Numbered from the stretch's first letter, positions 1-42,742 are shown. The stretch: DNA of 42,742 nt from a virus (IMGVR_UViG_3300038701_001426:1-42742); one strand, 5' to 3'. Numbers and translations are program-made. Notes: generated by a model not told the origin, from the sequence alone.

Positions 1-703
1 ACGACATCAGGCCATTCAGCGCGGAGACAGTGATTTCCTGGCGGCCGGAAGCCCGATAGGATTCTTCCTCATCCGGTGTCAGGGCGGGCGCCATGTCGTC
101 TATGAGCGAATCATAGGACTCGATCATGTCAACCATCGATGAGGGGTCCTGGATAACCTGGGCCGTCAATCCGTTGATCTGGTTCCCAAGGTGGTCCGTT
201 ACAAGCTTCCTCTGGGCCTTGGCCGCCATTTCCCCGGCCCGGTTCGCGAATGAGGTTCTTAGTCCCTCAACGCGAATATCAAGGTCTGCTTTGCTTTCGT
301 CGCTGCCTTCGTGGCTTTCGAGTATTTCCGTCCGGCGACGGGTCAGGAAGTTCCCGAACTCCTGAATAGTCGATTGCGTCGAGAAATCGCCCTCGGTCTC
401 CAGCCTGCGAAGTTCGGCGTTTGCATCCTCATTATACTGGCCAATGGATCTGGCGCGAGCGACGGCTTCTTCCCTGGTCCGTATCCGAAGTTCTGCCTGG
501 GCAAGCCGGTCATGCGCCGTTGCCGCAGCTTGCGCCACGGATTCCGCGCCTTCCGCCAATCCACCGCCAAACACACCTTCAGGGACCGCCACACCGGGAT
601 CGCGTGGCGCTGCGACGCTTTGCACGTCACGGCTATCCGGCAGGCCCGGCGTTCTACGGCGTCTCTCCCCGCCATTGCTTCGTATCGGTAGATCAACCGC
701 CAT
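1..703 (-). CDS. internal virion-like protein, C-terminus beyond window
   Basis: Open from an ATG at 703 to the window edge: 234 codons seen and no stop. A Shine-Dalgarno run (GAGG) lies about 8 nt upstream. The visible part is hydrophilic and rich in Ala, Glu and Arg. It has a disordered start (about 1-50) and then long predicted helices with AEL/RAR-type heptads. No enzyme motif is visible. It follows a gp14-like small protein and a GNAT gene, the usual place of the internal (ejection) proteins in T7-like heads. Internal virion protein is inferred from position and helical character, not from a diagnostic motif. Confidence 0.6.
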   Translation of the reverse strand, partial: MAVDLPIRSNGGERRRRTPGLPDSRDVQSVAAPRDPGVAVPEGVFGGGLAEGAESVAQAAATAHDRLAQAELRIRTREEAVARARSIGQYNEDANAELRRLETEGDFSTQSTIQEFGNFLTRRRTEILESHEGSDESKADLDIRVEGLRTSFANRAGEMAAKAQRKLVTDHLGNQINGLTAQVIQDPSSMVDMIESYDSLIDDMAPALTPDEEESYRASGRQEITVSALNGLMS

Positions 704-728
704 CAGAAATTACCTCTATCGATCATAA

Positions 729-1181
729 TCATTTGCCGAAAGCCCCGGAATCCATGCCGCCGCCCACCAACAGGGAACCGGCCCGGAAATACCCCGCCGT
801 CTCGGCGTTCTGTCCCTTCAACTGCTGCAATTGCGCGGATTGTTCCAGCCGGGTTGCGTTCGTCTCACCACCCGCGCGGATTTTCAATGCCTGCAATTCG
901 CTCTCCGCCGCAAAATCCTCGGTTGCGAGCAAAGCAGAACCCGTGCTGCTTTCCACACCGGACGCGCCCAGTACCGCCCGCCTGGTCGCCATCAGCCGGG
1001 ATTGCTGGCGCCGGAAGTCGCGCTCGTTCGATGCCGCAATCTGGCGTTCGCGTTCGGCCTGCTGGCGCTGCGTCGCTGCCGTAAACTCCGCCTGTTTCTT
1101 GGCGGCCTGCCCCTGCTGAACGGCGGCACCGGCCGCGACAACGGCAGCCGCGATAAGAAGTGTGGTTGTTGTTACCGCCAT
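729..1181 (-). CDS. small internal virion protein (T7 gp14-like)
   Basis: 150 aa. The ATG at 1181 overlaps the stop of the GNAT gene as TGATG; a longer in-frame extension upstream would run deep into that gene and is rejected. Residues 1-25 form a hydrophobic, Ala/Val-rich segment (TTTLLIAAAVVAAGAAV). A long Gln/Glu/Arg-rich helix follows (about 26-75), then a Gly/Ser-rich middle and a C-terminal Gly-rich tail. This plan, an N-terminal membrane-active segment plus coiled coil just before the larger internal protein, is that of the T7 gp14/internal protein B group, which enters the envelope during ejection. The assignment rests on architecture and synteny. Confidence 0.65.
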   Translation of the reverse strand: MAVTTTTLLIAAAVVAAGAAVQQGQAAKKQAEFTAATQRQQAERERQIAASNERDFRRQQSRLMATRRAVLGASGVESSTGSALLATEDFAAESELQALKIRAGGETNATRLEQSAQLQQLKGQNAETAGYFRAGSLLVGGGMDSGAFGK

Positions 1182-1627
1182 CAGAGCGTTCCCATGTAAA
1201 CCGTTTCGGCGAGCGATAGCCCGGTTTTGCAATAAAGCCTGTTCACCCCGTCCGGGCTGTTCGCGAGCGCGCGAAATACCGGCACGGCACCACGCGCCTC
1301 GATGCGCTTTCGCGCTTCCGTGTACAAAGCCCTCGCCGTTCCGAACGGCGCATCCGCCGCCGCCCACCAGAAAATTTCCTCACCCAGAACAACGTCCCGG
1401 TTCCACATGAACGGCGCATACCCGATACCGAGACACCCGGTCAGTTCACCTTCACCGCACACCAGAAGTTCGATGTTTTCCGACGTCACCACCGCCGCAA
1501 CCGCGTCGGTCAGGGCATCGCCGGTCGCAACCATGTCGGCGAACGTGATACGCGTTGCGAAGTCCCGCATGGCGTCCATGATGGCCAGCGCGTCCCGTTC
1601 CATGTCCGCATCCCGCACCTCGATCAT
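1181..1627 (-). CDS. GNAT-like acetyltransferase of the late operon
   Basis: 148 aa. It starts MIEVRDAD and has the GNAT outline: an N-terminal helix pair, a central 'GCLGIGYAPF' strand region, and a C-terminal 'ANSPDGVNRLYCKTGL' segment like the N-x-x-A-x-x-L-Y-x-K-x-G of the acetyl-CoA fold. Compact GNAT-like genes at this place are common in podovirus structural operons, between the large tail protein and the internal virion proteins; their substrate is unknown. The start overlaps the upstream gene by 4 bp. A role in modifying a virion or host protein would be a guess. Confidence 0.7.
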   Translation of the reverse strand: MIEVRDADMERDALAIMDAMRDFATRITFADMVATGDALTDAVAAVVTSENIELLVCGEGELTGCLGIGYAPFMWNRDVVLGEEIFWWAAADAPFGTARALYTEARKRIEARGAVPVFRALANSPDGVNRLYCKTGLSLAETVYMGTL

Positions 1628-4566
1628 GTCAGCGGGTTCACTGTGATTTCAGGGGCAAGGGCAAGCAGGGTGAAGGGGGCCGGCGCATCGGACTGCATGA
1701 CGATCCGCGCGTCCGTCGTGTATTCCCCCTCGAACTGCAATCGCGCCTCCCCGGAGAACAGCGGCGTTGCAGAATCCATGCCGTCCGACACTTCCCGGAA
1801 TTCCTTTTCGATAAGGTTGGTGCCGTCCGGCCCGTAGGAAAACACATGGCTGTTCAGGAGAACCGCCGTCACGGCGGAAATACGCTTGATCTTGCCGACC
1901 GCCGTTCCCGCAGGGTTGCCCGCTTCGATCTTCAGCGTCTTGAATTTATGCGTGTAGGGCAGGCCCGCATGAATAACCGAGGCTTCGGTATCCAGCGTAA
2001 GGCCGCCGCTTGAAACCGTCTCTGACGGGGCCACACCGCCATCCGCCCAGATACGCGCAGACTCCCCTTCAAGGTGATCCAGCCCGGTAATGGCGGAGAC
2101 TTTCTCCCGCACCTGCCCGTTTGCCGCATATGCCGTAAACGCGCTGCCATCGACCGCCGCGTGAGACGTGCCGCCCGACGTGTAGGCCGTAAAACCCGTT
2201 CCATCCACGCCGATTGTGATATTGTCCGCATCCACGACCGAGACGGTGTAATCGTTTCCGTTCAGTTCCGTCATGCCGCCGACATTGAAAAAGGCGATAC
2301 TCTCGCTGTTCGCATATCCGTGGCCGGGGATTGTCACCTGCACCGGGTTCGTCTGGGTCGCGGCGGTTACGTTCTTTCCGGCATCGTCCGCCAGCGAAAA
2401 GCTGCCCGTCGCCACGTCGAAGATGCGATAGGAATTCCCGTTAAGCTCCGCCATGCCTGCAACGCGCGTGATCCGCACATCGGCCCCGTCACTGAACCCG
2501 TGCGCCGCAGCACTCACCACAACCGGCTTTGCCGCCGTTGCGCCGGTAATCGTCACCGGGTTGTCAAGGGTAATCAGGCTGTCGCTGAAATACGCATCTT
2601 CCTGCGGGTCGCCGTCCTCGAATTCCCGCTCGAATACCTCGACATAGCGTACCGTTGCACCGTTTATGGTCCGCTTGACGATAATCCAGACTTCATCGCG
2701 CGATTCCGAACTCTGCACCTGGCCTGAACCGTCGGCCCCCGGAATGACCGTCACCGATTCCACAACCGCGTTTCCACCGAGATACGATCCGCCGATGATA
2801 TGCCGCGCCCACCCCACAACGTCCTCATCGCGCCGGTAGGTCATGGTCAATAGCTGGCCGTCGCCCCGCACCGCGTAGACAAGGGAATTCGGCTCCTCGG
2901 CATAGGCCATTTCGACAATGCCGCCGCGCGTGACGTGCTGAGCGAGCCGGGTCATGTCCGGGGCGCTGTAGCCGTCGATCTCGAACGAAAACCCGAACTC
3001 CCGAAGCTTCCGGCGGGCGGTCTGTACGAACAGAACCACGCTCCCCACCCGCACCGGCTGGATTTGCGCCGATCCGTGGGTTGTCTGGCGCCGTACCGCA
3101 ATATCCAGGGGGGTAAGCACCGCCCCCTGTGCCGACGGCACCCATTCGCCGCCAATGGTCCCGATTGCAAGCGTATCCTCACCGGCGGAAAGCCAGCGGA
3201 TCGCGTTCACGCTATCGCCGGACAGGGTATAATCAAGCGCGTCATCGTCTTCGGGCGTATCGTCGTTATCGTCGGGCTTGTGGTTTTCGAAGTCCGCCGT
3301 CTGCGAGGCCCAGAACGTTTGCGGCCGGTTGTTCGTCGCCGCCACGTAAAGGCGCTGCTCGAAAAACGTGGCCGTCTGCGGATAGCCCGTGGTCCCGGAC
3401 CATGCGCCCAGGCGCCACCGCGTGTCCGCCGTTGTCCCGCCGAACGCTTCTTTCACATCGACCGTCACCGACGTTGTAGACGCCCGCGCCGTGATAACGC
3501 CCCACCCCCAGGCAACACCCGACGAAGGATTGTCCAGCCGTACCAGCCTGCCGATATCCGTTGTCAGGAAGCCCTGGTTGTCGTTAATGCCTGTCGTGGA
3601 CGATGCCGTGATCGTTATCCCCACGCCCGACGTGGCCGAAGGTTGCAGGGTCGTGGATGTATCGTTCAGGGGAAGCCACGGGCCGTCCTGCCATGCCACC
3701 TCGGCAAGCGACCATGTGGTATGGCCGAGGCGCTCCAGCTTGTGCGTCGGATAATCCCCGTGGAACATGTAAAGCACGTCCGCGCTCTGCGGGCCTTCCA
3801 CGGTAAAAAGATCGTCTTCCCCCCAAGGGGTATCGATTTCGACCGGCGCATTGTCTATCAGGGAAACATCGTCGATCGATATCGTCTTGTTTCCATTGGA
3901 TCCGACATTGCGGAACTGGATATAGAACGGCGATGCCGTCGGCGTGAACGCGATACAGTGATAGCCGACCTCGCGCTCAACGGAACTGAATATCTCCTCG
4001 CCCGTGCTGGAACTGCCGACCTGAAACTCTATCCGGTCGCCCGCGTCTCCGACAATGCGGAACTTGATGACATGCTCGACATCGGTTGCCGTGGTCGTGA
4101 TCGACTGTTCCGCCCACCCTATATCGCTGGCCGTCGCCCCGCCGGGGACAAGGTTCATGTCGTTGTTCGTGGAATCGTGCGCGATAGACCCGCCGCCGGT
4201 AGACCGGTTATCCCATCCCGTCACATTGCTGTCGAACGTGCCATTCGTCACCGAGGCATCGGTATCGGCCACGCTGATCTGTGCCTGGTGACGGTAAAAC
4301 CGCATGATCGCAGCACCCAGCTCAAGCACATATGCTTGCGTCGTGGAGAACTGGAACGATTTAAGCCGCCCCTTCACCGCAGAGGACTTGAGGGCCGCAG
4401 CGTAGCGCGTACCGGGCCGGCGCATTCTCCCCCCTTCGGACAGGGGGATGATGTTTTCGCAAATCTCCAGCGCATTCGGATACTTGGAGAAATCCGTGCG
4501 GGCATAAAGACGCGGGCTTAGTTCGCCTGCGTTCCCTGCCGGTGCGAAGTCGTGAACGCGTGGCAT
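1624..4566 (-). CDS. large tail (stabilisation / tubular B-like) protein
   Basis: 980 aa. The N-terminus (GELSPRLYARTDFSKY ... RRPGTRYAA, residues 14-56) matches the opening of the phage tail family annotated as stabilisation or tail-tubular-B-like protein. Residues about 100-240 form a beta-rich insert (NGTFDSNVTGWDN ... SIDDVSLID) resembling a jelly-roll carbohydrate-binding module. Residues about 680-830 hold two tandem repeats of the E1-FCCH type found in tail proteins (HGFSDGADVRI-RVAGMAELNG and HGYANSESIAF-NVGGMTELNG). It is probably the nozzle or distal tail component, acting at the cell surface. It lies directly after the tail tubular A-like gene; the start codon abuts that gene's stop. 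Confidence 0.8.
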   Translation of the reverse strand: MPRVHDFAPAGNAGELSPRLYARTDFSKYPNALEICENIIPLSEGGRMRRPGTRYAAALKSSAVKGRLKSFQFSTTQAYVLELGAAIMRFYRHQAQISVADTDASVTNGTFDSNVTGWDNRSTGGGSIAHDSTNNDMNLVPGGATASDIGWAEQSITTTATDVEHVIKFRIVGDAGDRIEFQVGSSSTGEEIFSSVEREVGYHCIAFTPTASPFYIQFRNVGSNGNKTISIDDVSLIDNAPVEIDTPWGEDDLFTVEGPQSADVLYMFHGDYPTHKLERLGHTTWSLAEVAWQDGPWLPLNDTSTTLQPSATSGVGITITASSTTGINDNQGFLTTDIGRLVRLDNPSSGVAWGWGVITARASTTSVTVDVKEAFGGTTADTRWRLGAWSGTTGYPQTATFFEQRLYVAATNNRPQTFWASQTADFENHKPDDNDDTPEDDDALDYTLSGDSVNAIRWLSAGEDTLAIGTIGGEWVPSAQGAVLTPLDIAVRRQTTHGSAQIQPVRVGSVVLFVQTARRKLREFGFSFEIDGYSAPDMTRLAQHVTRGGIVEMAYAEEPNSLVYAVRGDGQLLTMTYRRDEDVVGWARHIIGGSYLGGNAVVESVTVIPGADGSGQVQSSESRDEVWIIVKRTINGATVRYVEVFEREFEDGDPQEDAYFSDSLITLDNPVTITGATAAKPVVVSAAAHGFSDGADVRITRVAGMAELNGNSYRIFDVATGSFSLADDAGKNVTAATQTNPVQVTIPGHGYANSESIAFFNVGGMTELNGNDYTVSVVDADNITIGVDGTGFTAYTSGGTSHAAVDGSAFTAYAANGQVREKVSAITGLDHLEGESARIWADGGVAPSETVSSGGLTLDTEASVIHAGLPYTHKFKTLKIEAGNPAGTAVGKIKRISAVTAVLLNSHVFSYGPDGTNLIEKEFREVSDGMDSATPLFSGEARLQFEGEYTTDARIVMQSDAPAPFTLLALAPEITVNPLT

Positions 4567-5174
4567 CAGTCAGCCCACGTGCGGCGGTAGCCCCGCCGCT
4601 GGTTCGTCCACGAACCGATGGGGCGGCGCTGCGGAAACCCGCCCATGCCGTCCGCCGACCGGGCGCGGGACATCGCCCGCGTAAATTCCTTGCTGTTCTC
4701 CGCGCGGAGGGTGTTCGAACTGGCAAGCGGCACCGCCAGATCACGCGCAAGCCCGTATTCCAGAACCCGGCGGAAATCCGCCGACATCAGGTTGGGGTCC
4801 GTCACCCGCGCAACGTATCGCAGGTACACTTCGTCCGCGCTCGTCACAATGGCCCCGGTCGCCCCGATCTGTTCTTCCTGAAACACAATCGTTCCAGCGC
4901 CCGCATCGTTATTGTGCACGGACATCGTGCGGAGCCAGTCGGAGGGAAGCGGATAGGCGTAATCGAACCCGAAGGCCGGGGCCGTGGTGCTTCGCGCCAG
5001 CTTCACGCGCTTCGTGGCGAAGTTCCACGGATGCGACCGCAGGATATCGTCGCGCAACTCCTCGTAGATATCGTTCGCCGCATTGGCCGAGGGGGAACCG
5101 TCCGTCAGACTGGTAATCGGCTGTTGCCCGATAAGGCGCAGCCCGACGTTGACGATGCCGGTTTCGGAAGCCAC
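4566..5174 (-). CDS. tail tubular protein A-like head-tail adaptor
   Basis: 202 aa. It begins TGIVNVGLRLIGQQPI and carries the 'RDDILRSHPWNFATKRVKLA' signature typical of T7 gp11-like tail tubular proteins (helix bundle plus an insertion ending in YPLPSDWLR). These proteins form the dodecameric ring between portal and tail nozzle in short-tailed phages. The length matches T7 gp11 (about 196 aa). The next gene downstream is the large tail protein, the expected partner. The C-terminus is Arg-rich and Gly-rich (RRPIGSWTNQRRGYRR). Confidence 0.85.
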   Translation of the reverse strand: MASETGIVNVGLRLIGQQPITSLTDGSPSANAANDIYEELRDDILRSHPWNFATKRVKLARSTTAPAFGFDYAYPLPSDWLRTMSVHNNDAGAGTIVFQEEQIGATGAIVTSADEVYLRYVARVTDPNLMSADFRRVLEYGLARDLAVPLASSNTLRAENSKEFTRAMSRARSADGMGGFPQRRPIGSWTNQRRGYRRTWAD

Positions 5175-5639
5175 TTAGGCCACTACCGGCGTTTTGCCCG
5201 CGAGAATGTCCTCGGCAAGCGCCTTTCCGCCTTCGTCCTTGGTCACGGCGCAGAGTTCCTCGCCCTGCGCGTCCAGAACACGGTAATTTCCCCGCCCGAT
5301 ATGTTCGATCGATGCCGGACCGCTTTCGGCCAGCCACCAGTCTCCGAGCCGGACAATCGCATAATCGACGTGGTTGATCTGGCGGATATCGGTATCGCTT
5401 CGCGCGATCCGTTGTAGGGATTCCTTGCGGCGGGTAATCAGGTATTCGGCCTGCCCGAGAAGGGTATCCTTTTCGTGGTTCATGCACTGGACCAGAACCT
5501 TGTCGCCGACCGCGAGGCCGTTGCTCTGCACCCGCGCGAGAACCATCGATTCCTGGATTTCCTCGACCGGGACAATCGTCTGGATCACGTAGTGTTCGCT
5601 ACGCATGAAAAACTCGCCCGGCCTGATATCGAACGCCAT
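5175..5639 (-). CDS. conserved phage structural-region protein, function unknown
   Basis: 154 aa, unrecognised. Residues 1-70 look like a small beta-barrel (VIQTIVPVEEIQESMVLARVQ ... VGDKVLVQCMNHE); the rest is mixed. It is separated from the upstream gene by a terminator hairpin (5661-5693) and followed at once by the tail tubular gene. It may be a head-tail joining or head-completion protein given its position between decoration/capsid and adaptor genes. That is inference from gene order only. Confidence 0.7.
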   Translation of the reverse strand: MAFDIRPGEFFMRSEHYVIQTIVPVEEIQESMVLARVQSNGLAVGDKVLVQCMNHEKDTLLGQAEYLITRRKESLQRIARSDTDIRQINHVDYAIVRLGDWWLAESGPASIEHIGRGNYRVLDAQGEELCAVTKDEGGKALAEDILAGKTPVVA

Positions 5640-5660
5640 TGCGTTTCCTTCGCTGTTTCT

Positions 5661-5693
5661 GAAAAAGAAGGGGCGGCCCCGAAAGACCGCCCC
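5661..5693 (-). terminator. Rho-independent terminator after the capsid block
   Basis: On the minus strand GGGGCGG (5693-5687) pairs with CCGCCCC (5676-5670): a 7-bp GC stem with a 10-nt loop, followed by TTCTTTTTC. It lies between the head-protein gene ending at 5716 and the gene starting at 5639. It could set the ratio of capsid transcripts to downstream tail transcripts. Confidence 0.8.
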
Positions 5694-5715
5694 TGTTTGG
5701 TGCGTTTAAACCGGT

Positions 5716-6297
5716 TTAGGCCGGGATAAACTCGACCATCACCGTCACCGACACCGCGCCGGTGCTGGCACCGTCGGTATCGACTTCGACGGCCTGCCCC
5801 TCAGTGACGGTGTTAGCCGCCGTGGCCACGCTTTCGTCCACATCGCCGGCAGCAGAGCCGGAATTCGCGATGGTGACTTGTCCGCCGGTCACGTCCGTAC
5901 CGCCGATTTCAAGCCCAACATCCGCATCGGCGCCGCTTATGGCCCCGTGCAGGATGGTCTTGACCCGGCCAATAACACCGTCGAACGGCGCAGCCAGCCA
6001 CGTACTGGAGGCGGTAGAAACGTCGGTCAGTTCCGCCGTGAGCCAAACGGCCCCGTCGGCGCTTTCCGTCGTGACGACGCCCGACGACACGGTATCGACG
6101 CGCAGGGTGTAGAAGCCCTGATCGCCGCGAACGTGCACACGGTCGTCAACCGCAAGGTTCTGGTCGTCGTCGGTATTGTTGAAATACCCCGACCCCATGA
6201 CCGTTGCCCGCGTATCCGTATCGGATACGTAGACATAATCGGCCTGACCCGGCGCCATACCGGAGATATTGACGAGATTCGAAGAATCGAAAGCCAT
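5716..6297 (-). CDS. head decoration / head-associated protein
   Basis: 193 aa, rich in Gly, Ala, Thr, Val and Asp, with no Cys, Trp only in WLTAELT and STWLAAP, and regular beta-strand alternation. It looks like a small secreted-type beta protein without a signal peptide. The C-terminal part (about 110-193) has a Gly/Thr/Val pattern typical of head fibre or capsid decoration domains. It lies directly downstream of the capsid gene and upstream of a terminator, the usual place of a decoration protein. No specific family is recognised with certainty. Confidence 0.65.
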   Translation of the reverse strand: MAFDSSNLVNISGMAPGQADYVYVSDTDTRATVMGSGYFNNTDDDQNLAVDDRVHVRGDQGFYTLRVDTVSSGVVTTESADGAVWLTAELTDVSTASSTWLAAPFDGVIGRVKTILHGAISGADADVGLEIGGTDVTGGQVTIANSGSAAGDVDESVATAANTVTEGQAVEVDTDGASTGAVSVTVMVEFIPA

Positions 6298-6310
6298 GTG
6301 TCAGCCCTCC

Positions 6311-7204
6311 TTACGACGTTGCGATGGCGGCGGTGTCATCAAGGTTGCCCTCGATAACGCCCGTGTCGTCGAGAAGACACGCCTGACCGCTCATCATGTG
6401 GTTGACCCAGTGCGCGGCGCGGTCGCCGTGCCACGTGATATCCGCGTTAACGGCGCCATTGCTGGCGACGTTGCCGGCGGATTTGGCCGCTGCGTATGCA
6501 ACCGCCTGTTTGTGCCAGATGAAGCACTTGGCCGTGCCTGTACCGGCACCGGGAAGGCCGGTCTGGCGCTTCCATTTGATGCCGTTCCATTCTTTCCACT
6601 GGCCCATGCCCTGCGTGCCGCCGGTCCTGAAGACCTGACCATCGGCGCCGACATAATCGGCGTTCGAGAACTGCTCCAGCAACATAAGCTGCGACCAGTA
6701 ACGCGAGGTCACAACGGCATAAACTTCGCCGTCATCCGGTACGTCGTTTTCCCACGCGGCCTCGGCGAACTGAACCGCCGTTGCCAGGATCGCCGCCTTG
6801 GACGTAACCGTGAGAGTAACAACGCCCTGGGTCGTGCTGTCGAGAACAGTGGTAATCTGTTCGTCAACCTTGCGGCCCAGCGCCATTGCACCGCCGGCCG
6901 CGATAGCGTCGCGCTCGTCGATGTTGGTCTTTGCTTCGTCCAGCTTGTCCACCCAGTCGCCCGCGTAGAAGTCTGCGAGTGTGCAGGTGGGCGCCGTGTG
7001 GGTCTGGTTCATCGGCGTGATGGTGCCGTGACGCGCTTTCGTCGTCGCAGTGCCTTTGCCGATCACGTTGAAAGATGCCGTCGAGCCAACCACGTCGGAT
7101 TTCATACGAACGGCGTCCTTGAGGTACGAGCCTTTACGCTGGTAAACCTCCTTGACCTTCGCCTCATAAGCGATAACGAAGGAAGTATCGATTGAAGTAC
7201 TCAT
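6311..7204 (-). CDS. major capsid protein
   Basis: 297 aa from ATG at 7204 (MSTSIDTSF); an upstream in-frame ATG at 7219 is possible but the region there looks untranslated. Features typical of HK97-fold coats of podoviruses: an N-terminal helix (VKEVYQRKGSYLKDAVRMKSD), a central GKxTATTKARHG strand, a helix with 'DKLDEAKTNIDERDAIAAGG', 'DDGEVYAVVTSRYWSQL' and a C-terminal 'WHGDRAAHWVNHMMSGQACLLD'. The gene follows the scaffold gene after a 215-nt untranslated region. It forms the icosahedral shell after scaffold-directed assembly. Confidence 0.85.
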   Translation of the reverse strand: MSTSIDTSFVIAYEAKVKEVYQRKGSYLKDAVRMKSDVVGSTASFNVIGKGTATTKARHGTITPMNQTHTAPTCTLADFYAGDWVDKLDEAKTNIDERDAIAAGGAMALGRKVDEQITTVLDSTTQGVVTLTVTSKAAILATAVQFAEAAWENDVPDDGEVYAVVTSRYWSQLMLLEQFSNADYVGADGQVFRTGGTQGMGQWKEWNGIKWKRQTGLPGAGTGTAKCFIWHKQAVAYAAAKSAGNVASNGAVNADITWHGDRAAHWVNHMMSGQACLLDDTGVIEGNLDDTAAIATS

Positions 7205-7419
7205 TGGAACCTGCTCCATTTGAGATTGGGGACAGGCACGCCTTCCGTGAGCCACAGAGAACCGTTCCGGTGGGCCTTTTCAGGGGCCGGTCGGGTAAGC
7301 CGTGGGGCTTCGGGTATGCGGTTTAATTAGTGTGGCGGGGCCTTACGGTGAGCCGCCGTATTCGCTCCGGGTCAGCCCGGATGAATTCTGTTTTGTCAAC
7401 CTCGAAAGGGTTGAACCAT
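7205..7419 (-). other. untranslated region between scaffold and capsid genes
   Basis: 215 nt without a credible gene. Two compact hairpins are visible: TCAACC/GGTTGA (7396-7401 with 7409-7414, loop 7 nt) directly after the scaffold stop, and CCGGG/CCCGG (7367-7371 with 7376-7380, 4-nt loop). Neither has a T-run, so they look like mRNA stability or processing elements rather than terminators. A TTGACA hexamer (minus strand, about 7393-7398) lacks a matching -10 at the usual distance. Confidence 0.55.
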
Positions 7420-8424
7420 TCAGGCAGCGCGGCCTTGTGCGCCGACGACCGGTTGCGATCCGTTCATCTTGGCGATGAGAGCCATCTGTTTCTGGTAAAG
7501 GCGGTTCGCTTCGTCGCGGTCGCCCTTCGCCTGCGCCTTCTCGATGCCTTCGGTGATGCCCGCCAGTTCGGTCTGGGTACGGTCGCGGTCCGCATCGGTC
7601 ATGACATCGCCGAGCGAGCCTTCGTCCATTTCCCGCCCGACCTTGGCAAACGCCTTCAGGATACGCGGGTCATCGAGAGCAAAGCGCCCGTTCTTCAACT
7701 GCAATTGGCGCACGGCTTCCAGGTCTTCGCCGAACATTTCCGCAACGGCGCGTTTCTTGTATTCCACGTTGCGGTCGTAATCGTCGCCCTTCCATTCCGC
7801 CCGCAGGGCCGCCTCGGCTTCTTCGGCGTTCTTTTCGTCGGCCTCGATCTCGGCCTTCATCGCGGCGAGCGCGTCTTCGTTCACCATGCGGGCCAGTTCC
7901 TTGGCCGCCGTGGCAGAGATTTCGAGATTGTGGAACCGTTCGGCCCATACCGCGCGGGATTGCTCTACTGCTTCGGTCATTTCCATGCCTTCCGGCAGGT
8001 CCGGGAATTCGTAGGCAGATGCTTCCTCGGGAATGCCCAGCGCCTTGCGATACGCCGCGACATCCTCGGGCGGCGCGTCTTCGCCCGGCTTCACGATGGC
8101 AGCGGATAGTTTCTTCCGCATATCCAGCGCCCGCTTGGCAAGGTGATCGATATCGGTTGAGGATTCGGCCAGCTTCCGGGCGTCGGGGTCCTTGATCGCG
8201 GCCCGCCAGTCGTCAGCGGGTTCTTGTTGACCTTCACCCTCGGAAGCGCCTTCTGCGCCGTCCTGTTCGCCCTGTGCTGCGTCCTGAGCGGCTTCCTCGC
8301 CGCCCTCGGCACCTTCACCGCCACCGGATGCTTCCTGCCCTTCCTCGTCGCCCTCAGCCATCAGAAGGAATTTGCGCTCGGGGTTGTAGAGATCGAAGGC
8401 GGTATCGATGAGTCTGCGTTTCAT
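7420..8424 (-). CDS. capsid scaffolding protein
   Basis: 334 aa, strongly acidic. Residues 22-75 are a low-complexity Glu/Gly/Ala/Gln stretch (EGDEEGQEASGGGEGAEGG), followed by long charged helices to the end. Lys/Arg-rich helical segments near the C-terminus (KAQAKGDRDEANRLYQKQM) would bind the coat. This acidic, helical, Cys-free character, just upstream of the capsid gene, is that of T7 gp9/P22-type scaffolds. It is expected to act inside the procapsid and leave before DNA packaging ends. Confidence 0.85.
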   Translation of the reverse strand: MKRRLIDTAFDLYNPERKFLLMAEGDEEGQEASGGGEGAEGGEEAAQDAAQGEQDGAEGASEGEGQQEPADDWRAAIKDPDARKLAESSTDIDHLAKRALDMRKKLSAAIVKPGEDAPPEDVAAYRKALGIPEEASAYEFPDLPEGMEMTEAVEQSRAVWAERFHNLEISATAAKELARMVNEDALAAMKAEIEADEKNAEEAEAALRAEWKGDDYDRNVEYKKRAVAEMFGEDLEAVRQLQLKNGRFALDDPRILKAFAKVGREMDEGSLGDVMTDADRDRTQTELAGITEGIEKAQAKGDRDEANRLYQKQMALIAKMNGSQPVVGAQGRAA

Positions 8425-8744
8425 ATCGTTCCTCGTTCGCTGTTTGTCCGCGTCGGGCGCTGTGCCGGCGGTTCGGTATTCATGGTTTCAAGAACCCCAA
8501 GCACCAGTTGACGGGCACCCTCGCCCATCGCCATACGCAGGGGGTCGATTTCCGGGGTCTTCGGTATCAGCGGGCCGTCGTAATGGCCGCGCTTCAGTAT
8601 TTCGAACAGCACCCGCTTGCCCTGGTCAGACCCCAGGAACACCGCCCGAAAATCCCGGTACATGTCCATCGGCTGATAGTTCGGCGGGTATGCAGCGGAA
8701 AGTGCCGTGAAGATGCTTTCGGCATCGTTGTTGATGATGGTCAA
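8421..8744 (-). CDS. small Bbp19-like phage protein
   Basis: 107 aa if started at TTG 8744, which overlaps the upstream stop as TTGA; a longer ORF start at 8795 would overlap that gene by 55 bp. The core 'DFRAVFLGSDQGKRVLFEIL' and 'DPLRMAMGEGARQLVLGVLE' fit the short phage family often named Bbp19-like, found between portal and scaffold genes. No function is known. The weak start codon may keep its level below that of the neighbours. Confidence 0.7.
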   Translation of the reverse strand: MTIINNDAESIFTALSAAYPPNYQPMDMYRDFRAVFLGSDQGKRVLFEILKRGHYDGPLIPKTPEIDPLRMAMGEGARQLVLGVLETMNTEPPAQRPTRTNSERGTI

Positions 8745-9016
8745 GCCGCTACCCTGATACGTGGCTTCTCTCCAGCCTCGCCGGACACCCGCCAACGCTC
8801 GTCAATCGCCTTGCGGAGCTCCATGCAGCTTTCCAGCCCCAGCTTGTCCACGAGAGCGTCGAAATCGATCTCGATACCCCCGCCGGACACCTCACGGGCG
8901 CACAGCATTTCCTTGATGGCGCGGATCTTTTCCTTCAGCGGGTCGATCTGCTCTTTCATCGTGCCTATGCGGGCCTCAAGGCTCTGTGCCTTCTCAATCC
9001 ATTGGGATTCGTCCAT
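8741..9016 (-). CDS. small helical protein between portal and scaffold genes
   Basis: 91 aa, unrecognised. Residues 1-45 form a clear coiled coil (AQSLEARIGTMKEQIDPLKE); the second half is a small alpha/beta segment. It has one Cys at 39 and one at 64. It overlaps the next gene by 4 bp and follows the portal gene after 9 nt. A role in head assembly is inferred from position only. Confidence 0.7.
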   Translation of the reverse strand: MDESQWIEKAQSLEARIGTMKEQIDPLKEKIRAIKEMLCAREVSGGGIEIDFDALVDKLGLESCMELRKAIDERWRVSGEAGEKPRIRVAA

Positions 9017-9025
9017 GCTGTTCTC

Positions 9026-10678
9026 CTATGCTTCCACGAGGCCGGCCTTGTTCGCCGCCCCCGCCGCCTTGTCGGCAAATTCACCCGCCGCAGCCAGTGC
9101 CTGCATTTCCTGCGCGGCCTGCTGTTCCTCGGCGCGTCTCTGTCTCATCGCCGCCACTTCATCCGCGCTGTTCACGATGACATGCGGCAATCCTTCAGCC
9201 TCGGCTTCGAACTGGCCGAGCGCATCGAAGTTCACCGAATCCGCGATATCCGGGCGCTGGAGCACCGTGGCGCGTTCGATCTGGCGGTTGGCCCATTCCG
9301 CCGCCGCCGCCGCTTCGATCTGCTGGCGCACACGTTTGACCGGGCTTTCGTATTCGAACTGCACCCGCTGGCCTTGCAGGGATTCGGGGATTTCCGGCAA
9401 TGCACCGGGCCTGCGAAGCATGACCTGGAAAGCACGTTCCACCATCGGGGCCGTGTAGTCCGATTCCAGCCGCCCGAAGACCGGGCCGATTTCCCGCAGG
9501 AATTCCTCGCGGCGCTGGTACACCTCCGCCGCCGTCATTTCCGGGCCGTCAACAGGCAGGTTCAGCACGTTACGGAAGAACGCGGCAAAGACCTGCTGGC
9601 GCATATCCTGCTGCATATCCCGCGTCAGCGGCATGTTCGATCCGGTATCCAGCGGGAAGAACGGATTGCCCCGCACCGCCATCGCCGTTTCAACATCGTA
9701 ATAGGCCAGCCCGCCGGGGAATGTGTTCGGCGTATCGAAACTGCCATCGTTCGGCGCCATCAGGGGCGGATCGGCGGCGCGTTGCCCGGCAATCAGAAGG
9801 GTCTCACCCATTGCTTGCAGCGTATTGGCATCCGGCAGGGCGATCATGCCCGGCGAGCGCCCGTAATCCTCACCGCTCGACGTATCCCAACGCGGCACGG
9901 CAAAGGGGAATTCGTGGAACCCGCCCGCCGTAATCTCGTGCTGCGCGTCAACCTCGATCCAGTTATCGGTGTAGGGCAGGTTCTTCGCGAAAAACGCACC
10001 CCTCACCGCTTCCTCGCGGGGTACGATCGACCGCAACAGGGTAATCTTCTCGTCGAGTTCGTTCGCCGCGATCTTCTCGCGCGTCGCATCGCTGAACACA
10101 CCCGTGCCGAGCCGCTCGAACCGCGCCATAGCCTGGCGGATGGTGTCGTGGTATTCGCGGTACAACCCGTCCGCCGTGCCTTCCTCGTTAAAGAAGACCG
10201 TCGCATCCTTCAGGTGGACCGACTGGAACAGCAAATGGTTGCGTTTTCGTCCTTCGCCAATGAACAGGGGAGCCGTACCGAACACCACAAGATCGAGATC
10301 GGCCTCGCCGGTCGCCTGCCGGAACCGTGCGCGGGGGTCTTCGAACGCATCCCGCAGCCCGGATTCGGCATCGGCAAGCCAGTTCTGGATTTCGTCGCTC
10401 TTTTCCAGCCTGTCACTGTCAAGGCGTATCGAGAAGTTATCGCGCCCTTCCGGCCGCAACAGCCCGGCTATGGCATTTGCCAGCCCTCTCGCCGCCTGGA
10501 GAGGCGTGCCGTCGAAAATGTCTTCTGTACGGCTTTCACCGTTGATCTGCGTGGTGTTGAACCCGAGACGGCGCGGCAGCATGACCCGCGCGAGATCGTC
10601 CCAGTGGTTTGCCCATACGCCACGGTTATCGCGCAGCTTCTTCCAGCGGCGGATTTCGTTGGCGGCGCGTTCATTCAT
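9026..10678 (-). CDS. portal protein (T7-type head-tail connector)
   Basis: 550 aa, the usual size for the T7 gp8 family. The N-terminus (IRRWKKLRDNRGVWANHWDD ... MLPRR) and 'SRTEDIFDGTPLQAARGLA' are hallmarks of the 'head to tail connecting' family; the body has the wing, stem and crown alternation expected of a dodecameric ring. The last 100 residues are Ala/Glu-rich helices like the crown/barrel. It forms the DNA channel at one vertex, docks the terminase, and later the tail tubular protein. Its ATG overlaps the preceding small gene as ATGA. Confidence 0.9.
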   Translation of the reverse strand: MNERAANEIRRWKKLRDNRGVWANHWDDLARVMLPRRLGFNTTQINGESRTEDIFDGTPLQAARGLANAIAGLLRPEGRDNFSIRLDSDRLEKSDEIQNWLADAESGLRDAFEDPRARFRQATGEADLDLVVFGTAPLFIGEGRKRNHLLFQSVHLKDATVFFNEEGTADGLYREYHDTIRQAMARFERLGTGVFSDATREKIAANELDEKITLLRSIVPREEAVRGAFFAKNLPYTDNWIEVDAQHEITAGGFHEFPFAVPRWDTSSGEDYGRSPGMIALPDANTLQAMGETLLIAGQRAADPPLMAPNDGSFDTPNTFPGGLAYYDVETAMAVRGNPFFPLDTGSNMPLTRDMQQDMRQQVFAAFFRNVLNLPVDGPEMTAAEVYQRREEFLREIGPVFGRLESDYTAPMVERAFQVMLRRPGALPEIPESLQGQRVQFEYESPVKRVRQQIEAAAAAEWANRQIERATVLQRPDIADSVNFDALGQFEAEAEGLPHVIVNSADEVAAMRQRRAEEQQAAQEMQALAAAGEFADKAAGAANKAGLVEA

Positions 10679-10842
10679 GACAGTAACGACTTCCTGGCAT
10701 TGGAACCGGGCAGTTTTTCACTGATCGAATCCAGTTTCTTTTTCGGGTCGGTCTCCATCAATTCCTTGGGACTCGGCAGGGGACTCGACTTCCCGCCGAA
10801 CATCTTTCCGGGATCAAGGATATTGCCGATACCGCCGTTCAT
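10675..10842 (-). CDS. 55-aa small protein upstream of the portal gene
   Basis: The ATG at 10842 overlaps the upstream stop (ATGA), and the stop overlaps the portal start (ATGA). The product begins MNGGIGNILDPGKMFGG, is Lys/Ser/Pro-rich and ends in a short helix. Similar 'gly-rich, then KMFGG' peptides occur before portal genes of related phages, as I recall, but I cannot name a family. The double start/stop overlap supports translation. Confidence 0.7.
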   Translation of the reverse strand: MNGGIGNILDPGKMFGGKSSPLPSPKELMETDPKKKLDSISEKLPGSNARKSLLS

Positions 10843-11075
10843 TCGCCGAGCATCCTTGCTGCGCGGGCCTCGGGACGGGCCACGGAGCCTAGTTCGTCCT
10901 CGACACCGCTGCCCGATGTCAGGATGCTGGCCCGGCGGCCCTTGCGGCGGAGTTCGGATTTGCGCTGGTTCTTCTTCGCCTCGGCAATGGCCGGGTCTTC
11001 CTGTGTCGGCAGCGGGGCGAGCGGGGCCGGCGCGGGTGCGCCGCCACCAAAGCCGGGCAGAATGTTATGTTTCAT
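10839..11075 (-). CDS. small Pro-rich then basic phage protein
   Basis: 78 aa from ATG 11075, with GAGGAA about 6 nt upstream (an upstream in-frame start at 11123 has none). The N-terminus is Gly/Pro/Ala-rich (PGFGGGAPAPAPLAPLP), followed by a charged helix and the sequence 'RRKGRRASILTSG', which recurs in small phage proteins located before portals. Function unknown; the basic segment could touch DNA or the terminase-portal complex. Confidence 0.75.
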   Translation of the reverse strand: MKHNILPGFGGGAPAPAPLAPLPTQEDPAIAEAKKNQRKSELRRKGRRASILTSGSGVEDELGSVARPEARAARMLGE

Positions 11076-11431
11076 GTTTCGTTCCTCAAATGCCGATAGA
11101 GTTGCCACGGCGTTACCGCACATGACCGAATGCAGAGCATGGCCTTGACCATGCCGACGCAGTTACGCAGGATGAACGGGCTTGGCACCGGTTCCTGCCG
11201 CTGTTTCGTTTCAATGACCGTGCAGCCCTGTTCGCGGTAGAACTCCGCAAGATCGAAGCCGTCAGATTGCGTGACGTAAGCCACCTTCGGCACGCCCTTT
11301 TCGCCGTCGATACGCAGCCAGATTCCATCGTTCTCAACGCACGCAAAGCAGTGCCAGAAGCCCGGCTTCATGAACCGGCTCAGGGGGTGCGCTCCGTCGA
11401 TGTTGTCGTGAAAGACAACCAAAGCCCGCAT
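11072..11431 (-). CDS. conserved phage protein, unknown function
   Basis: 119 aa from ATG 11431; an alternative TTG at 11437 would overlap the upstream stop. Mixed alpha/beta. Notable segments are VVFHDNIDGAHPLSRFMK, the aromatic 'PGFWHCFACVENDGIWLRID' and a Cys-rich C-terminus. The layout resembles a small papain-like or chaperone-like fold, but I do not see a reliable catalytic set. It sits in the terminase-to-portal interval, where accessory packaging genes lie. Confidence 0.7.
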   Translation of the reverse strand: MRALVVFHDNIDGAHPLSRFMKPGFWHCFACVENDGIWLRIDGEKGVPKVAYVTQSDGFDLAEFYREQGCTVIETKQRQEPVPSPFILRNCVGMVKAMLCIRSCAVTPWQLYRHLRNET

Positions 11432-11433
11432 GG

Positions 11434-11895
11434 TCAATGAACCGTGTGACCGTCCACAGCCCGCCGGATGGCGTCTAGCGCCGCTTCGGGGCCGAGTTCC
11501 TCGATCATGTCATCGCATTCCATGTCGGTGAGGATTTGGCCTGCGTTCGCTTCCGCGTGCGCTTTCCGCGTGATGGCCCGCAACCGGGCGAGGTCCAGCG
11601 TGTCCAGGTCGCCGACGAAACGCCGGCTGCTCAGAACAAAAACCTGTCCGGTCAGGTCCGCCTCGACAATCAGCAGCCGCACGTTCGGCCCATGTATGTG
11701 GTCCGGCACTTCCGGCACACGGGGATCCGAATGCGGGGCGAGTTCCTCGAACCTCGGCGCCCCATGCACAAAGCCCTTTTCCTCGCACAGTTCGTCAATG
11801 CCCTCGATCACCTGCGACCGGTAATCCTCGATCATGGCCGGGGTCTCCCTGCCCGTCAGCCAGCAGCTATGATGTACGGTGTCTCCTGTTTTCAT
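11434..11895 (-). CDS. hypothetical protein of the packaging interval
   Basis: 153 aa; the ATG overlaps the upstream stop (TGATG). A second Met at residue 21 is possible. A central beta segment (VRLLIVEADLTGQVFVLSS) is followed by helices (DLARLRAITRKAHAEANAGQ) and an acidic end. No motif recognised. Confidence 0.7.
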   Translation of the reverse strand: MKTGDTVHHSCWLTGRETPAMIEDYRSQVIEGIDELCEEKGFVHGAPRFEELAPHSDPRVPEVPDHIHGPNVRLLIVEADLTGQVFVLSSRRFVGDLDTLDLARLRAITRKAHAEANAGQILTDMECDDMIEELGPEAALDAIRRAVDGHTVH

Positions 11896-12440
11896 CAGGC
11901 AGCCGCGCGTTTGATCGCGGCCAGCTTCTCCTCGTACTCGGTTTTGAGGGCTTCGGCCTCGGCAATCGCCTGCTTCGCATCGGATTCGCGATTGTCGGCG
12001 GCGATCTCCCGTGCGACCACGGCTTTCTCCCGGTCGGCGAGGACGCTTTCACGCTCCGCCGCCTCCGCTTCCATCTTTGCCTGTGTGTCTTTCAGTGCGC
12101 GTTCGCGCCGCTCCAGGTCCGCGCCCCCGTCCTCCAGGGCCGCCCTGCCGCGCTTGAGTTCCAGGGCAAACGCATCCGCTTCCTTGCGGAGCGCAGCCTC
12201 CCGCCGGTCCTGATCGATCGATGCAACATGAGCCTCATCAACAACCTTCGTCATTGCCTTAACGGCTTCGGTCGCCTCGTCACATGCCTTGCGGGCGGCC
12301 TGTTCCGTCTCCTGTAGCTTCTGGGCGGCGGCGAGGGCTTCCTTCCTGCCCTTCGCATCGGACATCAGCGCGAGAAGCGCCACAACGCCATCAACGCCGG
12401 ACTGGTCGGGCTTTGCGGGAATGTTCGGGGATTTCATCAT
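11895..12440 (-). CDS. long coiled-coil protein of the packaging interval
   Basis: 181 aa, almost entirely one charged alpha-helical coiled coil from residue 25 to the end (repeats such as AEAAERESVLADREKAVVAR), with one Cys at about 53. It resembles a structural rod or a scaffold/tether. Similar coiled-coil proteins occur between terminase and portal genes in some phages. Not an enzyme, judging from composition. Confidence 0.7.
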   Translation of the reverse strand: MMKSPNIPAKPDQSGVDGVVALLALMSDAKGRKEALAAAQKLQETEQAARKACDEATEAVKAMTKVVDEAHVASIDQDRREAALRKEADAFALELKRGRAALEDGGADLERRERALKDTQAKMEAEAAERESVLADREKAVVAREIAADNRESDAKQAIAEAEALKTEYEEKLAAIKRAAA

Positions 12441-12443
12441 GGC

Positions 12444-12740
12444 TCAAGTCCTCTGGATCACGGCGATCTTGTGGCCGCTTTCAATGTCGAAATACTCGGG
12501 ATTCTCCGCGCCCATCATCCGGCCTTCGGAACCGTCTGCAACGGCGGTAGGGTCTTCACCCCACGTCACCCACGCCTTCGTGTCGCAGATGATGCGGACC
12601 CGGCGGCGCTTCCTGTCAGCCGACGCAATCTCTGCGGTCTGTGCGCTTGTGCCGCTGATCGCGACCGTGGCTTCCTGTATCGGATCGCCGAGCGCGACTT
12701 CCGCCGCCGTTTCCCATACCGTGAATTGCAGTGTTGCCAT
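12444..12740 (-). CDS. small beta-rich protein, possibly virion-associated
   Basis: 98 aa, with predicted beta strands throughout (LQFTVWETAAEV ... RRVRIICDTKAWVTWGED) and a C-terminal 'YFDIESGHKIAVIQRT'. The pattern looks like a small beta-sandwich such as a decoration or joining protein. Family not recognised. It starts 4 nt after the next gene on the 5' side and ends 3 nt before the coiled-coil gene. Confidence 0.7.
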   Translation of the reverse strand: MATLQFTVWETAAEVALGDPIQEATVAISGTSAQTAEIASADRKRRRVRIICDTKAWVTWGEDPTAVADGSEGRMMGAENPEYFDIESGHKIAVIQRT

Positions 12741-12742
12741 GT

Positions 12743-12940
12743 TTACCTCATCATCCTGCCGACGTTGCGCCGCAGTCCTTCAATAATCGTGGTTTCGTCA
12801 TCGCCCGCCGCCGCAATGGCAGGCAGGAAAACGCCCTGTAGTCCCAATATGTCCAGATACCCGCCATCGGCCCCGACAGACGGCGTGGCCCCGAGCCAAA
12901 CACCGGTCAGCTCGAAAACCTCGCGAAAACCGCCAGCCAT
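12743..12940 (-). CDS. 65-aa hypothetical protein
   Basis: Short protein, N-terminal half hydrophobic and aromatic (VFELTGVWLGATPSV), C-terminus basic (GLRRNVGRMMR). It lies snugly between genes with 2-11 nt gaps, which supports translation. No function suggested. Confidence 0.6.
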   Translation of the reverse strand: MAGGFREVFELTGVWLGATPSVGADGGYLDILGLQGVFLPAIAAAGDDETTIIEGLRRNVGRMMR

Positions 12941-12951
12941 CAGTCAGCCCT

Positions 12952-13218
12952 CTAACCCCGCCACCTGTGCGGGTTGTATGTGTGGTTCGTCTCTGCCGGC
13001 CGCCGGGCTATCCGGCTTTGCAGGCTGTTCGGGTCCGCGTGTAGCGATTGCCCTGCCCTGCGCTCGGCGATGTATTCCGTCAGCGTTTCCGCCGTCCAGC
13101 CGTTCCGCTTTTCCTCGTCGGTCGGCTCGATTAGTTCCTGTGTCTTGTCCGCATAGTCGCGGATATCATCCAGCTCATCCGCCAGTTGGTCCGATAGGCT
13201 TGGGAATTCCTCATCCAT
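12952..13218 (-). CDS. small acidic protein sharing the TerL C-terminal peptide
   Basis: 88 aa, acidic helices first, ending in 'ETNHTYNPHRWRG'. The terminase large subunit just upstream ends in the near-copy 'RTNNRYNPHRRHG'. Its ATG lies inside the last codons of terL (8-bp overlap). The shared tail could be a partial duplication or a common docking peptide. Otherwise unrecognised. Confidence 0.7.
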   Translation of the reverse strand: MDEEFPSLSDQLADELDDIRDYADKTQELIEPTDEEKRNGWTAETLTEYIAERRAGQSLHADPNSLQSRIARRPAETNHTYNPHRWRG

Positions 13219-14755
13219 GGCGGCGATGCGGGTTGTATCGGTTGTTCGTGCGTGTCGGGCGAGGCCGTGTCGGTTTTCGATCCGGCCTCATCGTCGTAAG
13301 CATCCGACCGAACAGGCTTAAAACATCCACCTGGTCGTCATTGCGGCCATTGGGGAATGCCAGCAATTCCGCGACCAGGTCCTTTGTCCAAGGCGCGTTT
13401 TTTGGGAGATAAACCTTTCCCTGCCCCATCCTGCCTCTGATTGATTGCGCCCGCTGCACCTTGTCGCCAACCGTTGGGAACTTCTCACGCACCACCGACA
13501 CCGACATTTCCTTGCCGCGCTTATCGATGAATGGCCCCAATGTCTTCTCTATCTGGGCTTTGTCTTCACCCCAACGCACCGGGCGCCACTGCTTTGCCAT
13601 ATCAGCCCACGCATCAACCCCCTTATCTGGGCTGACCTGCGCTCGCCACCAATCCAGAAGATACAAGTCCTCGTTTGGGTCTATCCCCGCTATCCCGTGG
13701 ACGGTGTAATCTCCCGCACCATCCGACACAGCGTAATCACTGGCGCCGTAAAACCGCAGCGAGTCCATGTTCGGCGGCGTGTCATACCAACGCATCATTT
13801 CGTCGGTAAACAATATCCCGCCATCTGGCGCGGGCCTCTGTTGATAAAGCGCAGCCCAGTTTCTTGAGTCCTGTGTCCGCCGCTCTTGCTCCCAGTGCTC
13901 CACGGAAAACCATTCCGTCCAGAGCCACTCTCCGGGGGCGCGACCGATCGGGTCATCTTCCCGCTCTGCCTCGGCCGGCACGTTGATGACGTACCAATTC
14001 TCATCATCCTGCGCCCGGATCCACCCCGAAGCACCGTCATAATCTTCCGGCAAGATGCGGCCCGCCAGGTCTTCCTCATGCCACCGGGTCAGGATGAGAA
14101 TAATAAACCCGTTGGGCTTCAGGCGCGTTCGAAGGGACGACTTGTATTCGTTCCATGTCTTATCACGGATCGTCTCGCTATCAGCCTCCTCGCGACCCTT
14201 GATCGGGTCGTCAATAATAACGCCGTCGGCCCGATTACCCGTTATGCCCGACAGTATCCCGCCGGACATATACGTTGCGCCGTTCGTTATCGACCAATCA
14301 TCTACCGCCGCGTTATCCCCGACGAGCCGACACCCCATCACGTCCTCAAACTCAGGGCTGCGAACAATCTGCCTGCACTTGCGCCCGAACTTCTTGGCCA
14401 AGTCAGACCCGTATGATGTTGCGATGATGTTTTTTCCGGGGTTACGCCCCATGTACCAGGTCGGAAACGTCACGCTGGAATATGTCGATTTCGCAGAACC
14501 CGGCGGCATAAAAACCATCAAACGCCGGATTTCGCCGCGCTCCACCTTCTCCAGAACATCGTTCAGCACGATATGGTGCGCCGCTGGCGTTACCTTATCG
14601 GGGTAAAACGCCTCGCAATCCTCGCTCGGATCCATCGGGGCGCCGGGTATGTCGATATACTTACAATACTGGTTCAGACTATCTCTGGCCGCGTTCGCTC
14701 GCTTGCGTTCTAACAGGAGAACCTTCTCCCGCTTCTCATCCAAGGTAAGGGCCAC
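13211..14755 (-). CDS. terL: terminase large subunit
   Basis: 514 aa. The ATPase half has a Walker A-like 'PPGSAKST' (residues about 86-93), Walker B 'GVIIDDP' and a coupling 'LTRWHEEDLAGR' segment. The RNase H-like nuclease half has 'ASDYAV' (first Asp), 'EDKAQIEK' and the terminal 'NDDQVDVLS' Asp pair. It translocates DNA into the procapsid through the portal and cuts concatemers. It directly follows terS with a one-base overlap. The atypical Walker A (no first Gly-x4-Gly spacing) is normal for this group. The C-terminal peptide is repeated in the next gene. Confidence 0.93.
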   Translation of the reverse strand: MALTLDEKREKVLLLERKRANAARDSLNQYCKYIDIPGAPMDPSEDCEAFYPDKVTPAAHHIVLNDVLEKVERGEIRRLMVFMPPGSAKSTYSSVTFPTWYMGRNPGKNIIATSYGSDLAKKFGRKCRQIVRSPEFEDVMGCRLVGDNAAVDDWSITNGATYMSGGILSGITGNRADGVIIDDPIKGREEADSETIRDKTWNEYKSSLRTRLKPNGFIILILTRWHEEDLAGRILPEDYDGASGWIRAQDDENWYVINVPAEAEREDDPIGRAPGEWLWTEWFSVEHWEQERRTQDSRNWAALYQQRPAPDGGILFTDEMMRWYDTPPNMDSLRFYGASDYAVSDGAGDYTVHGIAGIDPNEDLYLLDWWRAQVSPDKGVDAWADMAKQWRPVRWGEDKAQIEKTLGPFIDKRGKEMSVSVVREKFPTVGDKVQRAQSIRGRMGQGKVYLPKNAPWTKDLVAELLAFPNGRNDDQVDVLSLFGRMLTTMRPDRKPTRPRPTRTNNRYNPHRRHG

Positions 14756-15234
14756 TAGCCACCCCTTGACTTCGCTTCCAGTTCAGCAAGGCGCTTGTCA
14801 ATTTCGGCCTCGCTCATACGGTGCACAATTTCGCCGTCGTGAACCACCGACACCGTATCCCCGTACTTTTTAGGCTGCATCTTGGACATCAGCCACTTAC
14901 GGTTATCTGACCTCAGCTTTGATCGCTGGATCGCCTCACCGTTCACCGTGTAACCAACAACCTCGCCTTCCGCGTTCTTGCGCTCCATCCAGTCGTTTGT
15001 TCCGTCATCAGAAATATCCAGCAGTTCTTCGGCCATGTAGAACACGCGAGCGTCACATGCCTGCGCGTATTGCTCCGAGAATTCCTGGTGTTTCGATAAC
15101 CAAAGGAAGATTGACGACATCGCGGGCATATCATCAGACCGCGCTATCTCTCTCACGCTCTGCCCGTCTGCGATACGGGCGCATATCTCTGCGGCCAGTT
15201 CAGGTGTGTAATCTGTCGGCCTTCCTGCCGGCAT
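14755..15234 (-). CDS. terS: terminase small subunit (Sf6-like)
   Basis: 159 aa. It begins 'PAGRPTDYTPELAAEICARI' followed by an HTH 'GQSVREIARSDDMPAMSSIFLWL', the classic opening of Sf6-type small terminases. The middle and C-terminal helices would form the ring oligomer ('WLMSKMQPKKYGDTVSV' is the family's closing motif). It recognises the packaging site and hands DNA to TerL. Confidence 0.92.
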   Translation of the reverse strand: MPAGRPTDYTPELAAEICARIADGQSVREIARSDDMPAMSSIFLWLSKHQEFSEQYAQACDARVFYMAEELLDISDDGTNDWMERKNAEGEVVGYTVNGEAIQRSKLRSDNRKWLMSKMQPKKYGDTVSVVHDGEIVHRMSEAEIDKRLAELEAKSRGG

Positions 15235-15638
15235 TACTCCGCCACCCCTACCCCACCACGTTCAAACCGGACAATCGCGCTGCAGCAATCAGCCCACACA
15301 GCGTCCGACTTGTAGACATGCAATTTCCCTGTCTTTGAACTGGTCAGTATCTCATATTCCTCGGACGGGCAAACCTTGCCTTGCAACACTAGTTCCAGTC
15401 TCTCGCCGCACCCCGGCCACCTCGACACTGTTACGAACAACGGATGCGGGTCATCGTCCTGCATTTCCCGCACCGTCGAGACCGATAGACTTGCAACCGA
15501 TATCATCGGATTCATCACCTCGTCGGCATATTCGAAAAAGCATTCCGCCAGCGTCTCAAAATAGATCTTTTGGTCGGACAACGGCCCGAAACTGTACCGG
15601 CTATCGAAAAAATCCCTAAACGTCTGCGGCTTGTTCAT
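15234..15638 (-). CDS. hypothetical protein upstream of terS
   Basis: 134 aa with no clear motif. Predicted alpha/beta, with a run of acidic and aromatic residues (FFEYADEVMNPMISVASL) and four Cys in the second half (PGCGERLE, KVCPSEE, ADCCSAIV) that are not arranged as a ribbon. It overlaps terS by one base and the upstream small gene by TAATG. Confidence 0.65.
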   Translation of the reverse strand: MNKPQTFRDFFDSRYSFGPLSDQKIYFETLAECFFEYADEVMNPMISVASLSVSTVREMQDDDPHPLFVTVSRWPGCGERLELVLQGKVCPSEEYEILTSSKTGKLHVYKSDAVWADCCSAIVRFERGGVGVAE

Positions 15639-15775
15639 TACTCCGCGCCCTCTATCCGTTTCCAGCGAATCCCGTGTTCTGCCTTCTCGATATCGATGCC
15701 GTTTGCCGCCAGGTCGGATGCGTCACCCGTTCTGGCTGCTTCCCGCACCATGCGTTCGATGTCTTCAGCGTTCAT
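15638..15775 (-). CDS. 45-aa small protein
   Basis: ATG at 15775, stop TAA at 15640-15638 overlapping the next start (TAATG). Mostly helical (MNAEDIERMVREAARTGD), with a basic-acidic end. Supported by the tight junctions only. Confidence 0.6.
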   Translation of the reverse strand: MNAEDIERMVREAARTGDASDLAANGIDIEKAEHGIRWKRIEGAE

Positions 15776-15779
15776 CGGA

Positions 15780-15935
15780 TCACCCATCAATAAACGTCAC
15801 GCCTTCCCACTTCCGGAACTCACAGGTAGGGTAAGGCTTTCTCAGCACCGTGTGACGCCACCATGAACGTATGCGCCAGGACAGAGGTATCCCGCGCTGC
15901 CATACGGCGCTGCGATGGTAGATGTATTCCGGCAT
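15780..15935 (-). CDS. 51-aa small basic aromatic protein
   Basis: ATG at 15935 with a strong GAGGAAAGGA ribosome site directly upstream. The protein is rich in Trp, Arg and Tyr (WQRGIPLSWRIRSWWRHTV). It is the first gene after the structured non-coding segment 15956-16169, so its mRNA leader is highly folded. Function unknown. Confidence 0.65.
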   Translation of the reverse strand: MPEYIYHRSAVWQRGIPLSWRIRSWWRHTVLRKPYPTCEFRKWEGVTFIDG

Positions 15936-15955
15936 ATCCTTTCCTCATATGTTAG

Positions 15956-16169
15956 AAACCACAGGGGCGGCGGGCCGATCCCTCTTTACAGATTTGCATG
16001 TGAGCGTGGTTCGCCCGGCTGCGCCGCCTGTGGAATGTCGTTATCTGCTACCCGGAGTCGAACCGGACTGGCGCGGGCCTCGTTTCCTAGCCGTAGCCCC
16101 GGCTTCAGGGAGTCGAACCCCAAGGCAGCCACACCGTGCTTGGACCCGCAGCACCGCCGCAGAATGGTG
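15956..16169 (-). other. structured non-coding segment with tRNA T-arm-like hairpins
   Basis: No gene fits here. On the minus strand there are two tRNA-like T-arms (loop TTCGACT with G..C closing, stems centred at 16114 and 16059), each flanked by a short outer stem (GGCT/AGCC and GCTA/TAGC). Upstream lies a nested hairpin GTGC/GCAC inside ACACC/GGTGT. Nearest the next gene is a long stem: CCACAGG (15959-15965) with CCTGTGG (16027-16033), extended by CGGCG/CGCCG past a 2-nt bulge. No complete cloverleaf or 5' acceptor strand could be built. It is either degenerate tRNA sequence or a folded leader or small RNA. Confidence 0.55.
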
Positions 16170-17174
16170 TCAGTTCGTATTGGCTTCAGTTATTGGATCG
16201 GCGCTCGCGTCTGTGGTAAGCGCCTGCGTGCCGAGTGCCGTTGTGTCGTTCGGCTCATACACGGTCAGCGTGCTACCGCTCACAGCGACACGGTTGACCA
16301 GTTTGGACACAGCTCCGGCGAGTGACCGGAACGCCTTCGTGTCACCATCCCCCGACGCCAGCGCCGTTGACAAAGACCGGCGGAGCACGAAGTCCGCTAT
16401 CGAGTTTTTCTGTGCATCGGAAAGCGCTACGCCATCCGTGCCTGTGTCTCCGAGGATCGACGCGACGTTGGTTACAAGCGTGTCCAGCTTCCCGTCCAGC
16501 GTCGTCCCCGTGTCCACGAGAATCGCGGCGATTTCCGTGTCGATATACCCCGCTATCGTGGATAGCTGCGTGTCGAGGTTCGCAGACGACATGCCCAGCG
16601 CCGAGCGCACACCGGCAGCGTCAAGTGGCGTGGTCGTGTTTGCGCCGTCCGTGCCGCGCATATCGGTATTCGCCGTCGTCGTATCCACCAAAACAACGCC
16701 CTGCACCTTGTTCGTGGCCGGGTCGTATCCGGCGTCTGCGAAGTCCTTCAGGTCGGTCAGAGACTGCGCATCACCACCAAGCTGCACAACGTTTGCACTC
16801 AGGTTCCCGGCCTTGATCAAAGCCAGAACACCGCCAGCACGTTCGATCGAGAACGCACCGACCCATGCATTGATAGTCGCGCCATCAACGGTCGTGCCTT
16901 CAATACGGACCGCGTATTCCGATCCTGTCGCGTAGTCCGCATGGGCGCTGGTGTCTATCGTGATTAGGTGGTTGCCGGTAATGCTGTCGAAGTCGATTGC
17001 AACCGTCGCACCGTCCGTTGCGATTTGTGTTGTCCCGCCATCTTTATGAACCTTGATATCTGCGTCAGCCAGGTTCGTAATTGTGACGGACGCCGACGGA
17101 TCGTCAGAACTGAACGTATTGAACGGCATCAGAACCGTATCGTCCTCGGCGAAGTCTCCGAAATAACTTATCAT
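16170..17174 (-). CDS. fibre-like virion protein
   Basis: 334 aa. The N-terminal 110 residues form a beta-sandwich (TITNLADADIKVHKDGGT ... YAVRIEGTTVDG), a pattern seen at the start of phage fibre or baseplate proteins. A low-complexity stretch follows with regular Leu/Ile spacing (SLTDLKDFADAG, LDTQLSTIAGYIDTEIAAIL) that would trimerise as a coiled coil. The C-terminus is a short beta tip (TLTVYEPNDTTALGTQAL). Probably a trimeric tail or head fibre that contacts the host. No enzymatic motif is visible. Confidence 0.65.
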   Translation of the reverse strand: MISYFGDFAEDDTVLMPFNTFSSDDPSASVTITNLADADIKVHKDGGTTQIATDGATVAIDFDSITGNHLITIDTSAHADYATGSEYAVRIEGTTVDGATINAWVGAFSIERAGGVLALIKAGNLSANVVQLGGDAQSLTDLKDFADAGYDPATNKVQGVVLVDTTTANTDMRGTDGANTTTPLDAAGVRSALGMSSANLDTQLSTIAGYIDTEIAAILVDTGTTLDGKLDTLVTNVASILGDTGTDGVALSDAQKNSIADFVLRRSLSTALASGDGDTKAFRSLAGAVSKLVNRVAVSGSTLTVYEPNDTTALGTQALTTDASADPITEANTN

Positions 17175-17921
17175 TTAAATCGGCCCTCCAAAGGGTCCGT
17201 GCATAGGGTGCGAAAAGGGGCCGTGAGGAAATGAACCGCCGCCGCCACCCGCAGCCTTGAAAACGCCGACCCAGGCATACTCAATCGAAGATGTGTTACC
17301 GTTCGTAAAGTTATGAACGGCGCTGTAATTGCCGGTGCTCGATAACGACTTCCAGCCCGTGCCAAGGGTGACCCGGTTGCCCGGATTTGAAGGGCCGACA
17401 AAGTTGCGGTCGCTGTAATCTACGGCGCTACCATCTTCGATGTCATCATCGGTCGCGGTTTGAGACAGCTCCCGGTTTGTCCCGGCGGTAAACGCCATCG
17501 CATCAGCGTTAGTTGTGGTCCCCGTTCCGACCGTAACCGTTTCATCAGATGTAGGAGTGTCCGAGACGAAGTTATCGCGCTCAAACGGTGCGGCGGCATC
17601 AACCCCAGAGAATTCGTAAATCGTCAATGCGCCGCGATTGGCGGTATTGACCTGCACAGATGACGCTTCGGAAGACCCTGCGATCTTATACCACGCATTA
17701 AACTGGCAGCCCGTGTACAAACCGGTGTCGTAGAGTGCCACCTGACTTTCCGCCAGCGTCCAGCCGCTTGAAGTCATCCCCATAGTTGCGTCGCCGCGTA
17801 CATCCGAGCAAACCGCAATTAACAGGTTGTCTTCAACCGGCGTGGAAGGCCAGGACACAGACGGAGAACTATTAACCCCGTTGTATGACGTGCTGGCCTT
17901 CTGGACATACGCAATCGCCAT
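17175..17921 (-). CDS. beta-rich lectin-like virion protein
   Basis: 248 aa, beta-rich, without signal peptide. It has the outline of a concanavalin-like jelly roll (VQKASTSYNGVNSSPSVSWP ... GALTIYEFSGVD), a Gly linker and a His/Pro/Gly tail (PHGPFSHPMHGPFGG). Such proteins sit beside fibre genes and bind glycans or decorate the virion. The Gly/His/Pro tail is unusual. Family assignment is tentative. Confidence 0.6.
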   Translation of the reverse strand: MAIAYVQKASTSYNGVNSSPSVSWPSTPVEDNLLIAVCSDVRGDATMGMTSSGWTLAESQVALYDTGLYTGCQFNAWYKIAGSSEASSVQVNTANRGALTIYEFSGVDAAAPFERDNFVSDTPTSDETVTVGTGTTTNADAMAFTAGTNRELSQTATDDDIEDGSAVDYSDRNFVGPSNPGNRVTLGTGWKSLSSTGNYSAVHNFTNGNTSSIEYAWVGVFKAAGGGGGSFPHGPFSHPMHGPFGGPI

Positions 17922-18248
17922 CTATACCGCCATCACCGCGTTGCGTCCGTCCGCTTCAAGAATGATGGACTTACCTGCGATCTGGTCATTCGTGACGCGA
18001 TAGTGATAATCGCCAGCCGGAAAATCATCCTGCGCCTGCAACGTCTTGACGCCCCCATCCAAAAGATACATCGAGACTTGAAGGTCTTCACCTTCCACCC
18101 TAAATAGGGCGTCTGTGTGCGTCGCGTTGGAAGACACCGCACAGACCCACCGGTCACCGGGGGATATCTCGCAACTGACCGTCCCACCGGCCAGAACAAA
18201 ATCATCACCGGAGCGCACGGGTGCAAAACTCTCAAACGTTAGCGGCAT
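17922..18248 (-). CDS. small beta-sandwich protein, first late gene
   Basis: 108 aa, beta pattern with Gly-Asp turns (SGDDFVLAGGTVSCEISPGD ...). It is the first gene after terminator 18265-18301, so it probably opens the late transcript. It ends next to the lectin-like gene (stop at 17922, start at 17921). Likely a virion component; unrecognised. Confidence 0.6.
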   Translation of the reverse strand: MPLTFESFAPVRSGDDFVLAGGTVSCEISPGDRWVCAVSSNATHTDALFRVEGEDLQVSMYLLDGGVKTLQAQDDFPAGDYHYRVTNDQIAGKSIILEADGRNAVMAV

Positions 18249-18264
18249 TCAATATAAACTACCT

Positions 18265-18301
18265 ATAATGAAAAACCCCGGCAGGGCGGACCTTACCGGG
18301 G
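18265..18301 (-). terminator. terminator between early-left and late blocks
   Basis: Minus strand: CCCCGG (18301-18296) pairs with CCGGGG (18281-18276) around a 14-nt loop, followed by TTTTTCATTATAGG. A 6-bp GC stem with a five-T run fits an intrinsic terminator. It ends transcripts coming from the early-left operon just before the first late gene. Confidence 0.8.
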
Positions 18302-18571
18302 TGGAATTCGTGGCGGCGCTCTTAACGACGACTGCGAGCTACGGCCTTTCCAGCGTTATCCTAGGTTCGCTGTTCTCTGCCGTCCGGACGCCACCCCGGA
18401 CCCTCCGCCTTATCAGCCCGCCAGAGGCGCATCATCGAGAGGCGGGCGGGCTTTGTTCAAATGAGTCGCGTATCGCGATCTTAGGAAGATTGACAGAAAG
18501 TGTCGGGATTGCAAGCGTAAATATCAATATTTTGCGATTATTTTATAAATGGTTGATTTTAAACGCTATAT
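18302..18571 (-). promoter_or_regulatory. late control region (promoter not pinned down)
   Basis: 270 nt without a gene. It holds an AT-rich stretch (18520-18580) with TATAAA/AAATAAT-like boxes on the minus strand and a TTGATA/TTGCAA-type element, and a GCCCGCC/GGCGGGC hairpin (18416-18422 with 18441-18447). Late transcription probably starts here, meets the terminator at 18301-18265 and needs help to pass, as at lambda's late promoter. I cannot assign a precise -10/-35 pair. Confidence 0.45.
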
Positions 18572-19084
18572 CTAGCCCCTCATCCCATGCAATTCGCAGT
18601 ACAGATCCAGCCCGGCAAGCAGGTTCGGCATCACCCGCTTATCGTCCATGCGGTAAAGCTTTGCCGTCGCCTTCACCCCCTGGCACTCGGATATCATGAA
18701 TATGATAGGTGCGTTGCGGATGCCCTCGCCCGCACATGCCTTCGCCCATTCGAAATAACGGCGCGACATTTCCGCCGCCCGTTCCGGGTTCACCTGCTTT
18801 CGCCCGCCATCCACCCGCAACAGGTTGAATCCGCTTTTCATCGCCACGTCAGACGCGCGAACCTTCCAGCCGTAGTATATCAGTTCGAAGGCGGTTTCCT
18901 GCGCCGGGGTCATGTTCTTGAATATCCGCGCGTCCAGCTTCCGGCGCTGCACCAGTTCCGGCCGCTGGCGCACCACCCTGCCGCCGCGTATCTCGCCCGT
19001 GGGGCGCAGGTTGTAGTTCTCGGTCGGATGGTTCCGGGCCGCGTACTCTACGGCGTCTGTGTCGATGTGGGCGCGGTAATTCAT
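18572..19084 (-). CDS. possible late-gene regulator (HTH-like)
   Basis: 170 aa, basic. The C-terminal 60 residues (NAPIIFMISECQGVKATAK ... MPNLLAGLDLYCELHGM) have the spacing of a sigma-region-4-like or DUF6456-like HTH (I...G.....A..Y..D...V...L..GLD.Y) seen in phage late regulators. It is the last gene of the early-left operon, directly before the terminator and late region, where lambda Q-type regulators lie. Function is therefore inferred. Its start follows the same 16-nt junction GAGGAAAAGTAGCATG as the neighbouring gene. Confidence 0.5.
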   Translation of the reverse strand: MNYRAHIDTDAVEYAARNHPTENYNLRPTGEIRGGRVVRQRPELVQRRKLDARIFKNMTPAQETAFELIYYGWKVRASDVAMKSGFNLLRVDGGRKQVNPERAAEMSRRYFEWAKACAGEGIRNAPIIFMISECQGVKATAKLYRMDDKRVMPNLLAGLDLYCELHGMRG

Positions 19085-19085
19085 G

Positions 19086-19829
19086 CTACTTTTCCTCTAC
19101 CAGTTCATAGGTCCGGCGCAGTTCGGCCATGTCGATTTCCGCGCTGTTGCTCCATTCCAGACTGCCGACCGCCGCAAACTCCGCGTGCCAGCCTTTGGTG
19201 AACTCAACCACGTCTCCCCACAAAAGAACGCGCCCGACAACGATGTGAAACGGCACACCTTCGTATTCCGTCAACGCCTGCTTGCGTGTCTTGAATGCGT
19301 GGATGCCTTCACCCATTGGCAATCCGACCTTATGGGCTTCCATCGGCTTGCCCGGCTCCCACTCCGCCGCGTCATTGGTCATGCTGTAAAGCCAGCCATG
19401 CTCGACGCGCCATGCCCGCCATGCCTCAACCTCGCCAAGTTCTATGCCGGTGTTTTCGACGGTCGGCGGGTCGGGTTCTTGATAAAGGGTTAGTCCGCCG
19501 GGGTAGACGCTGGTCGGGGATTGGCCGGCTCGCGCTTGGGCGAGGGCGTTGGCTTGGGCGGCTGCTTGCGCTTGGGCTGCGGCGAGGGCTGCGTGAGTGG
19601 TTGCTTGATGGGTTGCTTGAGCGGCACTGCCGTAAACCGTCGAACGGGTGTTCCTATATCCGCCATGTTTTCCTCCTTGTATCCAGTATGAATCATAGCC
19701 CGCACCGGGGCCGCTGTAATTTGACATGTCTGACCTCATTTTCGGTCGGTCGGGGTTCGTAATAACCACAAGCACAAAAACAATCGCACCGAAGGCACCC
19801 AAAACGATAAAGGCCGGTGTCGGATCCAT
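19086..19829 (-). CDS. membrane-anchored protein containing a nested reading frame
   Basis: 247 aa from ATG 19829. Residues 5-25 are a membrane helix (FIVLGAFGAIVFVLVVI). An Ala/Gln/His low-complexity segment (about 70-105) follows, then a folded C-terminal domain from about residue 125 (GEVEAWRAWRVEHGWLYSM ... GRVLLWGDVVEFTKGWHAEFA) that recurs in phage early genes. An alternative ATG at 19727 with GAGG 7 nt upstream would omit the membrane segment (213 aa). The low-complexity segment coincides exactly with the overlapping gene 19490-19666, so its composition may be dictated by that second frame. Confidence 0.65.
   Translation of the reverse strand: MDPTPAFIVLGAFGAIVFVLVVITNPDRPKMRSDMSNYSGPGAGYDSYWIQGGKHGGYRNTRSTVYGSAAQATHQATTHAALAAAQAQAAAQANALAQARAGQSPTSVYPGGLTLYQEPDPPTVENTGIELGEVEAWRAWRVEHGWLYSMTNDAAEWEPGKPMEAHKVGLPMGEGIHAFKTRKQALTEYEGVPFHIVVGRVLLWGDVVEFTKGWHAEFAAVGSLEWSNSAEIDMAELRRTYELVEEK
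19490..19666 (-). CDS. nested proline-rich protein (overlapping gene)
   Basis: 58 aa encoded in another frame inside the preceding gene. The ATG at 19666 has a near-perfect ribosome site AAGGAGG 5 nt upstream. The protein begins MADIGTPVRRFTAVPLK and then becomes a Pro/Lys/Gln repeat (KQPIKQPLTQPSPQPKRK). 'DIGTP.R...V.P' openings followed by Pro repeats are a known small phage protein type, which supports this frame. The host frame reads Ala/Gln over the same bases. There is no Cys lipobox, so it is not an Rz1-type lipoprotein. Good start signal, unknown role. Confidence 0.65.
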   Translation of the reverse strand: MADIGTPVRRFTAVPLKQPIKQPLTQPSPQPKRKQPPKPTPSPKREPANPRPASTPAD

Positions 19830-19830
19830 G

Positions 19831-20199
19831 CTACTTTTCCTCGTGGGGTTGGATCATGGCGCTAGCCGACGGGTATTTGTGGCCGTTTGAGCATGTGTCG
19901 TCGCCGTTCGGCCGTCGCTCTCGCTTAACGCCGGGCGAGCCACAATGCGGGCAATACCCATATGGAGGATCGGGGACCGGCTGCGGATTTTCCCGGTTCC
20001 ATCTTGCAAGAGACGTGTGCCCGAATACTGTGGGCGGCGGCTCTAGGTTCCACCCCTCAGCCTCAAGGTGCTGTCTGTATGCGGATATGGCGGCGCGGGC
20101 GGCATTGTTAATCAAGGTCCAGTGCGCAAAGGGGAACTGTTCTCGGATAACCTCCGCCACCGCTTCCACTGCCCTGTCGTCTGTGTTTTGGTTGGTCAT
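19831..20199 (-). CDS. zinc-ribbon small protein
   Basis: 122 aa from ATG 20199 (GAGGATTCCCC upstream). Residues 1-55 are helical (AVEAVAEVIREQFPFAHW). A C-terminal treble-clef-like ribbon follows: YCPHCGSPG ... DDTCSNGHKYPS. Similar 'CSNGHxYPS' ends occur in phage early proteins. Probably zinc-binding; possibly binds nucleic acid. It ends with the EEK/SD junction repeated at 19085. Confidence 0.65.
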   Translation of the reverse strand: MTNQNTDDRAVEAVAEVIREQFPFAHWTLINNAARAAISAYRQHLEAEGWNLEPPPTVFGHTSLARWNRENPQPVPDPPYGYCPHCGSPGVKRERRPNGDDTCSNGHKYPSASAMIQPHEEK

Positions 20200-20351
20200 G
20201 GGGAATCCTCGCGACACCACTTAATCCCGTAAAAAATCCATCCGACCGTGCCGATTAGCACAAGCAATACATCGCCAATGCCGGGCGAAGGCACCATCGC
20301 CACGAGAGAAATCGCGTAAAAGGCCAAAAACCGTGAAAAATTATCCGCCAT
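20196..20351 (-). CDS. 51-aa two-helix membrane protein
   Basis: ATG at 20351 overlaps the upstream stop; its stop overlaps the next start (ATGA). Two hydrophobic segments (FLAFYAISLVAMV and VLLVLIGTVGWIFYGI) separated by a short turn, with a charged C-terminus (KWCREDSP). It could be a small holin-like or inner-membrane accessory protein; early position argues against a lysis role. Confidence 0.7.
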   Translation of the reverse strand: MADNFSRFLAFYAISLVAMVPSPGIGDVLLVLIGTVGWIFYGIKWCREDSP

Positions 20352-20737
20352 CACCCCGCCTCCCTCGCCCGTAGGCTGGCTATGCAGAGGGCGAGATACA
20401 CCGTACCCCCAAAATGCTTTTCCTCGTCACCAACACAGGCATAGGGGGTTCCGCCGACATGCCCGTTTACGTCTGCGGCGATCCAGTCATACCCCTCCGG
20501 CACCAGAGACCGTGCCGCGTCTAGGGATGTGGTGTAGGGCGGAACCGCCTTCTCAACGGGCACCCCCCCCATTTCCTCATTATATTCGTATGCCCCTAGT
20601 ATTGTCCCCGGGTGACAAACACCATAGGTTTTTGGGACAGGCTTTATCTGTGAACCATTGAGAAAGTTCTTAATCTCCGCATCCAGTTCACGGCTACCCT
20701 GTTCAGCGGCTTCGAGGCGTTTGATTAGGTCGGTCAT
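20351..20737 (-). CDS. conserved small early phage protein
   Basis: 128 aa. 'MTDLIKRLEAAEQGSRELDAEI' at the start and 'TTSLDAARSLVPEGYDW ... LALCIASLRAREA' at the end are the hallmarks of a very common small phage protein of unknown function in proteobacterial phages. A divergent middle (KPVPKTYGVCHPG) is present. Overlaps neighbours by 1-4 bp. Confidence 0.8.
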   Translation of the reverse strand: MTDLIKRLEAAEQGSRELDAEIKNFLNGSQIKPVPKTYGVCHPGTILGAYEYNEEMGGVPVEKAVPPYTTSLDAARSLVPEGYDWIAADVNGHVGGTPYACVGDEEKHFGGTVYLALCIASLRAREAG

Positions 20738-20934
20738 TCGAATCCCTTTCGAAGTGTGTCCAATTCCGCTTTCAGTTCCGCATTCTCGCGGCGCAGATCT
20801 CTAATCAGTTGCAAGTTGGTGTGCCAGATGTCGTAAAGCGCGGCCTGCCCCGTCTCACCGCCGCCGAATAACAGCGAACGGTCGGACGGGCGGGAGAGTT
20901 TGTCGATTTTTCGGATTGTGTCTTTGTCGGTCAT
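20734..20934 (-). CDS. 66-aa coiled-coil protein
   Basis: ATG at 20934, overlapping the upstream stop (ATGA). The second half is a clear leucine-zipper-like helix (LQLIRDLRRENAELKAELDTL). It probably dimerises. No other domain. Confidence 0.7.
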   Translation of the reverse strand: MTDKDTIRKIDKLSRPSDRSLLFGGGETGQAALYDIWHTNLQLIRDLRRENAELKAELDTLRKGFE

Positions 20935-21113
20935 GATCTTCTCCACCCGAGGAAATGCGAATTCAGGCAGACGACCAGCGCCACATAGGCCCCGTAACTC
21001 GCCCTATCCCAATCGCCTTGGAACCACCCAGCTATTCCGATACAGCCGACGGCAACTCCCACCCCTCCCGCCCACATGGCCCATGGGTTGATGGATATAT
21101 TTGTGTCTTTCAT
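20931..21113 (-). CDS. 60-aa small membrane protein
   Basis: Two hydrophobic stretches (AMWAGGVGVAVGCIGIAGWF and YGAYVALVVCLNSHFLGW) with short polar ends. No further assignment. Confidence 0.7.
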   Translation of the reverse strand: MKDTNISINPWAMWAGGVGVAVGCIGIAGWFQGDWDRASYGAYVALVVCLNSHFLGWRRS

Positions 21114-21177
21114 GTCCCCTGCCCCTCAAAATGCGGCATCGATCGGCGGGCGCTCGGGCTTTCTACGATTACGCGCC

Positions 21178-21390
21178 TCATCGCTTGTTCATCCAGTTTC
21201 GTAGCGGCCACCCAACAATTTGTGGAGGGATAGCGTCGTCAATCCACTCGCCCGCCCTGCCGACCGCAATCATGACCTGGACAATAATCGTCACCGGCAG
21301 CCACGGAAGAAACGCGGGGAAAGCAACCCAAGCCTTCCATCGTTTCGGATGCTTCCGCCGCTCCGATTCAATCCTTTCCTCGCGCCTCAT
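21178..21390 (-). CDS. small membrane protein, paralogue of 36719-36907
   Basis: 70 aa. A basic start (MRREERIESERRKHPKRWK) is followed by a hydrophobic middle (PWLPVTIIVQVMIAVGRAGEW) and the ending 'VGWPLRNWMNKR'. The plus-strand gene at 36719-36907 encodes the same pattern (PKRWKAxVAFP ... GRxGEWxDxxIP ... VGWPLRNWM). About half of the aligned positions are identical. Both copies lie in early operons but on opposite arms. Probably an inner-membrane peptide; role unknown. Confidence 0.75.
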   Translation of the reverse strand: MRREERIESERRKHPKRWKAWVAFPAFLPWLPVTIIVQVMIAVGRAGEWIDDAIPPQIVGWPLRNWMNKR

Positions 21391-21692
21391 TCCCCGTCCC
21401 TCAGCTTGCCGGCATCACGTAGGGCTTGGCAGATGGTGATGGCATTCGGAACGAGGCATGACCCACAATTGATAATTTCTTGCACCACGTCCTCGGCTGT
21501 CTGGACTTCGATAAGGTCAAGGTCAGAGAGTGCGTCGCTGTCATAGAGCGATCCATCGGCGTGCCAACTCGTCACCACCCTTATGCCGACCACCTGACCG
21601 ACTACCGGCGTTTTTTCTGTCAGGCCATCCACCGCATAAATCCGCACGTCCCTGCCGTTGCGGGTCCGGTACTTCTTGTCCATCGATATCAT
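21387..21692 (-). CDS. conserved small early phage protein
   Basis: 101 aa, GGAGG 7 nt before ATG 21692. The N-terminus 'DKKYRTRNGRDVRIYAVDG' with 'VTSWHADGSLYDS..SDLDLIEV' is a common small phage fold of unknown function. Here it carries a C-terminal extension (AEDVVQEIINCGSCLVPN). Confidence 0.75.
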   Translation of the reverse strand: MISMDKKYRTRNGRDVRIYAVDGLTEKTPVVGQVVGIRVVTSWHADGSLYDSDALSDLDLIEVQTAEDVVQEIINCGSCLVPNAITICQALRDAGKLRDGE

Positions 21693-21711
21693 TGCTGTTC
21701 CTCCGTGTGTG

Positions 21712-22311
21712 TCATTCCGCTGCCCTCACCGGGCGGTATTCGTCTAGGAGTTCCGCTTTTTTCCGGTCAATCGCCTCGGCCATCACCAGCAGGGATTCCC
21801 CGCAAAACATGTTCCGATGATTGGCGCGAACCTGCCCGATCCGCTCGCGGCCTGTACGCTCCGCATCGATCATCCGGGCGATATCGTCGTCCTGGGGCGT
21901 CTTTCCGGGGTGCCGGGTGGCCCACATGTGCAATTCGTAGTGCCAGCCCTGCGCCAGCGCCCGTGCGCCGGTCTGCGAACGCAGCATTTGACGCGCCCAT
22001 TTCTCCGGCAGCGGCGGGTCTTTCTTCTCAATCGACTCCCTCGGGGTGAGCACGGCCTGCCCCTGTTTCAGATATGCCAGCAATTCGCCCGTCACCGGCC
22101 ATCGCTGGAACGTCCATTGCTTCCGAAACATATCCATACCGGCGTGGATCGCCTTCGCCGTCAGCCCTTCCTCGTGGATATCCTCGACAAGCTGGCCGGT
22201 GAAATCCGCGTATTTCGCGCCGTCGTTTTCAAGTTTGCGACTGACCAGCCAAGGACCGTTTTCCAGTATCCTGATAACCGAGTTCTCGATTTCGATCTTG
22301 GTGGCCTTCAT
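21712..22311 (-). CDS. replication accessory protein, possible helicase loader
   Basis: 199 aa from ATG 22311 (GGAG 8 nt upstream), overlapping the initiator gene by 83 bp; longer ORF starts lie inside it. Helical throughout: 'LVEDIHEEGLTAKAIHAGMDMF', 'TFQRWPVTGELLAYLKQ' and 'HRNMFCGESLLVMAEAIDRKK'. The 'W-P-x-x-GELL' stretch and the place right after an O-like initiator recall lambda P-type helicase loaders, but no diagnostic motif is seen. A loader role is inference. Confidence 0.5.
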   Translation of the reverse strand: MKATKIEIENSVIRILENGPWLVSRKLENDGAKYADFTGQLVEDIHEEGLTAKAIHAGMDMFRKQWTFQRWPVTGELLAYLKQGQAVLTPRESIEKKDPPLPEKWARQMLRSQTGARALAQGWHYELHMWATRHPGKTPQDDDIARMIDAERTGRERIGQVRANHRNMFCGESLLVMAEAIDRKKAELLDEYRPVRAAE

Positions 22312-23077
22312 CTTCGCGTCTCCATTTTTCCATTCGTGCTGCCCGCGCCATGTCCTCAACCGACATCGGAGGGCCGTAGTCGTTTTCCCATCCCCGGTAT
22401 TTGATCCAGCGGCAGACGTGCTTGGTGCTGGTATCCGACCGGCGGCACTCGGCAAGGTACGCCGTCCACGCGGCTCTCAGGTCGTCAGGGGGGATTTGCT
22501 TGGCATGGCGTTCCCATTCGTTGAACGCTTCCCGCTTGTTGCCGAGCGGGGTTTTGTGGAATGCCTTCGCCGACATGATCGGTAGCCAGAAATTTTCAAA
22601 CGCCTCGGGATACCCCCCCGGTGCGCTCTCAGCGCACAGAGATTCTTCTGTATTTTCTAAATCTGTATTTTGTATATCTCTGTTCTTTATAAGGGTCGGG
22701 TTTGCCGGTTCCGGCTTAACCGCTTCCGGTTTTGCCGCTTCCGGTGTATCCGCCGTTTTCGCGTCAATAGTGGCGGGTTTCGCGCCCTGCGCTGTGTCGT
22801 AAACGTGGAAGTCGTACCGGGCGAATTTTCCGCTTGTCCGCACCTCAATACGTTCGACATATCCAGCCGAAATCAGTTCATCCAAGACGCGACGGCATTT
22901 GTCCTTGCCCGCCCCTGTCTGGCGCGTCAGGTCCGTCAGGTTCGTTTTCCAGCCCTCGGGCTTGCTCAACAGGTAGGCCAGCATTCCCCGCGCTTCCCAT
23001 GAAAGCCGCTGGTCCTGCGCCGTGGCGTTGTGCATGACGAAATAGTTCGATTCGGTCTTGCTGCGGATTATCGGCAT
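22229..23077 (-). CDS. replication initiator with winged helix (lambda O-like organisation)
   Basis: 282 aa. Residues 1-95 are a winged-helix domain common in phage replication proteins (SWEARGMLAYLLSKPEGW ... LTRQTGAGKDKCRRVLDEL). A low-complexity Pro/Ala/Glu linker follows (about 105-130), then a C-terminal domain (about 140-282) with conserved aromatics (FENFWLPIMSAKAFHKTPLG). The linker is encoded by 15-bp DNA repeats beside an AT-rich stretch, as in lambda O where ori lies inside the gene. The protein would bind these repeats and recruit helicase. It starts right after the Cys-rich gene (TAATG). Confidence 0.8.
   Translation of the reverse strand: MPIIRSKTESNYFVMHNATAQDQRLSWEARGMLAYLLSKPEGWKTNLTDLTRQTGAGKDKCRRVLDELISAGYVERIEVRTSGKFARYDFHVYDTAQGAKPATIDAKTADTPEAAKPEAVKPEPANPTLIKNRDIQNTDLENTEESLCAESAPGGYPEAFENFWLPIMSAKAFHKTPLGNKREAFNEWERHAKQIPPDDLRAAWTAYLAECRRSDTSTKHVCRWIKYRGWENDYGPPMSVEDMARAARMEKWRREDEGHQDRNRELGYQDTGKRSLAGQSQT
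22621..22751 (-). other. candidate replication origin inside the initiator gene
   Basis: Three 15-bp direct repeats (22707-22721, 22722-22736, 22737-22751) share G(C/G)TTCCGG followed by a 7-bp spacer ending CC. Next to them is an approximately 70 percent AT block (22638-22695) containing two copies of AAATACAGA on the minus strand. Beyond it lies a perfect hairpin GTGCGCT/AGCGCAC (22621-22637, 3-nt loop). Iterons plus AT-rich unwinding element inside the initiator gene is the lambda ori plan. Function is inferred from layout. Confidence 0.6.
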
Positions 23078-23400
23078 TAGACAGGCGCCACCTTCTGATT
23101 CTCACGCGCCTGAATAACCGCCCTCTCGAACGCCTCCGTGCGCTCTGTCCAGTCCTCACGCGCCCGTGCAGTGGCGACCCGGTGCAGGCGGTGGGTTGCT
23201 TCCCTCAACACAGCCGCATCCACGTCAAGCGTGGCTATCGGCTCGCCAAAAGGGCAATCCAGGAAACCGACAACCTCGCCCTGTTCGTTCAGGTAGCGGC
23301 GGGCGAATATGCGGCAGCAATCAACCGCATCAATCGCGCATTCACAGGCGGCGCACAGTTCGGCTTCGCCCTCGGATCGGATGAATGAGTTACTCGGCAT
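23077..23400 (-). CDS. small Cys-rich protein of the replication operon
   Basis: 107 aa from ATG 23400 (TGATG overlap with the DnaA-like gene). The N-terminal 'LCAACECAIDAVDCC' Cys cluster could bind zinc; long helices follow. Unrecognised family. Confidence 0.65.
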   Translation of the reverse strand: MPSNSFIRSEGEAELCAACECAIDAVDCCRIFARRYLNEQGEVVGFLDCPFGEPIATLDVDAAVLREATHRLHRVATARAREDWTERTEAFERAVIQARENQKVAPV

Positions 23401-23723
23401 CACAGGTAAAAGTTGCGGTCTGAAAATGTCGGGATATCCATGTAGGAAATCGCCAGATGGTCGGCTTCTGCCTTCCATATCGGATCCTTTTCGACCCGCG
23501 CCCATCCGTGCAGCACGGTGGAATGGTCTCGGCCCACAACCCGCCCGATTTCCTTGGATGAATACCCCTTGGCCTCGCGGAGAACGTACATATACGTCTG
23601 GCGGGCGCGGGATATCCGGTGATCGTAAGTCCGCTTGGCAAGGTCCGCCGGCGGGAGATTGAACTTGTCGGCAACCGCCACCAGAATGCGGGCGTTGTGT
23701 ACTTCCTTGGGTACGAATGTCAT
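23400..23723 (-). CDS. orphan DnaA domain IV-like DNA-binding protein
   Basis: 107 aa, AAAGGAGG ribosome site before ATG 23723. The middle matches the DnaA C-terminal domain: 'ISRARQTYMYVLREAKGYSSKEIGRVVGRDHSTVLHGW', with the DHSTVLH signature that contacts DnaA boxes (listed here as the single motif VVGRDHSTVLHGW). No AAA+ domain is present. It could bind host or phage DnaA boxes, either to support replication or to titrate sites. Upstream of the initiator and candidate origin. Confidence 0.85.
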   Translation of the reverse strand: MTFVPKEVHNARILVAVADKFNLPPADLAKRTYDHRISRARQTYMYVLREAKGYSSKEIGRVVGRDHSTVLHGWARVEKDPIWKAEADHLAISYMDIPTFSDRNFYL

Positions 23724-24175
23724 GCTTCCTCCTTTAGCGCACATGTCAGCAGCCCTATGGCGTCTGATTCGTCCGGGTTTGCAGGGTTGAAACCGCAGTC
23801 TTTCGCCCATGCCATGACGGCCTTTTTCGCGGCGGCAGTGCGGCGCGGGGCCTTGCCTTTCAGCACCACCTTTCGCCATTCACCGGCCTTGTAGAACCGG
23901 CGCTTGATGCCCTTCTGGACGCAGATTTTTTCGACCAGGAACACCAGCCCGCGAATGTGCGTCACGCTCGGGGAGTTCCCGAACGGCGGTTCCATAACGA
24001 TGCATTCCAGATCGTGCAGGTCGATCAGCGAGAGGATATGCGCCTCGAAATAATCGCCCATCTTTCCGTAGTCCGTCATGAACGGGGAAAGGTCGATTGA
24101 CCCGTAAAGCGTCCTGCCGCCCGCGCTGATTGCGAAGCCGGTGTTCTTGGCTATGTCCAGGGCCAGCGCGTTCAT
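23720..24175 (-). CDS. RuvC-like Holliday junction resolvase
   Basis: 151 aa. RNase H-fold acidic residues in order: Asp7 in 'LALDIAKNTG', Glu in 'CIVMEPPFG', and the pair in 'NPDESDAIGLL'. Between them a Lys/Arg-rich segment (KGKAPRRTAAAKKAVM) would contact DNA. The length fits phage RuvC-like resolvases, which clear branched DNA before packaging. It overlaps the methyltransferase by 4 bp. Confidence 0.85.
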   Translation of the reverse strand: MNALALDIAKNTGFAISAGGRTLYGSIDLSPFMTDYGKMGDYFEAHILSLIDLHDLECIVMEPPFGNSPSVTHIRGLVFLVEKICVQKGIKRRFYKAGEWRKVVLKGKAPRRTAAAKKAVMAWAKDCGFNPANPDESDAIGLLTCALKEEA

Positions 24176-24948
24176 ATCAACGGCTCCTGTACGGGCTTGG
24201 CGGGGGGTTCGATGAACATGTCCGGCTGTGCGTAGGCGTCTTCAATCCGTTTACACGCGATGTCGAAATAGCCGGGGTCCAGTTCGATACCGATGAACTT
24301 GCGGCCAAGCTTGGCGCAGGCGACTCCGGTTGTGCCGCTGCCCATGAAGGGGTCCAGGATGGTTTGTCCGGGGTTGCTGAACAGCGTTATCAGTTCCCGC
24401 ATAAGGGAAACGGGTTTCTCTGTCGGGTGCGCTCCGTGCCGGTCCTGCGGCTGGCAAAAGTGCGTAAACACGTTGCGCCGCCCTCCGCCGTTCCATGATG
24501 CGTGACCACTGCCGCACCATGCTGCGACGAACATTTCCGCACCCATCGCCGGCCCCTGCCCGTTGAACTGCGGGGCGCTGTCAGGCTTCACCCAGACACA
24601 CGCCCGTTTGTATTTTGCTTCGGCCCTTTCGATTTCGTCGCGCCACGGGGCCACACCTTCCGGGGTACAGAACAAAACAAGCCACCCATTGGCCGCGCCG
24701 ACCAGCATTGGTGTAACAGGGCCGCGCAAATAATCGACGCTCTCGAAATCGATGGGAGGCGGGTTGGCGTGCCCGTCTATTCGGATGCGCTTTTGCGCCC
24801 CTCTGACTTTTTCTCCGCGCTTGCTGGCGTGCATGTGTTTTTCATAGGGCGGATCCCCGATAACATGATCCACCCCGGCGAGCGTCGGCAGCACGTCGAG
24901 GCAATCGCCCTGATAAAGCGTGGCATCGCCTATCTGTACGGGGTTCAT
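24172..24948 (-). CDS. DNA adenine N6-methyltransferase (beta-class)
   Basis: 258 aa. The catalytic 'DPPY' (motif IV) occurs at residues about 32-35, before the SAM-binding 'DPFMGSGTTG' near residue 200. That order (IV then I) defines beta-class N6-adenine (or N4-cytosine) methyltransferases; DPPY favours adenine. 'HPTEKPVSLMRELI' supports the CcrM-like subgroup. No restriction partner is nearby, so protection of phage DNA from host restriction or an epigenetic role is likely. The target specificity cannot be read from sequence. Confidence 0.9.
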   Translation of the reverse strand: MNPVQIGDATLYQGDCLDVLPTLAGVDHVIGDPPYEKHMHASKRGEKVRGAQKRIRIDGHANPPPIDFESVDYLRGPVTPMLVGAANGWLVLFCTPEGVAPWRDEIERAEAKYKRACVWVKPDSAPQFNGQGPAMGAEMFVAAWCGSGHASWNGGGRRNVFTHFCQPQDRHGAHPTEKPVSLMRELITLFSNPGQTILDPFMGSGTTGVACAKLGRKFIGIELDPGYFDIACKRIEDAYAQPDMFIEPPAKPVQEPLI

Positions 24949-24949
24949 G

Positions 24950-25396
24950 CCACCCCCTTGAATGAATGGACCGCAGCGGCATATTCAGCGCCCCGGATTT
25001 GAACCGGGGAACCAGTCACTGATAAGGTTTGACGGTTTCGAACCCGTCGCGCCCGGTTGGCCAACCTTGCCAACGGTGCCCTACTGGACACCTCTGCGGT
25101 CCTACCGGCCCGAAGGTCGGTATCTGAATAAAAGGCGCTCCCGGAAGCCGTATCATTTCCGGGCCTTGTGGCGGTGAACGGCACCCCCACGGCGGGGAAA
25201 GGAGCAAAAACCGCCGTGTGTGAATAAAAAGCCCGGCAAACGCTACGCGCCGGGAGTTCGACCGGAGGCAGACAGGGAGGGGTAGCCTCTACGGTCGGGG
25301 GGAGGGTCATCAGTCGCGCTCCGTTTGTGCGGAAACGCCGTAGGAGGTTGGCTCTGCTTACGCCAAAGTGGGGCAATTGGAGGGGCAGAGCGTTGT
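24950..25396 (-). other. non-coding region packed with inverted repeats and T-arm-like hairpins
   Basis: About 445 nt. Minus-strand order: GCTCTGC/GCAGAGC (25391-25351); CGACCG-GAGGC stem (25297-25259); terminator (25254-25223); CACGGCGG/CCGCCGTG (25218-25188); CCCGGAA/TTCCGGG (25163-25140) then a T-rich tail. Then follows a domain closed by a perfect 9-bp stem GGACCGCAG/CTGCGGTCC (25102-25094 with 24976-24968). Inside that domain lie a GGTG/CACC hairpin, a 6-bp GTTGGC/GCCAAC hairpin with 7-nt loop, and two tRNA T-arm-like hairpins (loops GTTCGAAA and TTCAAAT), each bracketed by an outer stem (AAGGTT/AACCTT; TCAGTG/CGCTGA). An overlapping ORF (24945-25400) shows no protein family. Likely a structured RNA and/or antitermination/leader region. 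Confidence 0.65.
25223..25254 (-). terminator. intrinsic terminator early in the left operon
   Basis: Minus strand CCCGGC ... GCCGGG stem (6 bp) with an 11-nt loop, then CTTTTTATTC. It sits after the first four genes of the operon, the place of lambda tR1/tL1-type terminators. Passage to the methyltransferase and replication genes would then need readthrough or antitermination. Confidence 0.75.
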
Positions 25397-25687
25397 TCAT
25401 TTCTTGGCGCCACTGTCTTCATACGGGGAGAGTTTGATCATTTGGTCCCATAACCCCTTGACCATGCCCTCCGCTTTCTCTTGCGTCATATCGGCCATAG
25501 CAGCGTCGGCCTTGTCCCACCCGGCATCACCGGGGAAACCAGCCGCTATCGCGCAAATTCCGATACCGAAACGCTCACCATCGACATAGAAACGGAGTTC
25601 CGCCCCGTCCTCGTCGTCCATCTGATCTTTTTTGACGAGAATTTGTCCGTACTTTTCGCTTTCATAGATCTTTGCAAAACCAGTCAT
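25397..25687 (-). CDS. hypothetical early protein
   Basis: 96 aa, acidic, alpha/beta. The middle (AELRFYVDGERFGIGICAIA) and the helix 'MTQEKAEGMVKGLWDQM' are not assignable. It overlaps the CII-like gene by 4 bp. Confidence 0.7.
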   Translation of the reverse strand: MTGFAKIYESEKYGQILVKKDQMDDEDGAELRFYVDGERFGIGICAIAAGFPGDAGWDKADAAMADMTQEKAEGMVKGLWDQMIKLSPYEDSGAKK

Positions 25688-26193
25688 TCTGCCGCCATCC
25701 CCTGAGCAACAGAAACCGGGTGATTGATGGGCCGGGGCTTCGGGCGGTGTTCGTTGATTTCGGCCCGCGCCGCGTCAATCGCCATGACCAGCGTGTGCAG
25801 GGCTTCCTCGATTTCGTGTATCTCGCCCGGTGTCAGCTTGCCGTCCGACCATCCCTTGCGTATCTCCCCCGCTACCGTGCCGAGGGAGTCGGTCAGTTGG
25901 GCGAGGTGATCGAACAGACACCGGCCCGCCGGGGTTTCGTTTCCGGCAAGGTCGGTCAACTGGCGGACAGCGGCCTTCAATACCGGCCCGCGTATCCCGG
26001 TTTCGCGCTGATAGGCGGCGTCCAGTTTTATGGCCTGCTCAATTGTCGGCAGGTCGGTCTTGTCGGGATCGGACCAGAACCGCACCATGGATTCGCTTTT
26101 GCCGACCGCCTCTCCCGCGCCGTCCGGCGACAGGACGGCCATTACCTGTGTGATTGCGTGGGGGATGGACCCCGGCTCGCGCAGCTTGGTCAT
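25684..26193 (-). CDS. CII/CP76-like regulatory protein
   Basis: 169 aa. The first 60 residues (AITQVMAVLSPDGAGEAVGK ... DLPTIEQAIKLDAAY) have the HTH pattern 'A-A-x-x-V-G-K-S-x-S-x-V-x-x-W-x-D-P-D' of phage CII-like regulators; the remainder is helical. It lies third in the Cro operon, the position of lambda cII. A role in the lysis-lysogeny decision or replication is inferred. Confidence 0.6.
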   Translation of the reverse strand: MTKLREPGSIPHAITQVMAVLSPDGAGEAVGKSESMVRFWSDPDKTDLPTIEQAIKLDAAYQRETGIRGPVLKAAVRQLTDLAGNETPAGRCLFDHLAQLTDSLGTVAGEIRKGWSDGKLTPGEIHEIEEALHTLVMAIDAARAEINEHRPKPRPINHPVSVAQGMAAE

Positions 26194-26300
26194 TCAAAAA
26201 TCTCCCGCTTATTGGAATGGAACGCCCCCTGCCCGCCTGCCATGTTCAGTGCATGGAGAACTGGAAAAAGCTTGGGGATGTTTGCGAAGGACTGGTTCAT
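26190..26300 (-). CDS. 36-aa peptide between cro and cII-like genes
   Basis: ATG at 26300 and stop at 26192-26190 both overlap neighbours as ATGA, strong evidence of translation coupling. The product begins MNQSFANIPKLFPVLHALN. Unrecognised; could be an N-terminal remnant or a regulatory peptide. Confidence 0.6.
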   Translation of the reverse strand: MNQSFANIPKLFPVLHALNMAGGQGAFHSNKREIFE

Positions 26301-26515
26301 GCCGCCTCGCTCTCGAACAATTCGGCATCGAATTCCACGCCGTGTTCTTTGCAGGCCGCCTCCACCTCAAAACGGCGATACGGCGGAATAACCCCCGCCT
26401 CCCGCCACCCCTGTACGGTGGATGCGTTGCGATGTCCGAGCGCCGCGGCGAAGGGGCGGATACCGCCGAAAGCGTTAATCAGTCGGTCGGTTTTCGTGAG
26501 AGGATTTTTAATCAT
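26297..26515 (-). CDS. Cro-like repressor (carph-isopro type HTH)
   Basis: 72 aa from ATG 26515 (MIKNPLTKTDRLINAFGG). 'LINAFGGIRPFAAALGHRN', 'TVQGWREAGVIPPYRRFEVE' and 'AACKEHG' form the short HTH typical of phage Cro-like proteins annotated as carph-isopro domain proteins. It is divergent from the S24 repressor across two operators and is the first gene of the early-left operon. Expected to repress the repressor gene and its own operon. Confidence 0.8.
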   Translation of the reverse strand: MIKNPLTKTDRLINAFGGIRPFAAALGHRNASTVQGWREAGVIPPYRRFEVEAACKEHGVEFDAELFESEAA

Positions 26516-26522
26516 AATCGCT

Positions 26523-26551
26523 AATGTACGATTGCCGTACCAAAAGCGCAA
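26523..26551 (-). promoter_or_regulatory. early-left promoter with operator O1
   Basis: TTGCGC (26551-26546), 17-bp spacer, TACATT (26528-26523). The operator GTACG-ATTGC-CGTAC (26526-26540, plus-strand reading) covers the -10 end and most of the spacer, so repressor binding would block polymerase. Confidence 0.75.
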
Positions 26552-26558
26552 GAAAAAA

Positions 26559-26573
26559 GTACGATCTAAGTAC
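26559..26573 (+). promoter_or_regulatory. operator O2
   Basis: GTACG-ATCTA-AGTAC, one mismatch from a perfect 15-bp operator. Start-to-start distance from O1 is 33 bp. It lies between the left promoter's -35 and the repressor start codon, so it could control repressor expression. Confidence 0.7.
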
Positions 26574-26578
26574 GTGAA

Positions 26579-27223
26579 ATGCTTTTAATGCCGGAATACG
26601 ACTCGTGTATGCACAAGTGGATCAAAGCCCGGCTGCGCGAGATCGGCAAAAAACAGAAAGACTTGGCGGCAGCCATGTCCCTGCCGCATACGAGGGTCAG
26701 CGAAATCATATCCGGCAAGCGCGCCGTCAGATCGCATGAGGCCGCAATCCTCGCCAGTTTTCTTGGCCTTAGCGGTGATGAAGTCCTGCAACGGCTCGGC
26801 GGCGAAATATCGGATGCAGAATTTTCGGTTGTGCGCCAACCAGTGATTCATGTTCCGTTAATATCGTGGGTACAGGCTGGAGAACTAGCAGAAATTAGCG
26901 ATCCGCTTCCCCCCGGAGACGCTGAAGAATGGGTAGCGGTGGCAAGTATGAAGGCGACACTGATTGCACTTCGCGTGCGGGGAACATCTATCAACCGGGT
27001 TGCACCGGACGGGGCTGTAATCATCGTCGATTACGCAGACACGGACCCCATCAGCGGAAAACTGTATGCATTTCGGAATGGCGACGGTGCTGGAGCGGTG
27101 AAGCGGTACAAGGCCAACCCGCCGCGTTTCGAGCCGGATTCAACCGATCCCCACGAGACGATTTTCCCTGACGAACACACGCACATTATAGGACGCGTCG
27201 AAACGGTTATTGTCTCGGTCTAA
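26579..27223 (+). CDS. S24/LexA-like phage repressor (CI-type)
   Basis: 214 aa from the first ATG; an internal ATG at 26609 gives 204 aa beginning MHKWIKARLREIGKKQ and is also plausible. No good ribosome site precedes either, so a leaderless message is possible. Residues about 12-70 are the HTH (KKQKDLAAAMSLPHTRVSEI). The C-terminal half is the self-cleavage domain: Ala-Gly in 'SWVQAGELAE' (cleavage point), catalytic Ser in 'VRGTSINRVAPDG', and Lys in 'GAGAVKRYK'. It maintains lysogeny and should be cleaved after RecA activation by DNA damage. Four matching operators flank the gene. Confidence 0.9.
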   Translation: MLLMPEYDSCMHKWIKARLREIGKKQKDLAAAMSLPHTRVSEIISGKRAVRSHEAAILASFLGLSGDEVLQRLGGEISDAEFSVVRQPVIHVPLISWVQAGELAEISDPLPPGDAEEWVAVASMKATLIALRVRGTSINRVAPDGAVIIVDYADTDPISGKLYAFRNGDGAGAVKRYKANPPRFEPDSTDPHETIFPDEHTHIIGRVETVIVSV

Positions 27224-27229
27224 AAAAAT

Positions 27230-27244
27230 GTACGGATAACGTAT
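27230..27244 (+). promoter_or_regulatory. operator O3
   Basis: GTACG-GATAA-CGTAT, one mismatch. It begins 7 nt after the repressor stop and 33 bp before O4 (start to start), mirroring the O1-O2 spacing. It lies just upstream of the right promoter's -35. Confidence 0.7.
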
Positions 27245-27251
27245 TTTTTGC

Positions 27252-27280
27252 TTGACGTATTTGTACGGTGATCGTACTTT
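27252..27280 (+). promoter_or_regulatory. early-right promoter with operator O4
   Basis: TTGACG (27252-27257), 17-bp spacer, TACTTT (27275-27280). O4 = GTACG-GTGAT-CGTAC (27263-27277) covers spacer and -10. It is a perfect 5-bp inverted repeat with 5-bp centre. It drives the plus-strand early genes; ribosome site AGGAGA precedes the first gene. Confidence 0.8.
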
Positions 27281-27306
27281 AAGGGCATCCAATCAGGAGA
27301 TGCCCG

Positions 27307-27579
27307 ATGACCAGCTACTACATTTCCCGCGCAGCCAGAGACGACGAAGCCGAACTTGAGGCCGTTCGCGATCAGGTTGCAGCCCTTCGCGCATATTGCC
27401 AGCGCTCTGCCAAACGGCTCAACAGCGCACAGTCTATCGACAACGTTTCTGGGTTTCTGGATGCGCTTGACGACGCCCTTGCAGACCACATCGCCCCGGC
27501 CCTTGCCCTTCTGACCGACGACGTTGCCGCCGAGGAACGCGGTACGGCGCGGGTCCATCTGACGGAGGCGGCGGAATGA
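27307..27579 (+). CDS. first early-right protein, unknown
   Basis: 90 aa, helical, Ala/Glu/Asp-rich (AELEAVRDQVAALRAYCQRS). AGGAGATGCCCG before the ATG gives a good ribosome site. As the first product of the right promoter it is a candidate for an early regulator (lambda N place), but there is no basic RNA-binding segment. Unrecognised. Confidence 0.7.
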   Translation: MTSYYISRAARDDEAELEAVRDQVAALRAYCQRSAKRLNSAQSIDNVSGFLDALDDALADHIAPALALLTDDVAAEERGTARVHLTEAAE

Positions 27580-27881
27580 GTTTCTTTCAGAAGATGCTGG
27601 CCCTAATGGGTCGGCAATACGTCTTGCTGGTTCACCACGACCGAAAGAAAAGGGTTTGTCGCGCCTATGTCTTGGGCGGCGCTGTTTACGCTCACCCCTA
27701 TTTGCCGGAGACAAGATGCAAGCTGTTGCCCGGCGGCAAGGTCGAGGGTGAATGCTACATCCACGGGTGGGAACCAATCACGCCCAAAACCATCGCTCTG
27801 CACAAATCCCTTTCCCGCAACGAGGCTATTAAACGCTCCAACGCCGCAAAGGTCGTGAACCTCTGGGAGTCCCAATCATGA
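27576..27881 (+). CDS. early hypothetical protein
   Basis: 101 aa, beta-rich N-terminus (QYVLLVHHDRKKRVCRAYVL) and basic C-terminus (HKSLSRNEAIKRSNAAK). It overlaps both neighbours by 4 bp. Its last codons and the following start share the 17-nt junction GGGAGTCCCAATCATGA with the next gene end. Confidence 0.7.
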   Translation: MSFFQKMLALMGRQYVLLVHHDRKKRVCRAYVLGGAVYAHPYLPETRCKLLPGGKVEGECYIHGWEPITPKTIALHKSLSRNEAIKRSNAAKVVNLWESQS

Positions 27882-28246
27882 AAAACAGAACAAGCAGACT
27901 CGAAGGCAAGATCGACGGCATCCAATCAGACATCCGCGATGTTGACATGGAGATCGCCGCCCACCTGACCGGCAGTGTCAAAAAGCTGGTCGACGCCGAG
28001 AGCGAGCGCGGAAAGGCTGCGGAAGTTGAAACGGCTATGGCGACAATCGCCGCCGTCTACGCAGCGGCCCCGGAACACGCACAAAGCGCAATCCTGCGGC
28101 GGTTGAATGGGTACGCCGAGAAGATTGCCCACGAATCCGAGAGTTACGGACAGATGAAATTCACGGGCGCGGCCGTCTATCGCCCTGTGGCTGCACCCGC
28201 AAAACCTGACTTCTCCTGGTTCCTGCGCGGGGAGTCCCAATCATGA
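27878..28246 (+). CDS. early coiled-coil protein
   Basis: 122 aa. N-terminal helix (LEGKIDGIQSDIRDVDMEI) followed by helical repeats and a Pro/Ala tail. Ends 'LRGESQS', like the 'LWESQS' end of the preceding gene, because of the repeated junction. Unrecognised. Confidence 0.7.
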   Translation: MKNRTSRLEGKIDGIQSDIRDVDMEIAAHLTGSVKKLVDAESERGKAAEVETAMATIAAVYAAAPEHAQSAILRRLNGYAEKIAHESESYGQMKFTGAAVYRPVAAPAKPDFSWFLRGESQS

Positions 28247-28425
28247 TCGGGGGTAAGCCGTGGACTCCGAGCATTGAATTGTTCGACGGCGAGACCGCGA
28301 TCAACGAACCGTGTCCTTGGTGCGGACGAGAAGAAGAAGGGGAGTGGATCACGCCTTGCCCTTCGGATGATTGCCCAAGCCATGACGCCATCCAGTCCCG
28401 CGCACGGGGAGAGAGCAATGAGTAA
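28243..28425 (+). CDS. small zinc-ribbon protein
   Basis: 60 aa. Two Cys pairs, 'CPWCGREE' and 'CPSDDCPSHD', suggest a zinc knuckle of the Lar-like / restriction-alleviation size class; identity is not proven. Ends at the AATGAGTAA junction shared with the next gene. Confidence 0.65.
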   Translation: MIGGKPWTPSIELFDGETAINEPCPWCGREEEGEWITPCPSDDCPSHDAIQSRARGESNE

Positions 28426-28600
28426 GGATGTAGAGACGGCAAAAATCCGCTCCGCCCTTCAGCAGTGCGAGGAATATCTCGACCAGCGGGCCGACGCCGA
28501 TTGCGACGAAACCGGCTTCATCCCAAACGAAGAAATGACGCTTCTGGCGGAGGTCAGAGACGCCCTTTCCATGCTTACCGAGGAGACAGGCAATGAGTAA
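28418..28600 (+). CDS. 60-aa helical acidic protein
   Basis: From ATG 28418 (GGGGAGAGAGC upstream). 'AKIRSALQQCEEYLDQRADA' and 'LLAEVRDALSML' are helical; the second resembles the 'MLAEIRDALSIP' segment of the protein at 33397, suggesting distant paralogy. Unknown role. Confidence 0.65.
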   Translation: MSKDVETAKIRSALQQCEEYLDQRADADCDETGFIPNEEMTLLAEVRDALSMLTEETGNE

Positions 28601-28808
28601 GAACGCACCGGCTTTTCCGGTCGCCCTCGGAACGCAGGACGATCAACACGAATGTGGTTTCGGCCTCACCAAGCGGGAGTATTTCGCGGCGGCGGCGCTG
28701 ACGGGTTGGCTGGCGCACCCAGAAACAACCACGGACGACCCCGAGCGAATGGCGATTGTCGCATACATCATTGCCGACGCAATGCTTACCGAGGGGGAGA
28801 AGGGGTGA
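28593..28808 (+). CDS. conserved small early phage protein
   Basis: 71 aa. 'GFGLTKREYFAAAALTGWLA ... AYIIADAML' is the pattern of a widespread small phage protein family of unknown function (SLRDYFAA..A / YxxADAML). Overlaps neighbours by 8 and 1 bp. Confidence 0.75.
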   Translation: MSKNAPAFPVALGTQDDQHECGFGLTKREYFAAAALTGWLAHPETTTDDPERMAIVAYIIADAMLTEGEKG

Positions 28809-28963
28809 TGGGCAAGACGTTTTTTGAACTTCTGTGGCGCACCCTTTGCGGGTTAGTCGCCCTCGCGTTTCTACCGCTCGGGTTTCTGTGCGGTGTGGTC
28901 AAGATCGGTTTCGGCGCGGGCTACGAACTGGCTGAAAAACTCAACAAACGAGGCACCCCATGA
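28808..28963 (+). CDS. 51-aa membrane protein
   Basis: One or two hydrophobic segments (LLWRTLCGLVALAFLPLGF; LCGVVKIGFGAGY) and a charged C-terminus (LAEKLNKRG). Starts at the TGATG overlap. Confidence 0.65.
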   Translation: MGKTFFELLWRTLCGLVALAFLPLGFLCGVVKIGFGAGYELAEKLNKRGTP

Positions 28964-29208
28964 CTGACCCCGTATTCGTAGAGAAGGCGCGGGAGGTGTG
29001 TGACTCTCTCAATATAACTTATGTCGATGGGCCGGAAATTCTCGCCACCGCCTTACAGGAAGCGACAGAGACAGCGAGGAATGATGCGCTGGAAGAAGCC
29101 GCTGTCAAAACAATCAGCTTTGGCCGGTCGGGCGGACGAACACGCGTATCGCATAAAGCCGTGGCCGAAGCCATCCGCCACCTCAAATCCAAGGCAGGTG
29201 AGCAATGA
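28960..29208 (+). CDS. early hypothetical protein
   Basis: 82 aa, helical (ILATALQEATETARNDALEE) then basic (FGRSGGRTRVSHKAVAEAIR). Could bind nucleic acid through its basic second half. Unrecognised. Confidence 0.65.
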   Translation: MTDPVFVEKAREVCDSLNITYVDGPEILATALQEATETARNDALEEAAVKTISFGRSGGRTRVSHKAVAEAIRHLKSKAGEQ

Positions 29209-29297
29209 CTGAGGAACAGCGCCAGGAATTCCGGCAATGGATGAAAGACGGGATGCCGGCCCGCGCCCCGTTCGTACCGATGGAGGATGAGGAATGA
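29205..29297 (+). CDS. 30-aa peptide
   Basis: ATG overlaps the upstream stop (ATGA) and the stop overlaps the next ATG (AATGAA). MTEEQRQEFRQWMKDG... Supported by coupling only. Confidence 0.5.
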   Translation: MTEEQRQEFRQWMKDGMPARAPFVPMEDEE

Positions 29298-29434
29298 AGT
29301 GGCTCAAGCGCCGTCGCGCCCGCAAGGCCCGCCCGTTTCAGCAGGCCATTGCCGACAACCAGACCAGCGCAATCAGCAAGCGGCTGCGTCTGAAACTCCT
29401 GAAACTGCACATCCAGGAGGCAACCCCGAAATGA
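29294..29434 (+). CDS. 46-aa highly basic protein
   Basis: Begins MKWLKRRRARKARPFQ and continues as a basic leucine-rich helix (LRLKLLKLHIQEA). Such arginine-rich peptides resemble RNA-binding antiterminators of the lambda N type in composition, though the position (after several genes) is unusual. ATGA overlaps both neighbours. Confidence 0.6.
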   Translation: MKWLKRRRARKARPFQQAIADNQTSAISKRLRLKLLKLHIQEATPK

Positions 29435-29514
29435 ACGCCATTTTTGCAATCGTCGCCATCGCAACAGCGGTCGCCATTGTTATGCATCTGGCGGGCGTGG
29501 AGCCGTTGATATGA
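29431..29514 (+). CDS. 27-aa single-pass membrane peptide
   Basis: MNAIFAIVAIATAVAIVMHL is almost one transmembrane helix; start and stop overlap neighbours by 4 bp. Likely translated; role unknown. Confidence 0.55.
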   Translation: MNAIFAIVAIATAVAIVMHLAGVEPLI

Positions 29515-29699
29515 GCGACACAGTAGCCGTAACCCGCGCATGGTTTGACGACACCATACACACGCCCGTGGAAACCCACGATACGCATTGGCGGCATTAC
29601 CACCGCATGAAACACATGGAGCGCCGCCTAGTCGCAATCGGGCGCGCCGACATTGTTGAAGAAGCGGACAGGTACGCAGATGAAAGGATGGGGAAATGA
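29511..29699 (+). CDS. 62-aa hypothetical protein
   Basis: His/Met-rich (HTPVETHDTHWRHYHRMKHM) helix followed by 'EEADRYADERMGK'. No motif. Overlaps the Rad52-like gene by 4 bp. Confidence 0.65.
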   Translation: MSDTVAVTRAWFDDTIHTPVETHDTHWRHYHRMKHMERRLVAIGRADIVEEADRYADERMGK

Positions 29700-30388
29700 G
29701 TTTCCAAAACGAACAGCTTGACATGCTCAACGCGCCGCTGAACAGGAACAACGTCAGGCAGCGCGAGCAGGGCCGGACGACGGTCTCTTACATCGAGGGC
29801 TGGCATGCCATCGCCGAAGCCAACCGGATATTCGGGTTTGATGGATGGACCCGCGAAACCGTCGATATCAACTGCGTTGCCGAAAACCCGCGCAAGATTG
29901 GCGAGGGCAAGGCATGGGAGAAAGACGGGTTCGGCGTGACCTACACGGCCAAAGTCAAGGTTACTGCCGGGGGCGTTGTTCGCGAAGGTGTCGGCGCGGG
30001 GCATGGGATCGATGCCGACCCCGGACAGGCGCACGAAAGCGCTATCAAGGAAGCTGAAACCGACGCAATGAAACGGGCGCTTATGACGTTCGGCAACCCC
30101 TTCGGTCTGGCGCTGTACGACAAGGAGAAATCGAACGTTAAAACGGACGCCGAAATCAACGCGCCCGCCCCCGCAACCAAAGATGAAATCTGCGCCGCGC
30201 TCGGTGCCTGCACGTCGCGCGATGAACTTGTCGCGACATGGAAGGCACACGCGCAACGCCTGAACCAGATGCAGCGCGATGCTCCCGACGACTATCACGC
30301 CTGCGTCGAGAAGAAAGACGAAATGAAAGCCGATCCTCTGATTGCTGGCGATATCGAACGCGAAGCCATACAGGGAGAAGCCGCATGA
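29696..30388 (+). CDS. Rad52-like single-strand annealing protein
   Basis: 230 aa. 'GRTTVSYIEGWHAIAEANRI' and 'FGFDGW', 'GVGAGHGIDADPGQAHESA', 'KEAETDAMKRALMTFGNPFG' are the core of the phage Rad52/Rad22 family. It coats and anneals ssDNA in phage recombination, forming rings. The C-terminal 80 residues are a helical tail for partner contacts. It opens the recombination block; no exonuclease partner was recognised next to it. Confidence 0.9.
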   Translation: MSFQNEQLDMLNAPLNRNNVRQREQGRTTVSYIEGWHAIAEANRIFGFDGWTRETVDINCVAENPRKIGEGKAWEKDGFGVTYTAKVKVTAGGVVREGVGAGHGIDADPGQAHESAIKEAETDAMKRALMTFGNPFGLALYDKEKSNVKTDAEINAPAPATKDEICAALGACTSRDELVATWKAHAQRLNQMQRDAPDDYHACVEKKDEMKADPLIAGDIEREAIQGEAA

Positions 30389-31134
30389 ATACGCAGATTG
30401 CCACCATTGGCGACAACAACCCGCCTACCCCGTTCGAGGAAATCTCGGAGAAGATCGAAGACCTGTACAATGAGGCCAAGCAATGGCTCGACGGCGATCC
30501 GGTGGATTCACAGGGACAGGCCGATGCGCTCAACACCCTCATCAATATGATCCGGGCGGCGGAAAAGGAAGCCGACGCGCTGCGGAAAGATGAGGTCAAG
30601 CCGTTCGATGAAGGCAAGGCCGAGGTTCAGGCCCGCTACAACCCGCTGATCGGAAAGACCAAGGCCGTGACCGGCAAAACGGTCCTCGCGCTCGATGTCG
30701 CCAAGAAGGCCCTGACGCCGTGGCTCGAAAAGCTGGATGCCGAAAAGCGCGAAGCCGAACGCATCGCCCGCGAGGAAGCCGAGAAAGCCCGCAAGGAAGC
30801 AGAACAGGCGTTCATCCTGTCAGAGAAGGACAACCTTGCAGAGCGCGAGGAAGCCGAACGCCGGGCCGCAGTGGCAAAACAGGCGGATATCAATGCCCGC
30901 GTTTCCGCCAAGGACAAGGCTCATGCCAAGGGTGGCACCGGCCGCGCTACCGGGCTACGGAGCGAGTGGCGGGCGGAAATCACAGACAAGCGCGAGTTTG
31001 CCCGGTGGATATGGACGAACCGCGAATCCGAAATGTCGGGCTGGCTGAACGAAATGGCCGGCAAGATTGTGAAGCAGAACCACGACCAGGATATCCCCGG
31101 CGTGAAAATCATTGAAGAAAGGAAGGCCGTGTAA
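30385..31134 (+). CDS. coiled-coil protein of the recombination block
   Basis: 249 aa from ATG 30385. The first 60 residues are small alpha/beta with 'DNNPPTPFEEISEKIEDLY'. A long charged coiled coil (about 100-190; EEAEKARKEAEQAFILSEK) follows, then a basic region (TGRATGLRSEWRAEITDKRE) and a C-terminal domain. This family regularly accompanies Rad52-like or Erf-like annealing genes in phages; function unknown, possibly an annealing cofactor. Confidence 0.7.
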   Translation: MNTQIATIGDNNPPTPFEEISEKIEDLYNEAKQWLDGDPVDSQGQADALNTLINMIRAAEKEADALRKDEVKPFDEGKAEVQARYNPLIGKTKAVTGKTVLALDVAKKALTPWLEKLDAEKREAERIAREEAEKARKEAEQAFILSEKDNLAEREEAERRAAVAKQADINARVSAKDKAHAKGGTGRATGLRSEWRAEITDKREFARWIWTNRESEMSGWLNEMAGKIVKQNHDQDIPGVKIIEERKAV

Positions 31135-31400
31135 TGGCTAACAGAATGGACGTACTCACCGGACGCGAGAAAGACGGAAAGACCTACTGGACACGGATCG
31201 GCGTTGCCTTCCCTGCCCGCGAGAGCGAAGGCTGGAATTTGATGCTCGATGCCCTGCCGGTATCCGGTCAATGCATCCTGCGCGAGCCGAAGCCCCGCGA
31301 AGACCGCAACACCGACCCCAACGCGGCGGGCGGGAATACCGATCCGGGTGGGGCACCTGATCTCGGGGATTCCATCCCGTTCGGTCCCGAGGTGCGGTGA
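31134..31400 (+). CDS. small conserved protein following the Rad52 block
   Basis: 88 aa. 'RMDVLTGREKDGKTYWTRIG' with 'FPARESEGWNLMLDALPVSG' is a compact beta fold seen in many phages after ssDNA-annealing genes, and resembles single-stranded DNA-binding accessory proteins in size and acidic tail (DPGGAPDLGDSIPF). SSB-like role is inference. Confidence 0.6.
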   Translation: MANRMDVLTGREKDGKTYWTRIGVAFPARESEGWNLMLDALPVSGQCILREPKPREDRNTDPNAAGGNTDPGGAPDLGDSIPFGPEVR

Positions 31401-31609
31401 TGCCGGGTCCGGTTCTCTTTTCTCTTGGCCTCGTTCTTTTTCTCGCCGCCGGGCTAATTGGTTTTCTCACCGGGGTAAGGGAAGGCGTTCATTCCGTTCG
31501 AGTCCAAGCGATTAAGACGGGGGTCGCAACCCATTCATGCAACCGCACAAGCGGAGAATGCGGCTTCGAATTCATACGCCCGCCAACTAACCCACAGCAC
31601 AAGCCGTAA
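31400..31609 (+). CDS. 69-aa membrane protein
   Basis: From ATG 31400 (TGATG overlap; a GTG one codon earlier is also possible). One TM helix (VLFSLGLVLFLAAGLIGFL) followed by a polar tail with two Cys. Confidence 0.65.
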   Translation: MPGPVLFSLGLVLFLAAGLIGFLTGVREGVHSVRVQAIKTGVATHSCNRTSGECGFEFIRPPTNPQHKP

Positions 31610-31623
31610 GGCGGAAAGGAAAG

Positions 31624-31821
31624 ATGATGGCGAAGTTTGACGTATTCGAGGTCGATATTGACAGCGGCGTTATGCGGGTGATGGGCAAAGACAAGGACGC
31701 CAGAAACGCCGAGGCTATTGAGCGCATGGCGATCATGCGCCGTGGTAACGACGATAATTTCTTCGTCACCTGCCCCGCTGGAAAGTTCAGCGAAGGCGAC
31801 AAATATCAACACCCTGATTAA
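31624..31821 (+). CDS. 65-aa protein, possibly frameshifted with the next frame
   Basis: Beta-rich, starts MMAKFDVFEVDIDSG, has GGAAAGGAAAG upstream. It ends '...FSEGDKYQHPD'. In the +1 frame directly after, codons read HPLVRAVLEAFPGAEIVE, a motif common at the C-terminus of other phage proteins, without its own start. A frameshift, evolutionary or programmed, near 31800 would join them. Confidence 0.55.
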   Translation: MMAKFDVFEVDIDSGVMRVMGKDKDARNAEAIERMAIMRRGNDDNFFVTCPAGKFSEGDKYQHPD

Positions 31822-31888
31822 CCACCCCCTAGTCCGGGCCGTCCTGGAGGCGTTCCCCGGTGCAGAGATAGTAGAGACGAGGTACAGA

Positions 31889-32212
31889 ATGATTTCGGAT
31901 GACGACGTAGAAAAGGCCCTTGACTGGCTGCGGGACAATGCCGACCGACAGGCGCAGGACCGTGCGAACAGGTCTTACGTCGAGGAGTTCCGCAAGTCCC
32001 TCAAGGCCCAGATCATGCGCGACCATCTTGACCTGCCCGTCTCCGCACAGGAACGCGAAGCCTATGCCGATGCCCGGTATATCCAGCATCTTGAAGCCGT
32101 GAAAGAGGCCATCAGGATTGACGAACACAACCGTTTCATGCGCGCCAGCGCCGAAGCCAAGATCGAGGCATGGCGCACACAGTCCAGCAATCAGCGGAGT
32201 ATGAAGGTATGA
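31889..32212 (+). CDS. early helical protein
   Basis: 107 aa from ATG 31889. Helical, charged (DDDVEKALDWLRDNADRQAQ ... AYADARYIQHLEAVKEA), of a type frequent in phage early regions. Upstream codons in the same frame are open (see the frameshift note). Function unknown. Confidence 0.7.
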   Translation: MISDDDVEKALDWLRDNADRQAQDRANRSYVEEFRKSLKAQIMRDHLDLPVSAQEREAYADARYIQHLEAVKEAIRIDEHNRFMRASAEAKIEAWRTQSSNQRSMKV

Positions 32213-32466
32213 GCGAGAAAGTGACGGTCGTTATTGAATCTGTGGTGGCGAGCTGGCTGCGTGACTTCGGTACATTTGGCGCAATCGGCGGCGCGTTCTA
32301 CATCAATCACGTTTTCATGGATGGCAACCCTTGGTTATCTGCGTTCCTCCTGTTCGCCGCCTGCGTTGGTGTGGTGTCGGTAGCAAAAAGCAACACTGAC
32401 TGGCGACGTTTCGACACGAAGGCCGAGGCGGCCGCATGGCTCACACAACCGGAGCAGAACACATGA
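32209..32466 (+). CDS. 85-aa membrane protein
   Basis: From ATG 32209 (ATGA overlap). Two hydrophobic segments (WLRDFGTFGAIGGAFYINHV; WLSAFLLFAACVGVVSVAK) and a polar C-terminus. Unknown. Confidence 0.65.
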   Translation: MSEKVTVVIESVVASWLRDFGTFGAIGGAFYINHVFMDGNPWLSAFLLFAACVGVVSVAKSNTDWRRFDTKAEAAAWLTQPEQNT

Positions 32467-32870
32467 ACACGCGCACCGGGGCGGCATCTCCCGCGCGTGT
32501 CCCGGACGGGGCTGGTGACTCTCACGCACCGGTCCCGTCCACCCTGCGCCCGTACAAATGCAAGAAGCACGTTCACCACGTCTCGGCAAAGCCCTGCATG
32601 ATTTGCGGCGCACCAGGCGGGCCTGCCCACCATCTTCTCAAGGGCTGGTGCCGGTCTGAAAAAACCGGGCTGGTCATGCGGCGCACTCAAACAGATGTCA
32701 TCGTGGTGCCTATGTGCCCTGCCTGCCATACCGAACTGCACACGCAATACGGGGATGAAGACAGGTTCTTTTTCGACAAACTCGGGCACGTCTCGGCAGG
32801 GCGCGGGCGGGCTGAACAGGAATGGCGAGCATCGCCCCATTTTGTAGATCTTGAACAGGGGGAATCCTGA
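32463..32870 (+). CDS. HNH/DUF968-type nuclease-like protein
   Basis: 135 aa. Zinc pair 'CMICGAPGGPAHH' followed by 'VVPMCPACHTELHTQYGDE' makes a beta-beta-metal-like His-Cys motif as in DUF968/Ref-type phage nucleases. The N-terminal 30 residues are disordered. It lies in the recombination block, consistent with DNA cutting or processing. Activity not certain: the His pair is present, but the full HNH set cannot be verified. Confidence 0.75.
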   Translation: MNTRTGAASPARVPDGAGDSHAPVPSTLRPYKCKKHVHHVSAKPCMICGAPGGPAHHLLKGWCRSEKTGLVMRRTQTDVIVVPMCPACHTELHTQYGDEDRFFFDKLGHVSAGRGRAEQEWRASPHFVDLEQGES

Positions 32871-33178
32871 TGACGTATGAGCAATGCCTGAACTTTCTGC
32901 GAACCGCGACGGCCCGCGTTGAGGAGCAGATAAAGCAAGACCAGGACCGCATCGAAGAACTGGAACGCGACCGCGTGGACAAGGCCGAAGCATGGGATGC
33001 CATCGCGGCGAAGAACGCCCGCATCGAAGAACTGGAGGCACTGCTAGATACATGGCAGGTGCAATACGAAAACGGGCGTGACCTTTCGCACGTCAATACC
33101 GAGACGGCCAAGGCGCTGGTATCTCAAAAACCTGCCGCCGCTTGTCGAAACGGACCGGCTCGACCAAGGGGAATCTGA
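32870..33178 (+). CDS. coiled-coil protein
   Basis: 102 aa. Residues 10-60 form a heptad coiled coil (IKQDQDRIEELERDRVDKAE); the last 20 residues are basic. Unknown. Confidence 0.65.
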   Translation: MTYEQCLNFLRTATARVEEQIKQDQDRIEELERDRVDKAEAWDAIAAKNARIEELEALLDTWQVQYENGRDLSHVNTETAKALVSQKPAAACRNGPARPRGI

Positions 33179-33400
33179 ATGACCCACAGAACGACACCCG
33201 ACTATATCCGTGAGGTCGCCGCCGAAACCGCCACGCAACGCGACTTCTTGCTTCAAATCGCTGCCCGGATGGATCGCTTAGAACAAGGTCTGCACGACGT
33301 TCAGCAAATCGTGTTTATGCCAGACCAGCCGGAGCAAGCCTGCGCAAGGGCATATGTCGAGGCGGGTAAGGCGCTCGCTGATACGGAGAAACCGGAATGA
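33179..33400 (+). CDS. hypothetical early protein
   Basis: 73 aa, helical (FLLQIAARMDRLEQGLHDVQ). Starts directly after the upstream stop. Unknown. Confidence 0.65.
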   Translation: MTHRTTPDYIREVAAETATQRDFLLQIAARMDRLEQGLHDVQQIVFMPDQPEQACARAYVEAGKALADTEKPE

Positions 33401-33708
33401 GCAATACAGCACTGCAAAACGCCAAAGCGGACAACCATAATCTAAAAGTTCTTCTTGAGAACGCCGCCGAGGGTATCGAATGGTGGATCAGGGAGTGCCC
33501 GGAAAAGGCGAGTGAGGCAGACCATGAAATGCTCGCAGAGATACGCGATGCGCTCTCCATTCCAACAACCCCGTCTCACACAATCCCCCAGGACCATACG
33601 GGGATACGGGAAGCGGGAAAGGAATACCGAGAGGGGCGTGACGCGCAATTGGCCCCGCACACACCTGGACCGGGCGGCAGGCGCGTGCTGCCCGGCTCCG
33701 CAACCTGA
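33397..33708 (+). CDS. hypothetical early protein with distant paralogue at 28418
   Basis: 103 aa. 'KVLLENAAEGIEWWIRECPE' and 'MLAEIRDALSIP' are helical; the latter is similar to 'LLAEVRDALSML' of the 28418 gene. The C-terminus is Pro/Gly/Arg-rich. Confidence 0.65.
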   Translation: MSNTALQNAKADNHNLKVLLENAAEGIEWWIRECPEKASEADHEMLAEIRDALSIPTTPSHTIPQDHTGIREAGKEYREGRDAQLAPHTPGPGGRRVLPGSAT

Positions 33709-33723
33709 CGAGGGTTCAGAAAC

Positions 33724-33942
33724 ATGCTGACTGAGTATGAACAAAACGCCCTGAAGCAACTGGCGGCACGCAGTGGCCCCGTTGAACTAGAACGGGGTTT
33801 TCAGACTGACTTTTGGGAAGGGATGCACGACCGGGGTTATGCCCGGATCACGGATAGCGCCCGCGTTGGGTTCGAAGCAGTCCGGGGCACCTTTGTTCAG
33901 ATCACCGACGCCGGGCGCGAAGCCTTGGCGTCCAGCAAATGA
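33724..33942 (+). CDS. small winged-helix-like protein
   Basis: 72 aa. 'LTEYEQNALKQLAARSG' then 'GYARITDSARVGFEAVRGTFVQITDAGREAL' (read as the motif QITDAGREAL at the end) resembles the closing strands of a winged helix. Possibly a small DNA-binding protein. Unproven. Confidence 0.6.
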   Translation: MLTEYEQNALKQLAARSGPVELERGFQTDFWEGMHDRGYARITDSARVGFEAVRGTFVQITDAGREALASSK

Positions 33943-34014
33943 ACGTGAAGCCGAAGAAGCGAAGCAACACGACCACTTACAACGCATTGGCCGACTGCCG
34001 AAACGGGAGAAACC

Positions 34015-34398
34015 ATGAACACACACGAAGAACGCTTACAGCAGCTAGAAGAAATCGCCACGGCCAGCCGCCACGTATTTCGCCAGATGACTGATATCGC
34101 ACAGTCAGATGGTGCCCCGGTCATTCAGGAGTGGGGGCTTATCGACCGGCTGGGCAAGGCGTTGGCGGCACTGGACAGAGAGACCGACAAGGAAATCGAT
34201 TGGAGCCAGGGCGCAAAACCCAACTGTATCGGCTGTCGCGGTCGGGGTGTGCTGCCGTCAGGGCGTCCTATCAATAAGGGACTGCATCCGATGGAACCGG
34301 GCAGTCAACCCTGCCCTGCCTGCCACCCCAAAGAACGCATCGACGGCCTGCGGGAGAAGATCCGCGAACATCACGACTGGATGGAACCAATTTGTTGA
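34015..34398 (+). CDS. zinc-ribbon (DnaJ-like CxxCxG) protein
   Basis: 127 aa. The helical N-terminus is followed by 'CIGCRGRGVLPSG' and 'CPACHPKERID', a CxxCxGxG zinc motif like that of DnaJ. Probable zinc-binding adaptor; function unknown. The 72 nt before it hold no convincing gene. Confidence 0.7.
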   Translation: MNTHEERLQQLEEIATASRHVFRQMTDIAQSDGAPVIQEWGLIDRLGKALAALDRETDKEIDWSQGAKPNCIGCRGRGVLPSGRPINKGLHPMEPGSQPCPACHPKERIDGLREKIREHHDWMEPIC

Positions 34399-34434
34399 CG
34401 CCAACGAAATGGTCAAACCGTAGGAGAGCCAGGT

Positions 34435-34605
34435 ATGCGCCGTCTATCCGATGACTGCCCCGATGCGGACACGCACACACCAACCCCGCCGGGGTATCTG
34501 GACGGGTTCGACTGGGCAGATCGAATGCTGAAGACGCACGATCAGACGAAATGCCCGACCTGTGGATTTTGGGTGATATGGAAACCGAAGAAAGCGAGAT
34601 CATGA
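34435..34605 (+). CDS. 56-aa zinc-ribbon protein
   Basis: ATG 34435 with AGGAGAG upstream. Ends in 'CPTCGFWVIWKPKKARS'; an earlier Cys at 8. The 'CPTCGFWVIW' end recurs in small phage proteins. The stop overlaps the next ATG. Confidence 0.65.
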   Translation: MRRLSDDCPDADTHTPTPPGYLDGFDWADRMLKTHDQTKCPTCGFWVIWKPKKARS

Positions 34606-34949
34606 TACCTACCCGAGAGCGTTGCCAAGCCTGTCAGCAGCCAAGTCCTGTGGGCTTCTCCGTCCCCGATGACGTCTGGGAGGCGGTTGTCCACCCGTCA
34701 CTGCGCAACAGCATTCTTTGCCTGCCGTGCTTCATCAGTCGGGCCGACGAGAAGCTTATCGCGTGGGATGAGCAGATCGAACTCTTTCCAGTCAGCCTCG
34801 CAAAGCATCTGCGAGAAGTCCGCGGGCTGTGCCCGGAGGCAGAAACACGAGAGCGTTGCGCCACGCTTACGAGAAAACTGGGAAGAGTGCCCGGTATCAC
34901 CATCACTAGCATCGCAGAGGCGATCCGAGTGCCTGAAGAGACCGACTGA
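34602..34949 (+). CDS. conserved zinc-binding early protein
   Basis: 115 aa from ATG 34602. 'CQACQQPSPVGFSVPDDVWE' and 'NSILCLPCFISRADEKLI' with two CxxC pairs is a recurrent phage protein; 'IELFPVSLAKHL' ends the conserved part. A helical C-terminal extension follows. Unknown function. Confidence 0.75.
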   Translation: MIPTRERCQACQQPSPVGFSVPDDVWEAVVHPSLRNSILCLPCFISRADEKLIAWDEQIELFPVSLAKHLREVRGLCPEAETRERCATLTRKLGRVPGITITSIAEAIRVPEETD

Positions 34950-35012
34950 GAAGCTTTACGAAAGTGCTGTTTTGCGCACCCACGCTGAGCAAAAACGAGG
35001 AGTCGTAAACCG

Positions 35013-35324
35013 ATGGAAACACCGAAGAATGTGCAAGGCCGGTTGACGGAGGCGGTCATGGCGCTCGCCAAGAAACGCTTACCGGACGAGCATTACAACA
35101 CCGTGTATTCGGCGGTGTTTTCCGCGCTGACGTGCGCAAGGGATCATGACGCAATCGTGGTCGAAGATTCGGACGAAGCGATACTCGACCACATCGACTG
35201 GTCATGGACGGTAGACCGTCAGCGCAAGTTTCTGGCGGCGTTCAATCAACGGTTCCCGTTCGATCCGAATGACCTAGGGCCGAACCGGCACGAGCGCCGC
35301 AAGGCGAAGAAACTTAATTCCTGA
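35013..35324 (+). CDS. hypothetical early protein
   Basis: 103 aa, helical; 'WSWTVDRQRKFLAAFNQRFP' and a basic end (RHERRKAKKLNS). Preceded by a 63-nt gap without signals. Unknown. Confidence 0.65.
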   Translation: METPKNVQGRLTEAVMALAKKRLPDEHYNTVYSAVFSALTCARDHDAIVVEDSDEAILDHIDWSWTVDRQRKFLAAFNQRFPFDPNDLGPNRHERRKAKKLNS

Positions 35325-35338
35325 TTTGGAGCATCAGC

Positions 35339-35527
35339 ATGGAAAAAGGACAGACGTTGCACATGGACCCCTTCGCCCCTGGGGTGTGCGAAAAATGCGG
35401 CGCGCTTCTTATCACGGACACCGAAGTCGAATGGGCCGAATGCAATAAATGTGCGGATGCAGCATTTGAACGGAGCCGAGAACAAGCCGAGTGGGACTAC
35501 TACCACCCGGCAGAAATCGAAGAATAG
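35339..35527 (+). CDS. zinc-ribbon acidic protein
   Basis: 62 aa. 'CEKCGALLITDTEVEWAECN' with CxxC pairs on both sides of an acidic loop (C..C, CNKC) forms a ribbon. Acidic C-terminus. Unknown. Confidence 0.65.
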   Translation: MEKGQTLHMDPFAPGVCEKCGALLITDTEVEWAECNKCADAAFERSREQAEWDYYHPAEIEE

Positions 35528-35538
35528 CAGGAGCCGTT

Positions 35539-35724
35539 ATGGGGAATGTAACGGATATCGATGAACACCGCCCGCACCGGGTTTTTGAGGCTATGTGCGT
35601 TGTCTGCGTTCATCGGTGGATAGCGGTGTCCCCGACAGAAACACCGCTAAAGAACTTCGAATGCCCCAAGTGCAAAAGCGTTGGGGCGACCATTAACACC
35701 GGACAGGAGATTGAAGATGCCTAA
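35539..35724 (+). CDS. cassette gene 1, copy A: small CxxC protein
   Basis: 61 aa from ATG 35539 (AGGAG upstream). 'MGNVTDIDEHRPHRVFEAMC' and two Cys pairs (CVVC, CPKC). Copy B lies at 39283-39465. Ribbon-like zinc protein. The stop overlaps the next start by 8 nt. Confidence 0.7.
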   Translation: MGNVTDIDEHRPHRVFEAMCVVCVHRWIAVSPTETPLKNFECPKCKSVGATINTGQEIEDA

Positions 35725-35920
35725 CACCGACCCGATGATGCAATTTTTCGCTTACGACCATTTGCCCGAACACCTGCAAGCGGTATCGCGCCCATATGGC
35801 GAACTGGCTGCCAGCGTGGTCGAGACGTTGCCGCGCAACCCCGAACGCACCGCAGCTTTGCGGAAATTACTGGAAAGCAAGGACTGCGCCGTTCGCTCTC
35901 AGCTCTACAAGGACGCCTGA
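35717..35920 (+). CDS. cassette gene 2, copy A: Acb2-like helical hairpin protein (candidate anti-CBASS)
   Basis: 67 aa. The pattern F-F-A-Y-x-H-L-P-x-x-L-Q-x-V-S ... LPRNPERTAALRKLLESKD is the helical-hairpin architecture associated with Acb2/Tad1-type phage proteins, which bind cyclic nucleotide signals to block CBASS or related defence. A conserved Tyr (FAY) is near residue 13 and a Lys/Arg cluster near 50. It is identical to copy B (39462) from residue 5 on. Function is inferred from the pattern; the ligand is unknown. Confidence 0.5.
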   Translation: MPNTDPMMQFFAYDHLPEHLQAVSRPYGELAASVVETLPRNPERTAALRKLLESKDCAVRSQLYKDA

Positions 35921-35922
35921 GC

Positions 35923-36159
35923 ATGTCAGCGGACATCATGCAGGAACTCGCCCGCGAACTCGATAAATCCCTCAACGGCGGCGCGAAGGCGACCGACCGC
36001 GAGAACGGTTTCGTTCTTCTGGTCTTTCCGTTCAACGCCCCGAAGGGAGCGCGGACCAATTATGTCAGCAACGGCCAGCGCGAGGACATCGTTACGGCGT
36101 TGAAAGAGATTGTCGCTCGGTTCGAAGGCGGCGTGATCGACACTGACACAATCCAGTAA
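35923..36159 (+). CDS. cassette gene 3, copy A: conserved small protein
   Basis: 78 aa. 'GFVLLVFPFNAPKGARTNYV' and 'VTALKEIVARFEGGVIDTDT' are shared with copy B (39668), with most differences elsewhere. Alpha/beta, unknown function, always third in the cassette. Confidence 0.7.
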   Translation: MSADIMQELARELDKSLNGGAKATDRENGFVLLVFPFNAPKGARTNYVSNGQREDIVTALKEIVARFEGGVIDTDTIQ

Positions 36160-36175
36160 ACGAGGGACCAAGCGG

Positions 36176-36502
36176 ATGAAGTGGATCAAGAGAAAACTGC
36201 GGATATGGCTGGAAATCGACGATGACGTGTCGAGGCTCGACCGCAACAACAGGCTTTTGAATGATGCCCTGGAAACAGCGCAGGCAACTGCACTGGATTG
36301 TCACTTTCGGGGCAACAGTCTGGTCATCGTCGCTTCGCGCCTGAACGGCGGGCATGTCCGGATCATCGAAACGCAGTTTGAGTCCGTTCGCGACATTGAG
36401 GAACGGCTTGGCGGGTTCGTCGCGCCGTTCGCCGTGATCGAGCCACGACAGCGCGCTAACGGTTCGCTTCGTGTGTTCGATATGCCCCACAACAGTTTTT
36501 AA
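36176..36502 (+). CDS. hypothetical early protein
   Basis: 108 aa. Basic start (MKWIKRKLRIWLEID), then alpha/beta (SLVIVASRLNGGHVRIIETQ). The start follows the recurring TAAACGAG junction. Unknown. Confidence 0.65.
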   Translation: MKWIKRKLRIWLEIDDDVSRLDRNNRLLNDALETAQATALDCHFRGNSLVIVASRLNGGHVRIIETQFESVRDIEERLGGFVAPFAVIEPRQRANGSLRVFDMPHNSF

Positions 36503-36514
36503 ACGAGCCGACAG

Positions 36515-36709
36515 ATGGACCAATCAGGCAGCAGAACGTTACCCCGAAGCGTCAAACAAACCTACGCGAACAAGATCGACGCGGAATTGTTGAACCTCGC
36601 GAAAGACGCCGCGCGGGCCGACCTCACTCAGTTGACCGTTTCCCTTCAACGGGCGCGGGTTCTGGCTAGGTCATACATGCACCCCGACGACCGGGGCGGG
36701 ATTTTATAG
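36515..36709 (+). CDS. hypothetical small protein
   Basis: 64 aa, helical (IDAELLNLAKDAARADLTQL). Follows a TAAACGAG junction. Unknown. Confidence 0.65.
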   Translation: MDQSGSRTLPRSVKQTYANKIDAELLNLAKDAARADLTQLTVSLQRARVLARSYMHPDDRGGIL

Positions 36710-36718
36710 GAGGGCTTT

Positions 36719-36907
36719 GTGGCACAGAAAAACACCCCGAAACGCTGGAAAGCGATAGTCGCTTTTCCATGCTATGCGCCTTGGTTGCCGATCACGCTTT
36801 TTGTTCTCTGCATGATCGGGATAGGTCGCGTCGGTGAATGGCTGGATGAGCGTATACCGACGCGGCTTGTTGGCTGGCCTTTACGAAACTGGATGTATCG
36901 CAAATAG
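36719..36907 (+). CDS. small membrane protein, paralogue of 21178-21390
   Basis: 62 aa starting at GTG (TAGGAGGGC upstream). 'NTPKRWKAIVAFPCYAPWLP' then a hydrophobic helix and 'RLVGWPLRNWMYRK'. The same protein type is encoded on the minus strand at 21178. Single-pass or hairpin inner-membrane peptide. Confidence 0.75.
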   Translation: MAQKNTPKRWKAIVAFPCYAPWLPITLFVLCMIGIGRVGEWLDERIPTRLVGWPLRNWMYRK

Positions 36908-36921
36908 GAGCGGGTAACGGG

Positions 36922-37122
36922 ATGAAGCAACGCATCGGAATCTTCCCCCATGCAGGGCTTATCGCCGCCGCGGCACTTGTCGCGGAAGGCGTTGAACTTC
37001 GCCCGGTTGATGAAAAAGACCCGCCAGCCAGCGGTGACGGCGGGTGCAAATACTGCGGCCGGGAATTTCAGACAGCCGAAGGATATCGATCGCACCTGCG
37101 GCGATATCACGGCGAAACGTAG
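36922..37122 (+). CDS. C2H2 zinc-finger protein
   Basis: 66 aa. One finger: 'CKYCGREFQTAEGYRSHLRRYH' in outline, C-x2-C ... H-x4-H. Helix before it is Ala-rich. Could bind DNA or a protein. A single classic finger in a phage early protein is not unusual. Confidence 0.75.
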   Translation: MKQRIGIFPHAGLIAAAALVAEGVELRPVDEKDPPASGDGGCKYCGREFQTAEGYRSHLRRYHGET

Positions 37123-37137
37123 GAGCGAGGTGACGGG

Positions 37138-37395
37138 ATGACGATGCAGTGGCCGAAAGGTGAAATGTGCAGCGGGTGCGCGGGCAGGAAAGGCACAGAG
37201 GCAAACCGAACACCGGAAACTGTGTCGGCGCTGCGCGAGTGCATCGAAACCCGCGAGCCATTCTATTGCCATGAGTCGGTCGCGAAGCCCGACCCAGACG
37301 GAACGGCATTTGATAACGCCGGCAATCCCTACAAGCGGTTGCCGGAAAACCATTATCGGCTTTGCCGCGCCTGGATGCGCGCAACGTCGGAATAG
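37138..37395 (+). CDS. zinc-binding small protein
   Basis: 85 aa. 'EMCSGCAGRKGTEANRTPET', 'PFYCHE' and 'RLCRAWM' provide four spaced Cys (plus His) in a set seen in small phage zinc proteins. The leader GGAGCGAGGTGACGGG recurs at 37820. Confidence 0.7.
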   Translation: MTMQWPKGEMCSGCAGRKGTEANRTPETVSALRECIETREPFYCHESVAKPDPDGTAFDNAGNPYKRLPENHYRLCRAWMRATSE

Positions 37396-37408
37396 CAGGA
37401 GGCCGAGG

Positions 37409-37621
37409 ATGGAAAAGACCTGTTTCGAAGACAACTGCCCTTATCGCGCGACCCCGCGACCGCCGGGGCGCCGCTGCGAAGTTTGTATGCCGCTCACACA
37501 CGCCAGCGGCGGGACGAATATATCTAAAGAATGGTGCATCAACGCTGCCAAGGCCGAGGGTGATGCAGAGATCGGGGCCGGTAGGCTGGCCGCTGATCCG
37601 ACCTTTGATGAATCCAACTAG
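37409..37621 (+). CDS. small Cys-containing protein
   Basis: 70 aa from ATG 37409. 'CFEDNCPYRATPRPPGRRCE' then 'VCMPLTH' and 'EWCINAAK': several Cys, helix at the end. Unknown. Confidence 0.6.
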   Translation: MEKTCFEDNCPYRATPRPPGRRCEVCMPLTHASGGTNISKEWCINAAKAEGDAEIGAGRLAADPTFDESN

Positions 37622-37632
37622 CCGAGCGTCGC

Positions 37633-37824
37633 ATGGGGAAGAAATTCGCATGGACCGCCGAGCAGATTACCGAGCATTACGAGGCCGGTTTCGTACCGGA
37701 AGACGACGACGATGACGATTTTGACAATGACCCCGCCAGCGAGTGCGGCCAGTTATCGGACGGCACCTGCATGATGGCCGGGACAGAATTTTGCGACTGG
37801 GAATGCCCCATTCGTGGGCAATGA
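37633..37824 (+). CDS. acidic Cys-rich protein
   Basis: 63 aa with a poly-Asp run (PEDDDDDDFDND) and a Cys-rich end (ASECGQLSDGTCMMAGTEFC). Strongly acidic small phage proteins sometimes mimic DNA; that is speculation here. Confidence 0.65.
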   Translation: MGKKFAWTAEQITEHYEAGFVPEDDDDDDFDNDPASECGQLSDGTCMMAGTEFCDWECPIRGQ

Positions 37825-37842
37825 ATGGAGCGAGGTGACGGG

Positions 37843-38040
37843 GTGGAAAAAGCGAAAGATTGGCGTGTCGATATTGACGATACCGGAGGCCCGCTAACCG
37901 GCTGGCCGAGTGTATGTAGCGAAACAGAGGACCGCTGCGTACTCCACGCGAAGGGCTTTAAGCAGGAGTTTTGGGATGGTCCGTCGCTACACGAGGCGAA
38001 GCAGATCGCGCAGCTTGTTGCAGATTTTATGAACCAATAG
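37843..38040 (+). CDS. hypothetical early protein
   Basis: 65 aa from GTG 37843, chosen because the preceding GGAGCGAGGTGACGGG matches the leader before the ATG at 37138. Residues 'AKDWRVDIDDTGGPLTGWPS' then a helix. Two Cys. Unknown. Confidence 0.6.
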   Translation: MEKAKDWRVDIDDTGGPLTGWPSVCSETEDRCVLHAKGFKQEFWDGPSLHEAKQIAQLVADFMNQ

Positions 38041-38056
38041 ACGAGGCTTTTGACGG

Positions 38057-38383
38057 ATGGTAACAGTCGATGAATTGATGGCCGAAATCAGGAATTCCAT
38101 GCGAGCCCCTGACTACATGGTACGGCCGCGCACGTCGCCGGCGCTGACACAGTTCGCGGGCATAGACGTGATCGAGTCCCATCACGCGACCAGCCACACG
38201 CACGACGCTTTCGAACCGATCCCGTATTCGCCGCACCGGTCGAAACGGATCTGGAAAAAGCTATGGAAGCGCCATCGGCAGACCTGGCACCCGGTCCGCG
38301 AGCCGTGTGCCTACATGTTCTACGGAAAGATGATAATGCACCCGGAACTGGTCTGTGCAATGCGCGCCCAGCTTCCCAACTGA
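38057..38383 (+). CDS. hypothetical early protein
   Basis: 108 aa. Helix (MVTVDELMAEIRNSM), His-rich middle (ESHHATSHTHD), basic 'KRIWKKLWKRHRQTW'. Could bind nucleic acid. Unknown. Confidence 0.65.
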   Translation: MVTVDELMAEIRNSMRAPDYMVRPRTSPALTQFAGIDVIESHHATSHTHDAFEPIPYSPHRSKRIWKKLWKRHRQTWHPVREPCAYMFYGKMIMHPELVCAMRAQLPN

Positions 38384-38403
38384 TCGAGCCGACAGGAGGA
38401 ATT

Positions 38404-38571
38404 ATGACCGAAGACGAAAGAACACTTTTGCTGACCGTCGCCCGGATTTTGCGGGCGCGCATCCCAGAGTTCGCGCCGTCATATCAGGACGATGATCTGG
38501 CCGCGCTGCGAGAAGCGCTTGCGCCGTTCGATCCGAGTGACGCCGAACCCGTCAACGAAGAATCCAGATAG
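38404..38571 (+). CDS. small helical protein
   Basis: 55 aa from ATG 38404, preceded by AGGAGGAATT. 'ERTLLLTVARILRARIPEFA' then an acidic end. Unknown. Confidence 0.65.
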   Translation: MTEDERTLLLTVARILRARIPEFAPSYQDDDLAALREALAPFDPSDAEPVNEESR

Positions 38572-38588
38572 ATCGAGGGAATAGAGAC

Positions 38589-38843
38589 ATGACAGCAATG
38601 ACGCCAATTTCCGACGACCATCCGCTGAAACAGGCGTGGGACGCCTATAAGGCGACCGATGATTATGCGAACTCGAAAAATTGGGCGATGCAAATATCCC
38701 CTCTTGTTCAAGCGTCGGACCCCGACGCTGAGGCAAAGCGCAGGTTCGATATCATGCCGCGCGAACAGCGGGAGCGACACGTTGAAGGCTCCCTATGGGC
38801 TGCCTTTATGGAAGGCTATCGCTCCGCTGAAACGAAATCATAA
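38589..38843 (+). CDS. conserved small early protein
   Basis: 84 aa. 'HPLKQAWDAYKATDDYANSK' and 'VEGSLWAAFMEGYRSAE' are the two conserved parts of a small protein family common in phages. Unknown function. Confidence 0.7.
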   Translation: MTAMTPISDDHPLKQAWDAYKATDDYANSKNWAMQISPLVQASDPDAEAKRRFDIMPREQRERHVEGSLWAAFMEGYRSAETKS

Positions 38844-38851
38844 ACGAGCGA

Positions 38852-39088
38852 ATGATGGGATTCTTTACCCCTCGCAAAAAGCTGCCGCAGTACGCCGTTA
38901 CGCTCGAACTGAACGGTAACCACGGCTATCGAACAGAGCCAGAGTTTCAGGTGGAAGACGGGACGGCAACCGTCCACGTTCGCGCCAGGTCATGGAATGA
39001 CGCCTACAAGCAGGCAACGAAACCCGATGTGCTTGGGAAACTGAAATTCTGGACGGCCCGTGTCGTTCGGATCGAGCGGGACCACTAG
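38852..39088 (+). CDS. hypothetical early protein
   Basis: 78 aa, beta-rich (YAVTLELNGNHGYRTEPEFQ). Start follows TAAACGAGCGA. Unknown. Confidence 0.65.
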   Translation: MMGFFTPRKKLPQYAVTLELNGNHGYRTEPEFQVEDGTATVHVRARSWNDAYKQATKPDVLGKLKFWTARVVRIERDH

Positions 39089-39099
39089 GGAGGAACCAG

Positions 39100-39273
39100 A
39101 TGGATATCCCGAGATACGCACCGGAAGCCATTCAAACGCTCGCAGCATCCCGCTGGACTCTCATGCTGGCAAAGATCTTCGGCGAGAAAATCATCGGCGA
39201 GGACAGAGGTTGCGTCGCGGTGATGTACCGATGGCGCGGCAAGACGTACCTGACCGAATTTGTGAGATCGTAG
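39100..39273 (+). CDS. 57-aa small protein
   Basis: ATG 39100 with GGGAGGAACC upstream. Helix then beta hairpin (GCVAVMYRWRGKTYLTEF). Unknown. Confidence 0.6.
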   Translation: MDIPRYAPEAIQTLAASRWTLMLAKIFGEKIIGEDRGCVAVMYRWRGKTYLTEFVRS

Positions 39274-39282
39274 GAGCGCGAC

Positions 39283-39465
39283 ATGGGGAATGTGACGAAT
39301 ATCGATGAACACCGCCCGCACCGGGTTTTCGAGGCAATCTGCGTCGATTGCTGCCATCGGTGGATCGCCGTCACACCCTCAGAAACAACACTGAAAGAAC
39401 TCGAATGTGCCGGATGCAGCCGCACCGGCACGGTCATCAACACCGGACAGGAGATAGAGACATGA
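39283..39465 (+). CDS. cassette gene 1, copy B: small CxxC protein
   Basis: 60 aa. Same opening as copy A (MGNVTNIDEHRPHRVFEAIC) with CVDC and CAGC pairs. The metal-site spacing is kept; loop residues differ. Overlaps the Acb2-like gene by 4 bp. Confidence 0.7.
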   Translation: MGNVTNIDEHRPHRVFEAICVDCCHRWIAVTPSETTLKELECAGCSRTGTVINTGQEIET

Positions 39466-39665
39466 CCGACAACGACCCAATGATGCAGTTTTTCGCTTAC
39501 GACCATCTGCCCGAACACCTGCAAGCGGTATCACGCCCGTATGGGGAACTCGCTGCCAGCGTGGTTGAAACGCTGCCGCGTAACCCCGAACGAACCGCCG
39601 CCCTGCGTAAATTGCTGGAAAGCAAAGACTGCGCCGTTCGCTCGCAGCTTTACAAGGACGCCTGA
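39462..39665 (+). CDS. cassette gene 2, copy B: Acb2-like helical hairpin protein
   Basis: 67 aa. Identical to copy A (35717) apart from residues 2-4, though about 20 synonymous differences separate the DNA. See copy A for the reasoning on anti-CBASS function. Both copies use their own ribosome site and sit in the same three-gene context. Confidence 0.5.
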   Translation: MTDNDPMMQFFAYDHLPEHLQAVSRPYGELAASVVETLPRNPERTAALRKLLESKDCAVRSQLYKDA

Positions 39666-39667
39666 GC

Positions 39668-39904
39668 ATGTCGGATGACCTCATGCAAAGTCTTGCCGGT
39701 GGGATAAACAAAATCCTGAACGGCGAGGCCAAGGCCGCCGACCGAAAAAACGGTTTCGTCTTGCTGACATTCCCATTCAATGCGCCGGAAGGCGCTCGGA
39801 CCAACTACGTCAGCAATGCCAACCGCGACGACATCATTGTTGCGCTGAAAGAGATCGTCGCACGGTTCGAAGGCCGCGCAATCGACACCGAAACAATCCA
39901 GTAA
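39668..39904 (+). CDS. cassette gene 3, copy B
   Basis: 78 aa, about three quarters identical to copy A (35923): 'GFVLLTFPFNAPEGARTNYV', 'ALKEIVARFEGRAIDTETIQ'. Unknown function. Confidence 0.7.
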   Translation: MSDDLMQSLAGGINKILNGEAKAADRKNGFVLLTFPFNAPEGARTNYVSNANRDDIIVALKEIVARFEGRAIDTETIQ

Positions 39905-39934
39905 ACGAGCCCTTTGCGGGCAGAAAGGAAGACC

Positions 39935-40114
39935 ATGAAATACCACGTAGAAGTTTTTTACCGTTTCAAGAAAAAGAAAACGGGCGTCTGTCTCGGAATG
40001 GAGGTCACGGCGGATAATCCTGACGATGCGATAGAGATCGCAAAAGATCAGTGTGTCGGGCCACGCTGGCCTTCGAGGATTTATTCTCACGCATCCGCAA
40101 CCGAGTCCAACTAG
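39935..40114 (+). CDS. 59-aa small protein
   Basis: ATG 39935 with AGAAAGGAAGACC upstream. 'YHVEVFYRFKKKKTGVCLGM' then a helix with 'DDAIEIAKDQC'. Two Cys. Unknown. Confidence 0.6.
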   Translation: MKYHVEVFYRFKKKKTGVCLGMEVTADNPDDAIEIAKDQCVGPRWPSRIYSHASATESN

Positions 40115-40131
40115 GGAGCTTCTAGAAACCC

Positions 40132-40410
40132 TTGGCTAAACGGCAACCGATATCATGGGCTGTGCAGGAATCCGGCTACAACCGGAGAACCCTGCAAGCC
40201 CTTGCGGCTGCCGGAAAAATACCCGGTGCCACGAAGCCCGCAGGACTATGGGTGTTTGACGTGGTAAAGTTCCGTGAGTGGATCAAGGCAGGGGAACCGA
40301 CGCAATGCCGGACGATAGAAACATTTTCCAGCGCGAGGGGATATGGTGGTATCAGCGAAAAATCAACGGCCAGCGAATACGACGAAGCCTACGAACGCGC
40401 TCTGTTATAG
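40132..40410 (+). CDS. excisionase-like HTH protein
   Basis: 92 aa starting at TTG. Residues 5-50 form an HTH ('VQESGYNRRTLQALAAAGKI') followed by a wing-like 'LWVFDVVKFREWIKAGE', as in MerR/Xis-like excisionases. The C-terminus overlaps the integrase start by 106 bp in another frame. Expected to bind attP and direct excision. TTG start probably limits its level. Confidence 0.7.
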   Translation: MAKRQPISWAVQESGYNRRTLQALAAAGKIPGATKPAGLWVFDVVKFREWIKAGEPTQCRTIETFSSARGYGGISEKSTASEYDEAYERALL

Positions 40411-41321
40411 AGGCCCGCAAACTCCGCGACGATCTCAACCGCCAGTACGACCGGTTTGCATTCGACGGAACCGAGCGGGTGACATGGAAACGCGCCGTCA
40501 CGGAATGGGCCAGACACGCGCCCTCACGCCTCAAGCCCCGATCGGTAGACCGGTACAAGATGTCCCTGCGGAAAATGCGCCCTATCCTGGACGACAAGTA
40601 CCTCGACGAAATCACCCGCAAGGTGATCGCCCGCGTTGCTCACCGGGAAGGGGTGTCGAACGCCACCCGCAAGCGCGATTTAACCGCCGTCTCGGACGTT
40701 CTCCGATTCGCCTGTGCGCAGGGCTGGCTTGATGAGAACGTTGCCCGCACATACGACCGGACGACCATCAGGGAGCGCCGTAGCCCGTTTGTGGAGCCAT
40801 CGGAGGATGACATCAAATGCCTGAAGGAAGCCGGGCCGGAAACATGGGCGGCGGCAATGGATTTTGCCCGCGCCAGCGGTATGCGGCAAGAGGAGATATT
40901 CAGCCTCGAATACACGCAGTTCCGGGACGACGGCATACAGATTACATCGACCAAGACCAACTCCCCGCGCATGGTGCCGTGGATGCCGGGCATGAGAGAG
41001 GCGATAGACAGCCTGCCGGCCCATATCGAAAGCCGGTTCGTGTTCTGGCATGGCAACGGCCAGCGGTATCACAACGTCGCATCGCAGTTCCTTCGGATCC
41101 GCAAACAGGCAAACAGGGACCGCGAGCGCCCTATCACGATCACGTTCCACGGCTTCCGGCACCTGTTCGCCATCGAATACCTGCGGAAACACGGACGGGA
41201 CCGCCTGCCGACGTTATCGCTTATCCTGGGGCATACCAGCGTAAAAACGACCGAGGGGTATCTCGGCTACGGGGCCACAATAGGGGCCACAGTAGACAGG
41301 GTGGATTTTGGATCACAGTGA
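40305..41321 (+). CDS. tyrosine integrase
   Basis: 338 aa from ATG 40305. Arg I in 'ARASGMRQEEIFSL', His-x-x-Arg in 'FHGFRHLFA', and 'LILGHTSVKTTEGYLGY' with the nucleophilic Tyr at the end. N-terminal arm-binding and core-binding domains occupy about residues 1-150. Catalyses recombination between attP and the host tRNA-Ser gene. The last 15 residues include GATIGAT, encoded by arm-site DNA (41271-41290). Confidence 0.93.
   Translation: MPDDRNIFQREGIWWYQRKINGQRIRRSLRTRSVIEARKLRDDLNRQYDRFAFDGTERVTWKRAVTEWARHAPSRLKPRSVDRYKMSLRKMRPILDDKYLDEITRKVIARVAHREGVSNATRKRDLTAVSDVLRFACAQGWLDENVARTYDRTTIRERRSPFVEPSEDDIKCLKEAGPETWAAAMDFARASGMRQEEIFSLEYTQFRDDGIQITSTKTNSPRMVPWMPGMREAIDSLPAHIESRFVFWHGNGQRYHNVASQFLRIRKQANRDRERPITITFHGFRHLFAIEYLRKHGRDRLPTLSLILGHTSVKTTEGYLGYGATIGATVDRVDFGSQ
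41271..41290 (+). repeat. att arm-site pair 1
   Basis: GGGGCCAC at 41271-41278 and 41283-41290: a tandem pair with 12-bp period, inside the 3' end of the integrase gene. Same spacing as pairs 2 and 3. Likely arm-type integrase binding sites. Confidence 0.75.
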
Positions 41322-41333
41322 ATGGAGACCGCT

Positions 41334-41531
41334 ATGGGAACGAAAGCAAACGGAGACACCGCCTTTTACACATTCGATGGCGACGCCCTGCGTGAACGCG
41401 ATAAGGGCATCCAGAACAAGGCCAGAAAGCAACGAGACCGCCTTTGGTGTGAGGCAGTCGTTAAGTCACTCGACACAGACGGAATCGAACTTGTGGTTTC
41501 TGAATTTAACCGACTTCGTGCGGGTCGCTAG
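41334..41531 (+). CDS. 65-aa protein beside the att site
   Basis: From ATG 41334 (GGAGACC upstream; an ATG four codons earlier is also possible). Basic-acidic helix (ALRERDKGIQNKARKQRDRL) and a short beta segment. Unknown. Confidence 0.65.
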   Translation: MGTKANGDTAFYTFDGDALRERDKGIQNKARKQRDRLWCEAVVKSLDTDGIELVVSEFNRLRAGR

Positions 41532-41587
41532 GAGGGATGTGAAACCCCTAAACATCTGGCATAGCGCCGGATAATCACCATATACAA

Positions 41588-41607
41588 GGGGCCACAAAAA
41601 GGGCCAC
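41588..41607 (+). repeat. att arm-site pair 2
   Basis: GGGGCCAC (41588-41595) and AGGGCCAC (41600-41607), same 12-bp period. Located in the intergenic part left of the core. Confidence 0.75.
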
Positions 41608-41666
41608 GCGTATACTGGTTTCAGGCTATATTCAGGAGGGGAATTCATGCAGAAAACGGCAGAATT

Positions 41667-41746
41667 TGGCGGAGAGAGAGGGATTCGAACCCTCGTCAGA
41701 ACTTACGCCCTGAACTGGTTTAGCAAACCAATATGCCATCCGGGCA
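41667..41746 (-). other. attP core: 3' part of tRNA-Ser(GCU)
   Basis: Minus strand carries CCA end (41669-41667), discriminator and acceptor 3' strand (41677-41670), T-arm GAGGG-TTCGAAT-CCCTC (41694-41678), long variable arm and an anticodon arm with GCT (41724-41722). The 5' acceptor strand (GGAGAGA) is absent, so this is not a complete tRNA. It is the identity segment that would replace the host gene's 3' end. It continues to the D-arm edge near 41746. Core attachment site by inference. Confidence 0.85.
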
Positions 41747-41769
41747 GAAGCCCTTTATATGCGCCGTTT

Positions 41770-42225
41770 ATGGCGGTTTTCCGCCGGTTTCGGGCCGCGC
41801 TGATTGCGCCAATAGCGTATGCAGGGCTGTTTTGCGGGGCCACAATAGGGGCCACAGCGGCGGACATGGCGAAAGTCCGGCAAATCAATGCCGGGGTCAA
41901 CCGATCGATCCATTACCGGCCCGATTACGGCGGGGATAAATGGTCGCTCACCGGGCGGTATGGCGATTGCGAGGATTACGCGCTGCGGAAAGTCATGATT
42001 CTGGCACGGCATGGCATCAAGGCCGAGATCGGCTATTATTTCCTGCCGGGTGGAATCGGCCACGCGATTGCAATCGTCGATGGCATGGCGCTTGATAACA
42101 GGTCAGACCGAATCGATACTGTTCCGACCCTGTACTGGCGCGGCGTTTTGAGAGGGAATGCGGTATGGACAACCCACGCGATGGGAAAGCCCGCGCCGGT
42201 TGTGAAATTTCGTGACGTGGAGTGA
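41770..42225 (+). CDS. transglutaminase-like cysteine peptidase (BTLCP-like), exported
   Basis: 151 aa from ATG 41770; a longer ORF start runs through the att core and is rejected. Residues 1-30 form a signal peptide (FRAALIAPIAYAGLFCGATI). The mature part has the family signature 'GDCEDYALRKVMIL' (Cys), 'GHAIAIVDG' (His) and a following Asp. BTLCP proteins in phages cut peptides or amides; cell-envelope action (lysis or entry) is likely given the signal peptide. The signal sequence's GATIGAT is encoded by arm-site pair 3. Confidence 0.8.
   Translation: MAVFRRFRAALIAPIAYAGLFCGATIGATAADMAKVRQINAGVNRSIHYRPDYGGDKWSLTGRYGDCEDYALRKVMILARHGIKAEIGYYFLPGGIGHAIAIVDGMALDNRSDRIDTVPTLYWRGVLRGNAVWTTHAMGKPAPVVKFRDVE
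41836..41855 (+). repeat. att arm-site pair 3
   Basis: GGGGCCAC at 41836-41843 and 41848-41855. The 20-bp unit and 3 nt around it are the same as pair 1. It lies on the other side of the core (P' arm), inside the peptidase signal sequence. Confidence 0.75.
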
Positions 42226-42231
42226 GTGAAA

Positions 42232-42600
42232 ATGGGAATGTTCGATAACCTGGTAGCCGAATGCGAATTGCCTGCAATCGGCAATACCCCTCGCGTTTTC
42301 CAGACAAAGGACACGCCGGCGCAATGGCTCGATACATACAAAATCGATGCAGACGGGCTGCTATGGCACGAGGTTTACGACATCGAAGACCGATCCGATC
42401 CAAAGGCGGATGGGTTAAAAAGCATGGTCGGGTCGATGACGCGTGTAAACAAGAGGTGGGTGCGGGAGAGCGGCTTCACAGGTGAGATTGTTTTCTACAC
42501 CTTCGCCGACGAAAAGCGACAGGACGGCTGGCTTGAATACTCCGCCTATATCACGGATGGGGAATTGGTCGCGATGAACTTGATAAGAAACGAGGCTTGA
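42232..42600 (+). CDS. conserved small phage protein
   Basis: 122 aa from ATG 42232 (another ATG two codons on; GTG at 42226). 'GMFDNLVAECELP' ... 'FQTKDTPAQWLDTYKI' ... 'DGLLWHEVYDIE' is a recurrent phage protein pattern. Cytosolic, unknown function. Confidence 0.75.
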   Translation: MGMFDNLVAECELPAIGNTPRVFQTKDTPAQWLDTYKIDADGLLWHEVYDIEDRSDPKADGLKSMVGSMTRVNKRWVRESGFTGEIVFYTFADEKRQDGWLEYSAYITDGELVAMNLIRNEA

Positions 42601-42605
42601 AAGGC

Positions 42606-42742
42606 TTACCGCCCAACGCCGCGCCACTTGTCCATCGACCGCGCCCCCGTGTAGCCGAGATACCCGGCGCCGAACAGCCACCACAGGCTTTCCGGGATCG
42701 CCTGCAACAGATTGGTCAGGTTGCTGGCCGCCGTCGCCACGT
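42606..42742 (-). CDS. holin C-terminus, 3TM/GTA-like (N-terminus beyond window)
   Basis: 45 codons seen, reading leftward from beyond the window edge to a TAA at 42608-42606. 'IPESLWWLFGAGYLGYTGAR' and 'SMDKWRG' match the last membrane helix and closing motif of the GTA-type three-helix holins. Holins trigger the timing of lysis. Opposite strand to the neighbouring peptidase; the two genes converge with a 5-nt gap. Confidence 0.7.
   Translation of the reverse strand, partial: VATAASNLTNLLQAIPESLWWLFGAGYLGYTGARSMDKWRGVGR

What the first reader, a model, noticed from the sequence alone, without database searches (positions are those of the whole stretch)
35717..39665. Duplicated candidate anti-CBASS (Acb2-like) cassette
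Two copies of a three-gene cassette 3.7 kb apart. The central protein is identical in 64 of 67 residues, while its DNA differs at about 20 silent positions; the flanking proteins diverge more. This is strong selection on the middle protein. Its hairpin pattern resembles cyclic-nucleotide sponges, and the two neighbours (a CxxC protein and a 78-aa protein) may act with it.
Basis: partly seen in the sequence, partly recalled or inferred. Interest (0 to 1): 0.65.

Follow-up and report, generated by a model that had tools for sequence, protein, structure and literature searches.

The report
Distant Acb2-like phage protein, two copies
A prophage carries two copies of a tiny three-gene block whose middle gene belongs to a very large, unnamed phage protein family that is a distant relative of the proteins phages use to soak up bacterial immune alarm molecules, but whose binding pocket looks different and whose activity nobody appears to have tested.

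Summary
Window 35539-36159 and 39283-39904 are two copies of a CxxC / 67-aa / 78-aa operon, 3.7 kb apart. The 67-aa proteins match in 64/67 residues over 20 silent changes (dN/dS about 0.03, against 0.16-0.21 for the neighbours).

The 67-aa protein (PHROG 1761/5120, no function, no Pfam) occurs in 315 phage records and at least 518 IMG/VR stretches. AlphaFold2 gives a short helix plus two long antiparallel helices (pLDDT 94), the architecture described for Acb2. A profile of Pfam PF24729 (Acb2/Tad1 hairpin) relatives ranks this family above all but one of about 8,500 unrelated ORFs, the exception being a genuine hairpin protein. Profile-profile comparison gives E 2e-6 (0/100 shuffles), as good as that profile gives for Acb2 itself.

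Direct matches to Acb2 fail: no PF24729 hit, not above shuffles against Acb2, no Acb2 in the PDB fold search. Of three pocket positions, the aromatic is kept and two are replaced by other near-invariant residues.

So it is a distant, divergent branch of the hairpin superfamily, plausibly a nucleotide sponge with another ligand. Activity is untested. The three genes do not travel together. One relative is virion-associated.

The parts
35539..35724 (+). Copy A, gene 1: 61-aa zinc-ribbon-like CxxC protein
   Evidence: ORF and two CxxC pairs; weak sub-threshold zinc-ribbon hits only; 73% identical to copy B
35717..35920 (+). Copy A, gene 2: 67-aa helical-hairpin protein (PHROG 1761/5120), distant relative of the Acb2/Tad1 hairpin
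   Evidence: phrog_1761 E 2.5e-29
35923..36159 (+). Copy A, gene 3: 78-aa protein, phrog_35296, unknown function
39283..39465 (+). Copy B, gene 1: 60-aa CxxC protein
39462..39665 (+). Copy B, gene 2: 67-aa helical-hairpin protein (64/67 identical to copy A)
39668..39904 (+). Copy B, gene 3: 78-aa protein, phrog_35296
40278..41321 (+). Integrase (context: the cassettes lie between recombination genes and the integrase of a prophage)
   Evidence: phrog_1 E 3e-45; tRNA-Ser at 41671-41757 on the minus strand

Best explanation
The 67-aa protein is a phage-encoded helical hairpin of the Acb2/Tad1 hairpin superfamily, in a large branch not covered by the current Pfam model. Most likely it works as Acb2 does: copies pack helix against helix into a small oligomer and hold a nucleotide-type immune signal in pockets between protomers, blunting a signalling defence without enzymatic activity. 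Because the pocket positions differ from Acb2 (aromatic kept, Lys replaced by Ser, Thr replaced by an invariant Arg, and the MWAN segment replaced by an invariant KDxAVR), the ligand is probably not the standard Acb2 set or is bound differently. A sponge acts stoichiometrically, so keeping two near-identical copies would raise its dose. Shown here: duplication, selection, predicted monomer fold, remote homology to the hairpin family. Inferred: oligomer, ligand, counter-defence role, dosage effect.
For: AlphaFold2 on a 67-row family alignment gives H6-11, H18-37, H42-66, pLDDT 94. After its own family, the BFVD fold neighbours are dominated by proteins named Acb2/Tad1 hairpin (14 of the top 50). 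An HMM built only from canonical hairpin proteins, run on 8,606 ORFs of 80 loci, ranks one genuine hairpin protein first and then 58 members of this family before the first unrelated ORF. hhalign: family versus hairpin set E 2e-6, prob 89, 0/100 column shuffles reach it; hairpin set versus characterised Acb2 set E 1.1e-6, prob 91. phrog_1454, which also matches T4 Acb2 (E 7e-4), matches 41 of 49 records searched, in nearly all cases at the family gene. One phage (L203) has this gene directly upstream of a canonical PF24729 gene. Extreme conservation of charged helix-2 residues R49, K50, E53, K55, D56, R60. Location in the early region of a prophage among small genes.
Against: No Pfam PF24729 match at any threshold in the window; the best of 69 relatives is E 0.12. 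Direct hhalign to the Acb2 set is no better than shuffles (E 0.1; 13/100). The PDB fold search finds no Acb2, whereas a canonical hairpin model run the same way finds T4 Acb2 first. Pocket positions equivalent to PaMx33 K26 and T4 T68 are not conserved. A divergent roseophage member was found in purified virions (PMC4193335). No clear link to CBASS in host genomes: 5 of 23 with a SMODS domain above cut-off, with no baseline measured.
Confidence: 0.5

Rival explanations
1. It is a small virion-associated or assembly helper protein built on the same helical-hairpin fold, with no ligand-binding role.
For: gp28 of roseophage RPP1 was identified by mass spectrometry in CsCl-purified virions (PMC4193335), and orf28 of the roseophage record FR682616, annotated 'structural protein', is a family member. 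In several phages the gene sits among head genes, for example next to the portal gene in Vibrio phage martha and between head-morphogenesis and coat genes in Acinetobacter phage Ab105-2phi.
Against: The roseophage member lacks two near-invariant residues (D56 to N, R60 to Y), so it may not be typical. In the window, in Mycobacterium phage Phayonce and in roseophages the gene lies outside the head/tail block, and its position varies freely. Known Acb2 of JBD67 also lies in the middle of its genome, next to a PF07030 gene, so position does not decide.
Confidence: 0.18
2. It is a hairpin-superfamily protein that has left the sponge role, for example a regulator or adaptor that binds a conserved host or phage protein through the invariant face of helix 2.
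For: Two of three Acb2 pocket positions are replaced; helix 2 is more uniformly conserved than an arms-race protein would suggest. It is fused to other domains in some phages: a CxxCxGxG zinc domain in Ochrobactrum phage OH, a Walker-A-like stretch in Erwinia jumbo phages.
Against: Fused forms are a minority; the retained aromatic and the adjacency to a canonical hairpin gene in L203 point back to the sponge family.
Confidence: 0.22
3. The three genes form one functional anti-defence module.
For: Overlapping and near-contiguous genes, duplicated exactly as a unit. In Microcystis phage Mwe-JY08 a CxxC relative lies next to the middle gene.
Against: Relatives of the CxxC protein are in only 8 phage records and of the 78-aa protein in 7, against 315 for the middle protein. 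The IMG/VR scan finds none for the CxxC protein and 4 for the 78-aa protein, none of those beside the middle gene.
Confidence: 0.07

Closest known systems
Pfam PF24729 Acb2_Tad1_hairpin (canonical short hairpin proteins such as Paenibacillus phage Sitara gp67)
   Same: Short N-terminal helix plus long two-helix hairpin; FxY motif before helix 1; LP-x-x-x-[ER]-[KR] turn; A-[LI]-x-x-L-x-x-A in helix 2; hhalign E 2e-6
   Different: Does not reach the Pfam model; helix 1 about four residues shorter; MWAN segment replaced by KDxAVR; T/N positions replaced by invariant R49-K50
Acb2 (T4 Vs.4, PaMx33-type p26; PDB 7uq2, 8h2j, 8ixz)
   Same: Predicted monomer architecture; aromatic at the position of T4 Y8, whose alanine mutant is described as binding-deficient (PMC12657230); small solo phage protein
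   Different: No direct sequence or PDB fold match; position of K26 is Ser, position of T4 T68 is Arg; shorter linker between the long helices
Acb2 homolog 43 (PDB 9ptq)
   Same: Profile of this family aligns in the same register across helix 1 and helix 2 (pairwise hhalign E 0.001)
   Different: Not significant in a whole-PDB search (E 0.73); has the canonical TKLEEAMFFA helix 2
Tad1
   Same: C-terminal two-helix hairpin of the same Pfam family
   Different: Tad1 has an N-terminal beta-sheet; this protein is 67 aa and all-helical

Membership tests
Pfam PF24729 (Acb2/Tad1 hairpin) | Score above the curated cut-off of 27 bits | tested here: not met
   No match for either copy; 1 of 69 relatives at E 0.12
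Acb2/Tad1 hairpin superfamily (remote homology) | Profile similarity beyond chance and beyond other helical ORFs | tested here: met
   hhalign E 2e-6, 0/100 shuffles; 58 family members rank before the first unrelated ORF among 8,606 ORFs; phrog_1454 bridge
Acb2 | Short N-terminal helix plus two long antiparallel helices | tested here: met
   AlphaFold2 model, pLDDT 94; architecture of Acb2 as described in PMC12043709
Acb2 | Recognisable fold match to a solved Acb2 structure | tested here: not met
   No Acb2 chain within E 10, while the positive control finds 7uq2 first
Acb2 | Direct profile similarity to characterised Acb2 proteins | tested here: not met
   E 0.1, 13 of 100 shuffles as good
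Acb2 | Pocket residues: aromatic (T4 Y8), Lys (PaMx33 K26), Thr (T4 T68) | tested here: inconclusive
   Aromatic kept in 86 of 95 sequences; Lys position is Ser in 90; Thr position is Arg in 95. Role of Y8 and T68 from PMC12657230; role of K26 from memory
Acb2 | Hexamer that binds cyclic di- and trinucleotides and blocks CBASS | not testable with these tools
   No multimer prediction or binding assay available
Tad1 | N-terminal beta-sheet plus hairpin | tested here: not met
   All-helical 67-aa model

The most novel reading that the evidence does not exclude
This family is a separate, very widespread branch of hairpin sponges whose invariant R49/K50/K55/D56/R60 surface holds a nucleotide immune signal that Acb2 and Tad1 do not bind, and phages sometimes duplicate it to raise the dose.
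Probability: 0.28. Interest if true: 0.75.

Novelty: new variant of a known kind. Interest (0 to 1): 0.52.

Why it matters
No database consulted here gives it a function. Linking it to the hairpin superfamily gives a concrete, cheap test. If it is a sponge, its changed pocket predicts a signal that current Acb2/Tad1 assays would miss. If it is not, it shows what else this tiny fold can do.

Tried and rejected
Sequence search of the PDB with the single protein: only chance haloacid dehalogenase hits. PDB fold search: generic helical hairpins only. NCBIfam: only a weak DPS hit, far below cut-off. Co-travel of the three genes: rejected. A general CxxC partner upstream of the middle gene: 4 of 73 distinct members have an adjacent upstream ORF with two CxxC motifs (two of the four are the same ORF) and 1 is a fusion, so rejected as a rule. 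CBASS in host genomes: SMODS domain over cut-off in 5 of 23, no baseline, so no inference. Duplication as a family trait: only 2 of 45 family records have two copies in the first scan set. Gene conversion as the cause of the identical proteins: unlikely, because 20 silent differences remain. Literature search for the family by PHROG or Pfam number: nothing.

Full report
Where it is. The window is a whole IMG/VR record of 42,742 bases. Tail, connector and terminase genes lie on the minus strand (1-15 kb); a repressor (26579-27223), a recombination protein (29696-30388), an exonuclease (30238-31134) and an integrase (40278-41321) lie on the plus strand, with a tRNA-Ser at 41671-41757. So it is a temperate siphovirus-like phage or prophage, and the finding lies in the run of small genes between the recombination genes and the integrase.

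The observation. Two copies of a three-gene block are present at 35539-36159 and 39283-39904. The duplication covers exactly the three genes. The 67-aa proteins are identical from residue 5 to the end. The DNA has 20 changes in synonymous codons and 4 in non-synonymous codons; dN/dS is about 0.03 for the middle gene and 0.16-0.21 for the neighbours.

What the middle protein is. It belongs to PHROG 1761 (E 1e-29) and 5120, both without function, and matches no Pfam or NCBIfam model at a meaningful score. Helix 2, E-R-T-x-A-L-R-K-L-L-E-S-K-D-x-A-V-R, is almost invariant across 95 diverse sequences.

Fold. AlphaFold2 on the family alignment gives a short helix 6-11 and long helices 18-37 and 42-66, pLDDT 94, matching the description of the Acb2 protomer (PMC12043709). 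In BFVD the first hits are the family itself; after these, 14 of the 50 best are named Acb2/Tad1 hairpin. In the PDB no Acb2 chain is found and nothing is significant. As a positive control, a canonical PF24729 protein (L222) modelled the same way finds T4 Acb2 with cGAMP first (E 0.09, prob 0.99). So the fold is similar, but further from Acb2 than canonical members are.

Homology. T4 Acb2 (Vs.4) matches PF24729 (E 7e-20) and phrog_1454 (E 7e-4). phrog_1454 matches 41 of 49 records searched, in nearly all cases at the family gene. A profile of canonical hairpin proteins compared with the profile of this family gives E 2e-6, prob 89, with 0 of 100 column shuffles as good and no match for the reversed profile; the same hairpin profile against the characterised Acb2 set gives E 1.1e-6. 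Searching 8,606 ORFs from 80 loci with the hairpin HMM puts a genuine hairpin protein first, then 58 members of this family before the first unrelated ORF. These members are related to one another, so they count as one family, but the family as a whole outranks everything else. Direct comparison with Acb2 is not significant. The link is therefore a chain: this family to canonical hairpin to Acb2.

Pocket. Through that chain, T4 Y8 (alanine mutant described as binding-deficient, PMC12657230) corresponds to residue 13, aromatic in 86 of 95. PaMx33 K26 (importance from memory) corresponds to S24. T4 T68 (T68M is described there as lowering affinity) corresponds to R49, invariant. The canonical MWAN becomes KDxAV. 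The protein keeps the scaffold and one aromatic but has a differently charged surface.

Context. In L203 the family gene is directly followed by a canonical PF24729 gene. Positions in phage genomes vary: near the portal gene, among head genes, after the holin, near the genome end, in the early region here. Acb2 of JBD67 also sits in the middle of its genome, before a PF07030 gene. The flanking genes of the window cassette are rare and do not follow the middle gene; only Mwe-JY08 has a CxxC relative next to it. Two-copy records are 2 of 45.

A caution. gp28 of roseophage RPP1 was found in purified virions (PMC4193335). orf28 of the roseophage record FR682616, annotated 'structural protein' and with the same numbering, is a family member. 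That sequence lacks two residues that are otherwise nearly invariant, but it is the only experimental datum on the family that I found, and it does not point to counter-defence.

Conclusion. I give about 0.85 to superfamily homology (inference from the chain above), 0.5 to a sponge-like function and 0.3 to a standard CBASS signal as the ligand. The last two are inferences.

Noticed in passing
L203:2771-3213 (IMGVR_UViG_3300024224_000018): The family gene and a canonical PF24729 hairpin gene lie side by side, possibly two sponges with different ligands.
   Followed up: partly
L052:1-500 and 1742-2240: Independent duplication of the same family: the flanks are 95-100% identical while the gene itself is only 80-88% identical, with changes mostly silent (dN/dS about 0.05). 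This is the reverse of what simple divergence gives and suggests allele replacement between identical flanks.
   Followed up: partly
L332:2492-2737 (Brevibacterium phage 3C gp27); L078:4980-5225; L318:5001-5210: Insertions between the two long helices. In Brevibacterium phages two annotated 51-nt direct repeats lie inside the gene, so the loop seems to vary by repeat number.
   Followed up: no
L334:2258-2686 (Erwinia phage pEa_SNUABM_39); L219:765-1133 (Ochrobactrum phage OH): Fused forms: a Walker-A-like GPVGVGKS segment, or a CxxCxGxG zinc domain, N-terminal to the hairpin.
   Followed up: partly
window 41270-41292, 41587-41609, 41835-41857: A 23-nt direct repeat (GGGGCCACAATAGGGGCCACAG type), two copies identical and one 78%, around the integrase end and the tRNA-Ser; these could be integrase arm-binding sites.
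   Followed up: no
L214:1477-2686 (Gordonia phage FlyingTortilla); L082:2956-4624 (Acinetobacter phage ZZ1): A canonical hairpin gene in one phage and a member of this family in the other lie next to, or one gene away from, an RNA ligase gene.
   Followed up: no
L170:1459-1638 (G027:18218-18343): A hairpin gene that matches PF24729 only over its first part and looks truncated or frameshifted, about 3 kb from an intact member of this family.
   Followed up: no
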